Assembly: GCA_002163155.1 (NCBI GenBank)
Contig: MAAO01000006.1
Span: 868,001-932,000, forward strand
Direction: 5' to 3'
DNA length: 64,000 nt
Source of the DNA: Halobacteriovorax marinus
Lineage (GTDB): Bacteria; Bdellovibrionota; Bacteriovoracia; Bacteriovoracales; Bacteriovoracaceae
Part shown: one piece after another, positions 1 through 64,000 of the stretch
Layout of the letters: each line of letters starts with the position of its first letter
How positions within the stretch are numbered: the first letter of the stretch is position 1
Notes under the pieces: model-generated
Seen by the model: the letters and a program-made list of their open reading frames with translations, nothing else
Told to the model about the DNA's origin: nothing
Database searches by the model: none
Program-made: the position numbers and the translations under genes

Positions 1-294
1 TTCACCACTTCCCTTGGCAGCTTCTGCCTTTAATTCATAGTAATTATGTGTAACAAAGTGCAGACTTTTCATTTCATTTTTAACAATCTGATGTCTAGAG
101 CAATTTGAGGTTCCAAGTGTCATTCCAATGGTGGTAGTGGGAAAGAAAATACCATTGGTTGTAACCCTTAAGGCAGAGGATAGTATAGAATTCTTCTTTA
201 AAATGTACCAGCCTGGGCCACAGCCTGAACTGCCATCTTTTGCAGAAGTATTGAAAATGAATAGAAAAGAAAAGAAAATAAAAAGTGGCTTCAT
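1..294 (-). CDS. DUF3015-like secreted protein, N-terminal part
   Basis: The left window edge cuts this gene, and 98 codons are visible. The start is ATG at 294 with a strong GGAGG ribosome site five bases upstream. The protein opens with a signal peptide (MKPLFIFFSFLFIFNTSA) followed by a mature part starting KDGSSGCGPGW. The pattern of SGCGPGW, then VTTNGIFFP, then GMTLGTSNC matches the DUF3015 family, small exported proteins of unknown function common in Bdellovibrionota. The family match is from memory. The cut C-terminus prevents a length check. Confidence 0.7.
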   Translation of the reverse strand, partial: MKPLFIFFSFLFIFNTSAKDGSSGCGPGWYILKKNSILSSALRVTTNGIFFPTTTIGMTLGTSNCSRHQIVKNEMKSLHFVTHNYYELKAEAAKGSGE

Positions 295-470
295 TTTTCC
301 TCCAATGAAAAAGTCGACACTCATCATCATATTTTAGCTCTAGACTTATTAGTACTTAAAGAATCCTTAATTTATAGCAAAGTATTATGGTCTATTTCAC
401 TCAATTACCCTTATAAATTCAGTCTAAGTCCTATATAATAGCTTAAGTATTATTTTTAAATGAGGTCCTT

Positions 471-1712
471 GTGGTAGATAAAAATTCAAACCTTGTCCTA
501 AGATCAGGTCATACAATTAAAAACCGTTTTGGTAAGTCGGCCATGAGTGAAAATATGGCCACGAACTTTCTACCTAAAGAAAATTTCGTGAATGCTTATT
601 CGGCATGGGCAAATGGTGGAGTAGGACTCTGTATTACCGGCAATGTCATGATTGACCGAGATCACTTAGGTGAATTCAATAATGTTGTTTTAGATGATCA
701 AGTTAAAGACCTCACTCTTTTCTCAAAGTGGGCACAGGCCGGAAAAGCCAATGACACCACTCTTGTTATGCAGCTTAATCACCCAGGTAAGCAAACTCCC
801 AAGTTTCTCACAAATGTTCCTGTGGCTCCATCAGCGATTAGTTTTCCACCTCCTATGTCTTCAATGTTTAATACTCCAAGAGAATTAACTGAGGATGAAA
901 TTGTTGATATCGTTAAGAAGTTTGCTACCGCCTCCATATTGGCAAAAGAAGCTGGCTTTGATGGTGTGCAAATTCACGGAGCCCATGGATATCTTGTTAG
1001 TCAATTTCTCTCAGGTAAACATAATCAAAGAAGTGATCGTTGGGGCGGAAGTTTAGAAAATAGAATGAGATTTCTAATGGAGATTTATAAGGAAATTAGA
1101 AAAGCTGTAGGTGTGAAATTCATTGTAGGAGTTAAATTAAATTCCGCTGATTTTCAAAAAGGTGGCTTTACAGAAGAAGAGTCTATGGAAGTCGTGAAAA
1201 CCCTTGATAAATTAGGAATGGACTTTATAGAAATCTCTGGAGGAACTTACGAAGTAAGTGCCATGATGGGTAAAGAAATCAAGAAAGATAAATCAAAAAA
1301 AGAAAGCACTCAAAAAAGAGAAGCTTACTTTATTAACTACGCCAGAAAAATTAATGAATTCATTGAAACACCGCTCATGGTTACCGGTGGATTTAGAACC
1401 AGTGAAACTATCAAGGAAGCTCTAGGAAGTGGACATGTTGATATTGTGGGTATGGGTAGACCTTATACAGTTTATCCTGACCTCGCGAATCGCTTTATTA
1501 AAGATGAGGGTTTCGTTTTAGAAATAGCCCCCAAGAAAACAGGGATAAAGATTTTAGATGCGGCCATTCCATTAGAGATTACTTGGTATACGCAGCAAAT
1601 TCACCGCTTAGGTAAGAAAAAGAGTCCAAGACCTAATCGAAATGTCTGGCTCTCGTTAGTTGAAACAATCTTTGAGCTTGGAACTCAGGGGTTAAAGAGG
1701 ACGAGAGGTTAG
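471..1712 (+). CDS. Old Yellow Enzyme family NADH:flavin oxidoreductase
   Basis: FMN-dependent ene-reductase family protein of 413 residues, probably cytoplasmic and using NAD(P)H to reduce activated C=C bonds. The TIM-barrel signatures are in order: the substrate/FMN segment MQLNHPGKQ near residue 105, the paired catalytic histidines in QIHGAHGYL near 170, the family hallmark SGKHNQRSDRWGGSLENR near 185, and a phosphate-binding glycine strand MVTGGFR near 305. The GTG start at 471 follows GAGG with a five-base spacer. A pentapeptide-repeat gene begins three bases after its stop, suggesting co-transcription. The true substrate cannot be told from sequence. Confidence 0.85.
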   Translation: MVDKNSNLVLRSGHTIKNRFGKSAMSENMATNFLPKENFVNAYSAWANGGVGLCITGNVMIDRDHLGEFNNVVLDDQVKDLTLFSKWAQAGKANDTTLVMQLNHPGKQTPKFLTNVPVAPSAISFPPPMSSMFNTPRELTEDEIVDIVKKFATASILAKEAGFDGVQIHGAHGYLVSQFLSGKHNQRSDRWGGSLENRMRFLMEIYKEIRKAVGVKFIVGVKLNSADFQKGGFTEEESMEVVKTLDKLGMDFIEISGGTYEVSAMMGKEIKKDKSKKESTQKREAYFINYARKINEFIETPLMVTGGFRTSETIKEALGSGHVDIVGMGRPYTVYPDLANRFIKDEGFVLEIAPKKTGIKILDAAIPLEITWYTQQIHRLGKKKSPRPNRNVWLSLVETIFELGTQGLKRTRG

Positions 1713-1715
1713 AGA

Positions 1716-2285
1716 ATGTCATTTGATAAAACTTATTTTGAAGGGGAACTTATTGATCTCTCTGTCGTATCTGATTTTGAAAATATGGAATTTATTGAAT
1801 GCCAATTTACTTCTCTGGATTTAACTGGCTTTTCTTTTAAATTTTCAAAATTAATTGAATGTCATTTTACAAAGTGCAATCTTAGCAATGCTAACATGGC
1901 AAATACTAGTCTGCGTGATGTTCAATTTATAGATAGCAAGTTACTCGGAATAAATTGGAGTGTGGCCCAAACAACTTTTCAGCTATCTTTTCTTAGATCT
2001 ATTCTAGATCTATGTGTTTTTCAAGGACTAGATTTAGTTGCGGCCAAATTCATAGAAAGCAGTTTAAAAGAAGTGGACTTCTCAGATAGTAAACTAATGA
2101 AAGCGAGCTTTGCTGAAACTGATCTCTTAAATACAATTTTTAATAACTCAAATCTGGCAAAAGCCGATTTAAGAGGGGCACTGAATTATTACTTAGAGCC
2201 AGAGTTTACGGTCATTAAGAATGCTCGCTTTAGTATGCCCGAGGCGATGGGTTTATTTAAAGGTCTTGGAATTATTGTCGAATAA
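1716..2285 (+). CDS. pentapeptide-repeat protein, McbG/Qnr-like
   Basis: A 189-residue right-handed beta-helix candidate. Repeats of the A(N/D)LxX or xFxxC type run from about residue 22 to 160 (for example FIECQFTSLDLTGF, CNLSNANMANTSLRDVQF, KADLRGA). A break around NWSVAQTTFQL separates two repeat blocks, as in Qnr/McbG proteins. The C-terminal cap (FSMPEAMGLFKGLGI) resembles that of chromosomal McbG-like proteins. Relatives of this group protect DNA gyrase from quinolones or microcin B17, but many chromosomal members have no proven role. The gene lies three bases behind the ene-reductase gene, so it is probably the second cistron of that unit. Confidence 0.8.
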   Translation: MSFDKTYFEGELIDLSVVSDFENMEFIECQFTSLDLTGFSFKFSKLIECHFTKCNLSNANMANTSLRDVQFIDSKLLGINWSVAQTTFQLSFLRSILDLCVFQGLDLVAAKFIESSLKEVDFSDSKLMKASFAETDLLNTIFNNSNLAKADLRGALNYYLEPEFTVIKNARFSMPEAMGLFKGLGIIVE

Positions 2286-2318
2286 ATAGTATAAATTAAT
2301 TTATAAATTAAAGCTCTT

Positions 2319-2327
2319 TGCTATAAT
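2319..2327 (+). promoter_or_regulatory. extended -10 promoter, leaderless-type
   Basis: TGC-TATAAT is a perfect sigma70 -10 hexamer (2322-2327) with the extended TGn motif. The ATG at 2333 lies only five bases downstream, so transcription should start at or next to the start codon. No Shine-Dalgarno sequence precedes the ATG. No good -35 is visible, which fits an extended -10 promoter. Confidence 0.5.
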
Positions 2328-2332
2328 CATTT

Positions 2333-3082
2333 ATGGGTAAAATTAACAACGATTTCTACGATACATTAAATGAATTATGGTATCAGGGTGATAGTCATCC
2401 AATCTCACTTTTAAGGCAAGAATCGATACTCAAAAATGTCTGGGTGAGTGATATTTTAGTGCAATTATTTTCGCATATTGAAAACTCTCAAGTAAAAGTT
2501 CTAGACTTGGCCTGCGGTGGAGGTTTTCTTTCCAACCACCTCTCAAGTGAGCATTACCAAGTAAGTGCGGTGGATATTTCTCCCAACTCTCTCGCAATTG
2601 CTAAGAAATATGATGAATCCAAGAAGGTACAATATATAGAATCAAGTATTGAGAAATTACCTTTTGAAAATGAGTCATTTGATGTGGTCTTTCTCATGGA
2701 TGTTTTGGAACACCTAGATGATCCAAAAATTGCTTTAAAAGAAGCAGCTCGAGTCACCAAGAAAAATGGTTTCATCTTCTATCATACTTTTAATAGAACC
2801 TTTTTAGCCTATCTCTTGGCGGTAAAAGCTCTCGAAGTTATTTTACCCAATGCCCCTAAGAATATTCACAGCTATGATCACTTTATTAAACCAAGTGAGT
2901 TATTCGAATACTTAGGTGAACTTGATTTAAAAAATATTGAAACTTCTGGACTAGGTCCAAACTTTCTCAATATTGCGTTTTGGAGTTCACTTTTTAGGCG
3001 GAGAGTTTCTAAGAACTTCAAGTTTGAACTTAAGAAGTCTTTTCAACTAGGGTACTTGGGATATGCACAGAAGAATAATTAA
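2333..3082 (+). CDS. UbiG-like class I SAM-dependent methyltransferase
   Basis: A 249-residue methyltransferase with a Rossmann fold. Motif I is VLDLACGGGFLS near residue 57, the acidic end of strand 2 is VSAVDIS, and post-motif residues VVFLMDVLEHLDD lie near 120. The N-terminal NNDFYDTLNELWYQGDSHPI and the later FNRTFLAYLLAV and HSYDHFIKPSEL segments are typical of the UbiG group, which methylates hydroxyls of polyprenylated quinone precursors. Without other quinone genes nearby the substrate stays open. The conserved N-terminus begins almost at the ATG, which supports the 2333 start even though it has no ribosome-binding site. Confidence 0.75.
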   Translation: MGKINNDFYDTLNELWYQGDSHPISLLRQESILKNVWVSDILVQLFSHIENSQVKVLDLACGGGFLSNHLSSEHYQVSAVDISPNSLAIAKKYDESKKVQYIESSIEKLPFENESFDVVFLMDVLEHLDDPKIALKEAARVTKKNGFIFYHTFNRTFLAYLLAVKALEVILPNAPKNIHSYDHFIKPSELFEYLGELDLKNIETSGLGPNFLNIAFWSSLFRRRVSKNFKFELKKSFQLGYLGYAQKNN

Positions 3083-3112
3083 GTTAGAACTAAAATAAGT
3101 ATTAAAGGATAA

Positions 3113-3493
3113 ATGATGAGTTTAGATGCTATTGGAATTATAAGTGCAGATCTACAGAAGTCAGTTGAATTCTACAAACTACTGGGAATTGAATTAAAAG
3201 AAGCTGGAGGCGCTGAACACTTAGAGGGAAAGACAGAGACTGGTCTTCGTATTATGATCGACTCTGTCGAACTGATGAAAAAAATTAATCCGCAATGGAT
3301 AAAGCCTATAGGCGTGGGAATTGTTCTCTGTTTCAAACAAGAGAGTGCAAACACCGTCAATGAGCTCTATGCAAAAATAGTAGAGAGTGGTTTTAAAAGT
3401 TCCAAAGAACCTTGGGACGCCTTTTGGGGGCAACGTTATTCATCAGTGCTTGATCCAGATGGAAATCAAATTGATCTATTTGCTGAACTCTAG
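3113..3493 (+). CDS. VOC (glyoxalase/bleomycin-resistance) family protein
   Basis: A 126-residue single-domain protein of the vicinal oxygen chelate fold. It begins with the typical beta strand LDAIGIISADLQKSVEFYKLLGIEL and ends with SVLDPDGNQIDLFAEL, in which the terminal acidic residue is a usual metal ligand. Members include glyoxalases, dioxygenases and antibiotic-binding proteins. Nothing here selects among them. The stop codon region overlaps the convergent response regulator gene by four bases. Confidence 0.8.
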   Translation: MMSLDAIGIISADLQKSVEFYKLLGIELKEAGGAEHLEGKTETGLRIMIDSVELMKKINPQWIKPIGVGIVLCFKQESANTVNELYAKIVESGFKSSKEPWDAFWGQRYSSVLDPDGNQIDLFAEL

Positions 3494-4134
3494 CCATCTT
3501 CATCTTTGAGTTTTACCATTTTATTGTGATTACCATATTGGGTATAATTGATTTTATCTTCAGTTATCTCATGAATTTTTCTAAGTATAGAGGAAATTTT
3601 GTCAATAGAATTCTTCGCCTTTTGAAGCTCTTTATTATCTTCTGACTGTTCTGAAATAATGGCCATTACTAGGCATAGAGGAGTATTGATTTCGTGATTA
3701 TAAGTCACAATCATAGCATTTATGCTCTCTACTTCTCTTAGGCTAAGAGATTTCTTATAGAGATCTGTAAGTTTTAGTTGGGAGCGTATTCTTGAGAGGG
3801 CAATATTAATATTAGCAGGCTTTGTTATATAGTCATTAGCGCCGAGGTCAAGAGCTTCTATGGTATTTTCTTCTTCAGTTACAGATGTGACCATAATTAT
3901 AGGAAGTTCAAAGGGGCTATATCTTTGGCGAATACTCTTTAAAACTCCTATTCCAGAAATCCCTGGCATGATTATATCTAAGAGTATGAGATCAGCAGTA
4001 TCTCCTAAGAGATAGGAAATACAAGCCTCTCCGTCTTCAAGTTCGACGGTTTTAAATCCTTTCTTTTTAAGCTTCTTTGCTAGTGTTGAACGACTAATTT
4101 TGTCATCATCAACAATGAGAATTTTCTTTGCCAT
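3490..4134 (-). CDS. response regulator with receiver domain and DHp-like helix pair, no kinase ATPase domain
   Basis: The receiver domain spans residues 1-120 with the acidic pocket D10-D11, phosphoacceptor D53 (LILLDIIMPG), switch region T83-S84 and K105 (DYITKPAN). The segment after it, VTYNHEINTPLCLVMAII around residues 144-160, looks like the H-box of a histidine kinase dimerisation domain (H147 followed by E-x-N-x-P). The protein then stops at residue 214 with no ATP-binding HATPase domain. The start chosen is ATG 4134 (MAKKILIVDDD), because it begins directly at the receiver domain. A 16-residue upstream extension is possible but unlike the family. It could act as a phosphorelay intermediate or a degenerate hybrid kinase. 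Confidence 0.75.
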   Translation of the reverse strand: MAKKILIVDDDKISRSTLAKKLKKKGFKTVELEDGEACISYLLGDTADLILLDIIMPGISGIGVLKSIRQRYSPFELPIIMVTSVTEEENTIEALDLGANDYITKPANINIALSRIRSQLKLTDLYKKSLSLREVESINAMIVTYNHEINTPLCLVMAIISEQSEDNKELQKAKNSIDKISSILRKIHEITEDKINYTQYGNHNKMVKLKDEDG

Positions 4135-4319
4135 ACAACTTCTTTCTCCATTTGGTATTGAAATCAGTATACCAATGTCCAACTAAGCAAGTATTTATCA
4201 TTCTACAATTTAACCTTAATAAAATGACCATCAAATTGAACTTGAATTATGGAAACTTTTGTAAGTTTCTGTATACTATTGAATAAGTACTTATTTTCTT
4301 CTTTATTATCAGGAACCCC

Positions 4320-4712
4320 ATGATTAAATCCTTTTTATTAGTTCTCTTGCTCGTACTCACAAGCTGTTCTTCGTCTCCAGTTCTCTATCCAAATAAGCGA
4401 TATGAGAAAGTTGGTAAAGCTATTGCCGATGGTGATATAGATAAATGTATGGGCAAGGCCGATAAATTTCTAGCCTCAAAGAAAGGGAAGAAGATCCTAA
4501 AAGGCGCAGGAAAGGGATCTATTATTGGTGGGGTTGTGGGGGTAGTTACTGGAGCACTATCTGGAAATATAGTTCGAGGTGCCACCCATGGTGCGGCCAT
4601 AGGTGCTGCTGCAGGAGGCGCCAGTGCCGGTGTAAGTAGAGACCAATTAAGAGAATCTTTTGTCAATCGCTGTCTTAGAAGAAAAGGTTATGAAGTCATT
4701 GGTTGGGAATAA
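4320..4712 (+). CDS. glycine-zipper lipoprotein
   Basis: A 130-residue envelope lipoprotein candidate. The signal peptide ends in the lipobox LTSC, so lipidation is expected at Cys16. A glycine-zipper segment from about residue 62 to 105 (GAGKGSIIGGVVGVVTGAL, then GAAIGAAAGGASAG) could insert in or pair within the membrane, as in SlyB/OmpA-like glycine-zipper proteins. The C-terminus is basic (CLRRKGYEVIGWE) with a conserved-looking Cys pair. Function is unknown. Confidence 0.7.
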   Translation: MIKSFLLVLLLVLTSCSSSPVLYPNKRYEKVGKAIADGDIDKCMGKADKFLASKKGKKILKGAGKGSIIGGVVGVVTGALSGNIVRGATHGAAIGAAAGGASAGVSRDQLRESFVNRCLRRKGYEVIGWE

Positions 4713-4793
4713 AAAAATAATTTCTCTCTCTAATTAATCCTTCTTCATACTATATTCACACTCTTCAATCAAAATATTCTCATGGTGAATGAT

Positions 4794-5132
4794 ATGGAAA
4801 GTAACGTATTTTCTTTAAAATTTAATAAAGAAGCTGAACTGAACTTTAAAGTCTTCGCTCAACTTGTGATGAAGAGTGAGGTGGAGAAAGCAACTCGAAT
4901 GCTGAGAGATCTCTTAGAGGTAGGCTATGATGAAGCTTCTGAATTAACTGGTAAAGTCTTTGAAAACTACAATGATAATCCCAATTCACTCATGGAGATG
5001 ATGCAAGTGAGGGAATTATTAAATACTGGTAAGAATAATGATGCATTAGTGATCGTTCAAAAACTCTTTGGTGCTTCTGGACTCGTAAGTGTAAATATTC
5101 TAGAAAAAATGAAAGCACAATTACAAAATTGA
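4794..5132 (+). CDS. small protein of unknown function
   Basis: I do not recognise this protein of about 112 residues. It is predicted mostly alpha-helical and acidic, with no signal peptide, membrane segment or known motif. The start at ATG 4794 (MESNVFSLKF) follows GGTGA with a five-base spacer. An in-frame ATG four codons earlier at 4782 is the alternative. It stands alone between a lipoprotein gene and a UPF0178 gene. Confidence 0.5.
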   Translation: MESNVFSLKFNKEAELNFKVFAQLVMKSEVEKATRMLRDLLEVGYDEASELTGKVFENYNDNPNSLMEMMQVRELLNTGKNNDALVIVQKLFGASGLVSVNILEKMKAQLQN

Positions 5133-5196
5133 GATTAACTATTCCTTATTAATTAGTTATACTAAAGTTAGTAGGACCAACTAGTAGGATTAGATA

Positions 5197-5664
5197 ATGA
5201 GTGATGCGAAGAACATTAAAATTTGGATAGATGCAGATGCCTGTCCAAAAATGGTGAAAGAAGTTATTTTCAAAGCATCCTTTCGTTTACAATTACCGGT
5301 ATGCCTAGTGGCCAACAGTTATATGTCTGTTCCCCCAGAATCTCTCATAACTTCTATTCAAGTGGATAAAGGTGCTGATGTGGCAGATTTCTATATTGTG
5401 GAACATGTAGGGATTAATGACCTTGTGATCACGGCTGATATTCCTCTCGCCGCTCTCGTGGTAGAAAAGAATGCTACAGCAATTAATCCTCGCGGAGAGC
5501 TCTATACAGAGGAAAACGTGAAAGAGAGACTTTCCATGAGAGACTTCATGCAAGATTTGCGCGATTCTGGTGTTAATACTGGTGGACCAGCTCCCTTTGG
5601 ATTAAAAGATAAAGAGAGGTTTGCTAACTCTTTCAATAAAATTCTCACCAAAATGTTGAAATAA
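5197..5664 (+). CDS. UPF0178 (YaiI/YqxD, DUF188) family protein
   Basis: A 155-residue protein matching the YaiI/YqxD family over its full length. Signatures are [15 protein letters not shown] at the start, [13 protein letters not shown] near residue 65, [12 protein letters not shown] near 85, [10 protein letters not shown] near 105, and [17 protein letters not shown] near 130. The conserved aspartates resemble the PIN/NYN nuclease-like fold, but biochemical activity has not been firmly assigned to the family as far as I know. Confidence 0.9.
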
Positions 5665-5815
5665 TAACTGTTTTCTATCGTTTCCTTTTTTCCTGAGTAT
5701 TGACTTTGTGTCAAAACTTTGGAAATATGCAGCTAATTCGAGCACAACTTCTTTATAAATTATTATCGCTACTAGTGCTTGGATTTGGTAGAGATAATTT
5801 ATTTATAGGATTAGT

Positions 5816-7093
5816 ATGTCTGATTTCAAGTCACTGAATTTATTGCCTTCAATTTTTAAAGCCGTATCAAGTAAAGGTTATACAACACCAACTCCCATTC
5901 AGGCCCAGGCCATTCCTCACTTATTAGAGGGAAGTGATCTCTTAGGGATTGCGCAAACGGGAACGGGAAAAACTGCGGCATTCTCATTACCTATCATCCA
6001 TAGAATAGGTTCTATTAAAATTAAAACAAAACCAGGTAGAGTGAGAGTCTTAATTCTTACGCCTACTAGAGAGCTTGCATCTCAAATCGACGAGAATATT
6101 AGGTCTTATAGTGTAGGTCTAAATATTAAGAGTTCTGTGATATTTGGTGGAGTTGGAAAACGTCCACAAGTCCAAGCGATTGCTAAAGGAATTGATATCA
6201 TGGTGGCGACTCCTGGTCGTCTATTAGACCTTATGAATGAAGGTCATGTAAGATACGATCAACTAGAAGTCTTTGTTTTAGATGAAGCTGATAGAATGTT
6301 AGATATGGGATTCATTAGAGATATTAAGAAAATTATTTCTAAACTTCCAAAGCGCAGACAAACATTACTTTTCTCAGCAACTATGCCTGATAGTATTGCA
6401 AGTTTAGCCACTTCTCTTTTAAATAATCCAAAGAGAGTTGAAGTGACTCCACAGGCGACAACTGTAGAGAAAATCGATCAGCGAGTTAACCTCGTTGATA
6501 AATCAAATAAGAATCATCTTTTAAAAAGTATCTTGGAAGATGAGAGCATAAAAAGTGTTCTCGTTTTTACTCGTACTAAACATGGTGCCAATAGAGTCGT
6601 AAAACACCTCGATAAGGCGTCCATTACAGCAGCTGCCATTCATGGTAATAAGTCTCAAAGCGCAAGAGAGCGTGCCCTTGGTAGCTTTAGATCAGGAAAC
6701 CTTCGAGTACTTGTAGCAACTGATATTGCTTCTAGAGGAATTGACGTTGATCATGTAACTCATGTTATAAATTTTGATCTTCCAGTAGACGCTGAAAGCT
6801 ATGTCCATAGAATTGGACGAACTGCAAGAGCAGGACGTGAAGGTGTAGCGATTTCTTTTTGCGATGATAGTGAATTAAAACTTCTTAGAAGTATTGAAAA
6901 ATTCATCAAGATAAGAGTTCCTGTTGATAAAGAGCATGCTTTTCATGGTGTAGCACCAAGCCCTAAGGAAAAACATCTAGATGCTAGGCCTCAAACTAGA
7001 GATACTAAGAAGCCTGGTAACTCTCAAAAGAAACCTTTTAGAGGACCACGCAGAAGAAAAACTATGACTAAGAAACCTGCAGCATCTAACTAA
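5816..7093 (+). CDS. rhlE: DEAD-box ATP-dependent RNA helicase, RhlE-like
   Basis: A 425-residue superfamily 2 RNA helicase. The motifs are Q-motif TPTPIQAQAIP, Walker A AQTGTGKT, motif Ia PTRELASQ, motif II DEADRMLDMGF, motif III SATMP, motif IV VLVFTRT, motif V ATDIASRGIDV and motif VI HRIGRTARAG. The short lysine/arginine-rich tail (about residues 375-425) fits RhlE rather than DeaD or SrmB, and would bind RNA. It probably acts in ribosome assembly or RNA turnover. A candidate TTGACT box near 5700 lies over 100 bases upstream, implying a long leader as often seen in cold-regulated helicase genes. Confidence 0.9.
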   Translation: MSDFKSLNLLPSIFKAVSSKGYTTPTPIQAQAIPHLLEGSDLLGIAQTGTGKTAAFSLPIIHRIGSIKIKTKPGRVRVLILTPTRELASQIDENIRSYSVGLNIKSSVIFGGVGKRPQVQAIAKGIDIMVATPGRLLDLMNEGHVRYDQLEVFVLDEADRMLDMGFIRDIKKIISKLPKRRQTLLFSATMPDSIASLATSLLNNPKRVEVTPQATTVEKIDQRVNLVDKSNKNHLLKSILEDESIKSVLVFTRTKHGANRVVKHLDKASITAAAIHGNKSQSARERALGSFRSGNLRVLVATDIASRGIDVDHVTHVINFDLPVDAESYVHRIGRTARAGREGVAISFCDDSELKLLRSIEKFIKIRVPVDKEHAFHGVAPSPKEKHLDARPQTRDTKKPGNSQKKPFRGPRRRKTMTKKPAASN

Positions 7094-7114
7094 TATACAA
7101 AGCTAGGGCAGTAG

Positions 7115-7870
7115 TTGAAAGTTTTCATAAAAATCATATTCATATTATTTCTCATGCAAGCGAATGTCTTTGCAGAATCAAGTTGTGCAACTAAATGGCG
7201 CAACTTAGGTTCTATGAGTCATTCGTTACAAAGATATTTAAGAGTCAAGAATATCTGTCATGATGAATTAAAACACAAACTCAATATCATTACTCAGAAA
7301 GGTCACGTTGCTCTAACTTATAAAATGGCGAGGATTTGGCTCTTTCACAGGCTAGATAATGTAAATGGTATGGTCTGTTCATTCTATTCTCCTGCCGACT
7401 GCAAACCCTATAGCGAAAAGAGACAAGGGGAAGGTTTTAATCTCAATACTGAGCATACTTGGCCTCAGTCTCAGGGAGCAAAAGAGCTACCAGCTAATAG
7501 TGATCTACACCACCTGTTTGTCACTTCAAAGTTAACAAATAGTAAGAGAGCTAACCTTCCTTTTTGTAAAGTTGAATCTGAATTCTGGTCCCATGGAGGC
7601 AGTCTTCAAGGGATTGATATGTACAGTCAGGATTGTTTTGAACCAGTAGATAAAAGTAAAGGTGATGTTGCAAGGGCGCTATTCTATTTTTCTGTTCGTT
7701 ATGATTATGAAATTGAAAGTGATGTGGAAGTCGTGCTCAAACAATGGCACAAGAAATTTCCAGTAACGAGTGCCAATAAAATTAGAAATTCACAAATATT
7801 AGACCTACAGGGAAATTCTAATCCCTTTATAGAATATCCTCAGCTCGTAGGGCTCATAAGAGATTTCTAA
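7115..7870 (+). CDS. secreted endonuclease I (EndA/NucM family)
   Basis: A periplasmic or secreted non-specific DNase/RNase of 251 residues. A signal peptide (residues 1-20, ending VFAESS) precedes the beta-beta-alpha-metal nuclease core. The core motif FNLNTEHTWPQSQGA (around residue 110) holds the catalytic histidine. SDLHHLFVTSKLTNSKRANLPF follows, with the metal-binding Asn. Cysteines such as those in MVCSFYSPADC may form disulfides. The start is TTG 7115. For a bacterial predator such an enzyme would suit digestion of prey DNA, but that is inference from the presumed host. Confidence 0.85.
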   Translation: MKVFIKIIFILFLMQANVFAESSCATKWRNLGSMSHSLQRYLRVKNICHDELKHKLNIITQKGHVALTYKMARIWLFHRLDNVNGMVCSFYSPADCKPYSEKRQGEGFNLNTEHTWPQSQGAKELPANSDLHHLFVTSKLTNSKRANLPFCKVESEFWSHGGSLQGIDMYSQDCFEPVDKSKGDVARALFYFSVRYDYEIESDVEVVLKQWHKKFPVTSANKIRNSQILDLQGNSNPFIEYPQLVGLIRDF

Positions 7871-7883
7871 GTGAGAATTGACC

Positions 7884-8792
7884 ATGATAGAAGGTAAATT
7901 AAAGAATTTATTATGCAAAGAACAAATCAGTGATTTATTTCATTCTTACAAAGAGAACACTCCATATTTTACAAATCAATTAGCTGCGGGGGTTAGTGAA
8001 TTAACTTCTCTTCCACTGCTTAAGTCATTAGATGAGCTTTTAAATATATGGCCTAGGGAAATTGATGTTCATCTCCCTGACGCTCAAGATGAAATAAGCT
8101 CAATTAAAACGACTTCAACTGAAGCTAAGCAATTTCATAATAACAAAATGGCTCTGCTTTTTAATGATGCCAATCTGCAGTCATCTATTCTTACGGAATG
8201 GTTAGAAACGCTTCGAATAGAAATGGGATTTTCTTCCATGACTCATTCTCGTTGTTTAATTTATTCAACTCCTAAAGATGGGGGAACTGCTGCTCACTTT
8301 GATCAGAATGTGAATATTGTTCTACAAGTACACGGTGAAAAGAAGTGGTGGATAGCGCCCAATAAAAGTATTGAAAATCCTCTTACAAGACATACAGCAG
8401 GCCTTGAGTGTGATCCTGAATTAGAAAGTTATGCCATGGAAGCTTTTCCTGACTCTATGCCAAGTGATGCAGAGGAGTTTACGCTTACACCTGGTTCGTT
8501 ACTATTTGTTCCTAGAGGAGCGTGGCATAAAACTCATGCAAATGAAGATAGTCTTGCCCTAAACTTCACTTATAGCGTTCCTGCTTGGATTGACATGCTA
8601 AGCGCTGCTATTAGAGGAAGGTTAATTCAATCAACGCAGTGGCGTGCAAGTGTTGATGGTCTAAATAATAAAATGGATACTCAGAAATCTGTGGAAGACT
8701 TTAGTTTATTGCTACATTCACTGGCACAAGATATGCCAAATTGGAATGCAGAACAAATTCTCTCCATTATTGAAGGGGAGCTTCCATCATAG
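7884..8792 (+). CDS. JmjC/cupin-type 2-oxoglutarate oxygenase (RoxA/YcfD-like)
   Basis: An approximately 302-residue Fe(II)/2-oxoglutarate oxygenase candidate. The iron triad is visible as H-x-D in TAAHFDQNVNIVLQVHGEKKWW (near residues 138-140) and the distal His in VPRGAWHKTH (near 215). In this family, E. coli YcfD and relatives hydroxylate ribosomal-protein arginines, but the target here is unknown. ATG 7884 is preferred because GAGA at 7873-7876 is well spaced. TTG 7878 is an alternative. Its 3' end overlaps the start of the next flavoprotein gene, indicating translational coupling. Confidence 0.75.
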   Translation: MIEGKLKNLLCKEQISDLFHSYKENTPYFTNQLAAGVSELTSLPLLKSLDELLNIWPREIDVHLPDAQDEISSIKTTSTEAKQFHNNKMALLFNDANLQSSILTEWLETLRIEMGFSSMTHSRCLIYSTPKDGGTAAHFDQNVNIVLQVHGEKKWWIAPNKSIENPLTRHTAGLECDPELESYAMEAFPDSMPSDAEEFTLTPGSLLFVPRGAWHKTHANEDSLALNFTYSVPAWIDMLSAAIRGRLIQSTQWRASVDGLNNKMDTQKSVEDFSLLLHSLAQDMPNWNAEQILSIIEGELPS

Positions 8793-10027
8793 ACTCTACT
8801 AAATCTGTAACGATTATCGGAGCAGGTCCTTCCGGACTCTTTAGTTCTTTTCTTCTCTTGCAAGCAGGTTTCTCTGTTGCTCTCTATGATCAAATGTCAG
8901 GAGTGGGAAAGAAGTTTCTAGTGGCCGGTAATGGTGGCCTTAATTTAACACACAGTGAAGAGTTAGATACTTTTAGTGAAAAGTACGGAAATAATAAAGA
9001 CTTTTTTAGATCATTACTTACAGAATTCTCTCCAACTGATTTGCGTAAATGGTGTCAACTCTTGGGAGTTGAAACTTTTGTAGGTTCTAGTGGAAGAGTT
9101 TTCCCAAAGGAGCTAAAGGCGGCGCAAATGCTTCGCTCGTGGCTAAATATCTTAAAAGAAAATAAAAACTTCTCGCTCCATTTAAAACATAAATTAGTTT
9201 CCATTGAGAAGAATGGAAATATGACTTTTTCTCATATTAATAAAGACCAAGAAGAAAGAGAGATTAACCTACAAGTTGATAATATTATTCTCTGCCTCGG
9301 TGGTGCAAGCTGGTCTAAAACTGGCTCTGATGGTTTATGGACTAAATCACTAGCAAATTTAGACATGACATTGACAGATTTTTCATCAATGAATTGTGGC
9401 TATAATATTTCATGGTCAGATGGTTTCAAAGAAGGTTTTGAAACCGACTACATTAAAAATATCTCTCTCTCTCAGGGGAAGAATAAAGTTCATGGTGAGG
9501 TGATGCTCACAAACTACGGAATTGAGGGAGGAGCAGTCTATGCTCTGAGTGCAGCTATAAATAAGCAAATTTCATCTAGGGGAGAGTCTAAAATCTTTCT
9601 TGATTTAAAACCAGATCTTAGCTTAGAAAATATAAAAGCAAAATTAAAGAAACCTAGAAATAAGAATTCCATGTCTAATCACCTAAGAAAAGTTCTTGGA
9701 ATTAAAGGTGTGAGTTATAAATTACTAAAAGAGCAGACTTCAAAGAGTGAATTTGAAAATGTTGAAGTGCTTGCAGGGAAAATTAAAAAACTTTCTATTA
9801 CACTATCTAGTGCTAGACCCATTGATGAAGCGATCTCAACTTCTGGTGGCGTTAAATTTTCTAACCTCGACCAGGATCTCTTACTTAAAGATTGTGAATC
9901 TTCGATTTACTTAATGGGAGAAATGTTGGACTGGGAAGCACCCACGGGAGGATACCTCTTGCAAGGTTGTTTCTCTATGGCCTTCCATGTGGTGAATTGT
10001 CTAATTAGAGCTCATTCGATTTCATAA
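8786..10027 (+). CDS. BaiN/HI0933-family FAD-dependent oxidoreductase
   Basis: A flavoprotein of the BaiN/RdsA (HI0933, YhiN) family. The dinucleotide-binding motif VTIIGAGPSGL is encoded only if translation begins near 8786. The first TTG in frame, at 8858, would remove it. No ATG, GTG or TTG lies between the upstream in-frame stop (8771) and that motif. A strong AGGGGAG (8774-8780) sits five bases before the codon ATC at 8786, which is the likely non-AUG start (ATA 8789 is the alternative). Later motifs are FLVAGNGGLNLTHS, IILCLGGASWSKTG and the C-terminal DWEAPTGGYLLQGCFSMA, all typical. The gene overlaps the upstream oxygenase gene by seven bases and the convergent truD by 23 bases. Confidence 0.8.
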   Translation: MIDSTKSVTIIGAGPSGLFSSFLLLQAGFSVALYDQMSGVGKKFLVAGNGGLNLTHSEELDTFSEKYGNNKDFFRSLLTEFSPTDLRKWCQLLGVETFVGSSGRVFPKELKAAQMLRSWLNILKENKNFSLHLKHKLVSIEKNGNMTFSHINKDQEEREINLQVDNIILCLGGASWSKTGSDGLWTKSLANLDMTLTDFSSMNCGYNISWSDGFKEGFETDYIKNISLSQGKNKVHGEVMLTNYGIEGGAVYALSAAINKQISSRGESKIFLDLKPDLSLENIKAKLKKPRNKNSMSNHLRKVLGIKGVSYKLLKEQTSKSEFENVEVLAGKIKKLSITLSSARPIDEAISTSGGVKFSNLDQDLLLKDCESSIYLMGEMLDWEAPTGGYLLQGCFSMAFHVVNCLIRAHSIS

Positions 10028-11036
10028 ATTCGCGCAAAATAGTCGTGGCGTAACATCCTGTTGGTAGAATAAAACTAAAGTCGATAAAGTTATCACCTTT
10101 AGTCATCTTAAATTCTCCAGGAAAGATTCGCGCGATTCTTCTAGCGCCGACAATTCCCTTTTGCTTTAAGATCTCCATCTCAATACCTTCATCATTTAAT
10201 ATGGATTGTTCTCTCTCAAGTGCTATAAGCTCTGGAGTTGAAACTTTGTAACCAAACATAGGTCCTGTGTAAGAGATTTCTCTTTGGGTAAATTCGTTTA
10301 CATGTTCTTTAGTTGGATCAAAGGGAAAAGGTCTCTGCCCTTCATTTGTTTGTAACAAATCACCCTCAATGAGTTCAGTAAATATTCCATCTTCAATTCT
10401 AGAGTTTAACCATCTATTAAAGAGCTGTGACTGATAAGCCGAAATGAGAAGTTTCTTCATGAAGTGGCTTTTGACTTTTTTCTCTCCAAGAATCATCAAC
10501 TTTCCATTCTCTCCATTATCTCCCTTAGATCCAAATCTCTGGGGCCCGTAGTAATTGGGAAAACCTTTCTCTTTTAATTCCTGGTAAATTTTCTCTGCAT
10601 TTTCAAAGGCATTATCATTGACTTGTCTTAGACGAATATGAAAACGATTCCCTATGAGGTGACCGAGCTTTAATTTATTAGAATGTTTTGAAACTTCTAG
10701 AATTTCTAATTCAGGACAGGCCTCACTTAATTCACTTTGCACTTCTTCTAGACTTTTAGTCGCACCCAGAGAAAGTGAGAACCACTGAGTGGTGATGGCA
10801 TTTCTATCTTTAAGTCCGGCATGTCCAATGTCTTTCTCTGTTATTTTAAAACATTGTCTTAAGGATTTTACGACATCTTTAGTATTTAAGTTTGCTCTTT
10901 TAATGAGCAAGTAGACATGTTGTCCGGTGTTGGTTGGAAGGTAGAGGGGAACTTCTTCCACTTGGAAGTCACTTGCTTCCATTTTTATGACGCCGCCAGT
11001 CTTTAATTGCTTAGAAGTGATGTAGTTTAGATCCAT
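10005..11036 (-). CDS. truD: tRNA pseudouridine(13) synthase TruD
   Basis: A 343-residue enzyme that converts uridine 13 of tRNA(Glu) to pseudouridine. The catalytic aspartate lies in IGHAGLKDRNAITTQWFSL (near residue 90), and GNRFHIRLR follows the usual spacing. GFPNYYGPQRFG near 160 and SAYQSQLFNRWL near 205 are further TruD signatures, with the TRUD insertion domain between about 170 and 300. Length is normal for the family. The 3' end runs 23 bases into the end of the convergent flavoprotein gene. Confidence 0.93.
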   Translation of the reverse strand: MDLNYITSKQLKTGGVIKMEASDFQVEEVPLYLPTNTGQHVYLLIKRANLNTKDVVKSLRQCFKITEKDIGHAGLKDRNAITTQWFSLSLGATKSLEEVQSELSEACPELEILEVSKHSNKLKLGHLIGNRFHIRLRQVNDNAFENAEKIYQELKEKGFPNYYGPQRFGSKGDNGENGKLMILGEKKVKSHFMKKLLISAYQSQLFNRWLNSRIEDGIFTELIEGDLLQTNEGQRPFPFDPTKEHVNEFTQREISYTGPMFGYKVSTPELIALEREQSILNDEGIEMEILKQKGIVGARRIARIFPGEFKMTKGDNFIDFSFILPTGCYATTILREFMKSNEL

Positions 11037-11150
11037 TTTTCCAACTTAATTGCTAAAAGCTTTATAATAAGCCTCAATATAGCCCTTATTTTAAAGAAAT
11101 ACTTGTGAAAGTTTGTTATCTTGAGGGCGAATTTATCCTAGGAAGAGAAT

Positions 11151-11783
11151 ATGAGTAAGAGTTGCTGCCAAGCTAAGGGCGAAGATTTAAAACTATTGGC
11201 ACAAAAACAAAAGAAAGTTCTGTGGGCAGTGTTGATCATTAATGCGGCCATGTTCTTTGTTGAATATATTTCAGGTTTTCTTTCCAATTCACAGGCCCTC
11301 ATGGCCGATTCTCTAGATATGCTAGGAGACTCATTTGCTTATGCCACAAGTCTATTTGTGATTGGTGGTACTCTTCGCTCTAAAGTTAAGGCCTCTCAGT
11401 TTAAAGCGCTTCTTATGGTGATTTTAGGAGTTTCAGTCTTTTTAAGAGTAGGGTATAGATTTATTTATAATCTTCCACCAGTAGTAAGTACAATGACTGT
11501 CATTGGAGTTATTGCTCTAGTGGCAAACCTCTGTTGTCTCTTTCTTCTAACAAGACATAAAGATGATGATATTAACTTTAGTTCAGTTTGGATTTGTTCA
11601 AGAAATGATATTATTGCCAATACACTTGTATTAGTGGCCGCTTACTTAGTGCACATTCTTCATAGCCCCATTCCTGATTTAGTTGTGGGACTAGTTGTGA
11701 CATGGCTCTTTTTGAAATCGGCCTTCAGTATTTTAGCTGAGAGTAAGAAGCAGTTGCAAGAAGCTCCTGCAGAAGTTTCTTAG
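11151..11783 (+). CDS. short CDF-type cation transporter (membrane domain only)
   Basis: A 210-residue membrane protein with about six transmembrane segments of the cation diffusion facilitator superfamily. The second helix carries ALMADSLDMLGDSFAYA, the D-x3-D metal-site pattern. Helix V has CSRNDIIANTLVLVA, where classical CDFs have HxxxD. It ends at residue 210 without the usual cytoplasmic C-terminal dimerisation domain. The N-terminal CCQAK pair of cysteines could bind metal. GGAAGAG precedes the start. Related short proteins are often simply called cation transporters, and the metal is unknown. Confidence 0.7.
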   Translation: MSKSCCQAKGEDLKLLAQKQKKVLWAVLIINAAMFFVEYISGFLSNSQALMADSLDMLGDSFAYATSLFVIGGTLRSKVKASQFKALLMVILGVSVFLRVGYRFIYNLPPVVSTMTVIGVIALVANLCCLFLLTRHKDDDINFSSVWICSRNDIIANTLVLVAAYLVHILHSPIPDLVVGLVVTWLFLKSAFSILAESKKQLQEAPAEVS

Positions 11784-11790
11784 AGCTCTC

Positions 11791-12954
11791 TTAAAACTTT
11801 ATTCCCGTTTTTGGACAAGTAAACTCTTCAAGAGCTTTTATATATTCGCCCTCAAATTCTTCGAGAGGGCGATCTGCAATTTCTGTAAATTTAGATTTCT
11901 TAATTTCATCAATTATATCAAAAGGTAGATACTGAGTTAAGGCACTCATTCCTTCTGGAAGAGCTCGTTTAAGCGCACCAAAGGCACGACAATAACCAAA
12001 GGCCTCATCTTGTCTCTTATACCCTTCAAAAAAAGCCGCCACAATCTCTGCTTTCTCTTCTATCGTTAGTAGTTCCGTACTTCCTAAGACTTCTCCCCAA
12101 GAGTCCATGAAGGGACCAACGGGAATGAGAAACTGTGAGGATTTTCTTAAACACCTCGGTTGTCGCATGGACATATGACGATGATTCTCTTTAGAAGCAA
12201 ATTCCTTATTTACACTTCCCGTATAAACAAGAATAGGATCGTAGAACTCACTGATTTCTAGACCTAGTTTAAAAATCTTCTTACAAAATGGATCCTCTTC
12301 ATTCATATTCCACTGAACCATCACACGGTCAAGGTCCCCAAAGTTGTGGGCCATGAGAGGTGCAGTTCTTAAGAAGTTAATATGATCTCGATCTTCTCTT
12401 AGTTGAATAAGAAGACTTTGTTCTTTTTCAATTTCAGCGAGGATCACATCAGCAACTTCTTGTGCCAGAGTGGCTTCCTTATGTTTTACCAGAGCGCAAT
12501 AAGCTCCAATCGCCACACTTAGCCAAGTTCCTTCATGAGTACTAAGCACTTCATTATTCTTTCTATTATATGATTTTCTATTGGTGACTTGTTGAAAGTC
12601 CCATTTCCAAGAATCAATAGTTATGCGGGCCATCTTTTCAATATGTTTTTTTATCGCTTTATTCTTCCACAGACCTTCACGAATTTGATTGTCCACATCT
12701 GTAGGAACAAAAGTTCCCGCAGTAGACCAATGAGCGGCCATGCAGATATGAAAGTATTCGCTGAGATTAATATTAGAGAGTGCCTTTAGGTTCTTCTTAT
12801 AGAATCTAAGTTTCTCTAGGTAGGCCCTTTGTTCTCCGGTGCTATTAAGTTCACCTTGAAAGAGAAAGGGCGCCGTATTTTCCACGTGCTTTAAGAGAAT
12901 ATTGGGAGCTATCCCGTCTAGTTCAAAACCTGATTTTAATTTTTTCTTTGCCAT
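11791..12954 (-). CDS. conserved-looking protein of unknown function
   Basis: I do not recognise this protein of about 387 residues. It is soluble, with no signal peptide, and mixed in composition with many tryptophans and histidines (for example MAAHWSTAGTF, NRKSYNRKNNEVLSTHEGTW, HINFLRTAPLMAHNFGDLDRVMVQWNM). These read like a folded enzymatic or ligand-binding domain. The terminal FTCPKTGIKF contains a single CPxTG. ATG 12954 (MAKKKLKSG) is preferred, with AGAAG upstream. ATG 12969 is also possible. The stop lies eight bases from the end of the convergent transporter gene. Confidence 0.6.
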   Translation of the reverse strand: MAKKKLKSGFELDGIAPNILLKHVENTAPFLFQGELNSTGEQRAYLEKLRFYKKNLKALSNINLSEYFHICMAAHWSTAGTFVPTDVDNQIREGLWKNKAIKKHIEKMARITIDSWKWDFQQVTNRKSYNRKNNEVLSTHEGTWLSVAIGAYCALVKHKEATLAQEVADVILAEIEKEQSLLIQLREDRDHINFLRTAPLMAHNFGDLDRVMVQWNMNEEDPFCKKIFKLGLEISEFYDPILVYTGSVNKEFASKENHRHMSMRQPRCLRKSSQFLIPVGPFMDSWGEVLGSTELLTIEEKAEIVAAFFEGYKRQDEAFGYCRAFGALKRALPEGMSALTQYLPFDIIDEIKKSKFTEIADRPLEEFEGEYIKALEEFTCPKTGIKF

Positions 12955-13032
12955 GAAATCTTCTAACATACCGATAATTGATCGAGAAGTAGGATGTTTA
13001 ATTTACAGGGATGATGAAAATTATTTAGATTC

Positions 13033-13041
13033 TGATATACT
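13033..13041 (+). promoter_or_regulatory. extended -10 promoter, leaderless-type
   Basis: TGA-TATACT forms an extended -10 element (hexamer 13036-13041). The ATG at 13050 lies eight bases beyond it, so the expected transcription start falls at or within a base or two of the start codon. No Shine-Dalgarno sequence is visible. The arrangement parallels that in front of the gene at 2333. Confidence 0.5.
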
Positions 13042-13049
13042 CGGCACCT

Positions 13050-13661
13050 ATGAAAAAGATCCTAATCAGCCTATTTCTCATCGGTTACTCCTGTATAAGT
13101 TATGCAAATAACTTGGAGCGTTTTCTAGAGACATCCAGCTCTAGCTTGAGCCTTTTAGGTGAAAGTCACATGGATGATGAATCTAGGGAAACTCTCGCTG
13201 ACACCCTTGTTATTTACAAGGTGAATGGGGGAGTCAATTTAGCTCTAGAGATGATTGAATCAAATCATCAATATTTATTGGATAACTTCTCCAAAGAGCT
13301 CGCTGGCTCTACAGCTGATCTTATTGAGTACCTAGATATTAGATGGGGATATAATACCAGTAGCTACATGTATCTCATCGAGCAGGCACGTACATTAAAA
13401 TTAAAACTTCTCGCCATCGATCTCTCTAAGAATTTATGGCCGGCCGAAACTACGATTTTTCCAGTATTACCTGATATTTCAAAAGTTAGGGCAGCCAGGG
13501 AAGCGCATATGGCCAAAATTCTCTGTGTTCAAAAAGATATTAAAACCCTAGTTCTCGTAGGTTCTTTTCATAGTAAGAAACGCTTCTTGCCGAAGGCCTT
13601 AAGGGCCGAATGTGAGCTTGAGAGTGAATCTTTTAGTTTAAGAGAAATTTCTCTCTTATAG
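13050..13661 (+). CDS. ChaN/TIKI-like exported protein
   Basis: A 203-residue exported protein. A signal peptide (MKKILISLFLIGYSCISYA) is followed by SLLGESHMDDESRETLADTL near residue 35, ALEMIESNHQYLL near 65, LKLLAIDLS near 110, and LVLVGSFHSKKR near 165. This order of G-E-(S/T)-H, A-L-E-M and G-x-x-H motifs is that of the ChaN haem-binding/EreA/TIKI superfamily. ChaN proteins are linked to iron or haem, but this member may instead be a hydrolase. The gene overlaps the convergent nnrS-like gene by six bases. Confidence 0.65.
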   Translation: MKKILISLFLIGYSCISYANNLERFLETSSSSLSLLGESHMDDESRETLADTLVIYKVNGGVNLALEMIESNHQYLLDNFSKELAGSTADLIEYLDIRWGYNTSSYMYLIEQARTLKLKLLAIDLSKNLWPAETTIFPVLPDISKVRAAREAHMAKILCVQKDIKTLVLVGSFHSKKRFLPKALRAECELESESFSLREISLL

Positions 13662-14786
13662 TCTAGGTCTTAAATAGATAGGCGTAAATTTAATCAAAAA
13701 GAGAATGAAGCCCAAAGTCCAAAATCCCATTGAAATATGCAACCAGATCACCATCGTATCTCCCACGAAGATTGGATAGAAAACTCTAAGTAGTGCACCA
13801 AAAGTAAGAGAGATAAATGAGGCCTTAATGAGAAAGTCCGCTTTAACCTCTCTTCCAGTATGACCTAAACTTGCACGTGACATTATCCCAATAGCAAAAG
13901 TTGAGAGAGCTCCCGCCATGAGTGCATGAAAAGCAGATCTACCATATTCCAAATCTGGCAGCGAGAGGGAAAAAGTTCTCAGTAGAAAGTAGATAATCAG
14001 CCAACTGTGGGCCACATGAAGAATAAGTAACATAGGAACTTTCATCACTTCTTTATTAATAAGTAGAAAACCTCTACGTATCATTAAAGTTGCGCAGAGA
14101 GGAACTACCACTAACTCTGCCAATTCAAAATTAGCTGCCTTGAAGATAAAGGAAAGCACACAGAGAGCGGCTAAGAAAATATCTCTTTTTAAATGAAGTC
14201 CTTCGATTTGAATATTTAATTTCGATTTTGTAAAAAACGGAATCAGTCTTCCTGAGAAGAGAAAGAGAATAAAGAAGATAGAGGTGCTGGCGAGAGTGTA
14301 AGCAGAATCAACCAAGTCTACATTTGCATTCACAGAACTATGCAGATGAAATAAATCAGCTAAGTATAAAGAGAGTATAGTGGCACCTATGGGAAAGACG
14401 TTACGATTTCCTCTTAGAACGTGAATGATTTTTAAAAGAAGAATGAGCAGAGGTAACGGAGCTATTAAGTATAAAACTATTGGATCTGGTTGGATGAACA
14501 TAATCACCCTGGCCACAATCCAGGTTAAAAGAAAGAAGAGTATTCCCGATCTGGCAATGACCTTCTTTCCTGTCCAATGGGCAGAGGCGGTTAAGAGAAA
14601 ACCTGTCAGTAGTGCACTAGTGTATCCAAAGAACATTTCATGTCCATGCCAAGCAAATGAAGTGAGAAGTTCGCCTGGATAGGGATAGTCATTAATCATA
14701 ATGCAAACGAAGTACATGGGGATTAAGATGGCCGTTAGGGCGGTGATAAAGAAAAATGTTCTAAAGGGAGCACTAAGAAATGCCAT
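13656..14786 (-). CDS. NnrS family haem/copper membrane protein
   Basis: A 376-residue polytopic membrane protein with about 12 predicted helices. The segment FAWHGHEMFFGYTSALLTGFLLTASAHWTGKK near residues 43-75 is the NnrS hallmark, with its histidines as putative metal or haem ligands. SRASLGHTGR near 310 is another typical loop. NnrS proteins help bacteria cope with nitric oxide and reactive nitrogen during anaerobic or host stress. I see no convincing NsrR or FNR box upstream, and no nitric oxide reductase gene nearby. Confidence 0.88.
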   Translation of the reverse strand: MAFLSAPFRTFFFITALTAILIPMYFVCIMINDYPYPGELLTSFAWHGHEMFFGYTSALLTGFLLTASAHWTGKKVIARSGILFFLLTWIVARVIMFIQPDPIVLYLIAPLPLLILLLKIIHVLRGNRNVFPIGATILSLYLADLFHLHSSVNANVDLVDSAYTLASTSIFFILFLFSGRLIPFFTKSKLNIQIEGLHLKRDIFLAALCVLSFIFKAANFELAELVVVPLCATLMIRRGFLLINKEVMKVPMLLILHVAHSWLIIYFLLRTFSLSLPDLEYGRSAFHALMAGALSTFAIGIMSRASLGHTGREVKADFLIKASFISLTFGALLRVFYPIFVGDTMVIWLHISMGFWTLGFILFLIKFTPIYLRPRL

Positions 14787-15028
14787 GTCCTCTCCAAATT
14801 AAATGAGCTTACAAACAATACTAGTCTAAATGATAGAAGATTCTCTAATGGAGGTCATGTTTTTAATCTGAAAAGAATAGTATTCATTTCAGCGCGATAC
14901 CTCTAACTGTCAATTATATTACTTTGTATAGACTTTAGTCAGATTTTCTTCGTTAAATCAGTAGTTTACGGGCTTCCTAATGGCACCCAACTTGCTTTAT
15001 AGAAGAGATCTAAACCATTGGAGTTCAT

Positions 15029-16567
15029 ATGAATTACGTCTTTTCGCTTTTGTGCCTACTACTTATAAGTACAAATACAATGGCAGAATTTAAAACTTTG
15101 CGCGGTCAAATTCATAAAGAGAATGACTCTATATTCTTTAAATCTAGTGATGGTGTAAGAGAAATCGTCATGGATAAGAAATTCTTATTCACGCTAGATA
15201 AAGTCGTTGTGAATAGTCCTGAATATATTTTTGAAATTGAAGGAGAGGTAAGTGATTCACAAATTATAACTCATAAAGTTCCAACAATTTTTGCAGGAAC
15301 AAGTAGCTTAAGCGGATATCTTCACATCGATAATGATGGAGAGTTAAGAATAGATGAGCAACTGATAAAGTTTGGAAGAACAAAAGTGATCTACAAGAAT
15401 AGCTTTGATAATATTTCAAAGAGTTCTTACTTAGACAGAGATGTTACAGCACAAGGTTCCTATAAAGATGGTGTCTTCTATATTAATGCCATTTTAGATG
15501 ACAAATTAATTTCAGCAACAATTGATCACTCATATCCAGCACCAAAAGAATTTTCAAAAAATCCAAGAGATTTCATTATTAATGAAATGGCCAAGAATAA
15601 ATTCTCGCAACTCAAGAACTCATTTAAAGGAGTTCTTTTTCAAAAGAAGAATTACCAAGTAGAAGTAGGTGAGTCTGTACTCATTATTACTCTCAGTGGG
15701 AGACAAGGTGATTCTCCAGGTTCAGCAGGTGGACACTTTACTGTGGGAATGGGTGAAGTGATGGAAGATATGACGATTAAAGGAGAGGTTTCAAATTTCT
15801 ACTTTAAAGGTCCTAAAGAAGTGCTTGCTGGAAATACAGATTTAGTGAGTTACTTTGGTCATCTAATTCAAGGGCAGGTTAACTATAGACCTACTTATAC
15901 GCTCTTTGCTTACGGTGTAGATAAAAAGAAATTACGTGAAGTGAGAGACGACTTAGAAAGAGAGAATCATAAAGTGAGAACTGATCCTGAACTAAATATT
16001 ACTCCGGGATATAATTGCGCAACAACTTCAACGAAAGCTTTAAATAAGGTAGGAGTTTACGGAAATCATAGAAATGCCCTAAGCTCTATTTTTGATATTC
16101 AAAACTTCTCTTATCTCAATCCTTTCTCATACGGTGCGAGACACACAGATGGTCAGGGTACAATGGGAACCATTAGAACTGTGAGTTACGCCCTTAGTGA
16201 AGATCCTGAAAATTATGTTCCGAGAGCGGCCTTTAATTCATACGTTGAGAATTTCTCTTCGAGTAAAATGAATAAGAAAATGGGAATTAAGAAAGTTGAT
16301 TATATTTTTATTCCTCAAGTTCCTTCGCTGAGGCAAGTGGGAGGAATGTCCTACGATGAGCCCATTGGTGAGGGGAAGAAAGTGGTCGATTATTCAAAAG
16401 CTAGAAGCAAGCGTATTAAGATGGAAGAGCAGGCGAGAGCAATTTTGCAAGACTCTAATGCCAGTGAAGACGAACTTGTTTGGGCGAGAGAAATTAGGGA
16501 GACGGAAGTTTCCTGGAAAGAAGACCAGAAAATGGTACGTGAATTCTTTGATAGAACTATAAATTAA
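15029..16567 (+). CDS. exported protein with a putative permuted papain-like (DUF4105-like) domain
   Basis: A 512-residue protein with an N-terminal signal peptide (MNYVFSLLCLLLISTNTMA). Residues 20-190 form a beta-rich unknown region. From about 210 the segment GESVLIITLSGRQGD, then GGHFTVGMGEV near 236, and PGYNCATTSTKAL near 328 resemble the His-first, Cys-second order of circularly permuted NlpC/papain folds such as DUF4105/Lnb N-domains. The C-terminus is charged and helical. The function could be amidase or acyltransferase activity in the envelope. The similarity is motif-level only. GGAG lies six bases before the ATG. Confidence 0.5.
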   Translation: MNYVFSLLCLLLISTNTMAEFKTLRGQIHKENDSIFFKSSDGVREIVMDKKFLFTLDKVVVNSPEYIFEIEGEVSDSQIITHKVPTIFAGTSSLSGYLHIDNDGELRIDEQLIKFGRTKVIYKNSFDNISKSSYLDRDVTAQGSYKDGVFYINAILDDKLISATIDHSYPAPKEFSKNPRDFIINEMAKNKFSQLKNSFKGVLFQKKNYQVEVGESVLIITLSGRQGDSPGSAGGHFTVGMGEVMEDMTIKGEVSNFYFKGPKEVLAGNTDLVSYFGHLIQGQVNYRPTYTLFAYGVDKKKLREVRDDLERENHKVRTDPELNITPGYNCATTSTKALNKVGVYGNHRNALSSIFDIQNFSYLNPFSYGARHTDGQGTMGTIRTVSYALSEDPENYVPRAAFNSYVENFSSSKMNKKMGIKKVDYIFIPQVPSLRQVGGMSYDEPIGEGKKVVDYSKARSKRIKMEEQARAILQDSNASEDELVWAREIRETEVSWKEDQKMVREFFDRTIN

Positions 16568-16723
16568 ATGCAATATATTGGTGGATTTTTGTAATAGCAG
16601 CGAACTTCCACCTTATCCTTCTTTATCTTCATGCTAAGTTATTGATATTAGTTACATCTCCTTCGTAGACAAGCCCTTTAAATTCACCTATGATAATTTT
16701 TTTTAAAATCTAAGGGAGTTTAT

Positions 16724-17338
16724 ATGAGCGTTGACTGGAATAAGATCAGTTATGTATTAGGACAACAAATTGGTAGTGACTTCACTAACCAAGGTATGAA
16801 AATAGAATTAGAGCCATTCTTTGAATCTTTCAAAGCGGCTTTCAATGGTGAGCCATCAAAGCTTGCTGGAGCTGAAATGCAAGAAATCATGCAAACATTT
16901 CAAGTTCACATGCAAGCGCAACATACTGAACGTATGGGTAAAGAAGCAGAAGTTAATCTTACTATAGGAACTGACTTTCTTGCTAAGAATGCCTCTGAAG
17001 AAGGAATCACGACTTTAGAAAGTGGTCTTCAGTACCGTGTTCTTACTGAAGGAAATGGTAAAAAACCAGCAGCTTCAGATACTGTTGAAACTCACTACGA
17101 AGGAAAATTAATTAACGGTGACGTTTTTGATTCTTCATACCAAAGAGGTGAAACAGTTTCTTTTCCAGTTAATGGAGTTATTCCAGGTTGGACAGAAGCT
17201 CTTCAATTAATGGGAGAAGGGGCCAAGTGGCAACTCTTCATTCCAGCGGCACTAGCTTATGGTGAAGCAGGATCTCCTCCAGTAATTGGACCAAACTCTA
17301 CACTTATTTTTGATGTAGAACTTATTGCTGTAAAATAA
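16724..17338 (+). CDS. fklB: FKBP-type peptidyl-prolyl isomerase, FklB-like
   Basis: A 204-residue prolyl isomerase without signal peptide, hence probably cytoplasmic. Residues 1-90 form the helical dimerisation arm (YVLGQQIGSDF is typical of FklB/Mip). Residues 95-204 form the FKBP domain, with VETHYEGKLINGDVFDSSYQRG, VIPGWTEALQLMGEGAKWQLFIP and AYGEAGSPPVIGPNSTLIFDVELI. All active-site aromatic positions of FKBPs appear present. AAGGGAG precedes the ATG. A hairpin just after the stop probably ends the transcript. Confidence 0.92.
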   Translation: MSVDWNKISYVLGQQIGSDFTNQGMKIELEPFFESFKAAFNGEPSKLAGAEMQEIMQTFQVHMQAQHTERMGKEAEVNLTIGTDFLAKNASEEGITTLESGLQYRVLTEGNGKKPAASDTVETHYEGKLINGDVFDSSYQRGETVSFPVNGVIPGWTEALQLMGEGAKWQLFIPAALAYGEAGSPPVIGPNSTLIFDVELIAVK

Positions 17339-17346
17339 TTAACTTT

Positions 17347-17378
17347 CAGCATCTTAGGCTATCTAGTTTAAGATGCTG
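17347..17378 (+). terminator. hairpin after fklB
   Basis: CAGCATCTTA and TAAGATGCTG form a perfect 10-bp stem with a 12-base loop, starting nine bases after the fklB stop. The following bases (TAATTTCT) are only moderately T-rich, so it may terminate weakly or protect the 3' end. Confidence 0.6.
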
Positions 17379-17523
17379 TAATTTCTCCATATCGTAACTT
17401 GCCGAATTTATTCACTTCTCCTTGTCTCATAAACAAATTTTACAATCTGCATTAATCATTGATAGGATGCGCAAAGAATCACGTACCACACACCACGTGC
17501 CATGCACATCAAAGGGAATGAAG

Positions 17524-18195
17524 ATGAAATTACTCATAGCTCTTGCGACCACATTACTACTTGTTTCTTGCGGATCAAATAATGAAGTGGCTCCGATTTC
17601 AGCACCTAACAACGGTAATATAAATCACTTAATGCAAGTGGATGACAGTATTGAAGTTGGAAACTATGTCACCTTCAAAAAGCCAAAACGTCTAAAGCTC
17701 TCAGGTGGAGTGCAGTGTTTCTATACTGTTACAACAAGACTTGAAATTAGTAACTTAAATAAAGAAGCGAACTCGATTGAGCTTCGTATCGAAAAATCTG
17801 AAAAGGATGCTCGTGGTAATGTTAGAGCTTGTCCTAGTCGCTACGGAGTAAATCCACTCAAAGTGAAAACTTATAGTCTTTCTAAACTTATCAATGCTTA
17901 TCAGAAAAGACGTGATGAATCCCTTGATGCTAACCTTCTGTGTAAGAGCATAAAGTGGTGTAAAAGTGCAAAACTCTTAGAAAAGAGTAATACAACTTAT
18001 GAGGGGATTGCTGCGACTTATACAGAGATTCGTATTCGTTCAAAATCTGGTAACTCTTATACAAGATATTCTTTAGTTGCCCAGAATAGTTTATTCTTAA
18101 ATACTTTTGCCTTCAATATTAGAAAAGTAGGCTCTACTTTTAATATTGATTACCAGAGGACTACAAGCATTTCTCTTAAAAATCTAGAACTTTAA
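17524..18195 (+). CDS. lipoprotein of unknown function
   Basis: A 223-residue predicted lipoprotein beginning MKLLIALATTLLLVSCGSNN, with lipidation expected at the Cys in LVSC. ATG 17524 is chosen because AAGGGA (17512-17517) lies six bases upstream and the signal sequence starts there. A much longer reading frame from 17422 would bury the signal peptide. The mature part has several cysteines (QCFYTV, RACPSRYG, LLCKSIKWCKSAK) that may form disulfides. No family is recognised. It stands alone, closed by a terminator. Confidence 0.65.
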   Translation: MKLLIALATTLLLVSCGSNNEVAPISAPNNGNINHLMQVDDSIEVGNYVTFKKPKRLKLSGGVQCFYTVTTRLEISNLNKEANSIELRIEKSEKDARGNVRACPSRYGVNPLKVKTYSLSKLINAYQKRRDESLDANLLCKSIKWCKSAKLLEKSNTTYEGIAATYTEIRIRSKSGNSYTRYSLVAQNSLFLNTFAFNIRKVGSTFNIDYQRTTSISLKNLEL

Positions 18196-18226
18196 AATTC
18201 CCAAAAAACAATTCTAAGTTTCTCAG

Positions 18227-18250
18227 CGCCTGTTATTTTCAGGCGTTTTT
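18227..18250 (+). terminator. Rho-independent terminator
   Basis: CGCCTG and CAGGCG pair across a seven-base TTATTTT loop and are followed by five Ts. It lies 32 bases after the lipoprotein gene stop. Confidence 0.8.
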
Positions 18251-18344
18251 CAACGTATTAATAATTTGACTAAACTGTCGCTTCACAAACAAAAATCAGC
18301 TAAAATATTGGAAAACTTATCTTTCTAAAAAGGACGCTGCTTTA

Positions 18345-19250
18345 ATGAGCACTAATCAAAATGTTAAAAGTATTCTCTACGCCCTTGTCGCCAACTTTGC
18401 CGTGGCCTGTGCTAAATTATTTGCCGCCATTTTTACCGGCTCAGGTTCAATGATGGCAGAGTCTATTCACTCTTTTGCCGATTGCTCCAATCAAGGTCTA
18501 CTCTTATTAGGAGTGAAGAATTCCAAAAGACCTCCGAGTTCGGACTTTCCTCTTGGACACGGTAAGGAAATATACTTCTGGTCATTCATTGTTGCGATTG
18601 TGCTCTTTTGTCTTGGTGGTGTCTTTTCCATCTACGAAGGAATCCATAAGTTACATGCCACAGGTCCTCTCAAGAGTCCCATGATTGCCATAGGGATCCT
18701 CATCTTCTCTATCATTGTAGAAGGTATGGCCTTTAGAAGTTGCCTTAAATCTATTGAAAAAGTTAGAGCAGGAAGAAGCTACTGGCAGTGGTTTAAAGAT
18801 AGCCGTCAAAGTGAACTAGTGGTTGTCTTCGGAGAAGACTTTGCTGCGTTAATTGGATTATTTGTGGCCCTCATGGCGATAGTTCTTAGTCATGTTACGG
18901 GTAATGTTATTTATGATGCCATTGGAAGTATCATCATTGGTTGTCTCTTAGTGGTTATTGCGGTTTTCATAGGAATTGAAGTCAAAAATCTACTGATTGG
19001 TCAGGGAGTTGAAAAGACTTTAAAAGATGAGTTTAAACAGTTTATAGAAGCTGATGAGAATATCGAAGCAGTGTTAAATATGGTGACTCTACAGATGGGA
19101 TCAGATGTTATGGTGGCCTTAAAAGCGAAAATGGTAGACGGACAAAGTGCTAAAGAGATGATTCATTCTATCAATGCTTGTGAGCAGAAGTTTAAGGAGA
19201 AATTTCCACAAGTGATGTGGTTATTCTTTGAACCAGATATTGCAGATTAA
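18345..19250 (+). CDS. cation diffusion facilitator transporter
   Basis: A full-length CDF family metal/proton antiporter of 301 residues. The second helix carries SGSMMAESIHSFADCSNQGLLLLG with the HxxxD metal site, and helix V has GEDFAALIGLFVALMAIV. PLGHGKEIYFWSFIVAIVLFCLGG is the loop typical of this CDF subgroup. The cytoplasmic C-terminal domain runs from about residue 215 to 301. Export of zinc or another divalent metal is likely, but specificity cannot be read off. It differs from the short transporter near 11.2 kb, which lacks this C-terminal domain. The stop overlaps the convergent hydroxylase gene by four bases. Confidence 0.88.
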   Translation: MSTNQNVKSILYALVANFAVACAKLFAAIFTGSGSMMAESIHSFADCSNQGLLLLGVKNSKRPPSSDFPLGHGKEIYFWSFIVAIVLFCLGGVFSIYEGIHKLHATGPLKSPMIAIGILIFSIIVEGMAFRSCLKSIEKVRAGRSYWQWFKDSRQSELVVVFGEDFAALIGLFVALMAIVLSHVTGNVIYDAIGSIIIGCLLVVIAVFIGIEVKNLLIGQGVEKTLKDEFKQFIEADENIEAVLNMVTLQMGSDVMVALKAKMVDGQSAKEMIHSINACEQKFKEKFPQVMWLFFEPDIAD

Positions 19251-20110
19251 TTTCTAAATGGAGAGATCAGTGTTTTCTTAAAAGACATTGAACTCTCTTC
19301 TTTAAGTCCAAATTCGAGAATCTCTCCTTCGGAAGGTTTCCAAGTTTTAAAGAGCTTGTCCCAAAAAGCAAAACAAATACCAAAATTCTTATGATGTTCA
19401 CGCGGTAATATACTGTGATGAATTTGATGTTGTAGGGGAGATAAGAAAAATCCCTCTAACTTTCCAAATGATATGGGCACATGACTATGTCTTAAATTAG
19501 AGAGAGCAAAATTAAAGGCCATGCCTAGTGCATTGACTCCAAGAATTTCAAAAGCACTAATATGACTTCTGTAACAATAGATAAATAGGGCGGTAGTAGC
19601 TGCGTGAGTCACTATATTTCTAAAAAACATAATTAGAGACTCAATTGGATGAGAGCGGTGGAGAGTTAAGGGAGTCATGACAAGTGCAGAGTGGTGTACT
19701 CTATGAAAGCGCCACAGAAATTTAAACCTATGCAAGAAGTAGTGAGTTAGAAAACGAGAAGCATCATCTATTGTAAAACTCATAATCGTATAAAAATAAA
19801 TTGCAGCACCTGTTTTAAAAGGTGTTATTTCAGGCAGTATGAAACGAATTCCTTTAAGAAATAAAATAGTTGTTTCAGGTATGAGATTAACCCACAGGGA
19901 AACTATCACAATTTTTAAGAGACCATTAAAGAGCAATAATTTGATGTCTAAGCGGCTTGAAGGATGTAGCCAAATATCTTTTGAAAAAAGTTTATTTACT
20001 CCATTTTTTAAACCCAACTTATTTTTTAAGAGAAAGGCCAAGATAAAGCTCATGATCAAGGCCGGTAGAAATAATCTCCTCTCTGGCGAGAAGAACATTT
20101 CGTAGGGCAT
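19247..20110 (-). CDS. sterol desaturase/fatty acid hydroxylase superfamily protein
   Basis: A 287-residue integral membrane di-iron hydroxylase candidate. The eight-histidine pattern is present: HYFLHRF, RFHRVHHSA, and later NLRHSHV with PLQHQIHHS. Four or so membrane helices surround it. The protein is clearly related to the one at 41.2-42.1 kb: both share a K-x-(I/Y)-WLH-(P/Q)-S start, an NLRHSH segment and a QHQIHH box. Members hydroxylate or desaturate sterols, carotenoids, alkylglycerols or fatty acids, and the substrate here is unknown. Confidence 0.85.
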   Translation of the reverse strand: MPYEMFFSPERRLFLPALIMSFILAFLLKNKLGLKNGVNKLFSKDIWLHPSSRLDIKLLLFNGLLKIVIVSLWVNLIPETTILFLKGIRFILPEITPFKTGAAIYFYTIMSFTIDDASRFLTHYFLHRFKFLWRFHRVHHSALVMTPLTLHRSHPIESLIMFFRNIVTHAATTALFIYCYRSHISAFEILGVNALGMAFNFALSNLRHSHVPISFGKLEGFFLSPLQHQIHHSILPREHHKNFGICFAFWDKLFKTWKPSEGEILEFGLKEESSMSFKKTLISPFRN

Positions 20111-20133
20111 TCTAATAATATCTTGTAAGAGAG

Positions 20134-22329
20134 CTAGAACTTGTATTTTAGTCCCCCAGAGATCATGCGTGGTTTGCCTGGTCTCGCTCCATATGGTCTA
20201 TAAGATACAAGGTATTCGTTACCTGTTAAATTTTCTACTTTTGCAAAGACTTTTGCCGTTTTCATTACTTGATAATGAAGGGCGAGATCAACTGTTCCAT
20301 AGCCCGAAATTTCTTTTCTACCTACATCAACAGCTTGATCATACATTTTATCTTGCCAGTTAAATGAGAGTTCGGTTGTTAAGTCACTATTTTGAACACC
20401 AAAAGAAGCAGAGTATCTTTGCATGGGAATATAAGGAAGAGGGTCACCAACGTTAATTTGTCCAATGCCCCATTCTTCATTCTCAGATTTTCTGCTTTCA
20501 CTAAATTCGGCCCTAGTGAAAGTGTAGTTTAAGCTCATAGGAAAGCGCCATTTTCCAAAGTTAAAGTCTTTAGATATGACAGCTTCAAGTCCGTAGATAC
20601 GTGCTTTACCACCATTAAATTCTTGTGTTAATTGAGAATTATCACAACCTGCAGAAAAACTACAAGTTCCTTTTATATTCGAATAGTCACTATAGAAACC
20701 AATGGTCTCAGCATAGAAAATACCATTGTAGCGAGCACCAGTTTCAAGATTTAAACTCTCGCCTGGATGAACCTTGTCGCTTTGTCCTGGACCCACTATG
20801 GTTAAGCCTTTGTTGATTCCAGCTAGTACTCCAAATTCTCTCGTAAATTCGTAGAATACTCCCGCTCCTGGCACAAAGTATTCATCATCTCTAGAGTGAG
20901 ATAAACCAGAGATAAAATCTTCTCTATTTACTTTAACTTTTTCTACTCTTCCTCCGATTTGAACTTTCAAATCACCAATTTGAATTTCATCCTGTAAGAA
21001 AAGTGTAATAGCAGTAGAGGAGTCTTTATTCTTTGTGGTTGAACGAGTGGCCACATCTGAACTTACGAGAGCAGAATCTTTCATATTAAAGAGATTCTCT
21101 GTGTGATGTCTCTTCACTTGGTCTTTATGATATCTAAGTCCGAGTGAAATTTCGTGTTCGTTATTTAGTCCATCATCAATGAAGTAATTCAATTCTGTTT
21201 GAATCCCCGTTGAGAGGTAGCGACGATCATTATCGCCAATGACTAAGAGATCACTGCCATTATTTGCACTAGTATCTTCAACACCTCTTAAGATGTCATA
21301 GTAGTATTGGTTTACACCAGAACTAGGGTCATCGATGACTTCAGAAATTTTAATTCCGTTATTAAAACCATTAAGTTTGGACCAATTTCTATGAAATTGA
21401 TGTCTGTAGGTTTTAATATTTAAGGAGAGGTCACTATTTAAGTCAATATCGTAGAGAAGTTGAACTAGGTAGTGATCATTTAACATTTTGTCATTTTCAC
21501 TGGCCGTGTATCTTTGATAGGGATCATTTTTAAAATCATCTCTAGCGAGACCTAGGTAAGTTGCATTGGAGTCTTCATCACTATAGCCGAGTTTCACTAA
21601 TAGGTTTTGTTTCTTAGCACCAGTTGTTCCTGAAAAGATATTTCCCTTAAGAAGAAAATCATTCTTTTTAAATCCAGTGTTCTTTCCCGATGGGAGAGTT
21701 TTAAAACCATCACTAGAGAGATTATTGTATTCAATCATCCAAGCGCTATTTCTATTTGTTGAACCTGTAAAAAGTCCAATTCTTTGGAGTGAGCCACCTG
21801 TGAAAACTAGCTCAGAAGTTAGCTTCTTAGGAATAGAATGAGTGACCATATTTACGGCACCACCAATTGAGTTTGGTCCGTACTTTATAGTTGCAGGACC
21901 TTTAAAAACTTCAACAGATTTCGTTTTTAGCGTTAGTGGAAAGTAGTAAGCGGCCGGAGCACTATAGGGAGCAGGTCCTATTAAGATCCCGTCTTCCATA
22001 ATAGTGACTTTCTTGGATCTGTGCGGATGAGTTCCCCTCATTCCAATGTTTGGTCTCAATCCATAGCCATCTTCTTCTTGTAAATTGACCCCGGGAACTT
22101 TCTTTAAAATCTTTCCAATATCTTCGTAATTAAACTTTTTTAATTCTTCTTCTGTCACTATGTGGGCGGAACCCGTTTCAGTAAAAGTTTGCTCTTTTGC
22201 ACCAAAAATATAAACAGTACCATCAGAGCTTTGCTCACTACTAGGAGCAGGTGCTAGCTGATTAAGGTTCGTTTCTACCTGTTGAGCAAAAGAACTTGAG
22301 ATGTAGAGTAGAGCTAATAAGAATTTCAT
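20134..22329 (-). CDS. TonB-dependent outer-membrane receptor, FecA-like
   Basis: A 731-residue outer-membrane receptor for an iron complex. A short signal peptide (ending SSFAQQ) precedes a TonB-box-like stretch (GTVYIFGAKEQ). The plug domain follows at about 55-170 (VPGVNLQEEDGYGLRPNIGMRG, MEDGILIGPAPYSAPAAYYFPL, VEVFKGPATIKYGPNSIGGAVN). The rest is a beta barrel ending in the aromatic GGLKYKF. The GYGLRPNIGMRG signature is that of ferric-citrate FecA-type receptors. It overlaps the upstream imelysin gene by one base (TAATG), so the two are co-translated. Iron control is likely from context. Confidence 0.9.
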   Translation of the reverse strand: MKFLLALLYISSSFAQQVETNLNQLAPAPSSEQSSDGTVYIFGAKEQTFTETGSAHIVTEEELKKFNYEDIGKILKKVPGVNLQEEDGYGLRPNIGMRGTHPHRSKKVTIMEDGILIGPAPYSAPAAYYFPLTLKTKSVEVFKGPATIKYGPNSIGGAVNMVTHSIPKKLTSELVFTGGSLQRIGLFTGSTNRNSAWMIEYNNLSSDGFKTLPSGKNTGFKKNDFLLKGNIFSGTTGAKKQNLLVKLGYSDEDSNATYLGLARDDFKNDPYQRYTASENDKMLNDHYLVQLLYDIDLNSDLSLNIKTYRHQFHRNWSKLNGFNNGIKISEVIDDPSSGVNQYYYDILRGVEDTSANNGSDLLVIGDNDRRYLSTGIQTELNYFIDDGLNNEHEISLGLRYHKDQVKRHHTENLFNMKDSALVSSDVATRSTTKNKDSSTAITLFLQDEIQIGDLKVQIGGRVEKVKVNREDFISGLSHSRDDEYFVPGAGVFYEFTREFGVLAGINKGLTIVGPGQSDKVHPGESLNLETGARYNGIFYAETIGFYSDYSNIKGTCSFSAGCDNSQLTQEFNGGKARIYGLEAVISKDFNFGKWRFPMSLNYTFTRAEFSESRKSENEEWGIGQINVGDPLPYIPMQRYSASFGVQNSDLTTELSFNWQDKMYDQAVDVGRKEISGYGTVDLALHYQVMKTAKVFAKVENLTGNEYLVSYRPYGARPGKPRMISGGLKYKF

Positions 22330-23618
22330 TAGTCATTATCTCCCTGGGCCTGTCTTGGCGCTTTAAGAGCTAAGTAGACAAGAAAGTCATTCTTTAAATC
22401 ATCTGTAATTTTCTTTATATCTTTATGAATTGCACAAATTTCAACCAGTCTATTTTCACTCGTTGTTTGCAAGCAAGTTGTCTTATCCATTTCTTTTATG
22501 AGTTTTGAGAAATTTCTATTTTGTAATTTCGATACATTAGTAATTGCTCTATCGAGATTTTGATTAATCCTTAGTTCTAGGTGAGCTGCATTTGAGGATT
22601 TCAAAAAGTCATCAAAGCCAAAACCATTGAGAGATCTTGAATTTAAAATATCATTTCCGTTAAAGAGTGCCTTGAATCCTAGTAGATTATAGTACATGGA
22701 ATTAAAGGAGAAGTTTGTCTCTTTATGTTCAACTCTCTTGGGGCATTTCTCTGCACCGCAGTCACTATTTAATCCTAGAGGAATGGCCAGTTTATGGTCT
22801 TTAAAAGCTCCATCTAAGTAAAAGAGGGCATCGGAGAAGGTGTTGATCGATTCATCTAAATTTCCAAATAGACTTCTTTCAACAATTGCCTTGGTTAAGT
22901 TTTGTGCACTTGGATCCCACGTGGCCTTAAGTTCTTTTGCCGTTTGTAGCAGGTAGGCACTTGTTCTAGTTAAATAACCACATCTTGAAATTTTTCGTTC
23001 AGTCTCTGGCAGATTTCCCCAAGCATTCATATCTCCTCTTGGTCTTCTACAAGTAAATGTCGCAGGAGAGTGAATCAGATATTCTAGGGCATCAAGACCT
23101 GTTCTATTAAAGCTCTTTCTAAAAGCTGCTGCTGGATTACCATGCAGTTTGACGATTTCTTTATCTATTGAGCACGTATTAGTTTTAGTAAGTGCAAAGG
23201 AATATAATTTATAGCGAACTTCATAATCTAAGTCAGCTATGGGTCCAACCATCATCCCTTCAAGATAGTGATAGCTCTCCATGGCATTTTTCCACTTTGC
23301 TTTCAACTTAGCTTCAATTGCCGCTATATCTGTCGATTGTCTATATGAGAAACAAAGATTCCTCACTGTTGTATGTAGGTGCAAAGCATCTTCATAGAAG
23401 CGAAGACTCGCTGGATATAAAACATTTAGTCCTAAATTCATTAATAACTTTTGCTTCTCAAATGGTCCCGAGTTCATGTTCGATAACTCATCAGCTGTGA
23501 AAGGATCAGTTCCAGTCACAATTTTTGGAGCTTGATTTTTCTCACTGGGAAGTGAAGAATTATAGTCACCACAAGAAGTAGTTAGAAGTAATAGGAGAAT
23601 TATATTAAGAGTCTTCAT
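22329..23618 (-). CDS. imelysin (M75-like) family lipoprotein
   Basis: A 429-residue predicted lipoprotein with signal peptide ending LTTSCGD. The imelysin fold is indicated by RKSFNRTGLDALEYLIHSP near residue 190, in the GL-x-ALEYLL subgroup, where the GxHxxE motif of IrpA-type imelysins is replaced. An HxxE pair also occurs earlier, in SYHYLEG. Imelysins are periplasmic or outer-membrane-anchored proteins linked to iron uptake, and peptidase activity is doubtful. It is the middle gene of a minus-strand iron operon with the receptor downstream. Confidence 0.82.
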   Translation of the reverse strand: MKTLNIILLLLLTTSCGDYNSSLPSEKNQAPKIVTGTDPFTADELSNMNSGPFEKQKLLMNLGLNVLYPASLRFYEDALHLHTTVRNLCFSYRQSTDIAAIEAKLKAKWKNAMESYHYLEGMMVGPIADLDYEVRYKLYSFALTKTNTCSIDKEIVKLHGNPAAAFRKSFNRTGLDALEYLIHSPATFTCRRPRGDMNAWGNLPETERKISRCGYLTRTSAYLLQTAKELKATWDPSAQNLTKAIVERSLFGNLDESINTFSDALFYLDGAFKDHKLAIPLGLNSDCGAEKCPKRVEHKETNFSFNSMYYNLLGFKALFNGNDILNSRSLNGFGFDDFLKSSNAAHLELRINQNLDRAITNVSKLQNRNFSKLIKEMDKTTCLQTTSENRLVEICAIHKDIKKITDDLKNDFLVYLALKAPRQAQGDND

Positions 23619-23654
23619 ACTTTTTTACCTTTAAATAAAGTAATATTTTAAACT

Positions 23655-23682
23655 AAAAAAAGGAAGCCCTATGGGACTTCCT
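23655..23682 (-). terminator. Rho-independent terminator between DUF4856 and imelysin genes
   Basis: On the minus strand AGGAAGTCCC, a short loop, then GGGCTTCCT and a run of Ts form a near-perfect hairpin 16 bases after the DUF4856 gene stop. The imelysin gene starts only 37 bases further, with no clear promoter between. The element may therefore attenuate rather than fully stop the operon transcript. Confidence 0.75.
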
Positions 23683-23697
23683 AGTCATTTATATTTC

Positions 23698-25197
23698 TTA
23701 CCAGTTAGAAGAACTTTCTGGGAAAGAGTAAGTACTTTGAAGAAGCTTACGAGCTTTTACAAGACTTGCTTTGTAAGCTGTAAACTTAGCTGCACCTTGA
23801 GAGTGAAGAGCTGGTTTGTCTCCAACTAAAAGGTGTAATTTATCAAAGTCAGCATCTGTCATAGTTGCTACTGGTGAGAATTGAAAAGAGAGGGCAAAAC
23901 CTTTCATTTCAGACCAAAACTTTACATGATTCTTAAAGAGGTACTTTGAAGTTCCAAAGTCATTCATTTGAATAAGTGTAGAGTTGATATAGTGCACAGT
24001 TAGAGCGCCAAGAGTTCTTTCCCAATTAGAAAGAGCAACCTGTGCTTGTGCCACTACGTATTTCTTATAATTTGCAGGCTTCTTTGTAATTAAATTTCTA
24101 CCAGCTGTAAATGCTTTCATTGTGCTAGCACTTAAATCCATTGTGTAACCATTCGCCTTAGCGATTAGGTCCATTCTTGCGAAGTTGGCTGAAAGACCTT
24201 GATTCTTTTCACTTAGAAGAGAGATTTCACCGTCACCGTTTGTGTCTTTTGAAAGTTTCTTAGCAATTTCTAGATCTGAATAGAGTAGGTAATCTCTAGC
24301 TGCACCAAAGTAACCAAAAGCTTCGTCAAAGTGGTGTTCCATTTTTGTGTAAGCTTTTCCTGGTTTATCAGGTTTAGTGTTGTCAGCGTTAAGACCTTTG
24401 TTCGCACCTAAGTCTGTAGAGAGGTAATCTCTTGCAGCTTGAGAAAAAGAAACGGCTCCGTGGAATAGTTTCTGTGTAAGTTGCGCAAGATCAAGTCCGT
24501 CTTCAGTAATGTAAGCACCACTAATTCTTTGCACGCCAACGTTACCATTTTTTACAGTGAAGACTTCTGCGTTTTCTGCATTGTTAGCCGCAGTCATATA
24601 AAGAGCTTGAACGAGATCTTCTGGTTCAGCAAAAGAATCACCTTTAGCGTCTGCATTAACAGTTTTAAGGTCAATGGCACCAACTTTCATTGTGGCCCAA
24701 CCTTTTAATTCTTCTCTTCTTAGAGCATTGTCATTTCCGGCAATTTTCTTAATTAGGTTTTTTCCTGGAGATTGAACATCAGAGAAAACATCTCCTTCAA
24801 AAATTAGCATGCGATCACCTGAGAGATCTTTTGCTGTAACTTTAAAGAAGCTGTCTCCGTTAATAAATCCTTCAATATCATTTTCAGCAGATTCATTATA
24901 AGAGAAGTAACTATTTAGCGCAGCAAGTGTATCGATTTCATCATGACCACCTCTTTTAAGAGTGTTCATGAATTTCTTAATATCGTGAACAAGGATTTGT
25001 CTAAAAGCTTGTCCTGTATAACTCACGCTTTCAGACCTAGTAAATTGACTTTCATAAGAGTAAGTCTTTGGTGCTGTTTGCATAATTTCTTTAATATTCT
25101 GTGGTGCTTTTGAAAGAGTATTTAGGGCCCCTTCAAGTGGTGTAGCATTAGTATTTAATGTCACTAGGAGTGACAACAACGCTGTTTTTACGATCAT
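23698..25197 (-). CDS. DUF4856-like exported protein
   Basis: A 499-residue secreted protein with signal peptide MIVKTALLSLLVTLNTNA. The segment TYSYESQFTRSESVSYTGQAFRQILVHDIKKF near residues 44-75 matches the DUF4856 family, whose members sit beside imelysin and TonB-receptor genes in several bacteria. One DxNxDG-like stretch (KDTNGDGEISLLSEKN, about 315) resembles a calcium-binding loop. Function is not known. Position as the first gene of the iron operon, with a palindromic site in front, suggests an iron-regulated outer-membrane or periplasmic protein. Confidence 0.7.
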   Translation of the reverse strand: MIVKTALLSLLVTLNTNATPLEGALNTLSKAPQNIKEIMQTAPKTYSYESQFTRSESVSYTGQAFRQILVHDIKKFMNTLKRGGHDEIDTLAALNSYFSYNESAENDIEGFINGDSFFKVTAKDLSGDRMLIFEGDVFSDVQSPGKNLIKKIAGNDNALRREELKGWATMKVGAIDLKTVNADAKGDSFAEPEDLVQALYMTAANNAENAEVFTVKNGNVGVQRISGAYITEDGLDLAQLTQKLFHGAVSFSQAARDYLSTDLGANKGLNADNTKPDKPGKAYTKMEHHFDEAFGYFGAARDYLLYSDLEIAKKLSKDTNGDGEISLLSEKNQGLSANFARMDLIAKANGYTMDLSASTMKAFTAGRNLITKKPANYKKYVVAQAQVALSNWERTLGALTVHYINSTLIQMNDFGTSKYLFKNHVKFWSEMKGFALSFQFSPVATMTDADFDKLHLLVGDKPALHSQGAAKFTAYKASLVKARKLLQSTYSFPESSSNW

Positions 25198-25251
25198 GTT
25201 TTCTTCCTTGTTTGATTGTTAATTCTTGGATCGATTTATGTCACTTAAATA

Positions 25252-25273
25252 AAAGTTTGGCAAGCCAAACTTT
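25252..25273. promoter_or_regulatory. perfect 10+2+10 inverted repeat, probable operator
   Basis: AAAGTTTGGC, two bases AA, and GCCAAACTTT form a perfect inverted repeat between the divergent DUF4856 operon and tonB. No T-run follows on either strand, so it is not a terminator. The sequence does not match the Fur consensus. Its inner part shares GTTT-N8-AAAC with a site before the second imelysin locus. It probably binds a metal-responsive repressor. Confidence 0.6.
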
Positions 25274-25355
25274 CTAAAGGCAAGTAAAATTTTTACATTG
25301 CTACTCAATATATAATTCTGTATAACATACTCACTGCATTAACTTTGGAGTCTAA

Positions 25356-25922
25356 GTGACTGAATTATCGAGAGATAAGACATTTATTTATAGTTTGGTT
25401 CTGGCCCTGCTGGTTCATTGCTGTGTTTTCTATTCGAGTCCAGACTCAGTTGTTGTCAAAAGAGCGACTCTTGCTATTGGCCAGAAGGTGCAAAAGTTAC
25501 GCTTGTCCCTTAGAAAGTCCATCAAACCAGTAGTTAAGAAACCTATAAAGAAGAAACGCTCAAAGTTGGCGCGTAAAGTTGTTCCTGTAATCAAAGAACA
25601 AACAACGCAAGTTGTGAAGAAAGCACAGTCTGCGATTATGAAGACTGACTTCAATGCTCTTTCTAGATATACGCCAAAACCTCGCTACCCAAGAAGGGCC
25701 CTAAGAAAAGGCCTACAGGGAGCAGTATTAGTGCAGATTTTCATTGATGAGCAAGGTGTTCCTTATAATTCAAAACTCTTAAAAACTTCTGGGCATAAAG
25801 TCTTAGATGACGCAGCTCTTAGGGGTGCGTTAGATTGGAGATTCACTCCCGCTCGTAGTGGGGAAGTTGCCATTAAGTCTCAAAACAACCAAACCTTCGT
25901 TTTTTCACTTCAAAACATCTAA
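25356..25922 (+). CDS. tonB: TonB energy-transducer protein
   Basis: A 188-residue TonB family protein. It has one N-terminal membrane anchor (FIYSLVLALLVHCCVFY), a lysine-rich periplasmic linker (about residues 35-85) and the TonB C-terminal domain (about 100-188). The domain contains YTPKPRYPRRALRKGLQGAVLVQIFIDEQG, DDAALRGALDWRFTPAR and a final FVFSL strand. It couples the proton gradient to outer-membrane receptors, most simply the FecA-like one encoded next door. No exbB or exbD is in the window. The GTG start follows GGAG with six bases between. Confidence 0.88.
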   Translation: MTELSRDKTFIYSLVLALLVHCCVFYSSPDSVVVKRATLAIGQKVQKLRLSLRKSIKPVVKKPIKKKRSKLARKVVPVIKEQTTQVVKKAQSAIMKTDFNALSRYTPKPRYPRRALRKGLQGAVLVQIFIDEQGVPYNSKLLKTSGHKVLDDAALRGALDWRFTPARSGEVAIKSQNNQTFVFSLQNI

Positions 25923-25929
25923 AAGTAAA

Positions 25930-25958
25930 CTGACACCAAACCTTTTCTTCGTTATACT
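25930..25958 (+). promoter_or_regulatory. sigma70 promoter for gltX-tyrS
   Basis: CTGACA (25930-25935) and TATACT (25953-25958) are separated by exactly 17 bases, each one mismatch from consensus. The gltX start is 37 bases after the -10, preceded by AAGGTGA. Confidence 0.7.
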
Positions 25959-25994
25959 GACATTTAAAAATTTGAGTAAAAAGGTGAAAGAAAA

Positions 25995-27431
25995 ATGAGT
26001 GTTAGAGTTAGATTTGCCCCGTCTCCAACAGGGTACTTACATATCGGTGGAGCGCGTACAGCTTTATATTGTTACTTAATTGCAAAGGCGCAAAAGGGTA
26101 GTTTCATTCTTAGGATTGAAGATACCGATTTAGAGCGTAGTAAGAGGGAATACGAACTTGCCATGATTGATGACCTTAAATGGTGTGGAATTGATTATGA
26201 CGAAGGTCCAGATAAGGGCGGAGAGTTTGGTCCGTACAGACAATCTGAAAGAACTCAAACTTATTTAGATATTGCAAAAGACTTTGTAGAAAAAGGATTT
26301 GCTTACCCATGTTTCCTCACAACTTCTGAACTAGAAGAGTTAACTGCGAAAGCTGAAAGTGAAAAGAAATCACCACATGCTTATCACGGAAAATATAGAG
26401 ACCTAGATCCTGCAGAGGCCAAGAAGAGAGTTGAAGCTGGTGAAGCGCATATTATTCGTTTTAAAAATCCAAGAAAGGAATGGTCTTTCACAGATATGGT
26501 AAGAGGGGATGTTAAATTTCCTGTGGATATGGTTGGTGACTTTGCCATTATCAGATCTAATGGAATGCCTGTTTATAACTTCTGTTGTGTGATTGATGAT
26601 CATCTTATGAAGATGACTCACGTTATCCGCGCTGAGGAACATTTAAATAATACTGTAAGACAACTTATGATTTATGAAGCACTTGGAGCAGAGCCACCAC
26701 GTTTTGTTCATTGCTCATTACTTGTTGGTGAAGATAGACAAAAACTATCTAAGAGACATGGGGCCACTTCTGTAAAACAATATAGAGAACAGGATTACCT
26801 TCCTGCCGCTCTTATGAATTACTTGTGCTTACTTGGTTGGTCTCACCCTGATGAGACAGATATTTTTGATATCAACCAAATGGATAGTATTTTTGATTTA
26901 AATAGATTTAATAAATCACCTGCTTTCTATGACATTACTAAGCTTAAGTTCTTTAATGAGCAGTACCTTAGAGCTCTCTCTGTAGAGGATCTTGCAACTG
27001 GTTTTGAAAAAGCGATACCTAGTGAGCATGCTTATCATGCAAAAGAGACAAGTTGGAAATTGGACTTTGCTGAACTCTTTAGAGAAAAAGTTCAACTCTT
27101 CAGTGATATTGTTCCTCAACTTGGTTTAATTTTTGATGAGACAATTGAGCAAACGGAAGATGTTGTTGATGTAAACTCTTGGGAAACAACTCCTACTATT
27201 AGAGATTATGTAAAAACTAGAGTTTCTGAAATCAAAGCTTCTGGAAGTGAGAATATTACTTCTGAAGAATTCAAAGAAATAATGAATCATTTAAAGAAAG
27301 AATTAAAAATAAAAGGTAAGCCATTATTTATGGGCTTAAGAGTTGTTCTTACGGGAAAAACTCATGGTCCTGATTTATCAAAGGCCATTCCTTTAACGCC
27401 AATTTCAACAATTGAAAAAAGATTAAGCTAG
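25995..27431 (+). CDS. gltX: glutamyl-tRNA synthetase
   Basis: A 478-residue class I aminoacyl-tRNA synthetase that charges tRNA(Glu). The HIGH motif is in RFAPSPTGYLHIGGARTALY at the start and the KMSKS-type motif in RQKLSKRHGATSV near residue 247. GMPVYNFCCVIDDHLMKMTHVIRAEEHLNNT is the conserved catalytic-domain segment. The C-terminal anticodon-binding region runs from about 330 to 478. Length is normal. tyrS follows after eight bases, and both share the promoter at 25930. Whether it also charges tRNA(Gln) depends on GatCAB, which is not in the window. Confidence 0.96.
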   Translation: MSVRVRFAPSPTGYLHIGGARTALYCYLIAKAQKGSFILRIEDTDLERSKREYELAMIDDLKWCGIDYDEGPDKGGEFGPYRQSERTQTYLDIAKDFVEKGFAYPCFLTTSELEELTAKAESEKKSPHAYHGKYRDLDPAEAKKRVEAGEAHIIRFKNPRKEWSFTDMVRGDVKFPVDMVGDFAIIRSNGMPVYNFCCVIDDHLMKMTHVIRAEEHLNNTVRQLMIYEALGAEPPRFVHCSLLVGEDRQKLSKRHGATSVKQYREQDYLPAALMNYLCLLGWSHPDETDIFDINQMDSIFDLNRFNKSPAFYDITKLKFFNEQYLRALSVEDLATGFEKAIPSEHAYHAKETSWKLDFAELFREKVQLFSDIVPQLGLIFDETIEQTEDVVDVNSWETTPTIRDYVKTRVSEIKASGSENITSEEFKEIMNHLKKELKIKGKPLFMGLRVVLTGKTHGPDLSKAIPLTPISTIEKRLS

Positions 27432-27439
27432 GAAGTATT

Positions 27440-28711
27440 ATGAATTGTTACGAAGACTTTCAAAAACGTGGACTCATTGAAACAGAATCTCATGAGGAAA
27501 TTAAAGAGGCCTTAGATAATAAGTCTCTTAGCTTCTACGTAGGATATGATCCAACAGCTAAGTCCCTTCAAATTGGAAACTTATTCTGTGTCATTACTAT
27601 GATGAGATTACAACGTTATGGACATAAGCCTTATGTTCTAGTTGGTGGTGCCACGGGAATGATTGGGGATCCTTCTGGAAAGAATGCGGAACGTAATCTT
27701 TTAAATGAAGAAATTCTTAATGAAAATATTAATGGTCAACGAGTACAATTAGAAAAGCTGCTAGACTTTAATTGCGGTGATAATAGTGCAGTCATGGTGA
27801 ATAACTATGACTGGATGAGTGGATTTTCTTTCTTAAATTTCTTAAGAGATGTAGGAAAGAGATTTCGTCTGTCAGACATGCTGGCTAAAGACTCTGTAAA
27901 GTCTCGTCTTAATTCTGAAGCGGGAATTTCTTTTACAGAGTTTGCTTACCAAATGTTACAGGCCTATGACTTTGCGCATTTGAACAAAACCTACGGAGTC
28001 TCTCTTCAACTTGGAGGAGGGGATCAATGGGGAAATATTACTGCTGGAATTGATTTAACGAGAAAGCTTCATTCTAATCAAGTTTTTGGATTAACTATTC
28101 CTCTAGTGACAGATTCTCAGGGAAAGAAATTTGGAAAATCAGAAGGTGGACAAACTATTTATCTAGATCCTTCAATGACGACTCCTTATAAAATGTATCA
28201 ATACCTAGTGAACACAGATGATTCATGTGTTGAAAAATATCTTCACTATTTTACATTTCTCTCTCATGTCGATATGGAAAAAATAATTGCTGACTCTAAA
28301 GAAACACCTCATCTAAGAATTGGACAAAAAGTCATTGCTGAAGAAGTGACTAAACTTGTTCATGGAGAAGAGGGATTAGCTTCTGCTGTAAGAGCAACGA
28401 AATTTTTCTTTGGAGAAAAAATTGAAAATGTTTCTGATGCTGATGTAGCTTCAATTTTTGAAGATATTCCTTCTGTAAACTTATCAAGTGATTATCTCAA
28501 TGATGGAAATATTATTGAAATGCTTTCTGAAACTCCACTTTTTAAAAGTAAGAAGGAGATTAGAAGAGCGGTTGATCAAAAAGGTATCTATATTAATAAT
28601 GTGGCGATCACAGGTAGTGAGCAAACTCTTTCAAAATCCGATCTTGCAAGTGAAACAGCACTTGTACTTAGAAAGGGTAAGAAGAATTACTGCGTAGTGA
28701 AATTTAGTTAA
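27440..28711 (+). CDS. tyrS: tyrosyl-tRNA synthetase
   Basis: A 423-residue class I synthetase that charges tRNA(Tyr). The HIGH-like site lies in YVGYDPTAKSLQIGNL (residues 34-49), the tyrosine-binding segment in YQMLQAYDFAHL, QLGGGDQWGNI near 195, and the KMSKS-type loop in GKKFGKSEGG near 235. An S4 RNA-binding domain occupies about residues 355-423. GGAAG precedes the ATG. A strong terminator follows, so gltX-tyrS is a closed two-gene unit. Confidence 0.96.
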   Translation: MNCYEDFQKRGLIETESHEEIKEALDNKSLSFYVGYDPTAKSLQIGNLFCVITMMRLQRYGHKPYVLVGGATGMIGDPSGKNAERNLLNEEILNENINGQRVQLEKLLDFNCGDNSAVMVNNYDWMSGFSFLNFLRDVGKRFRLSDMLAKDSVKSRLNSEAGISFTEFAYQMLQAYDFAHLNKTYGVSLQLGGGDQWGNITAGIDLTRKLHSNQVFGLTIPLVTDSQGKKFGKSEGGQTIYLDPSMTTPYKMYQYLVNTDDSCVEKYLHYFTFLSHVDMEKIIADSKETPHLRIGQKVIAEEVTKLVHGEEGLASAVRATKFFFGEKIENVSDADVASIFEDIPSVNLSSDYLNDGNIIEMLSETPLFKSKKEIRRAVDQKGIYINNVAITGSEQTLSKSDLASETALVLRKGKKNYCVVKFS

Positions 28712-28750
28712 TAGATTTTCCATTATCATTACCATTACCATTTTCTTGAG

Positions 28751-28776
28751 GACCACTTTATGTGGTCTTTTTTTTT
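28751..28776 (+). terminator. Rho-independent terminator of gltX-tyrS
   Basis: GACCAC and GTGGTC form a perfect stem with loop TTTAT, followed by nine Ts. It lies about 40 bases after the tyrS stop. Confidence 0.88.
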
Positions 28777-28882
28777 CTTTTCTAACTCGCTAATTTGCTG
28801 TGAATTTCAAAAATAGGTACAAGTATTTATCTAGGCTTCCGATAAGTAGTGGCACTAGAAAACAATTTTAATGAGGGCCAAA

Positions 28883-29236
28883 ATGTTGTCATTTGATAAA
28901 GAGAAATTAAATGGATATTTTTCTGATGAAACCGAAATTCTTTGTGAATTAATTGACGATTTCTTTAGTGAACTTCCAAGCATGCTGGCCCCTATAAAAG
29001 ATTCAATTGAGAAGGCTGACATGGGCGGATTACAAATATCTGCACACACATTAAAGGGTGCTGTAAGTAATTTCTTTCCCCCGGACTGTGTTGAACATTC
29101 TTATGAGTTAGAGAAAATAGGAAAGAGTGGAGTTTTTGATCTAAACCTTGCGAGTGAACACTACCAGAAGCTGGAGGCCGCTCTGCAAATACTTGAAGGT
29201 GAATTAAAGGAATTTTCTAAGGAACTTTCAGGGTAA
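28883..29236 (+). CDS. Hpt-domain histidine phosphotransfer protein
   Basis: A 117-residue free-standing Hpt domain that would relay phosphate between a hybrid sensor kinase and a response regulator. The phosphorylated histidine is H55 in ISAHTLKGAVSNFF. The surrounding four-helix pattern fits the family. The start at ATG 28883 (MLSFDKEK) follows GAGGG with a five-base spacer, so the upstream in-frame ATG at 28871 is rejected. No partner kinase is adjacent. The receiver/DHp protein near 3.5 kb is a possible but unproven partner. Confidence 0.85.
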   Translation: MLSFDKEKLNGYFSDETEILCELIDDFFSELPSMLAPIKDSIEKADMGGLQISAHTLKGAVSNFFPPDCVEHSYELEKIGKSGVFDLNLASEHYQKLEAALQILEGELKEFSKELSG

Positions 29237-29445
29237 AAAAAATCGACGATTGCATACTTCCTGTAGCTATCGCCGATCAATAGTGCTCAAAATTTTTATT
29301 TGTCTCTGCCTACAAATAGTCTAATCGAGGCAGTAATTTTTTAAAAGGAAAATCTTGCCTCATTTATAACTTTTCACTGTACACTTTTAATCAGCTACTA
29401 GGTAAGTCACTGTAATACTAAAGCTTCTATTATATCTATTTAAAT

Positions 29446-30123
29446 TTATTTCTTTTTAAATATTGGAGAGTAAACCTTTTCACCCAGGAGAGATTTTTCA
29501 ATGAAGCCAATGTACTTTTTTAAGAGTGTTGGATCTTTCTTTTTGGCCCTTTCTATTTCAATTTTTATAGCAAGTAGTGAGGCCTTCGTATCTTTAATCA
29601 TCATGTCTCTTACAATGCCCGCAAAAATGGACTTTGGTTTAACAGCATTGTGATATTCCATTAAAGTCTTACCCTTGTACTCTTTAAAAATGGCATAACC
29701 TTCGACTTTCTCTGTACTCTCTGATTCCACCATGTACCAGTTTGCTTGGTAGTGCTTGTCGTTCTCTTTCTTAAAATTACTGCCATGGGTATAGGTTGTA
29801 TTTGTAAGCGGCCAAGGAAGCTCTAATTCGTATTCTGTGAGAACTTCTGTAGCGCTTATATGTTTTATAGGCCTTGACACGATAACGGCAGGTAGGTAGT
29901 TCTTTTGATGATCTAGCGCTAAGAAAATGGCCAGAGACTCAAGCGGGCTAGCATCTACAATTTGATAAATGTGTATTTTCGGCCAAGCAGACGTTTCCAC
30001 TTTTTCTTTTTGGAGAATTGTTTCGCCTTTTTCCAGTTGAGGTAATAATTCTTCACTCATCTTACTGTGTGTCGCGTTGATTGTGAGAAGTATTACGCAT
30101 GCTGTTAGAAAAATATTCATCAT
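29446..30123 (-). CDS. exported SRPBCC/START-like protein
   Basis: A 225-residue protein with a signal peptide (MMNIFLTACVILLTINATHS). It has a possible helix-grip core: IYQIVDASPLESLAIFLALDHQKNYLPAVIVSRPI near residue 52, YELELPWPLTNTTYTHGSNF near 97, and a long C-terminal helix. This order resembles START/polyketide-cyclase (SRPBCC) proteins that bind hydrophobic ligands such as lipids. That assignment is inference from pattern, not a clear motif. It stands alone, close to the lipid-modifying genes that begin at 30.2 kb. Confidence 0.5.
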   Translation of the reverse strand: MMNIFLTACVILLTINATHSKMSEELLPQLEKGETILQKEKVETSAWPKIHIYQIVDASPLESLAIFLALDHQKNYLPAVIVSRPIKHISATEVLTEYELELPWPLTNTTYTHGSNFKKENDKHYQANWYMVESESTEKVEGYAIFKEYKGKTLMEYHNAVKPKSIFAGIVRDMMIKDTKASLLAIKIEIERAKKKDPTLLKKYIGFIEKSLLGEKVYSPIFKKK

Positions 30124-30230
30124 TTATGGCCTTATGTTCAGAAAAATAAATATCACTTTTAAGATATTTTACAATATGTGCTTTTTCTGGCAATTACATA
30201 GATTAATAGCTAATTTATTACAGGTTTTCT

Positions 30231-30845
30231 ATGAAGAAATATGAATCGTTAAGAATATTTAAAAATCCTATCCTTGAAGCATGTACTCACGTACATCCAA
30301 TTATTCCATTAGTACTTTGGGCACCAGTTTCTATTTACTTAGGTTTTGCTGGTCAGGCCACGCACGGTCTATCTCTTGTTCAAATGATCACATGGTATGC
30401 TATTGGACTTTTGGTTTGGACTTTCACCGAATATATTCTGCATAGAGTTGTTTTTCACTTTCCTGGAAAGAGTTATTTAGCGAAGAAATTTGTCTTTCTC
30501 TTTCACGGTCTACATCATGACGATCCAGATGATCCAACAAGACTAGTGATGCCACCAGTTCCGGCGATTTTGATTATGCTGCTCTTATACAAGATGTTTG
30601 CACTAATGGTTCCTGCTCAATTTATTGAAGTCTTCATGTCTTCATTTATTATAGGGTATTTACTCTATGATTATATTCACTACGCTACTCATCATTTTAA
30701 GATGACAAATAGAGTGGGAAAATACCTAAAGAAGTTTCACCTGCAACACCACTATAGACATGAGAAAGCCAAGTACGGGGTAAGTTCTCCTCTTTGGGAT
30801 ATTATTCTAGGGACAATGACAGGACCAAAAGACGAAGGATATTAA
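30231..30845 (+). CDS. fatty acid 2-hydroxylase-like membrane enzyme
   Basis: A 204-residue membrane di-iron hydroxylase of the FA2H/Scs7 type, distinct from the two longer hydroxylase relatives in the window. The histidine boxes are TEYILHRVVFHF, FLFHGLHHDDPDDPTRLVMPP, YDYIHYATHH and KFHLQHHYRHEK. The HGLHHDxPxDxxRLVxPP stretch is characteristic of enzymes that 2-hydroxylate the acyl chain of ceramides and other sphingolipids. It is followed after three bases by a PAP2 gene and converges on a sphingolipid operon, which supports that role. Substrate remains inference. Confidence 0.82.
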   Translation: MKKYESLRIFKNPILEACTHVHPIIPLVLWAPVSIYLGFAGQATHGLSLVQMITWYAIGLLVWTFTEYILHRVVFHFPGKSYLAKKFVFLFHGLHHDDPDDPTRLVMPPVPAILIMLLLYKMFALMVPAQFIEVFMSSFIIGYLLYDYIHYATHHFKMTNRVGKYLKKFHLQHHYRHEKAKYGVSSPLWDIILGTMTGPKDEGY

Positions 30846-30848
30846 TTC

Positions 30849-31661
30849 GTGAAAACCGCTCTTCTCGCACTGTTTTGTAACTTCATTCTCATCAACTCTC
30901 AGGCCAAAGCACAGGATTCGGAATTAGGTCTCTCATATTGGAGTGATCTTAAGACGACTGCTGGTTTGTTATTACAAGGCTCTGTTGAACAATTTAAAGT
31001 CAAAAATAATCTCTATTACTTAGCGGCAGGAGTTTCCACCACTTGGTATTCATTTGAGAGGGATAAGGAATTCTCCGCTAGCGCCACTAAGAAGAGCACT
31101 CATAAGTTTATGGACTTAACGGGTGACCTAGGTGTCATCTTAAATTTTCCTATCATACATGGGGCATTCTACGCTTATGGTAGGAAAACAAAGAACCAAC
31201 ACCATATGCAATTTGCCATGGAGTACTTCTCTTCCATGTACCTTGCTCTGGCCGAATCTGGAATAATAAGTTTTATTCAGGTGCATGAAAGACCAGATTC
31301 AGGAAGTTTAAATTCATGGGAAACTGGTTTTAGGGGAGATTCATCTTTTCCCTCAGGACATGTGATTCCATTTTATGGATTATTCTTTAAAACATTACAA
31401 TTCTATGGACCTTATTGGGCAATACCTCCTGCAATCATTTCCGTAATCTCGGCGATGCAGAGAGTTCGCTCAGGTAAACACTATACTTCAGATGTTGTAA
31501 GTTCTTTCTTCTTTATGGCCATGGCCTCCGAAGGAGTTAGACAAGCGGCCAATTACCAGGACAATCATTCTTTCTATAAGTGGGTTTTTGAACACCAGGC
31601 CAGTCTTTCGGTTATTCGTCACGATAATGTTTATGGGCCAGCGATTGTTTGGAATTTTTAG
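30849..31661 (+). CDS. exported PAP2-family phosphatase
   Basis: A 270-residue protein with a signal peptide and the PAP2 acid-phosphatase core. The motif block SSFPSGHVIPFYGLFFK (near residue 167) supplies the PSGH histidine, and RVRSGKHYTSDVVSSFFF (near 202) supplies R-x5-H-x3-D. The KX6RP block is not obvious, so catalytic completeness is uncertain. PAP2 enzymes remove phosphate from lipid phosphates. Its place next to a hydroxylase and facing the sphingolipid operon suggests action on a lipid phosphate intermediate. The GTG start follows AGGA. Its end lies two bases from the convergent reductase gene. Confidence 0.75.
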   Translation: MKTALLALFCNFILINSQAKAQDSELGLSYWSDLKTTAGLLLQGSVEQFKVKNNLYYLAAGVSTTWYSFERDKEFSASATKKSTHKFMDLTGDLGVILNFPIIHGAFYAYGRKTKNQHHMQFAMEYFSSMYLALAESGIISFIQVHERPDSGSLNSWETGFRGDSSFPSGHVIPFYGLFFKTLQFYGPYWAIPPAIISVISAMQRVRSGKHYTSDVVSSFFFMAMASEGVRQAANYQDNHSFYKWVFEHQASLSVIRHDNVYGPAIVWNF

Positions 31662-31663
31662 AC

Positions 31664-32659
31664 TTAGAGCCAGTCTCTATTTCTATAGTCAGTAAGCGTC
31701 GCTTTAACTGTGCGATCTAAATCCCAATTGTAAGTCATACTTAAGTCTCTCTGTGACTTACTTGAATCACACACCCAAGCACTGGGAAGAAGCTCATGTA
31801 CTTTATCGGGAGTTAGTCTAATATCCAACTTGATAAATTTAGAGAGAACTCCTAAAAGCTTAGCTATCATCTTAATGAAGAGAGCAGGGATTTTTATATT
31901 GATTAGCGACTTTCTATTCATGGAAGACTTAATGTTTTCGTAGAGCTCATCTAAAGTGATGACCTTTGGAAATGAAGAGAAGTAGGTTTCACTACTTTCT
32001 GTCGAATTAGTGAGGCTATTTTTAATTGTTTCAATCAAATCATAGACGCATACAAAGCTGTATTCATTTTTGTGACCATTCATGCCAGCGGTTACCACAA
32101 GTCCATTAGAGATCATCTTAAACACGTCTAATACAGCAGGATCTCTGGGACCAATAACCATTGGTGGGCGGATGATATTTAAATTCCAGTTTGCTGGAGT
32201 TTGCTCTTTAATTTTATCTTCTGCTAGCTTCTTAGATTTTCCGTAAATACTTACAGGAGAGTCTCCACTGGTTTCACTACGAGATTCACCTTTATTTACA
32301 GGGCCAGCTGCAGCTAGTGAGGAAATGAAAACAAAGTTTAACGAATTATACTTCTCTTTGAGATCACTTAAGAGTTGTACAGAACAATCTGTATTCACTT
32401 TATAGAAGTTCTCTGTCTCCATGGAATGCACGATTCCAGCCGTATGAACGACTGCATCTAGATCACTTGGCAGAAGATCTACCCAAGAATTTTTCTTATT
32501 GTGAGAAAGAGATCCCAGAAGGTAAGTTCCAGGAACATTGAATTGTTTGGCCTTATCAATTGAACGAATAAGACAAAAGACTTCATGACCAGAGGCCTCT
32601 AGTAAATCACATAAGTGAGATCCTACAAAACCTGTGGCACCAGTGACGAGAACTTTCAT
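31664..32659 (-). CDS. NAD-dependent epimerase/dehydratase, putative ceramide reductase (CerR-like)
   Basis: A 331-residue extended short-chain dehydrogenase. The NAD(P)-binding motif is VLVTGATGFVGSHL at the N-terminus. The catalytic Y-x3-K is in SIYGKSKKLAED near residue 155, and the substrate-side segment is NIIRPPMVIGPRDPAV near 178. It is the third gene of an operon with serine palmitoyltransferase and a GNAT-like acyltransferase. In Caulobacter the same three families make ceramide, with the epimerase-type enzyme reducing the 3-keto group after acylation. The role here is inferred from that match and from gene order. Confidence 0.75.
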   Translation of the reverse strand: MKVLVTGATGFVGSHLCDLLEASGHEVFCLIRSIDKAKQFNVPGTYLLGSLSHNKKNSWVDLLPSDLDAVVHTAGIVHSMETENFYKVNTDCSVQLLSDLKEKYNSLNFVFISSLAAAGPVNKGESRSETSGDSPVSIYGKSKKLAEDKIKEQTPANWNLNIIRPPMVIGPRDPAVLDVFKMISNGLVVTAGMNGHKNEYSFVCVYDLIETIKNSLTNSTESSETYFSSFPKVITLDELYENIKSSMNRKSLINIKIPALFIKMIAKLLGVLSKFIKLDIRLTPDKVHELLPSAWVCDSSKSQRDLSMTYNWDLDRTVKATLTDYRNRDWL

Positions 32660-32661
32660 AC

Positions 32662-33786
32662 TTAGAGAGATTTAGAAAAAATTCTATAAGTCTTGTAAGG
32701 AGTTGCGCCCATTCTTACAAGTGGCTTATTCATGTTGATATTATCTTCAAGAATCCAACTCATTTCAGTTTCGTTGTAACCTGCTTCAAGTGCCATGGAT
32801 TGAGTTTTCGTATAGAGAAGAGACTCAAGTCCAATCTTTCTATATTCTTTTTTAACTCCCATAGTAAGAACACGCATTCTTTTGACGTATTTCTTAGAGT
32901 TAAGAAGTTTAAAAATTCCAAAAGGAAGAAGTTTTCCATTAGGAACTTGATAGAGTGCTTGATTAAAGTCGGGAAGAGCTACGATGAAACCAGCAGCTTT
33001 ACCGGCAACTTCACTAATAATGATTAGGTTAGGATCTACGACAGACTTTAAGTCTTTACAAGTGTGATCCCATTCTTCTTTAAGCATGGGAATAAATCCC
33101 CAATTATCTTCCCAAGCATCATTGTAGATTTCCCACATGAGCTCAGTTTCTTCTTTCCAGTTCTTCATATCCACATGTCTATATGTGATACGGTTTGATT
33201 TTTCTGCACGGGCAGATATTTTTTGAATCACTTCTGGAAGTTCAAAGTTTAAATCAAATTGGTAAGCAAGAAGATCTTTTGCTTTACCGTAACCACAAGA
33301 CTCTGTGTTAGGTAAGTGGTAAGGCTTATTGTAAGTCATCATGATCTGAGGTTGGTCATCAAAACCTTTAATCAGAGTACCTAGTGAGTAGTTTACAGAT
33401 GGATTAACAGGTCCTCTGATTTCAGATTTACCTTCAGCTTTAACATAGTCTTCAGCTGCTTTTAAGAGAATGTTGAAAACTTCAACATCATCAATAGCTT
33501 CAAAGAAACCGTAGAAGCCAATATTCTCATTGTGAATTTCATTGTGTTTATTATTTATAATGGCCTGGATTCTTCCAACGTCTTTTCCGTCTTTAGTGGC
33601 AATCCAAGCTTTAGTCGTCGCAGTCTTATAGAAAGGATGTTTTGGATTAAACTGATCTTTTAAAGAGAGTTTAAGCTGCGGAACCCAAAAAGTGTCATCA
33701 GCATAGAGATCCCATTGAAGATTGATAAAGCGTTTTTGATCTTTCTTATTTTTAAGAATATCAACTTCTTGAATCTTTATGCTCAT
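32662..33786 (-). CDS. YghO/GNAT-like acyltransferase, putative bacterial ceramide synthase
   Basis: A 374-residue soluble protein of the YghO-like group, remotely GNAT. The N-terminal part has NLQWDLYADDTFWVPQLK and FYKTATTKAWIATKDGKDVGRIQAI. The centre has EIRGPVNPSVNYSLGTLIKGF near residue 120 and PYHLPNTESCGYGKAKDLLAYQFDL. The C-terminal GNAT-type core has MRVLTMGVKKEYRKIGLESLLYTK. Relatives next to serine palmitoyltransferase genes N-acylate 3-ketosphinganine. The gene sits nine bases after spt and two bases before the reductase gene, with AGGAAAG in front. Function is inference from family and operon. Confidence 0.75.
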   Translation of the reverse strand: MSIKIQEVDILKNKKDQKRFINLQWDLYADDTFWVPQLKLSLKDQFNPKHPFYKTATTKAWIATKDGKDVGRIQAIINNKHNEIHNENIGFYGFFEAIDDVEVFNILLKAAEDYVKAEGKSEIRGPVNPSVNYSLGTLIKGFDDQPQIMMTYNKPYHLPNTESCGYGKAKDLLAYQFDLNFELPEVIQKISARAEKSNRITYRHVDMKNWKEETELMWEIYNDAWEDNWGFIPMLKEEWDHTCKDLKSVVDPNLIIISEVAGKAAGFIVALPDFNQALYQVPNGKLLPFGIFKLLNSKKYVKRMRVLTMGVKKEYRKIGLESLLYTKTQSMALEAGYNETEMSWILEDNINMNKPLVRMGATPYKTYRIFSKSL

Positions 33787-33795
33787 ATGTCTTTC

Positions 33796-35001
33796 CTAGT
33801 GGTGAATTCCTGGTATATCAAACTCTTTCTTGGCCTTAGCGAAAATCTCTAAAACTCTCGTTAACTCTTCAATAGAATGAGTCGCCATATAACTTGTTCT
33901 AATAAGTGCTTCACCTTTTGGAACAGCAGGAGCAACAACTGGAGTTGCAAAAACTCCATTGTCACTTAAATAGTTAGTTACTTGCATGGCCTTAAGATCG
34001 TCCCCAATAAAAATGGGAACAATAGGAGTTGTAGAACCATATGTGTAAAAACCAATTTCTTTAAAACCTTTTTGAATGAAATTTACATTTCTCCAAAGGT
34101 TTTCGTGAATTGTTTCATCATTTAAGATTACATCAATACAAGCACTCACTGTCGCAACCGCCGAAGGAGGCATAGAAGCAGAGAACATAAAAGATCTAGC
34201 TGTGTGTTTAACAAAATCAATAGCGTCTTTCTTTCCAGAAAGTACTCCACCAATTGAAGCGAAAGACTTTGAGAATGTTCCCATATTGAAGTCGACTTTA
34301 TCAGTCACTCCAAAGTGATTCATTGTCCCTCTTCCTCTATCTCCCATAACTCCAATACCATGGGCATCGTCTACATAAACAAAGGCGCCATATTTCTCAG
34401 CAAGTTCAATAACTTTATCAAGTTTTAAAACACTACCTGTCATGGAGAAAACTCCATCAGCAACGATCACTACGTTTTTAAAACGGTTTACGTTAGATGC
34501 GAGTTGCTCTTCTAGCGAGTCCATATCGTTGTGCTTATATTTAAAAGTAGCTCCAAGAGCTAATCTAGCGGCATCAATTAAAGAGGCATGGTTTTCTGAA
34601 TCAAAGATTAGACAATCTCTTGGACCACATATAGCTGGTAGTGCCCCAAGGTTTGTTTGCATTCCTGTTGAGAAGATAATGGCCGACTCGTGACCTAAGT
34701 ATTTGGCTAACTTCTCTTCAAGTTCCTCGTGAATTGTGAGGTTACCGTTTAAAAATCTTGAACCAGTACAACCGGTACCAAACTTTTCAATGGCCTTTAT
34801 TGAAGCTTCAATAACATGTGGATGATGAGTTAATCCTAAGTAGTTATTAGAACCAATCATGATTTGTTCTTTTTGGTTATGAGTAATCACTGTACCATCT
34901 GTCGCTTCAATAGCTCTGAAGTAAGGGTAGAGTTGATTGTCTTTCAACATTTGTGCTTTTTCTAAAACTTTGGAATTGCTTCCAACAAATTCTCTGGCCA
35001 T
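33796..35001 (-). CDS. spt: serine palmitoyltransferase (alpha-oxoamine synthase)
   Basis: A 401-residue PLP enzyme that condenses L-serine with an acyl thioester to 3-ketosphinganine, the first step of sphingolipid synthesis. PLP-site residues are visible: H138 (ENHASLIDAA), D211 and H214 (VYVDDAHGIGVMG), and Lys245 (GTFSKSFASIGG). The His214-to-Lys245 spacing equals that of the Sphingomonas enzyme. Related KBL, AlaS-type and BioF enzymes share the fold. The FSKSFASIGG motif and the acyltransferase/reductase neighbours favour serine palmitoyltransferase. It is the first gene of the operon and lacks a transmembrane anchor, as in other soluble bacterial forms. Confidence 0.85.
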   Translation of the reverse strand: MAREFVGSNSKVLEKAQMLKDNQLYPYFRAIEATDGTVITHNQKEQIMIGSNNYLGLTHHPHVIEASIKAIEKFGTGCTGSRFLNGNLTIHEELEEKLAKYLGHESAIIFSTGMQTNLGALPAICGPRDCLIFDSENHASLIDAARLALGATFKYKHNDMDSLEEQLASNVNRFKNVVIVADGVFSMTGSVLKLDKVIELAEKYGAFVYVDDAHGIGVMGDRGRGTMNHFGVTDKVDFNMGTFSKSFASIGGVLSGKKDAIDFVKHTARSFMFSASMPPSAVATVSACIDVILNDETIHENLWRNVNFIQKGFKEIGFYTYGSTTPIVPIFIGDDLKAMQVTNYLSDNGVFATPVVAPAVPKGEALIRTSYMATHSIEELTRVLEIFAKAKKEFDIPGIHH

Positions 35002-35070
35002 GTGTCGTCCAAGTTTGCTTTTGTGAATTCAAGATCCACAGTGTGAGTAATTAACCTTTAAGGTGGAAAA

Positions 35071-35099
35071 TATTTAACTTTTTGTTGATTTTTAGTCAA
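35071..35099 (-). promoter_or_regulatory. candidate promoter of the sphingolipid operon
   Basis: On the minus strand TTGACT (35099-35094) and TAAATA (35076-35071) are 17 bases apart. The -35 is one mismatch from consensus, but the -10 is poor. It would give a leader of about 60 bases before spt. Confidence 0.4.
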
Positions 35100-35227
35100 C
35101 GCTTTCTTTAATGCAGTGAAAGATCTATAGATCAATAAATTTATCTCTATATATCTTTAAGTATCTGTATATACAAGAAATTTCCTATTAACTTGCCTTT
35201 GGTGTTAGAAAACACTATCTAACATAT

Positions 35228-36211
35228 ATGAAAAAAAAAATCCTTCATTTCATATCCCTAACTTTAGTGTGCATAGGCATTGGTGGATTGATTTGGCTAA
35301 ATCAAGATAGGCCCACTAGTAACTTCGAAGATTCCTTTGACCCCTTACTTAAAACTGATGATGCGATCTTTCTTGATAAGAGCGCTACTGATTTTAATCG
35401 AGTAGCTGCCATTCGACGTCTTTGTATAAAGAAGAATAGGTTAGTGAGAACTTGGATATTGGAAAATCTCTCCATTGAGAATGAGCTGCTTAAGAAATCA
35501 ATGATTGAAGGATTAGGCTACTTTCCCGACTCTACAGTGAATAAGATTTTAAGTGAGATTGTTTTAGAAGATGAGGGTTCATACAAACTGGTGGCCCTTA
35601 GGGCGCTTGGAACAGTTGAGAATGAAGAACGTACTGAGATTTTAAAAAGTTTCAAGACTCAGAAATGGTCAGTGGAACAAAGAGTTCAATTTCACTTTAG
35701 TCTCTTTAAAAGCAAAATGTATTTCACAGATAAAAAGAAGAATCTCATTTGGTTAGTTGATTTTGCCAAAGAGCAAAGTGATGGAAAGTTACTCCAAGAT
35801 GTGATTACTGGACTCGCTCAAAATGTGCCAAACTTTGAAAGGTATCATGAGTTATTAAAAGATCTTCTTTATAAATCTAATGACGAAGTGATTGTTAATA
35901 GAGCGATCATTCATCTCTCTGTTTATGAAAAGAATTGGTTAAGACTTCAATCTAAGAAGATCATTCAGACTAAGAATAAAATGAAAATAAAGAGCTTTAT
36001 TTTAAGGGCGGGAGCCACTTGTCCAAAGGGTTTATTTAAAGTTTTTGAATTCTATGCAAAAGAGTATTCTGAGGGGGATTTTGTTATGAGAATGGCCCTT
36101 TCATTAAATGCTAGCAAATCAAAAGTTCTCTTTCACTCATTAGAAAAAACTCAAAAGAAACTTTTAAAGAATGAATATGATTTTTCAAAAGGAACTAGAG
36201 TTTGCTATTGA
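35228..36211 (+). CDS. membrane-anchored HEAT-like repeat protein
   Basis: A 327-residue protein with one N-terminal membrane anchor or uncleaved signal (FISLTLVCIGIGGLIWLN), so the rest should be periplasmic. Residues 55-200 contain helical pairs such as LKKSMIEGLGYFPDSTVNKILSEIV and YKLVALRALGTVENEERTEILKSF, like HEAT/ARM repeats that form protein-binding surfaces. No Shine-Dalgarno sequence lies before the ATG. TTGCCT-17-TATCTA ends only six bases upstream, so a near-leaderless message is possible but weakly supported. It overlaps the convergent PilZ gene by seven bases. Function is unknown. Confidence 0.6.
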   Translation: MKKKILHFISLTLVCIGIGGLIWLNQDRPTSNFEDSFDPLLKTDDAIFLDKSATDFNRVAAIRRLCIKKNRLVRTWILENLSIENELLKKSMIEGLGYFPDSTVNKILSEIVLEDEGSYKLVALRALGTVENEERTEILKSFKTQKWSVEQRVQFHFSLFKSKMYFTDKKKNLIWLVDFAKEQSDGKLLQDVITGLAQNVPNFERYHELLKDLLYKSNDEVIVNRAIIHLSVYEKNWLRLQSKKIIQTKNKMKIKSFILRAGATCPKGLFKVFEFYAKEYSEGDFVMRMALSLNASKSKVLFHSLEKTQKKLLKNEYDFSKGTRVCY

Positions 36212-36957
36212 TTAGCAAGTTTTTTTTGTTTCATAGTCTTACGAACTTCTTCAGCTCTGGCTGCACCATTAATTGAAATAAAGAGATCTTCTTCAACTCT
36301 TTTTGGAACATCAATAAAAGCAATTCCTACTTTGAAAATACCATTAAGATTTCCACCAGCATCTTTATCTGGCCAAATTTTGGCGACTTTTACTTCGGGA
36401 ATTTCAAACTTATCTTTATTGAGCCTTAGCATACAACTCTTAAAAATTTGTCCCTCAGGATATTTATCTTTCTCAGCTTCTGGAAGAGAGAAGGAAGTTC
36501 CACCGGCAGAAATATCATGAGCATCGTAGACTTCATCTTCAAGTTTAAACTGAATTTTGACAAAGTTATTGGCATTTAATCTATAATTGGTTCTCTGTTG
36601 AGAACTATAGACTTCTCTAATGATATTTATAAAGTAGCTCTTTTCTTCTTTATTGTAATTCAAGACACCATAAGTGAAATATTGAAATTTATCGTAGTTG
36701 AATTTTATATAAATTTGTTTGTCAGTGAGTTTTGATTTTGAAAGTTTGGATAAGAAGCCACCTTTCGACTTTAAAATGAGTTTCTTCGAGTTCTCAAACC
36801 CTGCAATCTCATACTCTTCTAATTCACTTTCCTTGTGACCTTGATCCCACAGGTAGGCGGTAAGTCCATCTTTGGCACAACACGTAAGTACACTATGGAC
36901 CTTATCAGTCTCTACAATTGAAAAGTAATGTTTTTTGTTCGCGTCTTTTTTTTTCAT
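36205..36957 (-). CDS. PilZ-domain protein (c-di-GMP receptor candidate)
   Basis: A 250-residue soluble protein. The C-terminal half (about 118-225) is a PilZ domain with the R-x3-R arm in SQQRTNYRLNA and the D-x-S-x-x-G turn in HDISAGGTSF, both needed for cyclic-di-GMP binding. The N-terminal half (1-115) is a beta-rich domain of the YcgR-N/PilZN type by position. It probably links second-messenger levels to motility, attachment or envelope functions. No partner gene is adjacent. Confidence 0.82.
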   Translation of the reverse strand: MKKKDANKKHYFSIVETDKVHSVLTCCAKDGLTAYLWDQGHKESELEEYEIAGFENSKKLILKSKGGFLSKLSKSKLTDKQIYIKFNYDKFQYFTYGVLNYNKEEKSYFINIIREVYSSQQRTNYRLNANNFVKIQFKLEDEVYDAHDISAGGTSFSLPEAEKDKYPEGQIFKSCMLRLNKDKFEIPEVKVAKIWPDKDAGGNLNGIFKVGIAFIDVPKRVEEDLFISINGAARAEEVRKTMKQKKLANQ

Positions 36958-37147
36958 CTATAAGTAGTGGTAAAAACAAAGTTCTTTTCTATATATTACT
37001 CAAATTGTACGTTTTTTTAAAGCCTTAATCTAAATCGGAATAATTTTCAGGTACTTATGGGTGAATATTCCTCCTTAGATTAATGACAAATGCCCATAAA
37101 TGAGTGTATTTGTAGGGAATTGATTATTTGAAAAAGGAAAAAGCTTA

Positions 37148-39802
37148 ATGAAGGACGCAACTCCCCAAACAATTTACTTAAAAGACTATAAGACTTCGGA
37201 TTACTTGATCTCTAAAATCCATTTAACATTTGATTTAGATGATACAAAAACTCAAGTAATTTCCAAGATGGATATTAAAGCAAATTACGATTTCAAGACA
37301 GGAAAGAGGGAACTCTTTTTAAATGGTGAAGAAATCTTGCTCAAGTCGATTTTTGTAAATGGACAAGAACTAGAGGCCGGAGATTACGATCTTGTAGAGA
37401 ATGGATTAATTCTTAGAAAAGTTGAAGCCGAATTTATTCTTGAAATTCATAATACAATTAATCCCATAGAAAATAAGGCACTGGATGGTCTTTATAAATC
37501 TGGTTCTATTTACTGTACTCAAAATGAGCCTGAAGGGTTTAGAAGAATTACATACTTCATTGATCGTCCAGATATTATGGCCGTTTATACAACTAAGGTC
37601 ATAGCTAATAAGAAGAATTTTCCAATTCTTCTCTCCAATGGAAACCCTATCGACTCTGGGGATCTAGAAGATGGTAAGCACTTTGTAGAATGGCTCGATC
37701 CATTTCCAAAACCTTCTTACCTTTACGCTTTAGTAGCTGGAGACTTAGGTGTAGTCAAAGATGAATTTATCACAATGACGGGAAGAAAAATTGCCCTCGA
37801 AATTTTTGTTGATAAAGGAAACGAATCTAAGTGTGACCACGCTATGAAGAGTTTAATCAACTCTATGAAGTGGGATGAAGAAGTTTATGGTCGTGAATAT
37901 GATTTAGATATTTATATGATTGTAGCGGTGGACTCGTTCAATATGGGGGCCATGGAAAATAAAGGTTTAAATATCTTTAATTCAGCTTACGTACTAGCAG
38001 ATCCTAAAACTGCAACTGATGATAACTTCTTTGGAGTAGAGGGAGTTATTGGTCATGAGTACTTTCACAATTGGACGGGAAATAGAATCACTTGTCGTGA
38101 TTGGTTTCAGTTAACTCTAAAAGAAGGACTTACAGTTTTTAGAGATCAAGAGTTTTCCTCCGACATGAACTCTAGAGTAGTGAATAGAATTGCCAACGTA
38201 AAAACTTTGAAATCTAGACAATTTGTAGAAGACGCGGGACCAACTGCTCACCCTATTAAGCCTAGTAGTTATATCGAAATTAATAATTTCTACACCATGA
38301 CTATTTATGAGAAAGGTTCTGAAATTATCAGAATGATTCACACTCTTCTTGGGGCAGAAGGTTTTAGAAAGGGAACTGATAAATACTTTGAACTCTTTGA
38401 TGGTCAAGCTGTTACAACAGAAGATTTTCTACATGCCATGAGTGTTGCAAATGAGAACTACGACTTTACGCAATTTGCTCACTGGTATCATCAATCTGGA
38501 ACTCCGCTTGTAGAAGTGAAAACTGCTTACAATGAAAGTGCTAAGGAGTATTCAATCACTCTTACGCAAAGTTGTCCTGCAACTCAAGGAGCTACAAGTG
38601 TAGAGTCTTATCATATGCCATTTAAATTAGGACTAGTTGATAAGGCAGGAAATGATTTAAAATTAAATTTACTAGATTGTGCAACTTCGCAGCCGCAAAT
38701 TGAAGAAAGTATCCTTCACTTAACTAAAGAGAGTGAGACTTTTACATTCACAAATATTGCAGCAGAACCTATCCCTTCTTTCAATAGAGGTTTTAGTGCT
38801 CCAGTTAATCTAAAGTCTGATCGCAGTTTAAGTGACTATGTTTTCTTAATGGCCCATGACTCAGATGAATTTAATAGATATGATTCTGCTCAAGCGTTAG
38901 GAAAAGAGCTCCTCAATTGTTTAATAACAGACTTAAGTCATGGAACTGAGCTGGTATTGGATAGACCGTATATTGAAGCTTACGGGAAACTCTTGGGCGA
39001 TGATTCAATTGATGACGCTTTTAAATCTCTTGCCATGGCAATTCCTAGTGAAGGAATCCTCCACCAAATGCAAGATGTGATTGATTATGAGAATACTCAA
39101 AAGGCGAGAAACTTTGTTTTAAAAACACTGGCCTATGAGCATAGAGACTTATTAGAAAAAATCTATAATAAATTAAATGTTGAAAAAGAATACTCACTTA
39201 GTCCAAGTGATATGGGTGAGAGAGCGCTAAAGAATATGGCCCTTGAATTCTTATTGGCCAGTGATGATACAAAATTTGAAGAGCTTTGCTTTAATCAATT
39301 TAAATCATCAACAAATATGACTGATGAGTTTGCTTCACTTCAATTATTAATCGGAGCTGATTCAAAATTTAAAGATCAAGCTGTTTCAATGTTCTATAAA
39401 AAATGGCAACACGAAACTCTTGTAATGCAAAAGTGGCTAACTGCTCAGGCTAAGGCCAAAGGTGATAATGCCCTAAGTAGAATTAAAGAACTACAAAAGG
39501 ACAAGGTTTACGATGAAACCGTTCCAAACTTAGTGCGCTCACTAATCTCAACTTTTGCTGCCAATACGACTGAGTTCAATCATAAATCAGGACGTGGTTA
39601 CCAATTTATTGCTGATCAAATCATTGCTATTGATAAACTCAACCCACAAATGGGTTCTCGTTTAGCTGGTAGTTTTAAAGACTACAAGAGATTACCAAGT
39701 GATCTCAAAGCTCTAGTGAAAGAAAACTTACAAAGAATAATGGAAGTGAAAGATCTTTCAAGCAATGTCTTTGAGATTGTTTCTAAAACACTCGCTGACT
39801 AA
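37148..39802 (+). CDS. pepN: aminopeptidase N
   Basis: An 884-residue M1 zinc aminopeptidase of the E. coli PepN type, cytoplasmic, trimming N-terminal residues of peptides. The substrate-binding motif is NMGAMENKGL near residue 265. The zinc site is H303-E-Y-F-H307 with E326 at the usual 19-residue spacing, and the catalytic tyrosine lies in FYTMTIYEKG near 390. Length matches the family, including the large C-terminal helical domain from about 550. AAAGGAAAAAG precedes the ATG. Peptide recycling fits a protein-degrading predator but is universal. Confidence 0.95.
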   Translation: MKDATPQTIYLKDYKTSDYLISKIHLTFDLDDTKTQVISKMDIKANYDFKTGKRELFLNGEEILLKSIFVNGQELEAGDYDLVENGLILRKVEAEFILEIHNTINPIENKALDGLYKSGSIYCTQNEPEGFRRITYFIDRPDIMAVYTTKVIANKKNFPILLSNGNPIDSGDLEDGKHFVEWLDPFPKPSYLYALVAGDLGVVKDEFITMTGRKIALEIFVDKGNESKCDHAMKSLINSMKWDEEVYGREYDLDIYMIVAVDSFNMGAMENKGLNIFNSAYVLADPKTATDDNFFGVEGVIGHEYFHNWTGNRITCRDWFQLTLKEGLTVFRDQEFSSDMNSRVVNRIANVKTLKSRQFVEDAGPTAHPIKPSSYIEINNFYTMTIYEKGSEIIRMIHTLLGAEGFRKGTDKYFELFDGQAVTTEDFLHAMSVANENYDFTQFAHWYHQSGTPLVEVKTAYNESAKEYSITLTQSCPATQGATSVESYHMPFKLGLVDKAGNDLKLNLLDCATSQPQIEESILHLTKESETFTFTNIAAEPIPSFNRGFSAPVNLKSDRSLSDYVFLMAHDSDEFNRYDSAQALGKELLNCLITDLSHGTELVLDRPYIEAYGKLLGDDSIDDAFKSLAMAIPSEGILHQMQDVIDYENTQKARNFVLKTLAYEHRDLLEKIYNKLNVEKEYSLSPSDMGERALKNMALEFLLASDDTKFEELCFNQFKSSTNMTDEFASLQLLIGADSKFKDQAVSMFYKKWQHETLVMQKWLTAQAKAKGDNALSRIKELQKDKVYDETVPNLVRSLISTFAANTTEFNHKSGRGYQFIADQIIAIDKLNPQMGSRLAGSFKDYKRLPSDLKALVKENLQRIMEVKDLSSNVFEIVSKTLAD

Positions 39803-39815
39803 TCTATTAATCTAT

Positions 39816-39840
39816 GGGGTCTTATTTAGGGCCCCTTGAT
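39816..39840 (+). terminator. weak terminator after pepN
   Basis: GGGGTC and GGGCCCC can pair imperfectly across a short AT loop, followed by a T-rich stretch (TTGATTTTTCT). It lies 14 bases after the pepN stop. Confidence 0.5.
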
Positions 39841-39962
39841 TTTTCTAACTCGTGGAAAATCTTAGATAACTTTCCTTGCTCTAAAATTACCTTGCTTATC
39901 CTATAAATACCTCCATAATAATAGCGTATGGCTAATGAAGGCCATTAGTTTGGAGTAATGTT

Positions 39963-40097
39963 ATGAAGAATCTAGAATTGATCTCAACGCTTCTTGCCCA
40001 ACTAAAATCAAGTGAACTCACTCTTACGGAGAGAGCAAAAGTAGAGAACCTATTTATTGCCCTTGTATTAGAAAGTGAAGATTCATTGGTTATGTAG
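39963..40097 (+). CDS. small 44-residue protein of unknown function
   Basis: A short reading frame of 44 codons with a good GGAG site seven bases before its ATG. The product starts MKNLELISTLLAQLKSSE and is an amphipathic, acidic, probably helical peptide without signal sequence. Its own ribosome-binding site and its place in an otherwise empty gap between pepN and a transporter-type gene argue that it is translated. No family is recognised, and coding status is not certain. Confidence 0.45.
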   Translation: MKNLELISTLLAQLKSSELTLTERAKVENLFIALVLESEDSLVM

Positions 40098-40154
40098 GTT
40101 TCTGCAGCATGGGAAATATGTTTACTAAGTTATTAGTTTAGTTAATATATTCCT

Positions 40155-40856
40155 ATGCGAGTATTTATCCTTTTAATTCTACTTTTTGGGCAAGAGCTCG
40201 AGGCTAAAGAAAAGGTCATCCTAGGAACTTTTCTCATCCCTCGCTATGTTCAATCTACAAAGCGTGGAGAGTTCATTGAACTCGTACGCGCTCTCTCTCT
40301 TAAGACCAAAGTAGAAGTGGAACTTATTATTTATCCTCCTAAAAGGACTGTGAGAGAATTTGTCTTTCAAAAGCTTGATGGTTATTTTCCTGCCCTTGAT
40401 ACTTTTAAGCATGGCGAAATTGAGAGAACTTCTAATTTCTATGTGAAAGAAGATTTTATCTTCGAAAGAGTGAATGACAGCTACAAGCTACAGAAAAAAC
40501 CCAAGCTTTGTTTAACTTCAGGTTATTCCTATAGTAAGGATTTAATAAAAAATCCTAAATGGGAAACTCTCTACGCTCCATCTGATGAGACTTGTTTTAA
40601 ATTATTGCTTCGTAAACGTGCGGACCTCTTTATTGGTGAAGAGGTGACTAGTGTAGCTGTAATAGAAAGTTTAAATCTTCACAAATTAATTACCTATAAT
40701 AAATTCTCTCCTGTCTCTTCACAGAAAGTTTACTTTGCTTTTAGTAAATCTAAGCGTGGCAAAGAATTGAGTAATAAATTTGATAAGGCCTTAAAAGATT
40801 TGATTATGGATGGAACCTACGATCGAATTTTCCACAGTAAGAAGTCTAAGAAGTAA
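40155..40856 (+). CDS. periplasmic solute-binding-like protein (SBP family 3 type)
   Basis: A 233-residue exported protein with a short signal peptide (MRVFILLILLFGQELEA). It has the two-lobe pattern of bacterial extracellular solute-binding proteins: VILGTFLIPRYV at the first strand, LDGYFPAL near residue 75, LLLRKRADLFIGEE near 150, and FDKALKDLIMDGTYDRIF near the end, a typical closing helix. No permease or ATPase gene is nearby, so it may be an orphan binding or sensing protein. The ligand is unknown. Confidence 0.7.
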   Translation: MRVFILLILLFGQELEAKEKVILGTFLIPRYVQSTKRGEFIELVRALSLKTKVEVELIIYPPKRTVREFVFQKLDGYFPALDTFKHGEIERTSNFYVKEDFIFERVNDSYKLQKKPKLCLTSGYSYSKDLIKNPKWETLYAPSDETCFKLLLRKRADLFIGEEVTSVAVIESLNLHKLITYNKFSPVSSQKVYFAFSKSKRGKELSNKFDKALKDLIMDGTYDRIFHSKKSKK

Positions 40857-40928
40857 TTGTATCTCTCTTTTTTTGTTAGTTTGACATGTGAAACTAATGT
40901 TTGTATACATGTCCGCACAGGAGAAATC

Positions 40929-41249
40929 ATGAAAAAAATCAAGATCTTAGCAATATGTACAATTCTATTCTCGGCCATAGCTTATGCTGCTTCACCTTTA
41001 GTTGAAGAGTTTAAGAGAAGAAAGTCGACAGTGCATACTACTCAGAAAAAAGAGATTTATGATTTTCTCGCTTCCTTTGGAAAATTACCTGAGAAAACTA
41101 TTGAGCTAGAAGTTTTTGGAACGACTGGAAAGTTTGTTATGAAAAATTCTTCTGATGAAGTTTGTTTTGGTGACGTTCCAACAGCATCCCTAGAATGTTA
41201 CAACTCAATCGGGTATAGAACTTTCTTTGAAGCCGGTGATAGTGATTGA
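40929..41249 (+). CDS. small exported protein of unknown function
   Basis: A 106-residue protein with signal peptide MKKIKILAICTILFSAIAYA. ATG 40929 is chosen because AGGAG lies five bases upstream and the signal begins there. An upstream extension to 40857 would hide the signal. The mature part has two cysteines (EVCFGD and LECYNS), likely a disulfide. The end overlaps the start of the following hydroxylase gene, so the two appear translationally coupled. Confidence 0.6.
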   Translation: MKKIKILAICTILFSAIAYAASPLVEEFKRRKSTVHTTQKKEIYDFLASFGKLPEKTIELEVFGTTGKFVMKNSSDEVCFGDVPTASLECYNSIGYRTFFEAGDSD

Positions 41250-42138
41250 TTTCTTTTCAAAGCTAGTAGATTCGGTTTTTATTTTTAATAAACCGGCCAA
41301 TCGACTCTATTTTCTTTATCTTATATCTTCATTAATTATAGTCTTTCTCTTTTCTAAAGAAGGGAGAAAGATCTTTTCAAAAAAATATTGGTTACATCAG
41401 TCTGCAGTATTTGATTACAAGATTTTCCTCTTTAATCAATTCTTAAAAATCTTAGTCATTATTCCTCTTATGTTTTCGGTCTTTCAAGTCTCTAGTCTTA
41501 TGCTGAGCTTTCTCTATCAAGTTTTTGGCAACGTGAAAGCGCTTGTAGTGTCAGATCAAAACTTAGTTTGGATATTTACCATCACTTCATTTGTCCTCAA
41601 TGACTTTGCTAGATTTTTCATGCATTTTCTTATGCATAAGATACCAGTCTTATGGAATTTTCATAGAACTCATCATACAGCGACAGTTCTCACTCCTTTT
41701 ACATTATTTAGAAATCATCCGGTGGAGGTTCTACTTTCACAGTTTAGAAATCTTATCAGTTATAGTTTAATTTCTACCATTTTCTTATTTCTCTTTAATA
41801 AACAGGTGGGAGGAGTTGATATTCTTGGAGTTAATATTTTTGGATTTGCTTTTAATTTCATAGGAAGTAATTTAAGGCATTCACATATTTTCTTAGGCTA
41901 TGGGCCTTTGGAGTACTTCTTTATTAGTCCAGCTCAACATCAAATTCATCATGCTAGAGCGAGTAAGTTCTATGATAAGAATTTTGGTGTCGCCATCGCT
42001 CTTTGGGATTTTATCTTTGGAAGTTTAGTCATTTCTAAGAAGATTGAAATGACTAGTTTTGGAGTAGATGAGTTAGAGACTCACCATACTTTTAATTCTC
42101 AAGTAATTCGCCCCATAAAGAATCTATTTCTTCTGTAG
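41242..42138 (+). CDS. sterol desaturase/fatty acid hydroxylase superfamily protein
   Basis: An approximately 298-residue membrane di-iron enzyme candidate, paralogous to the one at 19.2 kb. The histidine boxes are MHFLMHKI, NFHRTHHTATVL, SNLRHSH and QHQIHHARAS. Several hydrophobic helices flank them. The start is uncertain: GTG 41242 or 41236 near GGTG, or TTG 41227, all overlapping the upstream small gene. The 3' end overlaps the convergent cytochrome peroxidase gene by 47 bases, the longest such overlap in the window. Substrate is unknown, but a lipid is likely. Confidence 0.82.
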   Translation: MIDFFSKLVDSVFIFNKPANRLYFLYLISSLIIVFLFSKEGRKIFSKKYWLHQSAVFDYKIFLFNQFLKILVIIPLMFSVFQVSSLMLSFLYQVFGNVKALVVSDQNLVWIFTITSFVLNDFARFFMHFLMHKIPVLWNFHRTHHTATVLTPFTLFRNHPVEVLLSQFRNLISYSLISTIFLFLFNKQVGGVDILGVNIFGFAFNFIGSNLRHSHIFLGYGPLEYFFISPAQHQIHHARASKFYDKNFGVAIALWDFIFGSLVISKKIEMTSFGVDELETHHTFNSQVIRPIKNLFLL

Positions 42139-43447
42139 ATCTCTGTTGCATTCTCACATCTGTGAGTGCATCTCTTATAAAATTAAGTAGATTTGTTTTC
42201 TCGCGCTCTGTTAATTTTAAACCTTTTCTAAGTTCCCCAATGCTGATTAATTGAAAACGAAGTTTATTTCTTAGAGGGTCAATATCTGTAGTCAACTCTG
42301 AAGAGTAGAAGCTTTGGATAAGGTCAGTCACTTCAAATTCATCTAGAGAGACTCGCACTTTGTCGTAATGGTTGATAACCTCACTTAGCGTGCTAAATAC
42401 ACCAGAGTGCATATAAGGAGCTGTCAGTGAGACATTTCTTAGTGCCGGTGTTTTAAATTTATAGAGATCTCTCTTAACACCAGTCACTGCAAAACGACCT
42501 TCGTCTTCTAATTGTGCTGTTCCCATCACTCCAATTTGAGGAGTACCCGCTGATTTAAATTCAAAGTTTGAAAGGTGTTTTCCTGAATGGCATTTGACAC
42601 ACTTTCCACGTCCAAGAAAAACTTTCAGTCCCTTCTTCTGGGAGAGTGTCATGGCATCTTTATTACCCTGGAGATATCTGTCGTAAGGTGTATCAACTAG
42701 GGAAAAATTGTCTTTCATAAATGCGGCCAAGGCATTTGCCACATGACCAATATTGTATTTTGTCTCATTCGGAAAAGCTTTCTTAAAGAGTTCATTATAG
42801 AGATCTTTCTTTCTTCCTTTTAGTAAACGGTCCATAACTCCTTGCCAAATTTCAAGGTTAGTTGTGAGTGCGGCCAGTTCATTGTCAGAGCGAGAGTTCT
42901 TTTTAAAACCACGCATTTCTTCAGGACTGGTAATGGGGAAAATTGATTGAGCTGCGAGAGCTCCTGTGAAATTCTTCACAATACTTTGTGCTAGGGGAGA
43001 CTTTCCATTAAAAGCGGCTTCTGGAGTTGCGTATGTATCGCTCGAAGGATCATAGGAAACTCTTCCATCATGAAACATTTGCGTAACTTCTTTCTTATAA
43101 CCTAAGTTTATTAAAGAAGGAGAGTTTCTCTTTATAACTAGACCACTCTTTTGTGCTCTACCAGGGCCTATTCCTTGTCCGCCTTCGCCAATAGAAAAAG
43201 GAAGTGCGTCACTAGTTCCAAGTCTTGGATGATGACAAACCATACAGTTGATATTTCTATTACCGCTTAATTCAACTTCTCTAAACAGTCTCGATCCAAG
43301 TCTGACGACTTCTACACGGCTCTTCATGGGAGCTTGTAGCGCTTGTAAATTATGCGTCTTTATAAGGACTGCGAGTTCAGTATCGATTTGTGCGCTTGTA
43401 ACTAAAGATAAAATAAAGAGTAAATTTGTGAAAAATAATTTCTTCAT
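42092..43447 (-). CDS. di-haem cytochrome c peroxidase/MauG family protein
   Basis: A 451-residue exported c-type cytochrome with signal peptide (MKKLFFTNLLFILSLVTSAQ). Two haem-attachment motifs occur: CMVCH near residue 68 (in INCMVCHHPRLGTS) and CVKCH near 282 (GRGKCVKCHSGKHLSNFEF). The C-terminal TPALRNVSLTAPYMHSGVFSTL is a hallmark of the MauG/CCP family. It could reduce peroxide or oxidise a protein or metal. It is divergent from an imelysin gene across 88 bases, together forming a redox-iron locus with the DUF1111 gene. Confidence 0.9.
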   Translation of the reverse strand: MKKLFFTNLLFILSLVTSAQIDTELAVLIKTHNLQALQAPMKSRVEVVRLGSRLFREVELSGNRNINCMVCHHPRLGTSDALPFSIGEGGQGIGPGRAQKSGLVIKRNSPSLINLGYKKEVTQMFHDGRVSYDPSSDTYATPEAAFNGKSPLAQSIVKNFTGALAAQSIFPITSPEEMRGFKKNSRSDNELAALTTNLEIWQGVMDRLLKGRKKDLYNELFKKAFPNETKYNIGHVANALAAFMKDNFSLVDTPYDRYLQGNKDAMTLSQKKGLKVFLGRGKCVKCHSGKHLSNFEFKSAGTPQIGVMGTAQLEDEGRFAVTGVKRDLYKFKTPALRNVSLTAPYMHSGVFSTLSEVINHYDKVRVSLDEFEVTDLIQSFYSSELTTDIDPLRNKLRFQLISIGELRKGLKLTEREKTNLLNFIRDALTDVRMQQRSTEEIDSLWGELLEN

Positions 43448-43499
43448 TGAGAACCTTTTTTTGTTGATTTTTTATTAGATGTTTCTTATACATACAATT

Positions 43500-43515
43500 G
43501 TTTAATATATCAAAC
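43500..43515. promoter_or_regulatory. GTTT-N8-AAAC candidate operator
   Basis: GTTTAATA and TATCAAAC form an 8-bp inverted repeat with one mismatch in the short divergent region between the MauG-like and imelysin genes. It has the same GTTT-N8-AAAC core, followed by TTT, as the perfect repeat at 25252-25273 beside the other imelysin operon. Confidence 0.4.
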
Positions 43516-43535
43516 TTTTCTATGACGGAGGATAC

Positions 43536-44789
43536 ATGAAAAGAATCATTATAACTACAGGTCTATTACTGGCCCCATTTTTCGCACAAGCAGTTAAAGT
43601 TCCATATAAAAACAATGAGTTACTAAATACTGCTGTCATTAAGAATTATAGTAATATGGCGCTTTTAAATTATCAAGATGCATTAGTAGGAGCTACGACT
43701 TTAAAGACTGAAGTGGCAAAATTCCTAAAGATGGCAAGAAAGAATAACTCAAGTGCTGAGTCTCAATTTGTGAAAGTTAAGAAGACTTGGGCCCTTACGG
43801 CGAGAATGCCATACGGACAAACTGAAATTTTTAGATTTTACAATGGACCTATTGATTTTGAACCTATTGATGATGGAGTTACAACTTACTTAGAGACAAT
43901 TAACTTTGTAGGTGTTGAAGGTCTAATGAATGCATGGCCTTTAGATGAACTCTACATTGACTATGTTAAAGAAGATGCTAATTCAGGTCTTATCAATAAC
44001 CGTTCAATTAAACTAACTAAAGAACTCATCATTTCTATGAATGAGAGAGATGGTGAAAAAAATATTTCAACTGGTTACCATGCCATTGAATTCTTACTTT
44101 GGGGACAAGATCGTTCACTAGAGACTGCAGGAACAAGACCATATACTGATTATGTAATTGGTGGAACGGCTAAGAATCAAGCAAGAAGAGGACAGTACTT
44201 AAGTCTTTTAAATGAACTACTTGTTGATCACTTAACTTCTGTAAAAAATCAGTGGAATAAGAATGAAGAAAATTACCGTGTAGAATTTTTAAATAGAGAT
44301 TCTAATAGTGTTCTAACAGACATCTTTACTTCAATGATTTCTATGGCCGGTGACGAACTTAAGAGTGAGAGAATTGAAAATGCATTCTTACTTGAAGATC
44401 AAGAAGAAGAGCACTCTTGTTTTTCTGATCAAACGATTAACGACATTTACACTAATGCTCTTGGTGTAAAAAATGTTTACCTTGGTGAGTACACTGCATT
44501 TAACTCAAATGCTGTTATTAAAGGTAATGGAATTAGTGCTCTCGTGGCGTTAGTTAATCCTGAGTTAGATCAAACAATTAAAGCTTCTTTCAAAAAACTA
44601 TTTAACAACATAAACTTCTTCTACAAGAGAAACTCTAGAGGACAAGTTCAAATTGGAAATATCTCAACAGCATTTGATCGTGCTCTTACTGAGAACAAAG
44701 TTGAAATTCAAGCGATCATTGATGAGCTTTCAGTTATTGATGAGCTCTTAAGAGAAGCTGCAACTGAGTTAGGTTTAGAGATTGAATAG
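43536..44789 (+). CDS. imelysin family protein (IrpA-like)
   Basis: A 417-residue exported imelysin with signal peptide (MKRIIITTGLLLAPFFAQA). The metal-site motif GxHxxE is intact in STGYHAIEFLLWGQDRS near residue 180. MPYGQTEIFRFYNGPID and the C-terminal helical half (AFNSNAVIKGNGISALV, DRALTENKVEIQAIID) also match IrpA. Imelysins of this subgroup are induced by iron limitation and often pair with a DUF1111 di-haem protein, as here, where the next gene overlaps by eight bases. GGAGGATAC precedes the ATG. Confidence 0.9.
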   Translation: MKRIIITTGLLLAPFFAQAVKVPYKNNELLNTAVIKNYSNMALLNYQDALVGATTLKTEVAKFLKMARKNNSSAESQFVKVKKTWALTARMPYGQTEIFRFYNGPIDFEPIDDGVTTYLETINFVGVEGLMNAWPLDELYIDYVKEDANSGLINNRSIKLTKELIISMNERDGEKNISTGYHAIEFLLWGQDRSLETAGTRPYTDYVIGGTAKNQARRGQYLSLLNELLVDHLTSVKNQWNKNEENYRVEFLNRDSNSVLTDIFTSMISMAGDELKSERIENAFLLEDQEEEHSCFSDQTINDIYTNALGVKNVYLGEYTAFNSNAVIKGNGISALVALVNPELDQTIKASFKKLFNNINFFYKRNSRGQVQIGNISTAFDRALTENKVEIQAIIDELSVIDELLREAATELGLEIE

Positions 44790-46107
44790 TTTTTCAAAAA
44801 ACCTATTCTTTACATTAGTTCTGGTTTTGACTTTTGTTCTGACCAGAACGACTTTAGCTAGAACTTTAAATGTCACTGGAGCGAAAGACTTTTCCCATCT
44901 TTTAGAAAATCTTAGCTCAAGTGATCTTGCAAAAGTGAAGGCCGGATTCTCTCTCTTTGCCAAGGGCTGGGTAACGGCGCCTTCTTCAACTAGAGTAAGA
45001 GATGGTCTGGGACCACTCTTTAATGCTGTTTCCTGTATGAGTTGTCATCAGGGAATGGGACGTGGAAAACCACAGAAATCAGATTTGTCTATAGATCATT
45101 CACTCCTATTTCGTTTATCAGTTACAGGGAAGAGCCCCCATGGCGGACCTTTATCTGAACCTACTTACGGTGGACAATTTCAACCACGATCAATCATCTC
45201 TGTTAAAAGTGAAGGACAGGTCAAGGTCGAATATATTGAAGAAGTTGGGCAATTCTTAGATGGAGAGAAATACTCTCTTAGACGACCTGTGTACTCTTTT
45301 TCAAACTTAGCCTACGGAGCTTTTCAAAGTGATGTACTCATTTCTCCTCGTATTGCTCCCCATGTAGCTGGACTTGGTTTACTTGAAAAAATCTCTAGAG
45401 AGTCACTCTTAGCAAACGTAGATGTTGCAGATGTTGATGGAGATGGAATTAGCGGACGAGTGAATACCGTTTGGAGCCCGACTCACAAGAAGCATATGAT
45501 AGGACGTTTTGGTTGGAAGGCGAATCAAGCTACTGTTGCGGATCAAAATGCGGGAGCCTTCAGTGGGGATCTGGGGATCACTTCTATGCAACTTCCAAAT
45601 GAGAGTTGTTCCAGTCTTCAATTTGACTGTGCGAGTTCACTTACTGGTGGTGCACCAGAGATTAATAAGAAATTACTAGGTTATGTAAATTTACTGATCT
45701 CTTCAATAGATGCTCCAAGAGTTATAAAAAATGAATTCTACACTAAGGGTTTAAAAGTCTTTAGAAAAATGCAATGCCAAAAGTGTCACGTGGAAAGCTT
45801 TAAGATAGGTGAGCGAGAAATTAGACCCTATAGTGATTTACTTCTACACGATTTAGGAGAGAGATTAGCTGATAAGAGATCTGACTATCTAGCATCTGGA
45901 TCTGAATGGAAGACACCACCTCTTTGGGGTGTAGGAAAGCAGAGTTCTGTTAATGGACATACCAACTTCTTACACGATGGAAGAGCTCGTAATCTTACTG
46001 AAGCAATTCTTTGGCATGGCGGTGAAGCGAGTGGATCTAAAAATGCTTTTCTTGGTTTATCTTCAATGGAGCGAAAAGAATTATTCTCATTTTTAAATTC
46101 TTTATAA
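44782..46107 (+). CDS. di-haem oxidoreductase (DUF1111) family protein
   Basis: A 441-residue exported c-type cytochrome with a signal peptide reaching about residue 26. Haem-binding motifs are CMSCH (NAVSCMSCHQGMGRG near residue 87) and CQKCH (KMQCQKCHVESF near 331). DVDGDGISGRVN near 215 is a DxDxDG calcium-type loop usual in this family, and TPPLWGVGKQ with NFLHDGRARNLTEAILWHGGEA closes the second domain. The TTG start overlaps the imelysin gene, indicating coupling. The pair likely works with ferric/ferrous iron or another periplasmic redox substrate. Confidence 0.88.
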   Translation: MNSFSKNLFFTLVLVLTFVLTRTTLARTLNVTGAKDFSHLLENLSSSDLAKVKAGFSLFAKGWVTAPSSTRVRDGLGPLFNAVSCMSCHQGMGRGKPQKSDLSIDHSLLFRLSVTGKSPHGGPLSEPTYGGQFQPRSIISVKSEGQVKVEYIEEVGQFLDGEKYSLRRPVYSFSNLAYGAFQSDVLISPRIAPHVAGLGLLEKISRESLLANVDVADVDGDGISGRVNTVWSPTHKKHMIGRFGWKANQATVADQNAGAFSGDLGITSMQLPNESCSSLQFDCASSLTGGAPEINKKLLGYVNLLISSIDAPRVIKNEFYTKGLKVFRKMQCQKCHVESFKIGEREIRPYSDLLLHDLGERLADKRSDYLASGSEWKTPPLWGVGKQSSVNGHTNFLHDGRARNLTEAILWHGGEASGSKNAFLGLSSMERKELFSFLNSL

Positions 46108-46131
46108 AAAAAAGGCCACCAAAAGGTGACC
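46106..46131. terminator. bidirectional terminator between DUF1111 and fbaA
   Basis: GGCCACC and GGTGACC pair with one mismatch across an AAAA loop. Minus-strand reading ends in eight Ts and would stop fbaA. Plus-strand reading ends in TCATTTTCT and may stop the imelysin-DUF1111 unit. Confidence 0.75.
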
Positions 46132-46157
46132 TCATTTTCTAAAATAACATATTAAAT

Positions 46158-47186
46158 TTATGAGTGAAAAACTGATTTACCTTCAGATCTAAGGTCTGTA
46201 CAGGCCTTAGAAATTCTATCACACATTTGGTTTTCACCAGCTTTCATCCAAGCTCTTGGATCGTAGAATTTCTTATTTCCTACTTCACCTTCGATTTTTA
46301 ACATTGCATCATAGTTCTTAAACATATGATCAACAATAGCTCTAGTGTAAGCGTATTGAGTATCTGTATCAATATTCATTTTGATGACACCGTAACCAAG
46401 AGTTTCATGAATTTCACTTAATTCAGATCCTGATCCACCGTGGAAAACTAACCAATGAGTGGCCTCATTTCCTAATTCTTTTTCTACAGCATCTTGTCCA
46501 TTCTTTAAAATTTCAGGACGAAGCTTAACGTTTCCTGGTTTATAAACACCATGAACGTTTCCAAAAGTTGCGGCGTACATGAATTTTCCAAGAGGTCTTA
46601 ATTCTTTTGCAATTTGTACCATCTCTTCTTTTGTTGTGTAGAGTTTATCAGCAGGAGTATTTTCATTATTTACTCCGTCTTCTTCACCACCAACAACACC
46701 TGTTTCAATTTCTAAAATGATATCGCTTTTTGCACATCTTATTAAAAGCTCTTTAGAAATTTTAATATTTTCTTCAAGAGGTAGTTCAGATCCGTCAAAC
46801 ATGTGAGAGTTGAAGAGGTTAGGTAGACCCATTTCTCTTCTTTTTTCAGTTTCTTCAATAAGTGGAATCATGAAAGATTCAACTTTATCTGGATGACAAT
46901 GGTCAGTGTGAAGCGCGATGAGAACATTGTACTTCTCGGCCATTAAGTGAACATGTTGCGCTAAAGAAATTGCACCTAAGGCCATATCTTTAACATTTTG
47001 TCCGGAAGCAAATTGCCCACCACCAGAAGAAACTTGAATAATTCCATCAGACTTCATATTAGCAAATGCCTGTAGGGCAGCATTGGCAGTAGATGTTGAA
47101 GTGACGTTGATTGCAGGATAGGCGAATCCACCCTTTTTAGCTCTATCTAACATAGTGCAATATTGTTCAAAATTAGCTACTGGCAT
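46158..47186 (-). CDS. fbaA: class II fructose-bisphosphate aldolase
   Basis: A 342-residue zinc-dependent aldolase of glycolysis and gluconeogenesis. Metal and active-site segments are VLIALHTDHCHPDKV near residue 93, FNSHMFDGSELPLEENI, LEIETGVVGGEEDGV near 160, YAATFGNVHGVYKPGNV near 212, WLVFHGGSGSELSEI near 248 and GVIKMNIDTDTQYAYT near 275. All expected zinc histidines and the GGSGS phosphate loop are present. It is divergent from the E1 gene across about 205 bases and ended by a strong terminator. Confidence 0.95.
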   Translation of the reverse strand: MPVANFEQYCTMLDRAKKGGFAYPAINVTSTSTANAALQAFANMKSDGIIQVSSGGGQFASGQNVKDMALGAISLAQHVHLMAEKYNVLIALHTDHCHPDKVESFMIPLIEETEKRREMGLPNLFNSHMFDGSELPLEENIKISKELLIRCAKSDIILEIETGVVGGEEDGVNNENTPADKLYTTKEEMVQIAKELRPLGKFMYAATFGNVHGVYKPGNVKLRPEILKNGQDAVEKELGNEATHWLVFHGGSGSELSEIHETLGYGVIKMNIDTDTQYAYTRAIVDHMFKNYDAMLKIEGEVGNKKFYDPRAWMKAGENQMCDRISKACTDLRSEGKSVFHS

Positions 47187-47268
47187 ATGATCTCCCTTAT
47201 GAGTTGCTTAGTGTGTTGTATTCAAAAACGCATTAAACAATAAAAAATACGATAACTCACTATGCGGA

Positions 47269-47282
47269 GTGTATAAATACAC
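47269..47282. promoter_or_regulatory. short inverted repeat between fbaA and E1 genes
   Basis: GTGTAT-AA-ATACAC is an inverted repeat in the divergent region, and a TGTGCACA palindrome follows near 47295. Either could be an operator for central-carbon control, but neither matches a site I know. Confidence 0.3.
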
Positions 47283-47391
47283 CACCTTTGCGCTGTGCAC
47301 ACTTTCTTAAAAAGTTTTCAAACCCTTCAAAATATGATTTAGTCTCCTTTCGTAAATATTGATAAGAACACAAATTCTATAGGAAATACTT

Positions 47392-49437
47392 ATGCTTACA
47401 AAAACTGATGAAAATTATTCTCTAAAGAAAACTGATAAAGCGACTATGGAGCAGTGGTATACACTGATGACTATTGGTCGTATGGTTGATCTTCGTGCTC
47501 CAAATTATTTAAAGCAGGCCATTGGTTGGTCATATCACGCACCATTTGCTGGTCACGATGCTATTCAATTGGCAATTGGACAAGTGTTCACACTTAATGA
47601 AGATCACTTATTTCCTTACTATAGAGATATGCTAACTGCCATGTCTGCTGGGTGTACTGCTGAAGAGATTATTTTAAATGGTATATCTAAGGCCACTGAT
47701 TTAGCTTCTGGTGGACGTCATATGTCTAATCATTTTGCTAAACCTGAGTGGAATATTCATAACGTTTCTTCTTGTACTGGTAACCACACGCTTCACGCTG
47801 TTGGTGTTGCTAGGGCGATGAAGAGATATGGACACAAAGGTGTGGCCATTTCTTCTCAAGGTGAATCTTCCGTTTCTGAAGGTTATTGCTATGAAGCTAT
47901 TAATGGTGCCTCTAGAGAAAAACTTCCTGTTATTTTTGTTTTCCAAGATAACGGTTACGGAATATCTGTTCCAAAAGATGTCCAATGTGCCAACGAATTT
48001 GTTGCTGATAACTTCACAGGACTTAAAAACTTAAGAATCATTCACTGTGATGGTAAAGATGTTTTTGATTCAATGAATGCTATGACTGCTGCTCGTAGAC
48101 ACGCACTTGAAAATTCTGAACCAGTTATCGTTCACGCAAGATGTGTAAGAATGGGAGCCCATTCAAACTCTGATAAGCACGAGTTATATAGAGATGAAAA
48201 AGAAATCTCTGATGCTGTTGCACAGGATCCATATGCTGCTTTTAGAAAGTTACTCTTAAAAGAAAAAATATTCACAGAGAAAGAACTTATTGCCATTGAT
48301 GAAGATGCTAAGAAGACGGTTATTGAGGCCCATACAGCTTGTATGAAAGCTCCAAACCCAGATCCAGCAAGTATCCATGACTTTGTTCTTCCTCCAGCTC
48401 ACGAGTGTGAAATCTTCCCTGAAGGAACTCACTCTCACGACGGTGAAGAAGTTAAATTCATTGACGCTCTTAATGGAACTTTAAAAGAAGAATTTCGTCA
48501 CAATCCTGATACTTTTATTTGGGGGCAAGATATGGCCAACAAAGAAAAGGGTGGAATTTTTAATGTCTCTAAAGGAATGCAACAAGAGTTTGGTGAAGAG
48601 AGAGTTTTCAATGCACCAATCGCTGAAGATTATATTATGGGAACGGCCAATGGTTTTTCTCGTTTCGATAAAAAGATTAGAGTTGTAGTTGAAGGTGCTG
48701 AATTTGCAGATTACTTTTGGCCTGCAATGGAGCAATTTGTTGAAACAACTCACGATTACTGGAGATCAAATGGAGCTTTCTCTCCAAATATCCTAGTAAG
48801 ACTTGCTAGTGGTGGTTATATCGGTGGTGGTATTTATCACTCTCAAAATCTTGAAGGAGCACTTGCTACTCTTCCTGGTGTGAGAATTGTTTGTCCTTCG
48901 TTTGCTGATGATGCTGCAGGACTTATTAGAACTGCCATGAGAAGTGAAGGGATGACTTTATTCCTTGAGCCAAAAGCTCTTTATAACGCTAAACAAGCTA
49001 TGACTCCTATTCCTGAAAATTTTGAAGTTCCTTTTGGTAAGGCCAGAATTAGAAGAGAAGGAAGTGATATTACAATTTTAACTTACGGTAATACAACTCA
49101 CCATTGCCTAGAAGCTGCTGAAGCTTTAGAAAAAGATGGTGTCAGTGTTGAAGTTGTAGACTTAAGATCAATTAGTCCACTTGATGAAGATACGATCATG
49201 AAGTCTGTAGGTAAAACCAATAGATGTCTTGTTGTTCACGAAGATAAAGTCTTTGGTGGCTTCGGTGGAGAGCTTGTAGCACTTATCACTGAGAAATGTT
49301 TTGAAGATCTAGACGCACCTGTTAGAAGAGTAGGTTCTGAATTTACTCCTGTTGGGTTTAACCGAATTCTTGAAAGAGCGGTTCTTCCAAATAGTGATAA
49401 AGTTATCACTGCACTTAAGGATCTTGCTGCTTACTAG
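47392..49437 (+). CDS. 2-oxoacid dehydrogenase E1, alpha and beta fused
   Basis: A 681-residue thiamine-diphosphate enzyme. Residues 1-330 are the alpha part, with the TPP motif SSQGESSVSEGYCYEAINGA and QDNGYGIS near 160-190. Residues 350-681 are the beta part (EEFRHNPDTFIWGQDMANKEKGGIF, EDYIMGTANGFSR, LRSISPLDEDTIMKSVGKTNR, LVVHEDKVFGGFGGEL). The fused arrangement is common for branched-chain 2-oxoacid (BkdA/BkdB) or pyruvate dehydrogenases in several phyla. No E2 or E3 genes are in the window, so the substrate is undecided. A strong terminator follows. Confidence 0.88.
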   Translation: MLTKTDENYSLKKTDKATMEQWYTLMTIGRMVDLRAPNYLKQAIGWSYHAPFAGHDAIQLAIGQVFTLNEDHLFPYYRDMLTAMSAGCTAEEIILNGISKATDLASGGRHMSNHFAKPEWNIHNVSSCTGNHTLHAVGVARAMKRYGHKGVAISSQGESSVSEGYCYEAINGASREKLPVIFVFQDNGYGISVPKDVQCANEFVADNFTGLKNLRIIHCDGKDVFDSMNAMTAARRHALENSEPVIVHARCVRMGAHSNSDKHELYRDEKEISDAVAQDPYAAFRKLLLKEKIFTEKELIAIDEDAKKTVIEAHTACMKAPNPDPASIHDFVLPPAHECEIFPEGTHSHDGEEVKFIDALNGTLKEEFRHNPDTFIWGQDMANKEKGGIFNVSKGMQQEFGEERVFNAPIAEDYIMGTANGFSRFDKKIRVVVEGAEFADYFWPAMEQFVETTHDYWRSNGAFSPNILVRLASGGYIGGGIYHSQNLEGALATLPGVRIVCPSFADDAAGLIRTAMRSEGMTLFLEPKALYNAKQAMTPIPENFEVPFGKARIRREGSDITILTYGNTTHHCLEAAEALEKDGVSVEVVDLRSISPLDEDTIMKSVGKTNRCLVVHEDKVFGGFGGELVALITEKCFEDLDAPVRRVGSEFTPVGFNRILERAVLPNSDKVITALKDLAAY

Positions 49438-49467
49438 AAAAGTAAATAAATTTATTTTAATTGAAAG

Positions 49468-49493
49468 GCCCTCTTTAATAAGAGGGCTTTTTT
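49468..49493 (+). terminator. Rho-independent terminator of the E1 gene
   Basis: GCCCTCTT and AAGAGGGC form a perfect 8-bp stem with a TAAT loop, followed by six Ts. It lies about 30 bases after the stop. Confidence 0.9.
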
Positions 49494-49528
49494 ATTTTCT
49501 TATATTAAAGTTAAATTAAACTAACTTA

Positions 49529-49546
49529 ACTAAAGTTAACTTTAGT
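49529..49546. promoter_or_regulatory. perfect 18-bp palindrome before a chemoreceptor gene
   Basis: ACTAAAGTTAACTTTAGT is a perfect palindrome 38 bases before the chemoreceptor ATG. Further TTAA-containing words (AAGTTAAATTAAAC, CTTAAC) lie just upstream at 49508-49530, as if several sites were clustered. It may bind a regulator. Confidence 0.45.
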
Positions 49547-49553
49547 ATTCCTA

Positions 49554-49580
49554 TACCTCGACGATAAGTTGATCGAGGTA
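49554..49580 (+). promoter_or_regulatory. hairpin sequestering the ribosome-binding site
   Basis: TACCTCGA (49554-49561) and TCGAGGTA (49573-49580) form a perfect 8-bp stem with an 11-base loop. The 3' arm contains the whole GAGG Shine-Dalgarno sequence (49575-49578) of the chemoreceptor gene whose ATG is at 49584. Translation should be blocked while the stem is closed. Confidence 0.55.
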
Positions 49581-49583
49581 CAA

Positions 49584-51158
49584 ATGAAATTAAATATTGG
49601 TCAAAAGATTTTATACATCGTTGTTATTCCCTTTGTGTTGTTTTCTGTGGTTTTTCTCTATTCTTCTTATACAGAAACTTCTGAAAATTTAATGCGTGAA
49701 AAGAAATTATCTCTAGAGTATGTCATTCAAACAGCAATGACTGTTGTGACAAATCATCAAAAGAGAGTTGATAGTGGAGAGCTTTCTGAAGAAAAAGCTA
49801 AAAAGTTAGCTTCCATTGCAATCGGGAATATTCGTTACGGAAGGGATATGAGTGATTACCTGTGGGTGAATAGTCTTCATCCTAGAATGGTTGCTCATCC
49901 AAAAAAATCATTAATAGGAAAAGATTTAAGTAACTTTAAGGATAAGGCCGGACAAAAAATATTTATGAATATGATAAATATTGCTAAAAAAGACGGAAAA
50001 GGTTTTATCGAATATGTTTGGAGCGATAAGGTAGATAAAGATAAATTTGTTCCAAAGTTATCTTACGTTCTCTACAACGAGAGGTGGGAATGGATACTAG
50101 GAACAGGTATTTATATTAATGATGTTAATACTACGATCACAAAACTTTTGATTGGTAACTTTATTAAGATCGCTATTATAATGACTATCTTAATATTTGC
50201 AGTTGGTTTTGTAATTAAGAAAAATATTAGGGAACCCTTATTAGAAATTGCAAGCCAGTTGTACAATACTTCTGAATCTGTAACGAGTGGTGCATCAGCT
50301 AGTCTAGAAAATTGTGATCTTCTCGCTGAATCTAGTCAAGAGCAAGCAGCCAGTCTACAACAAACAGTTAGTGCAGTAGAAGAAATAAGTGCCATGATTT
50401 CAAGAAATGCAAAATCCGCTGAAGCTTCAAAGATAACTTCTCTAGAGAGTCAAAAATCAGCTAATATTGGTAAAAAGAGAGTTGATGAGATGCTCTTAAC
50501 TATTGATGAAATTTCGAATAATAATGAGAATGTAATTGATAGCATGAAAAATACTAACGAAGAAGTAAGTGAAATATTAAATATAGTTAGAGATATTAAT
50601 GAAAAAACAAAAGTGATTAACGATATTGTTTTTCAAACAAAACTTCTATCATTTAATGCTTCTGTTGAAGCGGCAAGGGCTGGAGAAGCTGGAAAGGGCT
50701 TTACTGTAGTAGCTGAAGAGATTGGGGCACTGGCCAATATGTCTGGAAAGGCGAGTGATGAGATTCGAAGTCTCATTGAAAATAGTATCTCTAAGGTTGA
50801 GACCATTGTGAGTACAACGACTTCTGTTATGAATAAAATGATTGAAGAAGGTAATCTTGCAGTTAATAGTGGTAAAGAAAGAGCTCAAGAGTGCAAAATT
50901 GTTCTAGATGAAATTATTAGTAATGTTGATAATGTTAATACTAAAGTAGGCGAAATTTCAAATGCATCTCATGAACAAGCAACAGGGGTGGAAGAAATCT
51001 CTAAGGCGATGGAGTTGCTTGATCAAGTCAGTAATGTAAATAATAACATTGTTATAAATACAGCGAGTTCATCTAGAGAGCTTCAAAGTGAAGCTCACGA
51101 GCTCATCGAAGTGGTAGATAAGGTTAAGGGCATGGTTCATGGAGCCAAAGCGTCTTAA
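49584..51158 (+). CDS. methyl-accepting chemotaxis protein with a Cache sensor
   Basis: A 524-residue chemoreceptor. A first membrane helix (residues about 7-27) is followed by a periplasmic single Cache domain (about 30-180, including DYLWVNSLHPRMVAHPKKSLIGKDLSNF and FIEYVWSDK, typical of sCache_2). A second membrane helix lies near 192-212. The signalling domain follows, with hairpin tip IVFQTKLLSFNASVEAARAGEAGKGFTVVAEEIGALA around 350-390. HAMP is short or missing. ATG 49584 follows GAGG by five bases. It signals to CheA elsewhere. No chemotaxis gene is adjacent. The ligand is possibly a small organic acid. Confidence 0.92.
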   Translation: MKLNIGQKILYIVVIPFVLFSVVFLYSSYTETSENLMREKKLSLEYVIQTAMTVVTNHQKRVDSGELSEEKAKKLASIAIGNIRYGRDMSDYLWVNSLHPRMVAHPKKSLIGKDLSNFKDKAGQKIFMNMINIAKKDGKGFIEYVWSDKVDKDKFVPKLSYVLYNERWEWILGTGIYINDVNTTITKLLIGNFIKIAIIMTILIFAVGFVIKKNIREPLLEIASQLYNTSESVTSGASASLENCDLLAESSQEQAASLQQTVSAVEEISAMISRNAKSAEASKITSLESQKSANIGKKRVDEMLLTIDEISNNNENVIDSMKNTNEEVSEILNIVRDINEKTKVINDIVFQTKLLSFNASVEAARAGEAGKGFTVVAEEIGALANMSGKASDEIRSLIENSISKVETIVSTTTSVMNKMIEEGNLAVNSGKERAQECKIVLDEIISNVDNVNTKVGEISNASHEQATGVEEISKAMELLDQVSNVNNNIVINTASSSRELQSEAHELIEVVDKVKGMVHGAKAS

Positions 51159-51175
51159 AAGTTATCTACCCTCAT

Positions 51176-53407
51176 TTACTTAGATGTTAGGGTGAAGACA
51201 CCATCCCAATTTGGTGGTGGTGGAAGTTCTTTAAATTGATTACAGCGCTCGATGTAAATACTCGAAGGATTAGGTTTCTCGTGTAAGAGTGGAAATCTTT
51301 CAAGTTCTAATACTAGAGATTGTTCAAAACACTCAATCGCCATATCCCATTGTTGATTCTTATAATTCACTAAACCTTTTTGAAAGTTCTCCTGCAACTT
51401 AAAGAGTAAGTCACTGGCATTTTTCTTTAGGTCCAAGAGTTCATAAGTTGTTACAGGTTTAGATTTTCCAACCACTTTTATAGTATCGAGCTCTCTAAAG
51501 AGAAATTCTTTTTCATTGCACTCAGCAAGAGTGTACTCAGAAATATGATTGAAAATTCCATATTGCTTTGCTGCTTCCTCTAGTCTTGCTGCAAGATTCA
51601 CAGAATCTCCCATCATTGTGTAATTCATTCGAGAAGCAGAACCCATATTTCCGGTTACAATTTCACCAGTATTAACGCCAATTCTCATTCTCATTTCGTG
51701 AACAATTTTTGGCCACTTATCACCTTCTTTTACCCATTTCTTTCTTAGCTCAAGCAGAGAGTCTTGCATTCTAGCAGCTACGTGTAATGCCCTTGTGGCA
51801 TGATCCTCTAGTGGCATTGGTGCGCCAAAGAAAGCGATTATGGCATCACCCTCGTACTTATCAAGCGTTCCTTTTTCTTCTAGGAGAATATCCGTCATTG
51901 CGGTTAGATATTCATTTAAAAGCTCAACCAGTTGAGTCGCCGATAAGTTTTCAGAGAAAGAAGAGAAACCTTGAATATCTGTAAAGTAAGCGGTTCTAAT
52001 TCCACAATCTCCACCTAACTCAGGATGTTCACCTCGGTCATACATTTCATCAATGAGTTCTGGAGAAATATATGAACTAAAGGCACCTTTTAAGAAGGCC
52101 TTATCTTTATTGGCTAAGTAAAAGTGGAGAAATGTGTTCCATGAATAACTACTGACAATGGCGAAGAAACAAAAGAAGAGTTTTATTTCATAGCCCTCTG
52201 GAATGAGGTGGTAGGTATCGTAATAGTAAATTCCACCAATGAGAACAATAGTTGAAACCAAATCAACAATAGCATTTCCAAAGAATTGAATAATAAGAAT
52301 GATGAGCGATCCTCCAAGAAGAATGGCCCAGGAGAGAAAGGTTGAATCCTGTTGTGGCTTGAAGTAATTCCCTTCAAGTAACATATGGGTAAGATTCATG
52401 TGAAAGAAAACTCCTGGCAGAATTGGATCTACGGGAGTGTGTCTAAGGTCGTAAGCACCGTAAGCACTAGCACCCACAAAGACTATAGTATTATCAAAGA
52501 TTTCCTTCATCTTCTCGTCGTTGTCGCCTGCTCTTACTATGTCTGCAATACTCACTCTTGGAAAGTGAGAAGCGTCTCCTAGCCATCTCACTTTGGCTTC
52601 ACCTTTATAATTTAATTCTAAATTACCAGTGGCGAGTTTAAATTTGTAATCACCGATATTTAACATTTCTAAAATTGGAGAGTCTCCAGTGTAATGGAGA
52701 TAGGCCAAGAGAGAGTAGGAAGGCATGTAGAGCGTGTCGATATTACCAACAATTTGATAATGTCTCATAATCCCATCACTGTCCGCCTCAACTTGAATGT
52801 GTCCAAGACTAGCTTCTGTATCTAATATCTTTTGAATAGGCCAAACCGCTTTTGAAACAGCTTTTGGTTTGAGCTCAATTCCTTCACTATTCTTTGTATC
52901 AACAATGAAGTTGTAGAGTTGTTCTGGAAGCTCTTCAAAAATATCGGCTCCTTGTGTATTTAGCGAGTAGGGGATGATGACTTTATTACCTGGAATCGAT
53001 TGAAAGCGAGTAATTGAATTTGCCATGAGATCATCAACTGAAACATCGTTACAGACCTTTGTTTCTTCCGCAAAGAACACATCAAAGGCAATCACTTTTG
53101 CCCCGTACGTGCCAAGTTTGTCTATTAAGGTTGCCCAGGTTTTTCTATTCACTGGCCACTGACCTAATTCTTTAAGGGAGTAGTCATCAATATCCGCCAT
53201 GACTAGTCGCTTTTCAAACTTATCACTCTTAATGGTCTGTCTCATTCTGATATCAAAGAAACGATCTTCAAAAAATGATGTGTAGGCAATCTTTGATTTA
53301 ATATTTGGATCTTCTATATCCCTTTCCGTTAGAGAGAAGAAAACACTTAGAGCAGAGAAGGATATTATAAAAATAAATCCCAGGTACTTGATGATTTTTG
53401 ACCACAT
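51176..53407 (-). CDS. CHASE2-domain adenylate/guanylate cyclase
   Basis: A 743-residue class III cyclase. An N-terminal membrane helix is followed by a periplasmic CHASE2 domain (about 40-345, with VMADIDDYSLKELGQWPVNRKTWATLIDKL and VIAFDVFFAEE). Three membrane helices lie around 355-430, and the cytoplasmic catalytic domain spans about 455-640. Metal aspartates lie in AYFTDIQGFSSFSE and KYEGDAIIAFFG, and the transition-state segment is NYTMMGDSVNLAARLEEA. The last 80 residues form a TPR-like tail. It is the last gene of an operon with a TPR/barrel protein and a FecR protein, so it probably converts an envelope signal to a cyclic nucleotide. Specificity for ATP or GTP is not resolved. Confidence 0.9.
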   Translation of the reverse strand: MWSKIIKYLGFIFIISFSALSVFFSLTERDIEDPNIKSKIAYTSFFEDRFFDIRMRQTIKSDKFEKRLVMADIDDYSLKELGQWPVNRKTWATLIDKLGTYGAKVIAFDVFFAEETKVCNDVSVDDLMANSITRFQSIPGNKVIIPYSLNTQGADIFEELPEQLYNFIVDTKNSEGIELKPKAVSKAVWPIQKILDTEASLGHIQVEADSDGIMRHYQIVGNIDTLYMPSYSLLAYLHYTGDSPILEMLNIGDYKFKLATGNLELNYKGEAKVRWLGDASHFPRVSIADIVRAGDNDEKMKEIFDNTIVFVGASAYGAYDLRHTPVDPILPGVFFHMNLTHMLLEGNYFKPQQDSTFLSWAILLGGSLIILIIQFFGNAIVDLVSTIVLIGGIYYYDTYHLIPEGYEIKLFFCFFAIVSSYSWNTFLHFYLANKDKAFLKGAFSSYISPELIDEMYDRGEHPELGGDCGIRTAYFTDIQGFSSFSENLSATQLVELLNEYLTAMTDILLEEKGTLDKYEGDAIIAFFGAPMPLEDHATRALHVAARMQDSLLELRKKWVKEGDKWPKIVHEMRMRIGVNTGEIVTGNMGSASRMNYTMMGDSVNLAARLEEAAKQYGIFNHISEYTLAECNEKEFLFRELDTIKVVGKSKPVTTYELLDLKKNASDLLFKLQENFQKGLVNYKNQQWDMAIECFEQSLVLELERFPLLHEKPNPSSIYIERCNQFKELPPPPNWDGVFTLTSK

Positions 53408-53425
53408 AGAATGATCTCCCTTATA

Positions 53426-55033
53426 TTAAAAAGAGTAGGAAAGTTGAGTTGATGTTATGTGTTTTGAGTATTTCGAATCAGCTTCTAGTGAAGTGTTATT
53501 TGTATACTCATAAGAAACTGCGAATTGTAACTTTTCCGAAATCTTCTTTGTTAACTTAAATATAGGTGCAAAAGTTTTTTCTACACCTCTAGATAGACTC
53601 TCATTCGAATCTGTATAATCAGTGAAGCTCATTGAGGCCCCAACATGAAGAGTGATCTTAGGGAGGAACGTCGGGTGTATAAAGTCTACTCTTAAAAGTG
53701 TTGCATTGGTTGAGCTTGCTGTTGAATTGTAGGAATCAAGGGCGTCATACTTGAGGAGAAAAATGAATAGGTGTCCACTAGTAGTGTAATAGACTTGGTC
53801 AACTGAAAAACTTTTTGTCTTACTGTGAAGATCAACGATATAAGATTTAAGGTCTTTGTACTCAAACTTAATAGTCGTTTCACCTTTGATGAAGAATTGA
53901 AACTTCTCTCCAAGGGCAACATTTAAATATCTTGAATAGAAAGTTCTTCTAGATAACTCTTTTCTGAATCTTCCTTTGTAATTGTATTCAATATTAAAAA
54001 GAAGAGAGGCGGGGTTTAAAAAGAGCTTGTGCTCATATGTGCTATTTAAACTTGGATCAATATTGTAATTGTCCTCTGCTCTAACAGCTTCTGAATCCTT
54101 ATTAGTATGTGACTTGGTACTTAAACCAAGAGAAGGAGTAATTACAAATCTCTTTTTAAATATTAAATTGTAACTTGAATTAAAAGTTGTCTCAAAAATA
54201 TAGGAATCTTCTCTTGAAGCAGTGGAAGAAGCCAGGTCACTAGTAAGAGAGATATTATTGTCATAGGAAACTTTCTCATCGATTGAGATATTCCATCTCT
54301 TAGAGGAGATGACTCTACCGTTTCTAAGCATATTTGGATCAAGTCCAAACTCTCTTTCTATTTCTTTCTTCCTGCTTCTAATTTCATCAGCTAAGCTAGA
54401 TTCTTTCTTAATGGCAATCGCCTTATCAATTTGTGGTAACACAAACTTATCTACTAATCTTTCTGGATCTGTGGCCTTTCTCGCCATTGTAAGTAGGACT
54501 TCTCCAAGTTGAAATCTCGCTACTTGTAATAGGTCTTTATCAGCAGTTTTAGATTTCAACATTTTGACATAATATCTCTTGGCCTTTTTATTCTGTTCAA
54601 GAATTTGAGAAATATGCGCCACATAGTAGAGAGAGGAGTCAGGTTTATACTTTCCCCTAAATGACTTCTTAAATGATGCTCTCGCTTTTGTGAGTTCACT
54701 ATCTGCGTAGAGTGCCTGACCATACTCATAGTAAATATCTTGTGCCTTAGAGCCTGACTTTAATGCCTTTCTAAAATGTCTAATAGCTCTATCGTATTGT
54801 TGCAAGCGATTATAAGAGAGAGCAATTAAGTAGTGCTTAGTTGCTCTTGTTTTTGAATTTACTTTTAGGTTTTCTAAACTTGAAATGACCTTTCCATAGG
54901 AGCCACGTTTATAATTTTCAAACGAAGACTTAATAATACCGGAGTCATTTGCAGATATATTTAGGGAGAATAAAAGAGAGAATATAAGTACACTATACAA
55001 TTTCATGAGGCCAAATCCATTTAACCAAAACAT
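53426..55033 (-). CDS. TPR plus beta-barrel outer-membrane protein
   Basis: A 535-residue exported protein. After a signal peptide, residues about 30-230 contain TPR units (KHYLIALSYNRLQQYDRAIRHFRKALKSG, DIYYEYGQALYADSELTKARASFKKSF). Residues about 245-535 alternate polar and hydrophobic strands and end STQLSYSF, the terminal aromatic usual for outer-membrane barrels. It is the middle gene of a three-gene unit with FecR upstream and the CHASE2 cyclase downstream. The same trio occurs in other Proteobacteria-like genomes as I recall. The barrel may be a sensor pore or an export protein, which is inference. Confidence 0.7.
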   Translation of the reverse strand: MFWLNGFGLMKLYSVLIFSLLFSLNISANDSGIIKSSFENYKRGSYGKVISSLENLKVNSKTRATKHYLIALSYNRLQQYDRAIRHFRKALKSGSKAQDIYYEYGQALYADSELTKARASFKKSFRGKYKPDSSLYYVAHISQILEQNKKAKRYYVKMLKSKTADKDLLQVARFQLGEVLLTMARKATDPERLVDKFVLPQIDKAIAIKKESSLADEIRSRKKEIEREFGLDPNMLRNGRVISSKRWNISIDEKVSYDNNISLTSDLASSTASREDSYIFETTFNSSYNLIFKKRFVITPSLGLSTKSHTNKDSEAVRAEDNYNIDPSLNSTYEHKLFLNPASLLFNIEYNYKGRFRKELSRRTFYSRYLNVALGEKFQFFIKGETTIKFEYKDLKSYIVDLHSKTKSFSVDQVYYTTSGHLFIFLLKYDALDSYNSTASSTNATLLRVDFIHPTFLPKITLHVGASMSFTDYTDSNESLSRGVEKTFAPIFKLTKKISEKLQFAVSYEYTNNTSLEADSKYSKHITSTQLSYSF

Positions 55034-55069
55034 TTAATAACAATGACTTATATTATAACTAAATTTCTC

Positions 55070-56419
55070 TTAATTAATATTAAATTTTACCTTAGTGTTT
55101 TTGTTTATCTTTGGCGGAAGTGGTTCCGGCAGAGGTGGTCTTGGGATTGGAATTGGTTGTAGAGTTGGCTCTCCATCTGGTCCACCACTTGATGGATTTA
55201 AAGGAGCAGCTCCCTCGGGTAATGGTTCATCTATTGGTGCAAGTTCAGGTGGTTTTACCTCAGGTCCATCACCTGTACTAGCAGGGGATCTATTGGGTAT
55301 TTTATCAAATGATCCATCCGGTTGTAGTACGTGAGTATCGTGTTGATAGTTTCCGGTTGCAGCGTTAAATCCACCCATATCGGCAGGAGGTATAAAGGTT
55401 TCAGTGGCAGCATCAAAAGTTGAGCCTGGTGGAGGAGCAATGTAGAGAGCAGTATGTAAATCTACATATCCTCCTGCTGGGGGAGCAATTTCCCCAGTTG
55501 CTTTATTCACATAGCCTTCTGGCGGTGGTCCGCCAATTTCTTTTGGACCTTTAGCAAATTTATCAGATATTATTTTTGTAGCCGTGGCCCCAATAACTTT
55601 TTGAACTTGTGACTCAACATTTGCGTCGTTGGCAAAATCTTTAGAGTTGGCACCTGGAGGTATAATATTTCTATATTTCTTCTTTGAACCTTTTTTCTTA
55701 CTACTTGTTTGATCATCAGCTGATTTAGAAGCATCGTGTCCCTTCATTGTTTCTAACTGACCAGGATTGATTTTTACAGGAGTTGTTGCTCTCAATGTTT
55801 TCCCTGGATTAACCCCAGAGAACTGACCTTTTCTCACGATAACGGCCTTATCACTTGAAACAATTCTCTCTAGTACTCTTTGATTCGTTTTAAAGTTTTT
55901 AACAGTGGCCTTCAGCTGCGCCATCGCTACAGCACCAGAGAATGTAATGAGCGCAGTGTTTCTATTAATAGGGTTGTAAGTGACGACGAAGTCCGTCCCA
56001 CGCACACCCATGGCAGCAGTTTTAGTTTTTATGAAGAGTTTTGATTTATTTTTGTCTTTCATATCAAGATAATTCTTCGTCACTTTGGCGCGTAGTGAAC
56101 CTTTTAGCAGAGTAATGATACCGGCCTTCTTTCTAGGAAATTTATTAATCGCCATTTGAGATTTTGGACCAAGATTCATTTGTGATTTATCAATGAAGAG
56201 AAATTTAACAAATGACTTCTTCGCAGTTTTTACAAGATATCCCTCTTGAACCCAAGAACCTCTTTTTAATGTTATTTTTTCTTTAGTTTTAGGGTTATAA
56301 GCCTGAACGTTACCTTTTAAAATAATCGCCTTGGCCACACCTTTTGTGTTCGCAAGCGCCGTTGATTGAAGGCATAGACCCAAAATAATTGTAAGAATTA
56401 AACTCTTAATGAACTTCAT
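55070..56419 (-). CDS. FecR-domain exported protein with proline-rich repeat tail
   Basis: A 449-residue protein with signal peptide (MKFIKSLILTIILGLCLQSTALA). The FecR domain covers about residues 25-215, with VQEGYLVKTAKKSFVKFLFIDKSQMNLGP and the hallmark MGVRGTDFVVTY near 137-148. Residues 298-365 hold four imperfect repeats of the PP-x-G-(Y/F)-x-x-A-T-x-x-(Y/F)-I type, and the last 70 residues are proline-rich. FecR domains in this setting are periplasmic and not anti-sigma factors. It is first in the operon with the TPR-barrel and CHASE2 cyclase. Confidence 0.85.
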   Translation of the reverse strand: MKFIKSLILTIILGLCLQSTALANTKGVAKAIILKGNVQAYNPKTKEKITLKRGSWVQEGYLVKTAKKSFVKFLFIDKSQMNLGPKSQMAINKFPRKKAGIITLLKGSLRAKVTKNYLDMKDKNKSKLFIKTKTAAMGVRGTDFVVTYNPINRNTALITFSGAVAMAQLKATVKNFKTNQRVLERIVSSDKAVIVRKGQFSGVNPGKTLRATTPVKINPGQLETMKGHDASKSADDQTSSKKKGSKKKYRNIIPPGANSKDFANDANVESQVQKVIGATATKIISDKFAKGPKEIGGPPPEGYVNKATGEIAPPAGGYVDLHTALYIAPPPGSTFDAATETFIPPADMGGFNAATGNYQHDTHVLQPDGSFDKIPNRSPASTGDGPEVKPPELAPIDEPLPEGAAPLNPSSGGPDGEPTLQPIPIPRPPLPEPLPPKINKNTKVKFNIN

Positions 56420-56547
56420 CTGCCTTCCCTAGGATTGATTAAAAAGGCATAGCTTTTGCCTTAATAGCTTTTCGTCTATTATATGGGCAAACTTGAGAGG
56501 AGTTATTTAGGGGAAAGTAGGCGAGGTAACTGGTTGTTTGTAGGAAA

Positions 56548-56578
56548 GCACAAAAAAAGAGGCGATGATTTTTTGTGC
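56548..56578. terminator. hairpin between arsC-like and fecR genes
   Basis: GCACAAAAAA and TTTTTTGTGC form a perfect 10-bp stem with an 11-base loop, 17 bases after the end of the arsC-like gene on the minus strand. The T-run lies within the stem, so it may be an unusual terminator. Function is uncertain. Confidence 0.45.
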
Positions 56579-56594
56579 CACCTATACGGTAATA

Positions 56595-56942
56595 CTAGAC
56601 TATTTCGATGAGGTTCTCAGGAGGTCTCCCAATGGCCACACGCTTACCATTTTTTAGAATGGGTCTCTCTAGTAGAACTGGATTTTCGGCAATGATTTTA
56701 GACCACTGAGCGAGAGTTTTTGAATCTTTCTTGGAAAGACCCAGCTCTTTAAAAGTCGCTTCTTTGACTCTGATTAATCCATCGAGTGGTTCAATATTTA
56801 ATGAAGTCGCTAGCTCCTTTACTTCTTTAGTCGTTAAACCTTCTTTTAAGTATTCTTTTATTGTGGGTTCAACACCTTTTTCTTTTAAGAGCGCTAGCCC
56901 TTGTCTTGATTTACTACATCTTGGATTGTGGTAATAAAGCAT
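56595..56942 (-). CDS. ArsC/Spx-family reductase (arsenate reductase-like)
   Basis: A 115-residue thioredoxin-fold protein of the glutaredoxin-linked ArsC group. The catalytic cysteine is C9 in NPRCSKSRQGLALL. The C-terminal ILKNGKRVAIGRPPENL supplies the conserved arginine. The likely reaction is arsenate to arsenite with glutathione or glutaredoxin, though the YfgD-type members have uncertain substrates. No other arsenic gene is present. It follows two exported-protein genes with an eight-base gap. Confidence 0.85.
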   Translation of the reverse strand: MLYYHNPRCSKSRQGLALLKEKGVEPTIKEYLKEGLTTKEVKELATSLNIEPLDGLIRVKEATFKELGLSKKDSKTLAQWSKIIAENPVLLERPILKNGKRVAIGRPPENLIEIV

Positions 56943-56950
56943 AACTTCTC

Positions 56951-57658
56951 CTAAAATAAAACGATTCCGATACTTAGAATTAAGGCCTCAGCGCGAACGT
57001 CTTTCTTTGCTTCCGACTTACTGAGAACGTTGCTCTTAGTAGAGTCAGAAGTATCAACTAAGTAAGCACGCAGAGAGTAGAGTCTCACGTAGGATAATTC
57101 CACGTAGACTGGATGCATTTCTTTATATTTTAAATTTTCTTCTAGTCCAATGGAAATTCCCCAACCAACAGAGTCATAAGTTAGTTTGAAGTTTCTTCCT
57201 GAAAATGGACCAGTGGAAACAAATTCCTTTAAACGAACGGTTTGCTGTGACCAAATAGGTCCTGTTCCTAGATTGATTCTCCATTCTTTTAGAGGTTTCC
57301 AGGGAACAAAATATCTAAGCGTTGGACTGACCATTAGGTTTTGATAGTTACCACTACCTTTGAAAGAATTCTCATTAATGACAAAGGAGAGATCTTCAAC
57401 TTTTCCAAGGACGATAGTTGAAGAGATTGTGAACTCATAGCGCTCCCATCTATAACCAAAGTGAGTATTAAATCCAAAGCCTCCAAAGTAACTGTGCTCT
57501 GCAATTCCTCTGTCATCTGAACCGGGTTCTTCTTTTTCAAAAACACCTAGACGATTGAGAGAGAAGTTTGTTCCAGCTTTTAAAAACATTTCATTATTAA
57601 AAGCCAGTGAGCTTTTTGAGATTAGAAATATGAATGTTAATAGTGTTAAAAACTTCAC
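56951..57658 (-). CDS. putative outer-membrane beta-barrel protein
   Basis: A 235-residue protein with signal peptide (MKFLTLLTFIFLISKSSLA) and alternating-residue strands such as FGYRWERYEFTISSTIVLG, NLMVSPTLRYFVP and VYVELSYVRLYSLRAYL, ending in LILSIGIVLF. The pattern is that of a small OmpW/OMP-b-brl type barrel. No specific family is recognised. It is one base downstream of the DUF3943-like gene and probably co-translated with it. Confidence 0.6.
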   Translation of the reverse strand: MKFLTLLTFIFLISKSSLAFNNEMFLKAGTNFSLNRLGVFEKEEPGSDDRGIAEHSYFGGFGFNTHFGYRWERYEFTISSTIVLGKVEDLSFVINENSFKGSGNYQNLMVSPTLRYFVPWKPLKEWRINLGTGPIWSQQTVRLKEFVSTGPFSGRNFKLTYDSVGWGISIGLEENLKYKEMHPVYVELSYVRLYSLRAYLVDTSDSTKSNVLSKSEAKKDVRAEALILSIGIVLF

Positions 57659-58321
57659 TTAAAAATCCATTGAAAAGTTGAGACCAACTTTTCCCTTACC
57701 GTCAAAGTCCGGAGTTAAACTAATCTTTCCTTCGTAGTACCAGAATAATGTAGAAGGATTTATTATATGACCCAAGACTTTTCCAAAACTATTTCCAGAG
57801 TTTAGAAGCCATAGTGAAAGGTTTTCAATTCCGACTCCCAACACTGCGCCTAGAATAGGAGTTTGATAGAGGTCTTGAATACTCGCGGGTTCAGTATAAA
57901 TTTCAACTGTAAATTCAAAGAGAGTACTTGATATAAAAGACATGGTTAGTGAGTCAATTCGGTTATACCCATTTGCCCTATAGTAGAGAAACAGCTGTGA
58001 ACCGGAAAGGGGATGAACAATCCAATTCCAAAAGGGTTCATCTTGGTCAAAGACAATTTTCCCGAAATTATCACCATATTTCTTGAAACTACCATCGTCT
58101 TTAAAGGTTTCAAGTTGTGTGAGGGGATAAATGGCCCAAGTTACGGCATATACCCCTGCAATATGTTTCATATTTTCTTGAGTCGTGTGTTCGCGGTCTA
58201 TATAAGTATAGTAATGCTTTTGAGTTCTTCTCGATTTATCTACACCTAGATTGGATAAGTCTTGCTCTTGTCCAAAGGCCGATTGTATAGAGAGGATAAA
58301 AAATAATATGATAATTTTCAT
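57659..58321 (-). CDS. DUF3943-like exported protein
   Basis: A 220-residue protein with signal peptide (MKIIILFFILSIQSAFG). The central block, NWIVHPLSGSQLFLYYRANGYN near residue 95, then STLFEFTVEIYTEPASIQDLYQTPILGAVLGVGIE near 128, resembles the DUF3943 signature of HPxxGS, E-(x)n-EP-S-x-x-D and a glycine-rich helix. Function is unknown, but an envelope location is likely. It is the first of three closely packed minus-strand genes. Confidence 0.65.
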   Translation of the reverse strand: MKIIILFFILSIQSAFGQEQDLSNLGVDKSRRTQKHYYTYIDREHTTQENMKHIAGVYAVTWAIYPLTQLETFKDDGSFKKYGDNFGKIVFDQDEPFWNWIVHPLSGSQLFLYYRANGYNRIDSLTMSFISSTLFEFTVEIYTEPASIQDLYQTPILGAVLGVGIENLSLWLLNSGNSFGKVLGHIINPSTLFWYYEGKISLTPDFDGKGKVGLNFSMDF

Positions 58322-58396
58322 AAAAATGTTTCTTTATTTGGTTCGTACCTCTTGATACCATGCTGGTCACATTTTAAAAACTATAATGGTGTATAT

Positions 58397-59296
58397 ATGC
58401 TCGATAAGCTTAAACAAAATTTCGTTGACCACGTGCGCAATTTGCAGAATGAAATTACCCGTGAAATTAAAAGAATAGACCCTAGCATCGAATTGGTGGA
58501 AGACAATTGGGATAGACTAGACTTTGCAGGCGAGAAAGGCGGAGGCGGTATCACAAGGGCCTTTACTGGCGACATAATAGAGAATGCAGGAGTGAATACT
58601 TCTGTCGTGTACGGGGCCATATCGCCTGAATTCGCTAAGAAAATTGGGAGTGATGATGCCACTATGTGGGCCAGTGGGATTTCGCTGATTATTCATCCTA
58701 AGAACCCCAAAGTCCCAACCACTCATGCAAACTTTAGAATGATTCAAGCAGGGGACAAGTTTTGGTTTGGTGGTGGCGCTGATCTAACGCCTTACTATCC
58801 ATACGAAGAAGATTTTGAATACTTCCACAATGTTTGGGCAAAGGCCTGTGAACCCTATGGGAATTATGACGCTTTCAAAGTGAAGTGTGATGAATACTTT
58901 GTTAATAAGCATCGAGATAATGAAATGAGAGGGATTGGAGGTATTTTCTTTGATCATCTCAATTCCGGAAACACTGAAGTTGATCTCAATATGGTAAAGG
59001 ACCTTTCAAACCACTTCATAGATTCTTTCTTTCCTCTAATGGACAAGAGAATGGATGAGACTTTTAATGAAGAAGATGAGGATTTTCAGCTGCACCGACG
59101 TGGTCGCTATGTGGAATTTAATTTACTCCATGACCGAGGAACAATGTTTGGACTTCAAAGTAACGGCAGAACGGATTCAATTTTAATTTCCCTGCCGGGG
59201 AGAGTCAAATTCTCTTACAAGTATGCTCCTAAAAAGAATAGTCCTCATGAGAAAATGTTGGAATACTACTACCCAAGAGATTGGGCGAGACTGTAA
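58397..59296 (+). CDS. hemF: oxygen-dependent coproporphyrinogen III oxidase
   Basis: A 299-residue enzyme that oxidatively decarboxylates coproporphyrinogen III to protoporphyrinogen IX in haem synthesis. Signatures are EKGGGGITRAF near residue 45, HPKNPKVPTTHANFRMIQ near 100, FWFGGGADLTPYYPYEEDFEYFH near 122, and RRGRYVEFNLLHDRGTMFGLQSNGRTDSILISLPG near 235. ATG 58397 (MLDKLKQNF) is preferred over an upstream in-frame ATG at 58352 by family length. Oxygen dependence fits an aerobic organism. Haem supply would serve the c-type cytochromes encoded at 42-46 kb. Confidence 0.95.
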   Translation: MLDKLKQNFVDHVRNLQNEITREIKRIDPSIELVEDNWDRLDFAGEKGGGGITRAFTGDIIENAGVNTSVVYGAISPEFAKKIGSDDATMWASGISLIIHPKNPKVPTTHANFRMIQAGDKFWFGGGADLTPYYPYEEDFEYFHNVWAKACEPYGNYDAFKVKCDEYFVNKHRDNEMRGIGGIFFDHLNSGNTEVDLNMVKDLSNHFIDSFFPLMDKRMDETFNEEDEDFQLHRRGRYVEFNLLHDRGTMFGLQSNGRTDSILISLPGRVKFSYKYAPKKNSPHEKMLEYYYPRDWARL

Positions 59297-59322
59297 AAAA
59301 AAAGGGCCTCATAGTGAGGCCC
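59297..59322. terminator. bidirectional terminator after hemF
   Basis: GGGCCTCA and TGAGGCCC form a perfect 8-bp stem with a TAG loop. Minus-strand reading ends in a run of nine Ts, just after the convergent lipoprotein gene. On the plus strand only ATATTATTT follows. Confidence 0.85.
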
Positions 59323-59329
59323 ATATTAT

Positions 59330-59968
59330 TTAGTATTTCTTAGCAATTTTCTTCATTCTTTTCTTCCACTTACCTTTAATATCTAAAAGTAAAAGGATAC
59401 CTGCATTTTCACCATCAGCATCGTTTCCTACAAGAGAAACAGTTCCCGCTCTAGTATCTGAAATATAGTATTTAAATGAAGCGATTGCTCCGTCAATACC
59501 AAGATCAGCTGGAACAAAAACTCCAAAAATTTCAGGTCCTAGATAAACACTCATGTTATGAAAGTTTTCAATTGAAAAAGCAACAGCAGGAATTTTTCCA
59601 TTGATAACTCCTGGAAGAGCTCTCCCACCTGGAAGACTTTGTGGATCTAGTCCTTGTAAGTCAGCATCAAGTAAATCATCTAATGAAACCGAAATAGACA
59701 TTAGAGTTCCGTTACTTTGAAGATCTGGTGAGATCTCAATATAAGAGTTTGGATATTTTGGAATATTGTATCTAAGTCCACCTTGAATTTCCATGTTTTC
59801 AATAACCATAGAAATCATCATATTATCTTCAAGAAGAGAAATATGTGGTCCATCAATACCTTCAAGTTTTACGTTAGAGCTATCTCCTCCGCATGAAGTG
59901 AAAGTTAGTAAGCCTAGTAGTGATAGAAAAACTAGTGAGCGTTTCTTTAGTAGAGAAATAGCATTCAT
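59330..59968 (-). CDS. lipoprotein of unknown function
   Basis: A 212-residue predicted lipoprotein with signal peptide ending LTFTSCGGD. The mature part is beta-rich and shows RYNIPKYPNSYIEISPDL, LQGLDPQSLPGGRALPGV and VYLGPEIFGVFVPADLGI. The last residues are strongly basic (KGKWKKRMKKIAKKY). No family is recognised. A good GGAGGATAAAA precedes the ATG. Confidence 0.65.
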   Translation of the reverse strand: MNAISLLKKRSLVFLSLLGLLTFTSCGGDSSNVKLEGIDGPHISLLEDNMMISMVIENMEIQGGLRYNIPKYPNSYIEISPDLQSNGTLMSISVSLDDLLDADLQGLDPQSLPGGRALPGVINGKIPAVAFSIENFHNMSVYLGPEIFGVFVPADLGIDGAIASFKYYISDTRAGTVSLVGNDADGENAGILLLLDIKGKWKKRMKKIAKKY

Positions 59969-60111
59969 TTTTATCCTCCAATGGATATAATTTTAAATAT
60001 TGTGTTTGAAATATCATCGGCAAAAAATTCCTAGATATTAGGAAAAAATGGAGAATATTTGTTTATGGCGTAGTTTTTTCGTTGGGTAATTGCATTAAGT
60101 CTTTGGAAGTA

Positions 60112-60149
60112 AATGAAAAAGAGCGGAGACACTAAAAGTATCTCCGCTC
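60112..60149 (-). terminator. Rho-independent terminator of the small gene
   Basis: GAGCGGAGA and TCTCCGCTC form a perfect 9-bp stem. On the minus strand it is followed by TTTTTCATTT. It lies just after the stop of the 50-residue protein gene. Confidence 0.85.
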
Positions 60150-60182
60150 AAAACTGATAAGAAAGGAAAGAGAGTCTAACTA

Positions 60183-60335
60183 TTAAGACGCTCTTTTGAG
60201 AGAAATGTGTTTTAAGAGAAGATCATCGCAATCTATTTCTAATCCTAGTTCTTCAAGTAGGTCTTTTTTCTCGCTTACTAACTTTTCTAGTTCTGCTAGC
60301 TCAGTTAGAAGTTCAAGACAATTGCGAATAATCAT
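60183..60335 (-). CDS. 50-residue small protein of unknown function
   Basis: A small gene with its own excellent GGAGG site five bases before ATG 60335 and its own terminator. The product begins MIIRNCLELLTELAELEKL and is a leucine- and glutamate-rich peptide, probably a coiled-coil helix with heptad-like hydrophobic spacing. It ends with CDDLLLKHISLKRAS. An apparent longer frame upstream to 60416 is rejected because it runs into a terminator. Function is unknown. It may be a regulator or a partner subunit. Confidence 0.6.
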   Translation of the reverse strand: MIIRNCLELLTELAELEKLVSEKKDLLEELGLEIDCDDLLLKHISLKRAS

Positions 60336-60402
60336 GTTTACCTCCACAAAGAAGTGTTTGGTCTGCAGAACAAATGTATCACATAGGGAACATGTGTCAA
60401 GC

Positions 60403-60440
60403 ATAAAAAAAAGCACTAAGAGAAAAAAATCTTAGTGCTT
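60403..60440 (-). terminator. Rho-independent terminator of the suf-nfu operon
   Basis: AAGCACTAAGA and TCTTAGTGCTT form a perfect 11-bp stem. On the minus strand eight Ts follow. It lies 25 bases after the nfu stop and separates the operon from the small gene downstream. Confidence 0.9.
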
Positions 60441-60465
60441 GGTAACTTATTGTAAATATTAGACT

Positions 60466-61029
60466 TTAGTAACTAGGAGCGATATAAACGTCGATATCAG
60501 GATGATACTCATCTCTAAGAATTCCTTTGATCGCCTCAAGAGTTCCAGTTGTTGATGATGGACAAGTTCCACAGGCACCTTGATACTGAACGAGAAGAAT
60601 ATTATCTTCTAAAGAGATGGTTTGAATATCTCCACCGTCACCTTGAAGGCCAGGTCTAATTGTCTTATCGAGAATGGCCTCAATTTTAGCCAACTCTGGA
60701 GAGAGCTTTCTTCTTCTCTCTGCTTCTGGATCTGGATCAAAGTAATCTGGGTTATGATTAGGAAGCTCTTTGTTAATATAGTCTATAACCGTTGGCTCCA
60801 TAGACTCCCAATCTTCATATCCAAATTTTGTTATCGTAATCACATTGTCAAAGAAGTGAAGTTGATCAACACCTCTAACTGTGAAAAGAGTTAGAGCTAA
60901 GTTGTTCTCTCCGCATTCCATAGGGGATTTATAACTAGAGTTCCCTTCTACTTTTACTGGCTTATTTAAAATAAACTTTAAAGCGTTTGGATTGGGTGTT
61001 GGTTGAATATTTACTTCTATATTTTCCAT
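60466..61029 (-). CDS. NifU-like Fe-S scaffold/carrier (Nfu type)
   Basis: A 187-residue iron-sulfur scaffold. Residues 1-85 are the Nfu N-terminal domain (VNIQPTPNPNALKFILNKPV). Residues 110-187 are the NifU C-terminal-like domain with the cluster-binding CxxC in VQYQGACGTCPSSTTGTLEAIKG. It would accept Fe-S clusters from the SUF machinery and pass them to target proteins. It is the last gene of the sufC-sufD-sufS-nfu operon, 18 bases after sufS. Confidence 0.92.
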   Translation of the reverse strand: MENIEVNIQPTPNPNALKFILNKPVKVEGNSSYKSPMECGENNLALTLFTVRGVDQLHFFDNVITITKFGYEDWESMEPTVIDYINKELPNHNPDYFDPDPEAERRRKLSPELAKIEAILDKTIRPGLQGDGGDIQTISLEDNILLVQYQGACGTCPSSTTGTLEAIKGILRDEYHPDIDVYIAPSY

Positions 61030-61047
61030 ATTGTAGTCCTTTCTCTC

Positions 61048-62265
61048 TTATAAGAATTCTTTCGTTTTATGAATACCTGCTATGAGAGCATCAATTTCTT
61101 CTACAGTGTTATAAATTGAGAAGGAAGCTCTTGCAGTCGCTGGTATATTAAACCTTTTCATTAATGGTTGAGTACAATGGTGACCAGTTCTTACGGCTAT
61201 CCCCTGGCGATCAAGTAAAGTCCCTATATCGTGGGGATGAGCACCTTCAATCACAAAAGAAATTACAGAGGCCTTATGTTTTGATGTCCCTATAATTTTC
61301 AATCCTTCAATAGTTTGAATCTGTTCAGTTGCGTAGTTTAAGAGTTTTTCTTCATACTCTTTAATTGCTGTAAGTCCAATCTCTTGAATATAGTCAATGG
61401 CCGCTTTAAGCGCAATAACACCAGCAATGTGCGGAGTTCCGGCCTCAAACTTATGAGGAAGATCGTTATAAGTTGTTTTCTCAAAAGTCACAACATCGAT
61501 CATATCTCCACCACCTTGGTAGGGAGGCATTTTATTTAAGAGTTCTTCTTTACCGTAGAGAATTCCAACGCCGGTTGGTCCAAACATTTTATGTGAGCTA
61601 AATGCTAGGAAGTCACAATCTAGATCTAGAACATCAACAACTTCATGAGCTATTGATTGAGCAGCATCTACAAGGAAAACAGCTCCTACATCATGTGCCA
61701 TACTGATCATTTTCTTAATAGGATTAATTGTCCCAAGAGAGTTTGAAATATGGTTTGTGGCCACAATTTTAACTTTATCACTTAGAAGCTTCTCATAAGC
61801 ATCAAGGTCAATTTCTCCAAGATCGTTTATAGGAACTTCAATAACTTTCGCGCCCTTTTCTTCGGCAATCATTTGCCAAGGAACAATATTGCTATGGTGC
61901 TCTAGAGTTGTTAGAAGAATAATATCTCCCTCGTTTAAAAACTCGCGGCCATAACTCTGTGCCACGAGATTAATCGACTCAGTAGTCCCTTTAGTGAAGA
62001 TAATTTCAAAATCATTCTTGGCGTTTATGAAGTTCTGGATAGACTTTCTTGTCTCTTCATACTTCATTGTTCCTGCTTCACTTAGGTAATGAACACCTCT
62101 ATGAATATTTGCAGCTTCTAGCGAATAGTGAAGGTTGAGTGCATCGATAACGGGTTGGCACTTTAATGTGCTGGCAGCATTATCTAAGTAAATAAGAGGC
62201 TTTCCATGAACTGTTCTATCTAGCTCTGGAAAGTCTTTTCTAATTTTCTCTATATCGTAGCTCAT
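61048..62265 (-). CDS. sufS: cysteine desulfurase SufS
   Basis: A 405-residue PLP-dependent group II cysteine desulfurase that takes sulfur from cysteine for Fe-S assembly. The PLP Lys is K226 in FSSHKMFGPTGVG and the persulfide Cys is C364 in VRTGHHCTQPL, the same positions as in E. coli SufS. H123 in TLEHHSNIVPWQ stacks on PLP. It is preceded by sufD with a five-base gap. A SufE or SufU partner is not in the window. Confidence 0.96.
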   Translation of the reverse strand: MSYDIEKIRKDFPELDRTVHGKPLIYLDNAASTLKCQPVIDALNLHYSLEAANIHRGVHYLSEAGTMKYEETRKSIQNFINAKNDFEIIFTKGTTESINLVAQSYGREFLNEGDIILLTTLEHHSNIVPWQMIAEEKGAKVIEVPINDLGEIDLDAYEKLLSDKVKIVATNHISNSLGTINPIKKMISMAHDVGAVFLVDAAQSIAHEVVDVLDLDCDFLAFSSHKMFGPTGVGILYGKEELLNKMPPYQGGGDMIDVVTFEKTTYNDLPHKFEAGTPHIAGVIALKAAIDYIQEIGLTAIKEYEEKLLNYATEQIQTIEGLKIIGTSKHKASVISFVIEGAHPHDIGTLLDRQGIAVRTGHHCTQPLMKRFNIPATARASFSIYNTVEEIDALIAGIHKTKEFL

Positions 62266-62270
62266 AGTAA

Positions 62271-63524
62271 TTACTTGCCTTGTTCTAATTGCTGAAAAGT
62301 TTTCTTTTCAAATGATTCAAATAAAACCTCTGAAAGGTATTTTTGAATGCTTTCATTTTCAACTTTATAAATAGCGTCACTACAAAAAGCGTGAATAAGT
62401 AACTTTTGTGCTCTTATCACTGAGAGACCTCGTGAGCGTAAATAGAACTCTTCTTCTTCACTCATTTGACCAATAGTTGCTCCGTGAGAACACTTAACAT
62501 CATCAGCGTTAACTTCTAGCTGTGGTCTAGTGTCAATATGAGCCTTCTTACTAAGAAGAAGGTTCTTATTCAATTGTTCTGAATAAACTTTTTGGGCATC
62601 TTGGAATATTTTTATTTTTCCAGTGAAGACAGCTCTAGATTCACCATCTAGTACACCTTTAAAGAGTTGATCACTTTCTGTATGTTCAACGAGGTGGTTT
62701 ATTATAGAAAAGTTATCGCAGTGTTGAACATCTGTTAGGGCGTACAATCCATGAACATTTCCTTTTGAACCTACACCTTTGAGTGCGACTTCAATATTAT
62801 TTCGTGACTTCTTAGCTCCTGTAGAAAAAGAGAAACTTGAAAAAGTTGCATTCTTTTCAACATCAGCATAAACACTGGCCACATGAAATGATTCCATTCC
62901 TTCTATCTGAACTTTAGTATGACTTACTTTGGCATTCTCTTTTACGAGAAAAGATGTCACTGCATTTGTATTGTAACTTGAGTTTTCAACACCTGTGAAA
63001 ATCTCAACAAAGTCGATCTCACTGAACATTTCTGCTTCTATAATAACTCTTGGAGAAGAGAAGGAATCTTTAAAGTCACTTACATGAACAATACTAATAG
63101 AATCTTCTAACTTTAGGTTTTTTGGAACATGAATTTTAATCACTTCATGACAAGTAATAGCATTCACATGAGCAAAAATGTCTTTTTGATCTTCTCTGAA
63201 ATCAGTCTCATCAAGTAGATCTGAATTAACAATCTCCACAGAGATTTCATCTGGTATGAATGAATCAACTTTTGAATACTGACCGTTGAGTAAAACTATT
63301 TGAAACTTTCCAGGAACTTTTACGTTAGTTAGAGTCGCACTTGACTCTACTTTTGCAAAGTTTGAAGGTAGTACATCAGTTAGTTTTGTATATAACCAAT
63401 CTTCCATTTTAGTATGAGGAAGACCTACTTTCTTAAAATGAGCGAGACTCATTCTCTTTGCTTTAGTTGTCGCAAATTTCTCAAGATCATTAATGTAATT
63501 TTCTGATAATTGTTCTATTTTCAT
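62271..63524 (-). CDS. sufD: Fe-S cluster assembly protein SufD
   Basis: A 417-residue SufB/SufD-type protein, part of the SufBCD scaffold. The C-terminal block RPQLEVNADDVKCSHGATIGQMSEEEEFYLRSRGLS near residues 335-370 is the family hallmark. The middle is a right-handed beta-helix with repeated short strands. Gene order after sufC and the absence of SufB-specific features point to SufD rather than SufB. It lies eight bases after sufC. Confidence 0.92.
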   Translation of the reverse strand: MKIEQLSENYINDLEKFATTKAKRMSLAHFKKVGLPHTKMEDWLYTKLTDVLPSNFAKVESSATLTNVKVPGKFQIVLLNGQYSKVDSFIPDEISVEIVNSDLLDETDFREDQKDIFAHVNAITCHEVIKIHVPKNLKLEDSISIVHVSDFKDSFSSPRVIIEAEMFSEIDFVEIFTGVENSSYNTNAVTSFLVKENAKVSHTKVQIEGMESFHVASVYADVEKNATFSSFSFSTGAKKSRNNIEVALKGVGSKGNVHGLYALTDVQHCDNFSIINHLVEHTESDQLFKGVLDGESRAVFTGKIKIFQDAQKVYSEQLNKNLLLSKKAHIDTRPQLEVNADDVKCSHGATIGQMSEEEEFYLRSRGLSVIRAQKLLIHAFCSDAIYKVENESIQKYLSEVLFESFEKKTFQQLEQGK

Positions 63525-63532
63525 ATTTGTCT

Positions 63533-64000
63533 CTACTTAATTAACCAGTCGTAACCTTTCGCTTCTAACTCTAGGGCCAACTCTTTTCCACCAGATTTAA
63601 TAATTTTCCCTTCATAGAGAACGTGAACATGATCAGGTACTATGTAATCTAGAAGCCTTTGATAATGAGTCACAAGAATTATGGCATTAAATCTACTTTT
63701 TAGAGTGTTCACACCCTTCGCTACAATTTTTAAGGCATCAATATCAAGTCCTGAATCTGTCTCATCAAGTAGAGCAAGTCTTGGGTTTAATACGGCCATT
63801 TGTAAAATTTCATTTTTCTTCTTTTCTCCACCAGAAAATCCAGTGTTCACAGGTCTGTCTAGAAACTCTTCTCTCATTTCAAGAAGTTCAAGTTTTGGTA
63901 TTAGAAAAGATCTAAAGTCTTTATCACTCATTTCTCCAGCACCTTGAGACTTGCTCACTTCATTAAATGCTTCGTGAAGAAAGTTAAAATTTGTAACTCC
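63533..64000 (-). CDS. sufC: Fe-S assembly ATPase SufC, C-terminal part
   Basis: The right window edge cuts this ABC-type ATPase, and 155 residues are visible. The visible part starts GVTNFNFLHEAF and lacks the Walker A motif, which lies outside. The ABC signature is in TGFSGGEKKKNEILQMA, Walker B is in PRLALLDETDSGLDIDAL, and the switch histidine is in AIILVTHYQRLLDYI. The ending ELALELEAKGYDWL is typical of SufC. It powers SufBCD remodelling. sufB probably lies just beyond the edge. Confidence 0.95.
   Translation of the reverse strand, partial: GVTNFNFLHEAFNEVSKSQGAGEMSDKDFRSFLIPKLELLEMREEFLDRPVNTGFSGGEKKKNEILQMAVLNPRLALLDETDSGLDIDALKIVAKGVNTLKSRFNAIILVTHYQRLLDYIVPDHVHVLYEGKIIKSGGKELALELEAKGYDWLIK

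Follow-up and report, generated by a model that had tools for sequence, protein, structure and literature searches.

The window, a stretch of 64,000 nucleotides from Halobacteriovorax marinus, carries on its minus strand three consecutive genes coding, in 5' to 3' order, for a FecR-domain protein, a TPR protein with an outer-membrane barrel and a CHASE2-containing class III cyclase. In the ORF list the first two are separated by 36 bp and the last two by 18 bp. The preliminary description had called the products an exported FecR protein, an outer-membrane barrel with periplasmic TPRs and a class III cyclase with a CHASE2 domain; its gene boundaries are exact, and all three assignments are borne out by the analyses below.

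The first gene (55070..56419, minus strand) encodes an exported protein of 449 aa that comprises a signal peptide, a FecR domain (residues ~29-232; Pfam FecR, E = 2.3e-11), a Pro/Gly-rich repeat domain (~300-375), a disordered stretch and a conserved C-terminal strand. Its predicted model (pLDDT 70.8) contains no barrel, and its best fold match is the signalling domain of PupR (6ovk, Z 14.5). Hydropathy reveals the N-terminal signal segment as the only hydrophobic segment; by Pfam and hydropathy the protein has neither a transmembrane helix nor a cytoplasmic anti-sigma domain, and a LysM match is likewise absent in Pfam. The window FecR is a periplasmic protein. Fusions of FecR to CHASE2 were not seen among the ORFs examined, where the matches to the FecR profile include no cyclase ORF.

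The second gene (53426..55033, minus strand) encodes a protein of 535 aa with a signal peptide, a predicted periplasmic TPR superhelix (helices at 46-228; TPR_16, E = 6.3e-8) and a barrel of 14 long strands in the AlphaFold model (mean pLDDT 88.9). The barrel part is nearest in fold to CymA and OmpG (Z 22.7 and 21.3, respectively), the TPR part reaches Z ~18, and Foldseek ranks these two porins and the polysaccharide channel BcsC at the top for the barrel. The fold lists of the barrel and FecR proteins contain no Slam or NsrA-like entries, an absence that excludes nothing.

The third gene (51176..53407, minus strand) encodes an inner-membrane cyclase of 743 aa in which CHASE2 (PF05226, E = 8.5e-45) spans residues 46-368 and is followed by a Guanylate_cyc domain (E = 8.9e-26). 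Hydropathy places CHASE2 between a helix at the N-terminus (residues 4-28) and a further hydrophobic segment (354-394), the arrangement of a sensor cyclase with a periplasmic CHASE2 domain between predicted transmembrane segments. Class IIIb adenylyl cyclases are marked by two metal Asp residues, an Asn/Arg transition-state pair and a K/T substrate pair. The window protein, which was aligned to CyaB and to CyaC (1wc0), has the complete set (D477 and D521; N604 and R608; K517 and T597), and all six residues are invariant among 33 aligned cyclases. A solved CHASE2 structure was not found by sequence, and the ligand of this common sensor domain is described as not known (PMC5192318).

Neighbours of the trio

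Ahead of FecR is an intergenic leader (56420..56594, minus strand) in which a box resembling TATAAT and a sequence like a ribosome-binding site can be read by eye; a scan for promoter-like sites gave no excess over shuffles. Further upstream on the same strand lies an ArsC/Spx-like gene (115 aa; 56595..56942), so named by eye from its translation, which separates the trio from a second group of genes and, being retained at only part of the loci, is probably a bystander. The second group comprises an exported 235-aa protein, possibly a small barrel (56951..57658, minus strand), and a 220-aa DUF3943 protein (57659..58321, minus strand; PF13084, E = 2.9e-28), which is conserved and always adjoins the 235-aa gene. 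Homologues of the 235-aa gene adjoin most trio loci, as well as the cyclase without FecR at two loci (L082 and L092) and the FecR-barrel pair without the cyclase at another (L206). These genes are two further conserved neighbours, newly added to the set.

Beyond them lies a hemF-like gene on the opposite strand (58352..59296, plus strand; name from the translation by eye), whose homologues adjoin the cyclase at eight loci where the cyclase is unlinked to the FecR-barrel pair (L058, L075, L077, L079, L087, L089, L114 and L115). Given that this adjacency occurs in relatives without the pair, the hemF-like gene marks the old locus of the cyclase. A phosphodiesterase was not recognised among the ORFs of 46-62 kb, seven of which were scanned with Pfam.

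Linkage, co-loss and co-evolution

Within the family, a FecR gene occurs within 5 kb at 17 of the 35 CHASE2-cyclase loci (expected 0.63) and at none of the 14 CHASE2-kinase loci. Across many phyla it does so at 32 of 75 named loci, with no instance at 5-9 kb, and Pfam confirms 29 of the 30 FecR matches from outside the family. All nine CHASE2 genes on eight selected records of a plasmid collection have FecR within 2.3 kb. Thus the linkage, whose lack in relatives the preliminary description took as speaking against its proposal, is kept in the family and recurs in unrelated phyla in differing arrangements. It is also patchy: the cyclase tree needs no fewer than 8 changes to account for it. The barrel is present in 27/30 family genomes with the cyclase versus 1/7 without it (Fisher p 2.3e-4), the state in which both are absent forces at least 3 changes on the kinase tree, and the two are lost together even where they are unlinked. 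The adjacency of FecR and CHASE2 across phyla, together with this co-loss of unlinked genes, is hard to explain by coincidence.

Comparison of distance matrices ties FecR to the TPR-barrel beyond the species background (r 0.61, p 0.002). A correlation of FecR with CHASE2 seemed strong when controlled by the catalytic domain alone (r 0.65, p 0.0005), but disappears once the CHASE2-kinase serves to control for species (r 0.16, p 0.24), and we count it as negative; FecR is not tied to CHASE2 beyond the species background.

At about half of the loci in the family, the FecR-barrel pair and the cyclase are unlinked. Upstream of some unlinked cyclases lies a gene of 300 aa, considered as a hidden FecR and rejected; at one such locus (L175) it is an M48 peptidase. 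Two neighbouring proteins of 906 and 401 aa at a Neomarinimicrobiota locus (L117) gave no Pfam match. Parts of the arrangement have already been published for single groups, and two observations are added here. First, FecR-barrel pairs also occur at a distance from any cyclase, where large proteins of lipoprotein-like character are often their neighbours. Second, the H. marinus genome has another set, which adjoins an ECF sigma factor and carries a FecR-barrel fusion of 716 aa, the C-terminal half of which appears barrel-like by eye. The earlier remark that FecR stands away from a sigma factor therefore holds for the window copy and fails for this second one.

These data bear on an account in which the cyclase senses alone, while the FecR-barrel pair constitutes an envelope module of its own and has no more in common with the cyclase than a transcript and a place on the chromosome. 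The frequent unlinking, the hemF-cyclase adjacency in the absence of the pair and the lack of FecR-CHASE2 co-evolution beyond the species background are what it would predict; however, it sits poorly with a FecR-CHASE2 neighbourhood built repeatedly and differently in unrelated phyla, and with the joint loss of unlinked barrel and cyclase. We regard it as unlikely.

Known systems and a possible trans-envelope relay

The closest known systems are NsrA-CyaK of Sinorhizobium meliloti and a gene cluster of Campylobacterota. In the perception of nodule signals, CyaK and CyaD1/D2 are reported to act as CHASE2 adenylate cyclases of the inner membrane, and their response to an external signal requires the outer-membrane barrel protein NsrA (PMC7529298, PMC13001267), the barrel portion of which is given as residues 600-1200 of one protein (PMC7529298). 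The window barrel gene likewise adjoins a CHASE2 cyclase gene, its likeness to NsrA being one of description, whereas its FecR and TPR-barrel are separate proteins and there is no plant host. The S. meliloti record searched contains cyaD1, with an adjacent FecR gene and a Crp-family regulator and phosphodiesterase nearby, and one further CHASE2-cyclase; nsrA was not identified there or in the plasmid search. The Campylobacterota cluster is reported to encode a CHASE2 adenylate cyclase, a FecR-domain outer-membrane protein, a TPR protein and a phosphodiesterase, proposed from their clustering to form one pathway (PMC9239204). The window similarly groups CHASE2 cyclase, FecR and TPR genes; it differs in that its FecR is periplasmic with a barrel-free model and its TPR and barrel are fused; a phosphodiesterase could not be recognised among its ORFs of 46-62 kb. 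In the Burkholderia BiofilmReg operon, described as a response regulator, a LysM-FecR protein and a CHASE2 histidine kinase (PMC5192318), FecR also directly adjoins a CHASE2 sensor; there, in contrast, the output is a kinase, LysM is present and a TPR-barrel is lacking. The Bdellovibrio cAMP literature and a Geobacter study consulted contained nothing on a set of FecR, barrel and cyclase.

We favour, with moderate confidence, the reading that the trio is a trans-envelope sensor working like NsrA-CyaK, probably relaying a signal from the outer membrane through the periplasm to a cAMP-making enzyme. The 14-strand barrel would act as the outer-membrane receptor for a putative extracellular ligand and its periplasmic TPR domain would bind FecR; occupancy of the barrel could then alter the presentation of the FecR domain to CHASE2 of the inner-membrane cyclase, which it may contact directly. 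The class IIIb catalytic domain would in turn produce cAMP, presumably in preference to cGMP in vivo, for the cNMP-binding proteins of the genome, for which there are 15 matches. An envelope sensor was what the preliminary description had envisaged. The conserved linkage, the barrel/cyclase co-loss, the FecR/TPR co-evolution and two published sister systems read in the same way strengthen that view, and the FecR/CHASE2 co-evolution result, the patchiness of the linkage and the FecR-barrel pairs away from the cyclase weaken it. Mutation of the FecR gene beside S. meliloti cyaD1 is reported to leave the response to a plant shoot signal unimpaired (PMC5498481). This counts against the relay, within limits: according to PMC7529298 the shoot signal depends on CyaK, so the mutant bears on the CyaK signal rather than on CyaD1 itself.

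A further alternative, which we judge about as improbable as that of separate modules, is that the TPR-barrel resembles type XI (Slam/DUF560) translocons in build and chiefly exports protein, its cargo being FecR or a neighbouring lipoprotein, and that FecR and CHASE2 report the success of export or surface display. N-terminal TPRs followed by 14 strands are the topology described for DUF560 proteins (PMC8406197), and a TPR_Slam match lies below threshold in 4/17 barrels. The FecR partner in Paracoccus and Shinella ends in weak matches to TbpB_B_D or FHBP_C, which are domains of known Slam cargo; several unlinked pairs adjoin large predicted lipoproteins, and the conserved C-terminal strand of FecR could be a targeting signal. 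However, PF04575 (DUF560) is found in 0/17 barrels at E 0.01, the cargo-domain matches fall under curated cut-offs, Foldseek favours CymA, OmpG and BcsC, and no lipoprotein adjoins the trio in the window. DUF560 was also missing from all 59 genomes of relatives, a search that says little because the control genomes likewise gave no match.

Classical Fec-type cell-surface signalling, with FecR as an anti-sigma regulator coupled to a TonB-dependent receptor (as in FecI-FecR-FecA), shares with the window set the FecR domain, the PupR-like fold, the logic of signalling from outer membrane to cytoplasm and, in the second genome copy, an ECF sigma factor, but is very improbable for the window copy and largely refuted by its domain content: FecR lacks the transmembrane helix and anti-sigma domain noted above, the ORF list of the cluster shows no sigma gene by eye, and the 14-strand barrel has no TonB-receptor or STN signalling-domain match in Pfam.

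Returning to the trans-envelope sensor, the trio is a candidate surface sensor for this lineage of predatory bacteria, and the repeated FecR-CHASE2 neighbourhood names a concrete candidate partner for CHASE2. Comparable sets of genes, which occur in many other bacteria, point to FecR-type proteins as the CHASE2 partners that have long been sought. As a more tentative generalisation, which we hold to be possible though not the likelier case, CHASE2 might be a receptor for FecR-domain proteins, with the FecR domain as its periplasmic ligand. The two would form an old, exchangeable joint by which, in many phyla, cyclases and kinases are coupled to outer-membrane receptors (TPR-barrels, FecR-barrel fusions and FecR-TPR fusions), and the anti-sigma FecR of E. 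coli would be only one of its offshoots. FecR proteins without an anti-sigma part sit beside second-messenger enzymes.

The gene set and its predicted products

The FecR, TPR-barrel and CHASE2-cyclase genes of the window form a real, conserved gene set that spans the envelope, and its main value is that the partner of CHASE2 becomes testable. The three consecutive minus-strand reading frames of the preliminary description are exact in their coordinates: a 449-aa FecR protein (55070-56419; Pfam FecR, 2.3e-11) is transcribed first, a 535-aa TPR-barrel (53426-55033; Pfam TPR_16, 6.3e-8) second, following after 36 bp, and a 743-aa CHASE2-cyclase (51176-53407; Pfam CHASE2, 8.5e-45, and Guanylate_cyc, 8.9e-26) third, after a further 18 bp. 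By hydropathy, the signal peptide of FecR is its sole hydrophobic segment, whereas the cyclase shows one helix at the N-terminus and, where CHASE2 ends, a further hydrophobic stretch. The cyclase shares 80% identity with one from Bacteriovoracaceae bacterium UBA3083 and 64% with one from Halobacteriovorax sp. SP2999, and therefore belongs to that group (Bdellovibrionota), whose cultured relatives are described as predators. The genome (4.55 Mb, 16 contigs) holds only two class III cyclases, both with CHASE2 and both beside FecR. It also carries 16 FecR domains versus 7-8 in four congeneric genomes, a surplus that reflects recent expansion. A single-Cache methyl-accepting chemotaxis protein gene (49569-51158) adjoins the cyclase gene, with a close homologue likewise placed in some relatives (L066, L067).

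The proposed barrel with TPRs was recovered in a predicted model (from an alignment of 17; mean pLDDT 88.9), which displays TPR helices at residues 46-228 and 14 long strands. The folds nearest to its barrel portion are CymA (Z 22.7) and OmpG (Z 21.3), those nearest to its TPR portion are TPR superhelices (Z about 18), and the top Foldseek match is BcsC. The FecR model (pLDDT 70.8) resembles PupR in its cell-surface signalling domain (6ovk; Z 14.5 and rmsd 2.8 over 139 residues) and the putative anti-sigma factor BDI_1681 (Z 13.5); the likeness of its residues 25-99 to the cell-surface anchoring domain 5ix9 (Z 6.9) hints that FecR and adhesin retention modules may share a fold. Of the 16 split FecR proteins listed, 15 end in a conserved alternating strand (like TRVKFNIN), the exception being that of L073. 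For the cyclase, all 60 solved relatives listed by sequence search match from position 363 on, mostly in the catalytic domain, and none of them matches its CHASE2 region. D477, D521, N604, R608, K517 and T597 are invariant across 33 cyclases and present in that of the window; the K/T pair corresponds to that of CyaC (1wc0) and is the class IIIb adenylyl signature, making cAMP the expected product.

Conservation and repeated gain or loss of the linkage within the family

CHASE2, FecR and Guanylate_cyc were searched for in 59 genomes, one of them the window's, and we took neighborhoods for 49 CHASE2-cyclase loci, the window's among them, in which FecR was found with a locally built profile. The expectation of conserved linkage in relatives held: 17 of the 35 loci from the window's own family have FecR within 5 kb, as against 0.63 predicted from the number of FecR genes and the size of the genomes, the count being a lower bound because two of these loci (L059, L083) stop almost at the gene start. 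Overall it was found at 18/49 loci (expected 0.72); the tail probabilities, near 2e-21, assume random placement and ignore kinship. The same profile found FecR at 0/14 CHASE2-histidine-kinase loci. FecR and the barrel are usually adjacent at linked loci, in the order seen in the window. On a cyclase tree of 50 rows (without L050, L054 and L069, whose sequences are short or truncated) the linked state is clustered, yet requires at least 8 changes, and the arrangement has therefore been repeatedly gained or lost.

Barrel and cyclase also co-occur across 37 family genomes, again counting the window's: with profile A1 (E <1e-50) the barrel was detected in 27/30 genomes with a CHASE2-cyclase versus 1/7 without (Fisher p 2.3e-4, uncorrected for kinship). 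Both are absent from six genomes, of which the five placed on the kinase tree need 4 changes, at least 3 of them forced by well-supported branches. Individual cases are weakened by genome incompleteness (G016 is 66% complete, G005 75%), and the barrel gene of G009 carries two stop codons.

Further neighbors recur. A DUF3943 gene (57659-58321) and a gene for an exported 235-aa protein (56951-57658) stand beside most linked loci, and also beside FecR-less cyclases (L082, L092) and a cyclase-free FecR-barrel pair (L206). A hemF-like gene adjoins the window locus and the cyclase at 8 pair-less loci (L058, L075, L077, L079, L087, L089, L114, L115); in L114 a FecR gene lies on the other side. We infer that the FecR-barrel group was inserted into, or lost from, an older hemF-cyclase frame. 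At L175:7975-8883 an M48 peptidase gene is directly upstream of a CHASE2-cyclase having no FecR neighbor.

FecR and the TPR-barrel as the firm unit

Co-evolution was assessed in 15 linked sets, the CHASE2-kinase serving to control for species background. With the catalytic domain also controlled, the correlation was r 0.61 (p 0.002) for FecR-TPR and r 0.30 (p 0.08) for TPR-CHASE2; for FecR-CHASE2, controlled with the kinase, it was r 0.16 (p 0.24). These values thus identify FecR plus the TPR-barrel as the firm unit, and it is solely gene neighborhood that suggests a contact between FecR and CHASE2. Among 20 further cyclase-free loci with FecR and/or the TPR-barrel, the two are adjacent or nearly so in 19; the FecR frame is split in two in L222, and the barrel alone was recognized in L224, at a contig end. 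Large proteins with N-termini that look lipoprotein-like by eye lie beside several such pairs (e.g. L205, L207, L211, L214, L217, L218, L220, L222), the arrangement that an exporter and its cargo would be expected to show.

In the genome's second copy (L004) the CHASE2-cyclase gene is divergent from that of a 716-aa FecR protein, barrel-like by eye in its C-terminal half. Next after this FecR protein come a TPR-barrel, an ECF sigma factor (Sigma70_r2, 1.1e-12), a 165-aa protein that by eye has one probable membrane helix, and a PDPDPT-repeat protein. FecR barrels, TPR-barrels, a CHASE2-cyclase and a sigma factor thus meet in one locus. This second copy, with its FecR-barrel fusion, is placed at L004:11166-15956, and the same series occurs in Bacteriovorax sp. 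MedPE-SWde (L111). In the exported protein beside the sigma factor (L004:15970-17412) the DPTPDP repeat is long and the C-terminus basic; the resembling stretch of L111 appears as two ORFs.

Other phyla and plasmid records

We retained 80 loci out of one scan of named genomes, with the cyclase ORF identified in 75. FecR lies within 5 kb in 32/75 (28/75 under stricter gene picking) and at 5-9 kb in 0/75, and also occurs at 2 of the 5 loci lacking an identified cyclase ORF. Four of the 32 linked loci belong to the window's own group; by record title, linked loci come from Neomarinimicrobiota, Verrucomicrobia/Opitutales, Geobacter relatives, Nitrospinae, Calditrichota, Ignavibacteria, Balneolales and Acidobacteria. 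The 30 FecR proteins outside the window's group include 29 matching Pfam FecR (E 0.01) and 5 matching TPR_16, and at a Geobacter locus (L144) FecR and TPR are fused in a single protein.

Ten of the plasmid-collection hits were examined, one (H58) being without annotation. Seven (H1, H2, H5, H12, H13, H19, H27) have FecR adjoining the cyclase, unlike H20 (Leptospira) and H52. Profile searches of the seven plus H58, with H20 and H52 left out, found 16 FecR and 9 CHASE2 genes, 9/9 of the latter with FecR within 2.3 kb; only two extra CHASE2 genes are unbiased, because the seven records were chosen after FecR was seen, and both (W01:527495, W05:10876) are FecR-linked. One extra CHASE2 gene is S. 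meliloti cyaD1, adjoined by genes for FecR, a Crp-family protein and a phosphodiesterase; Paracoccus and Shinella have TPR, FecR and CHASE2-cyclase genes in one row.

Published work, in the parts available, describes the barrel NsrA as required for CHASE2-cyclase signalling (PMC7529298, PMC13001267), a LysM-FecR gene occurring with a CHASE2 kinase (PMC5192318) and a shoot signal that does not need the FecR gene adjoining cyaD1 (PMC5498481); a general FecR-CHASE2 partnership is stated nowhere in those parts.

FecR partners at L260:3889-5856 and L261:3356-5905 have C-terminal TbpB_B_D/FHBP_C matches, below curated cut-offs, and NHLP bacteriocin-export genes adjoin the FecR/CHASE2-cyclase genes in Shinella and Ensifer (L261, L263). 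The 3.7-Mb S. meliloti record CP090106.1, titled pSymB, bears cyaD1 and pyrC and looks like a mislabelled chromosome.
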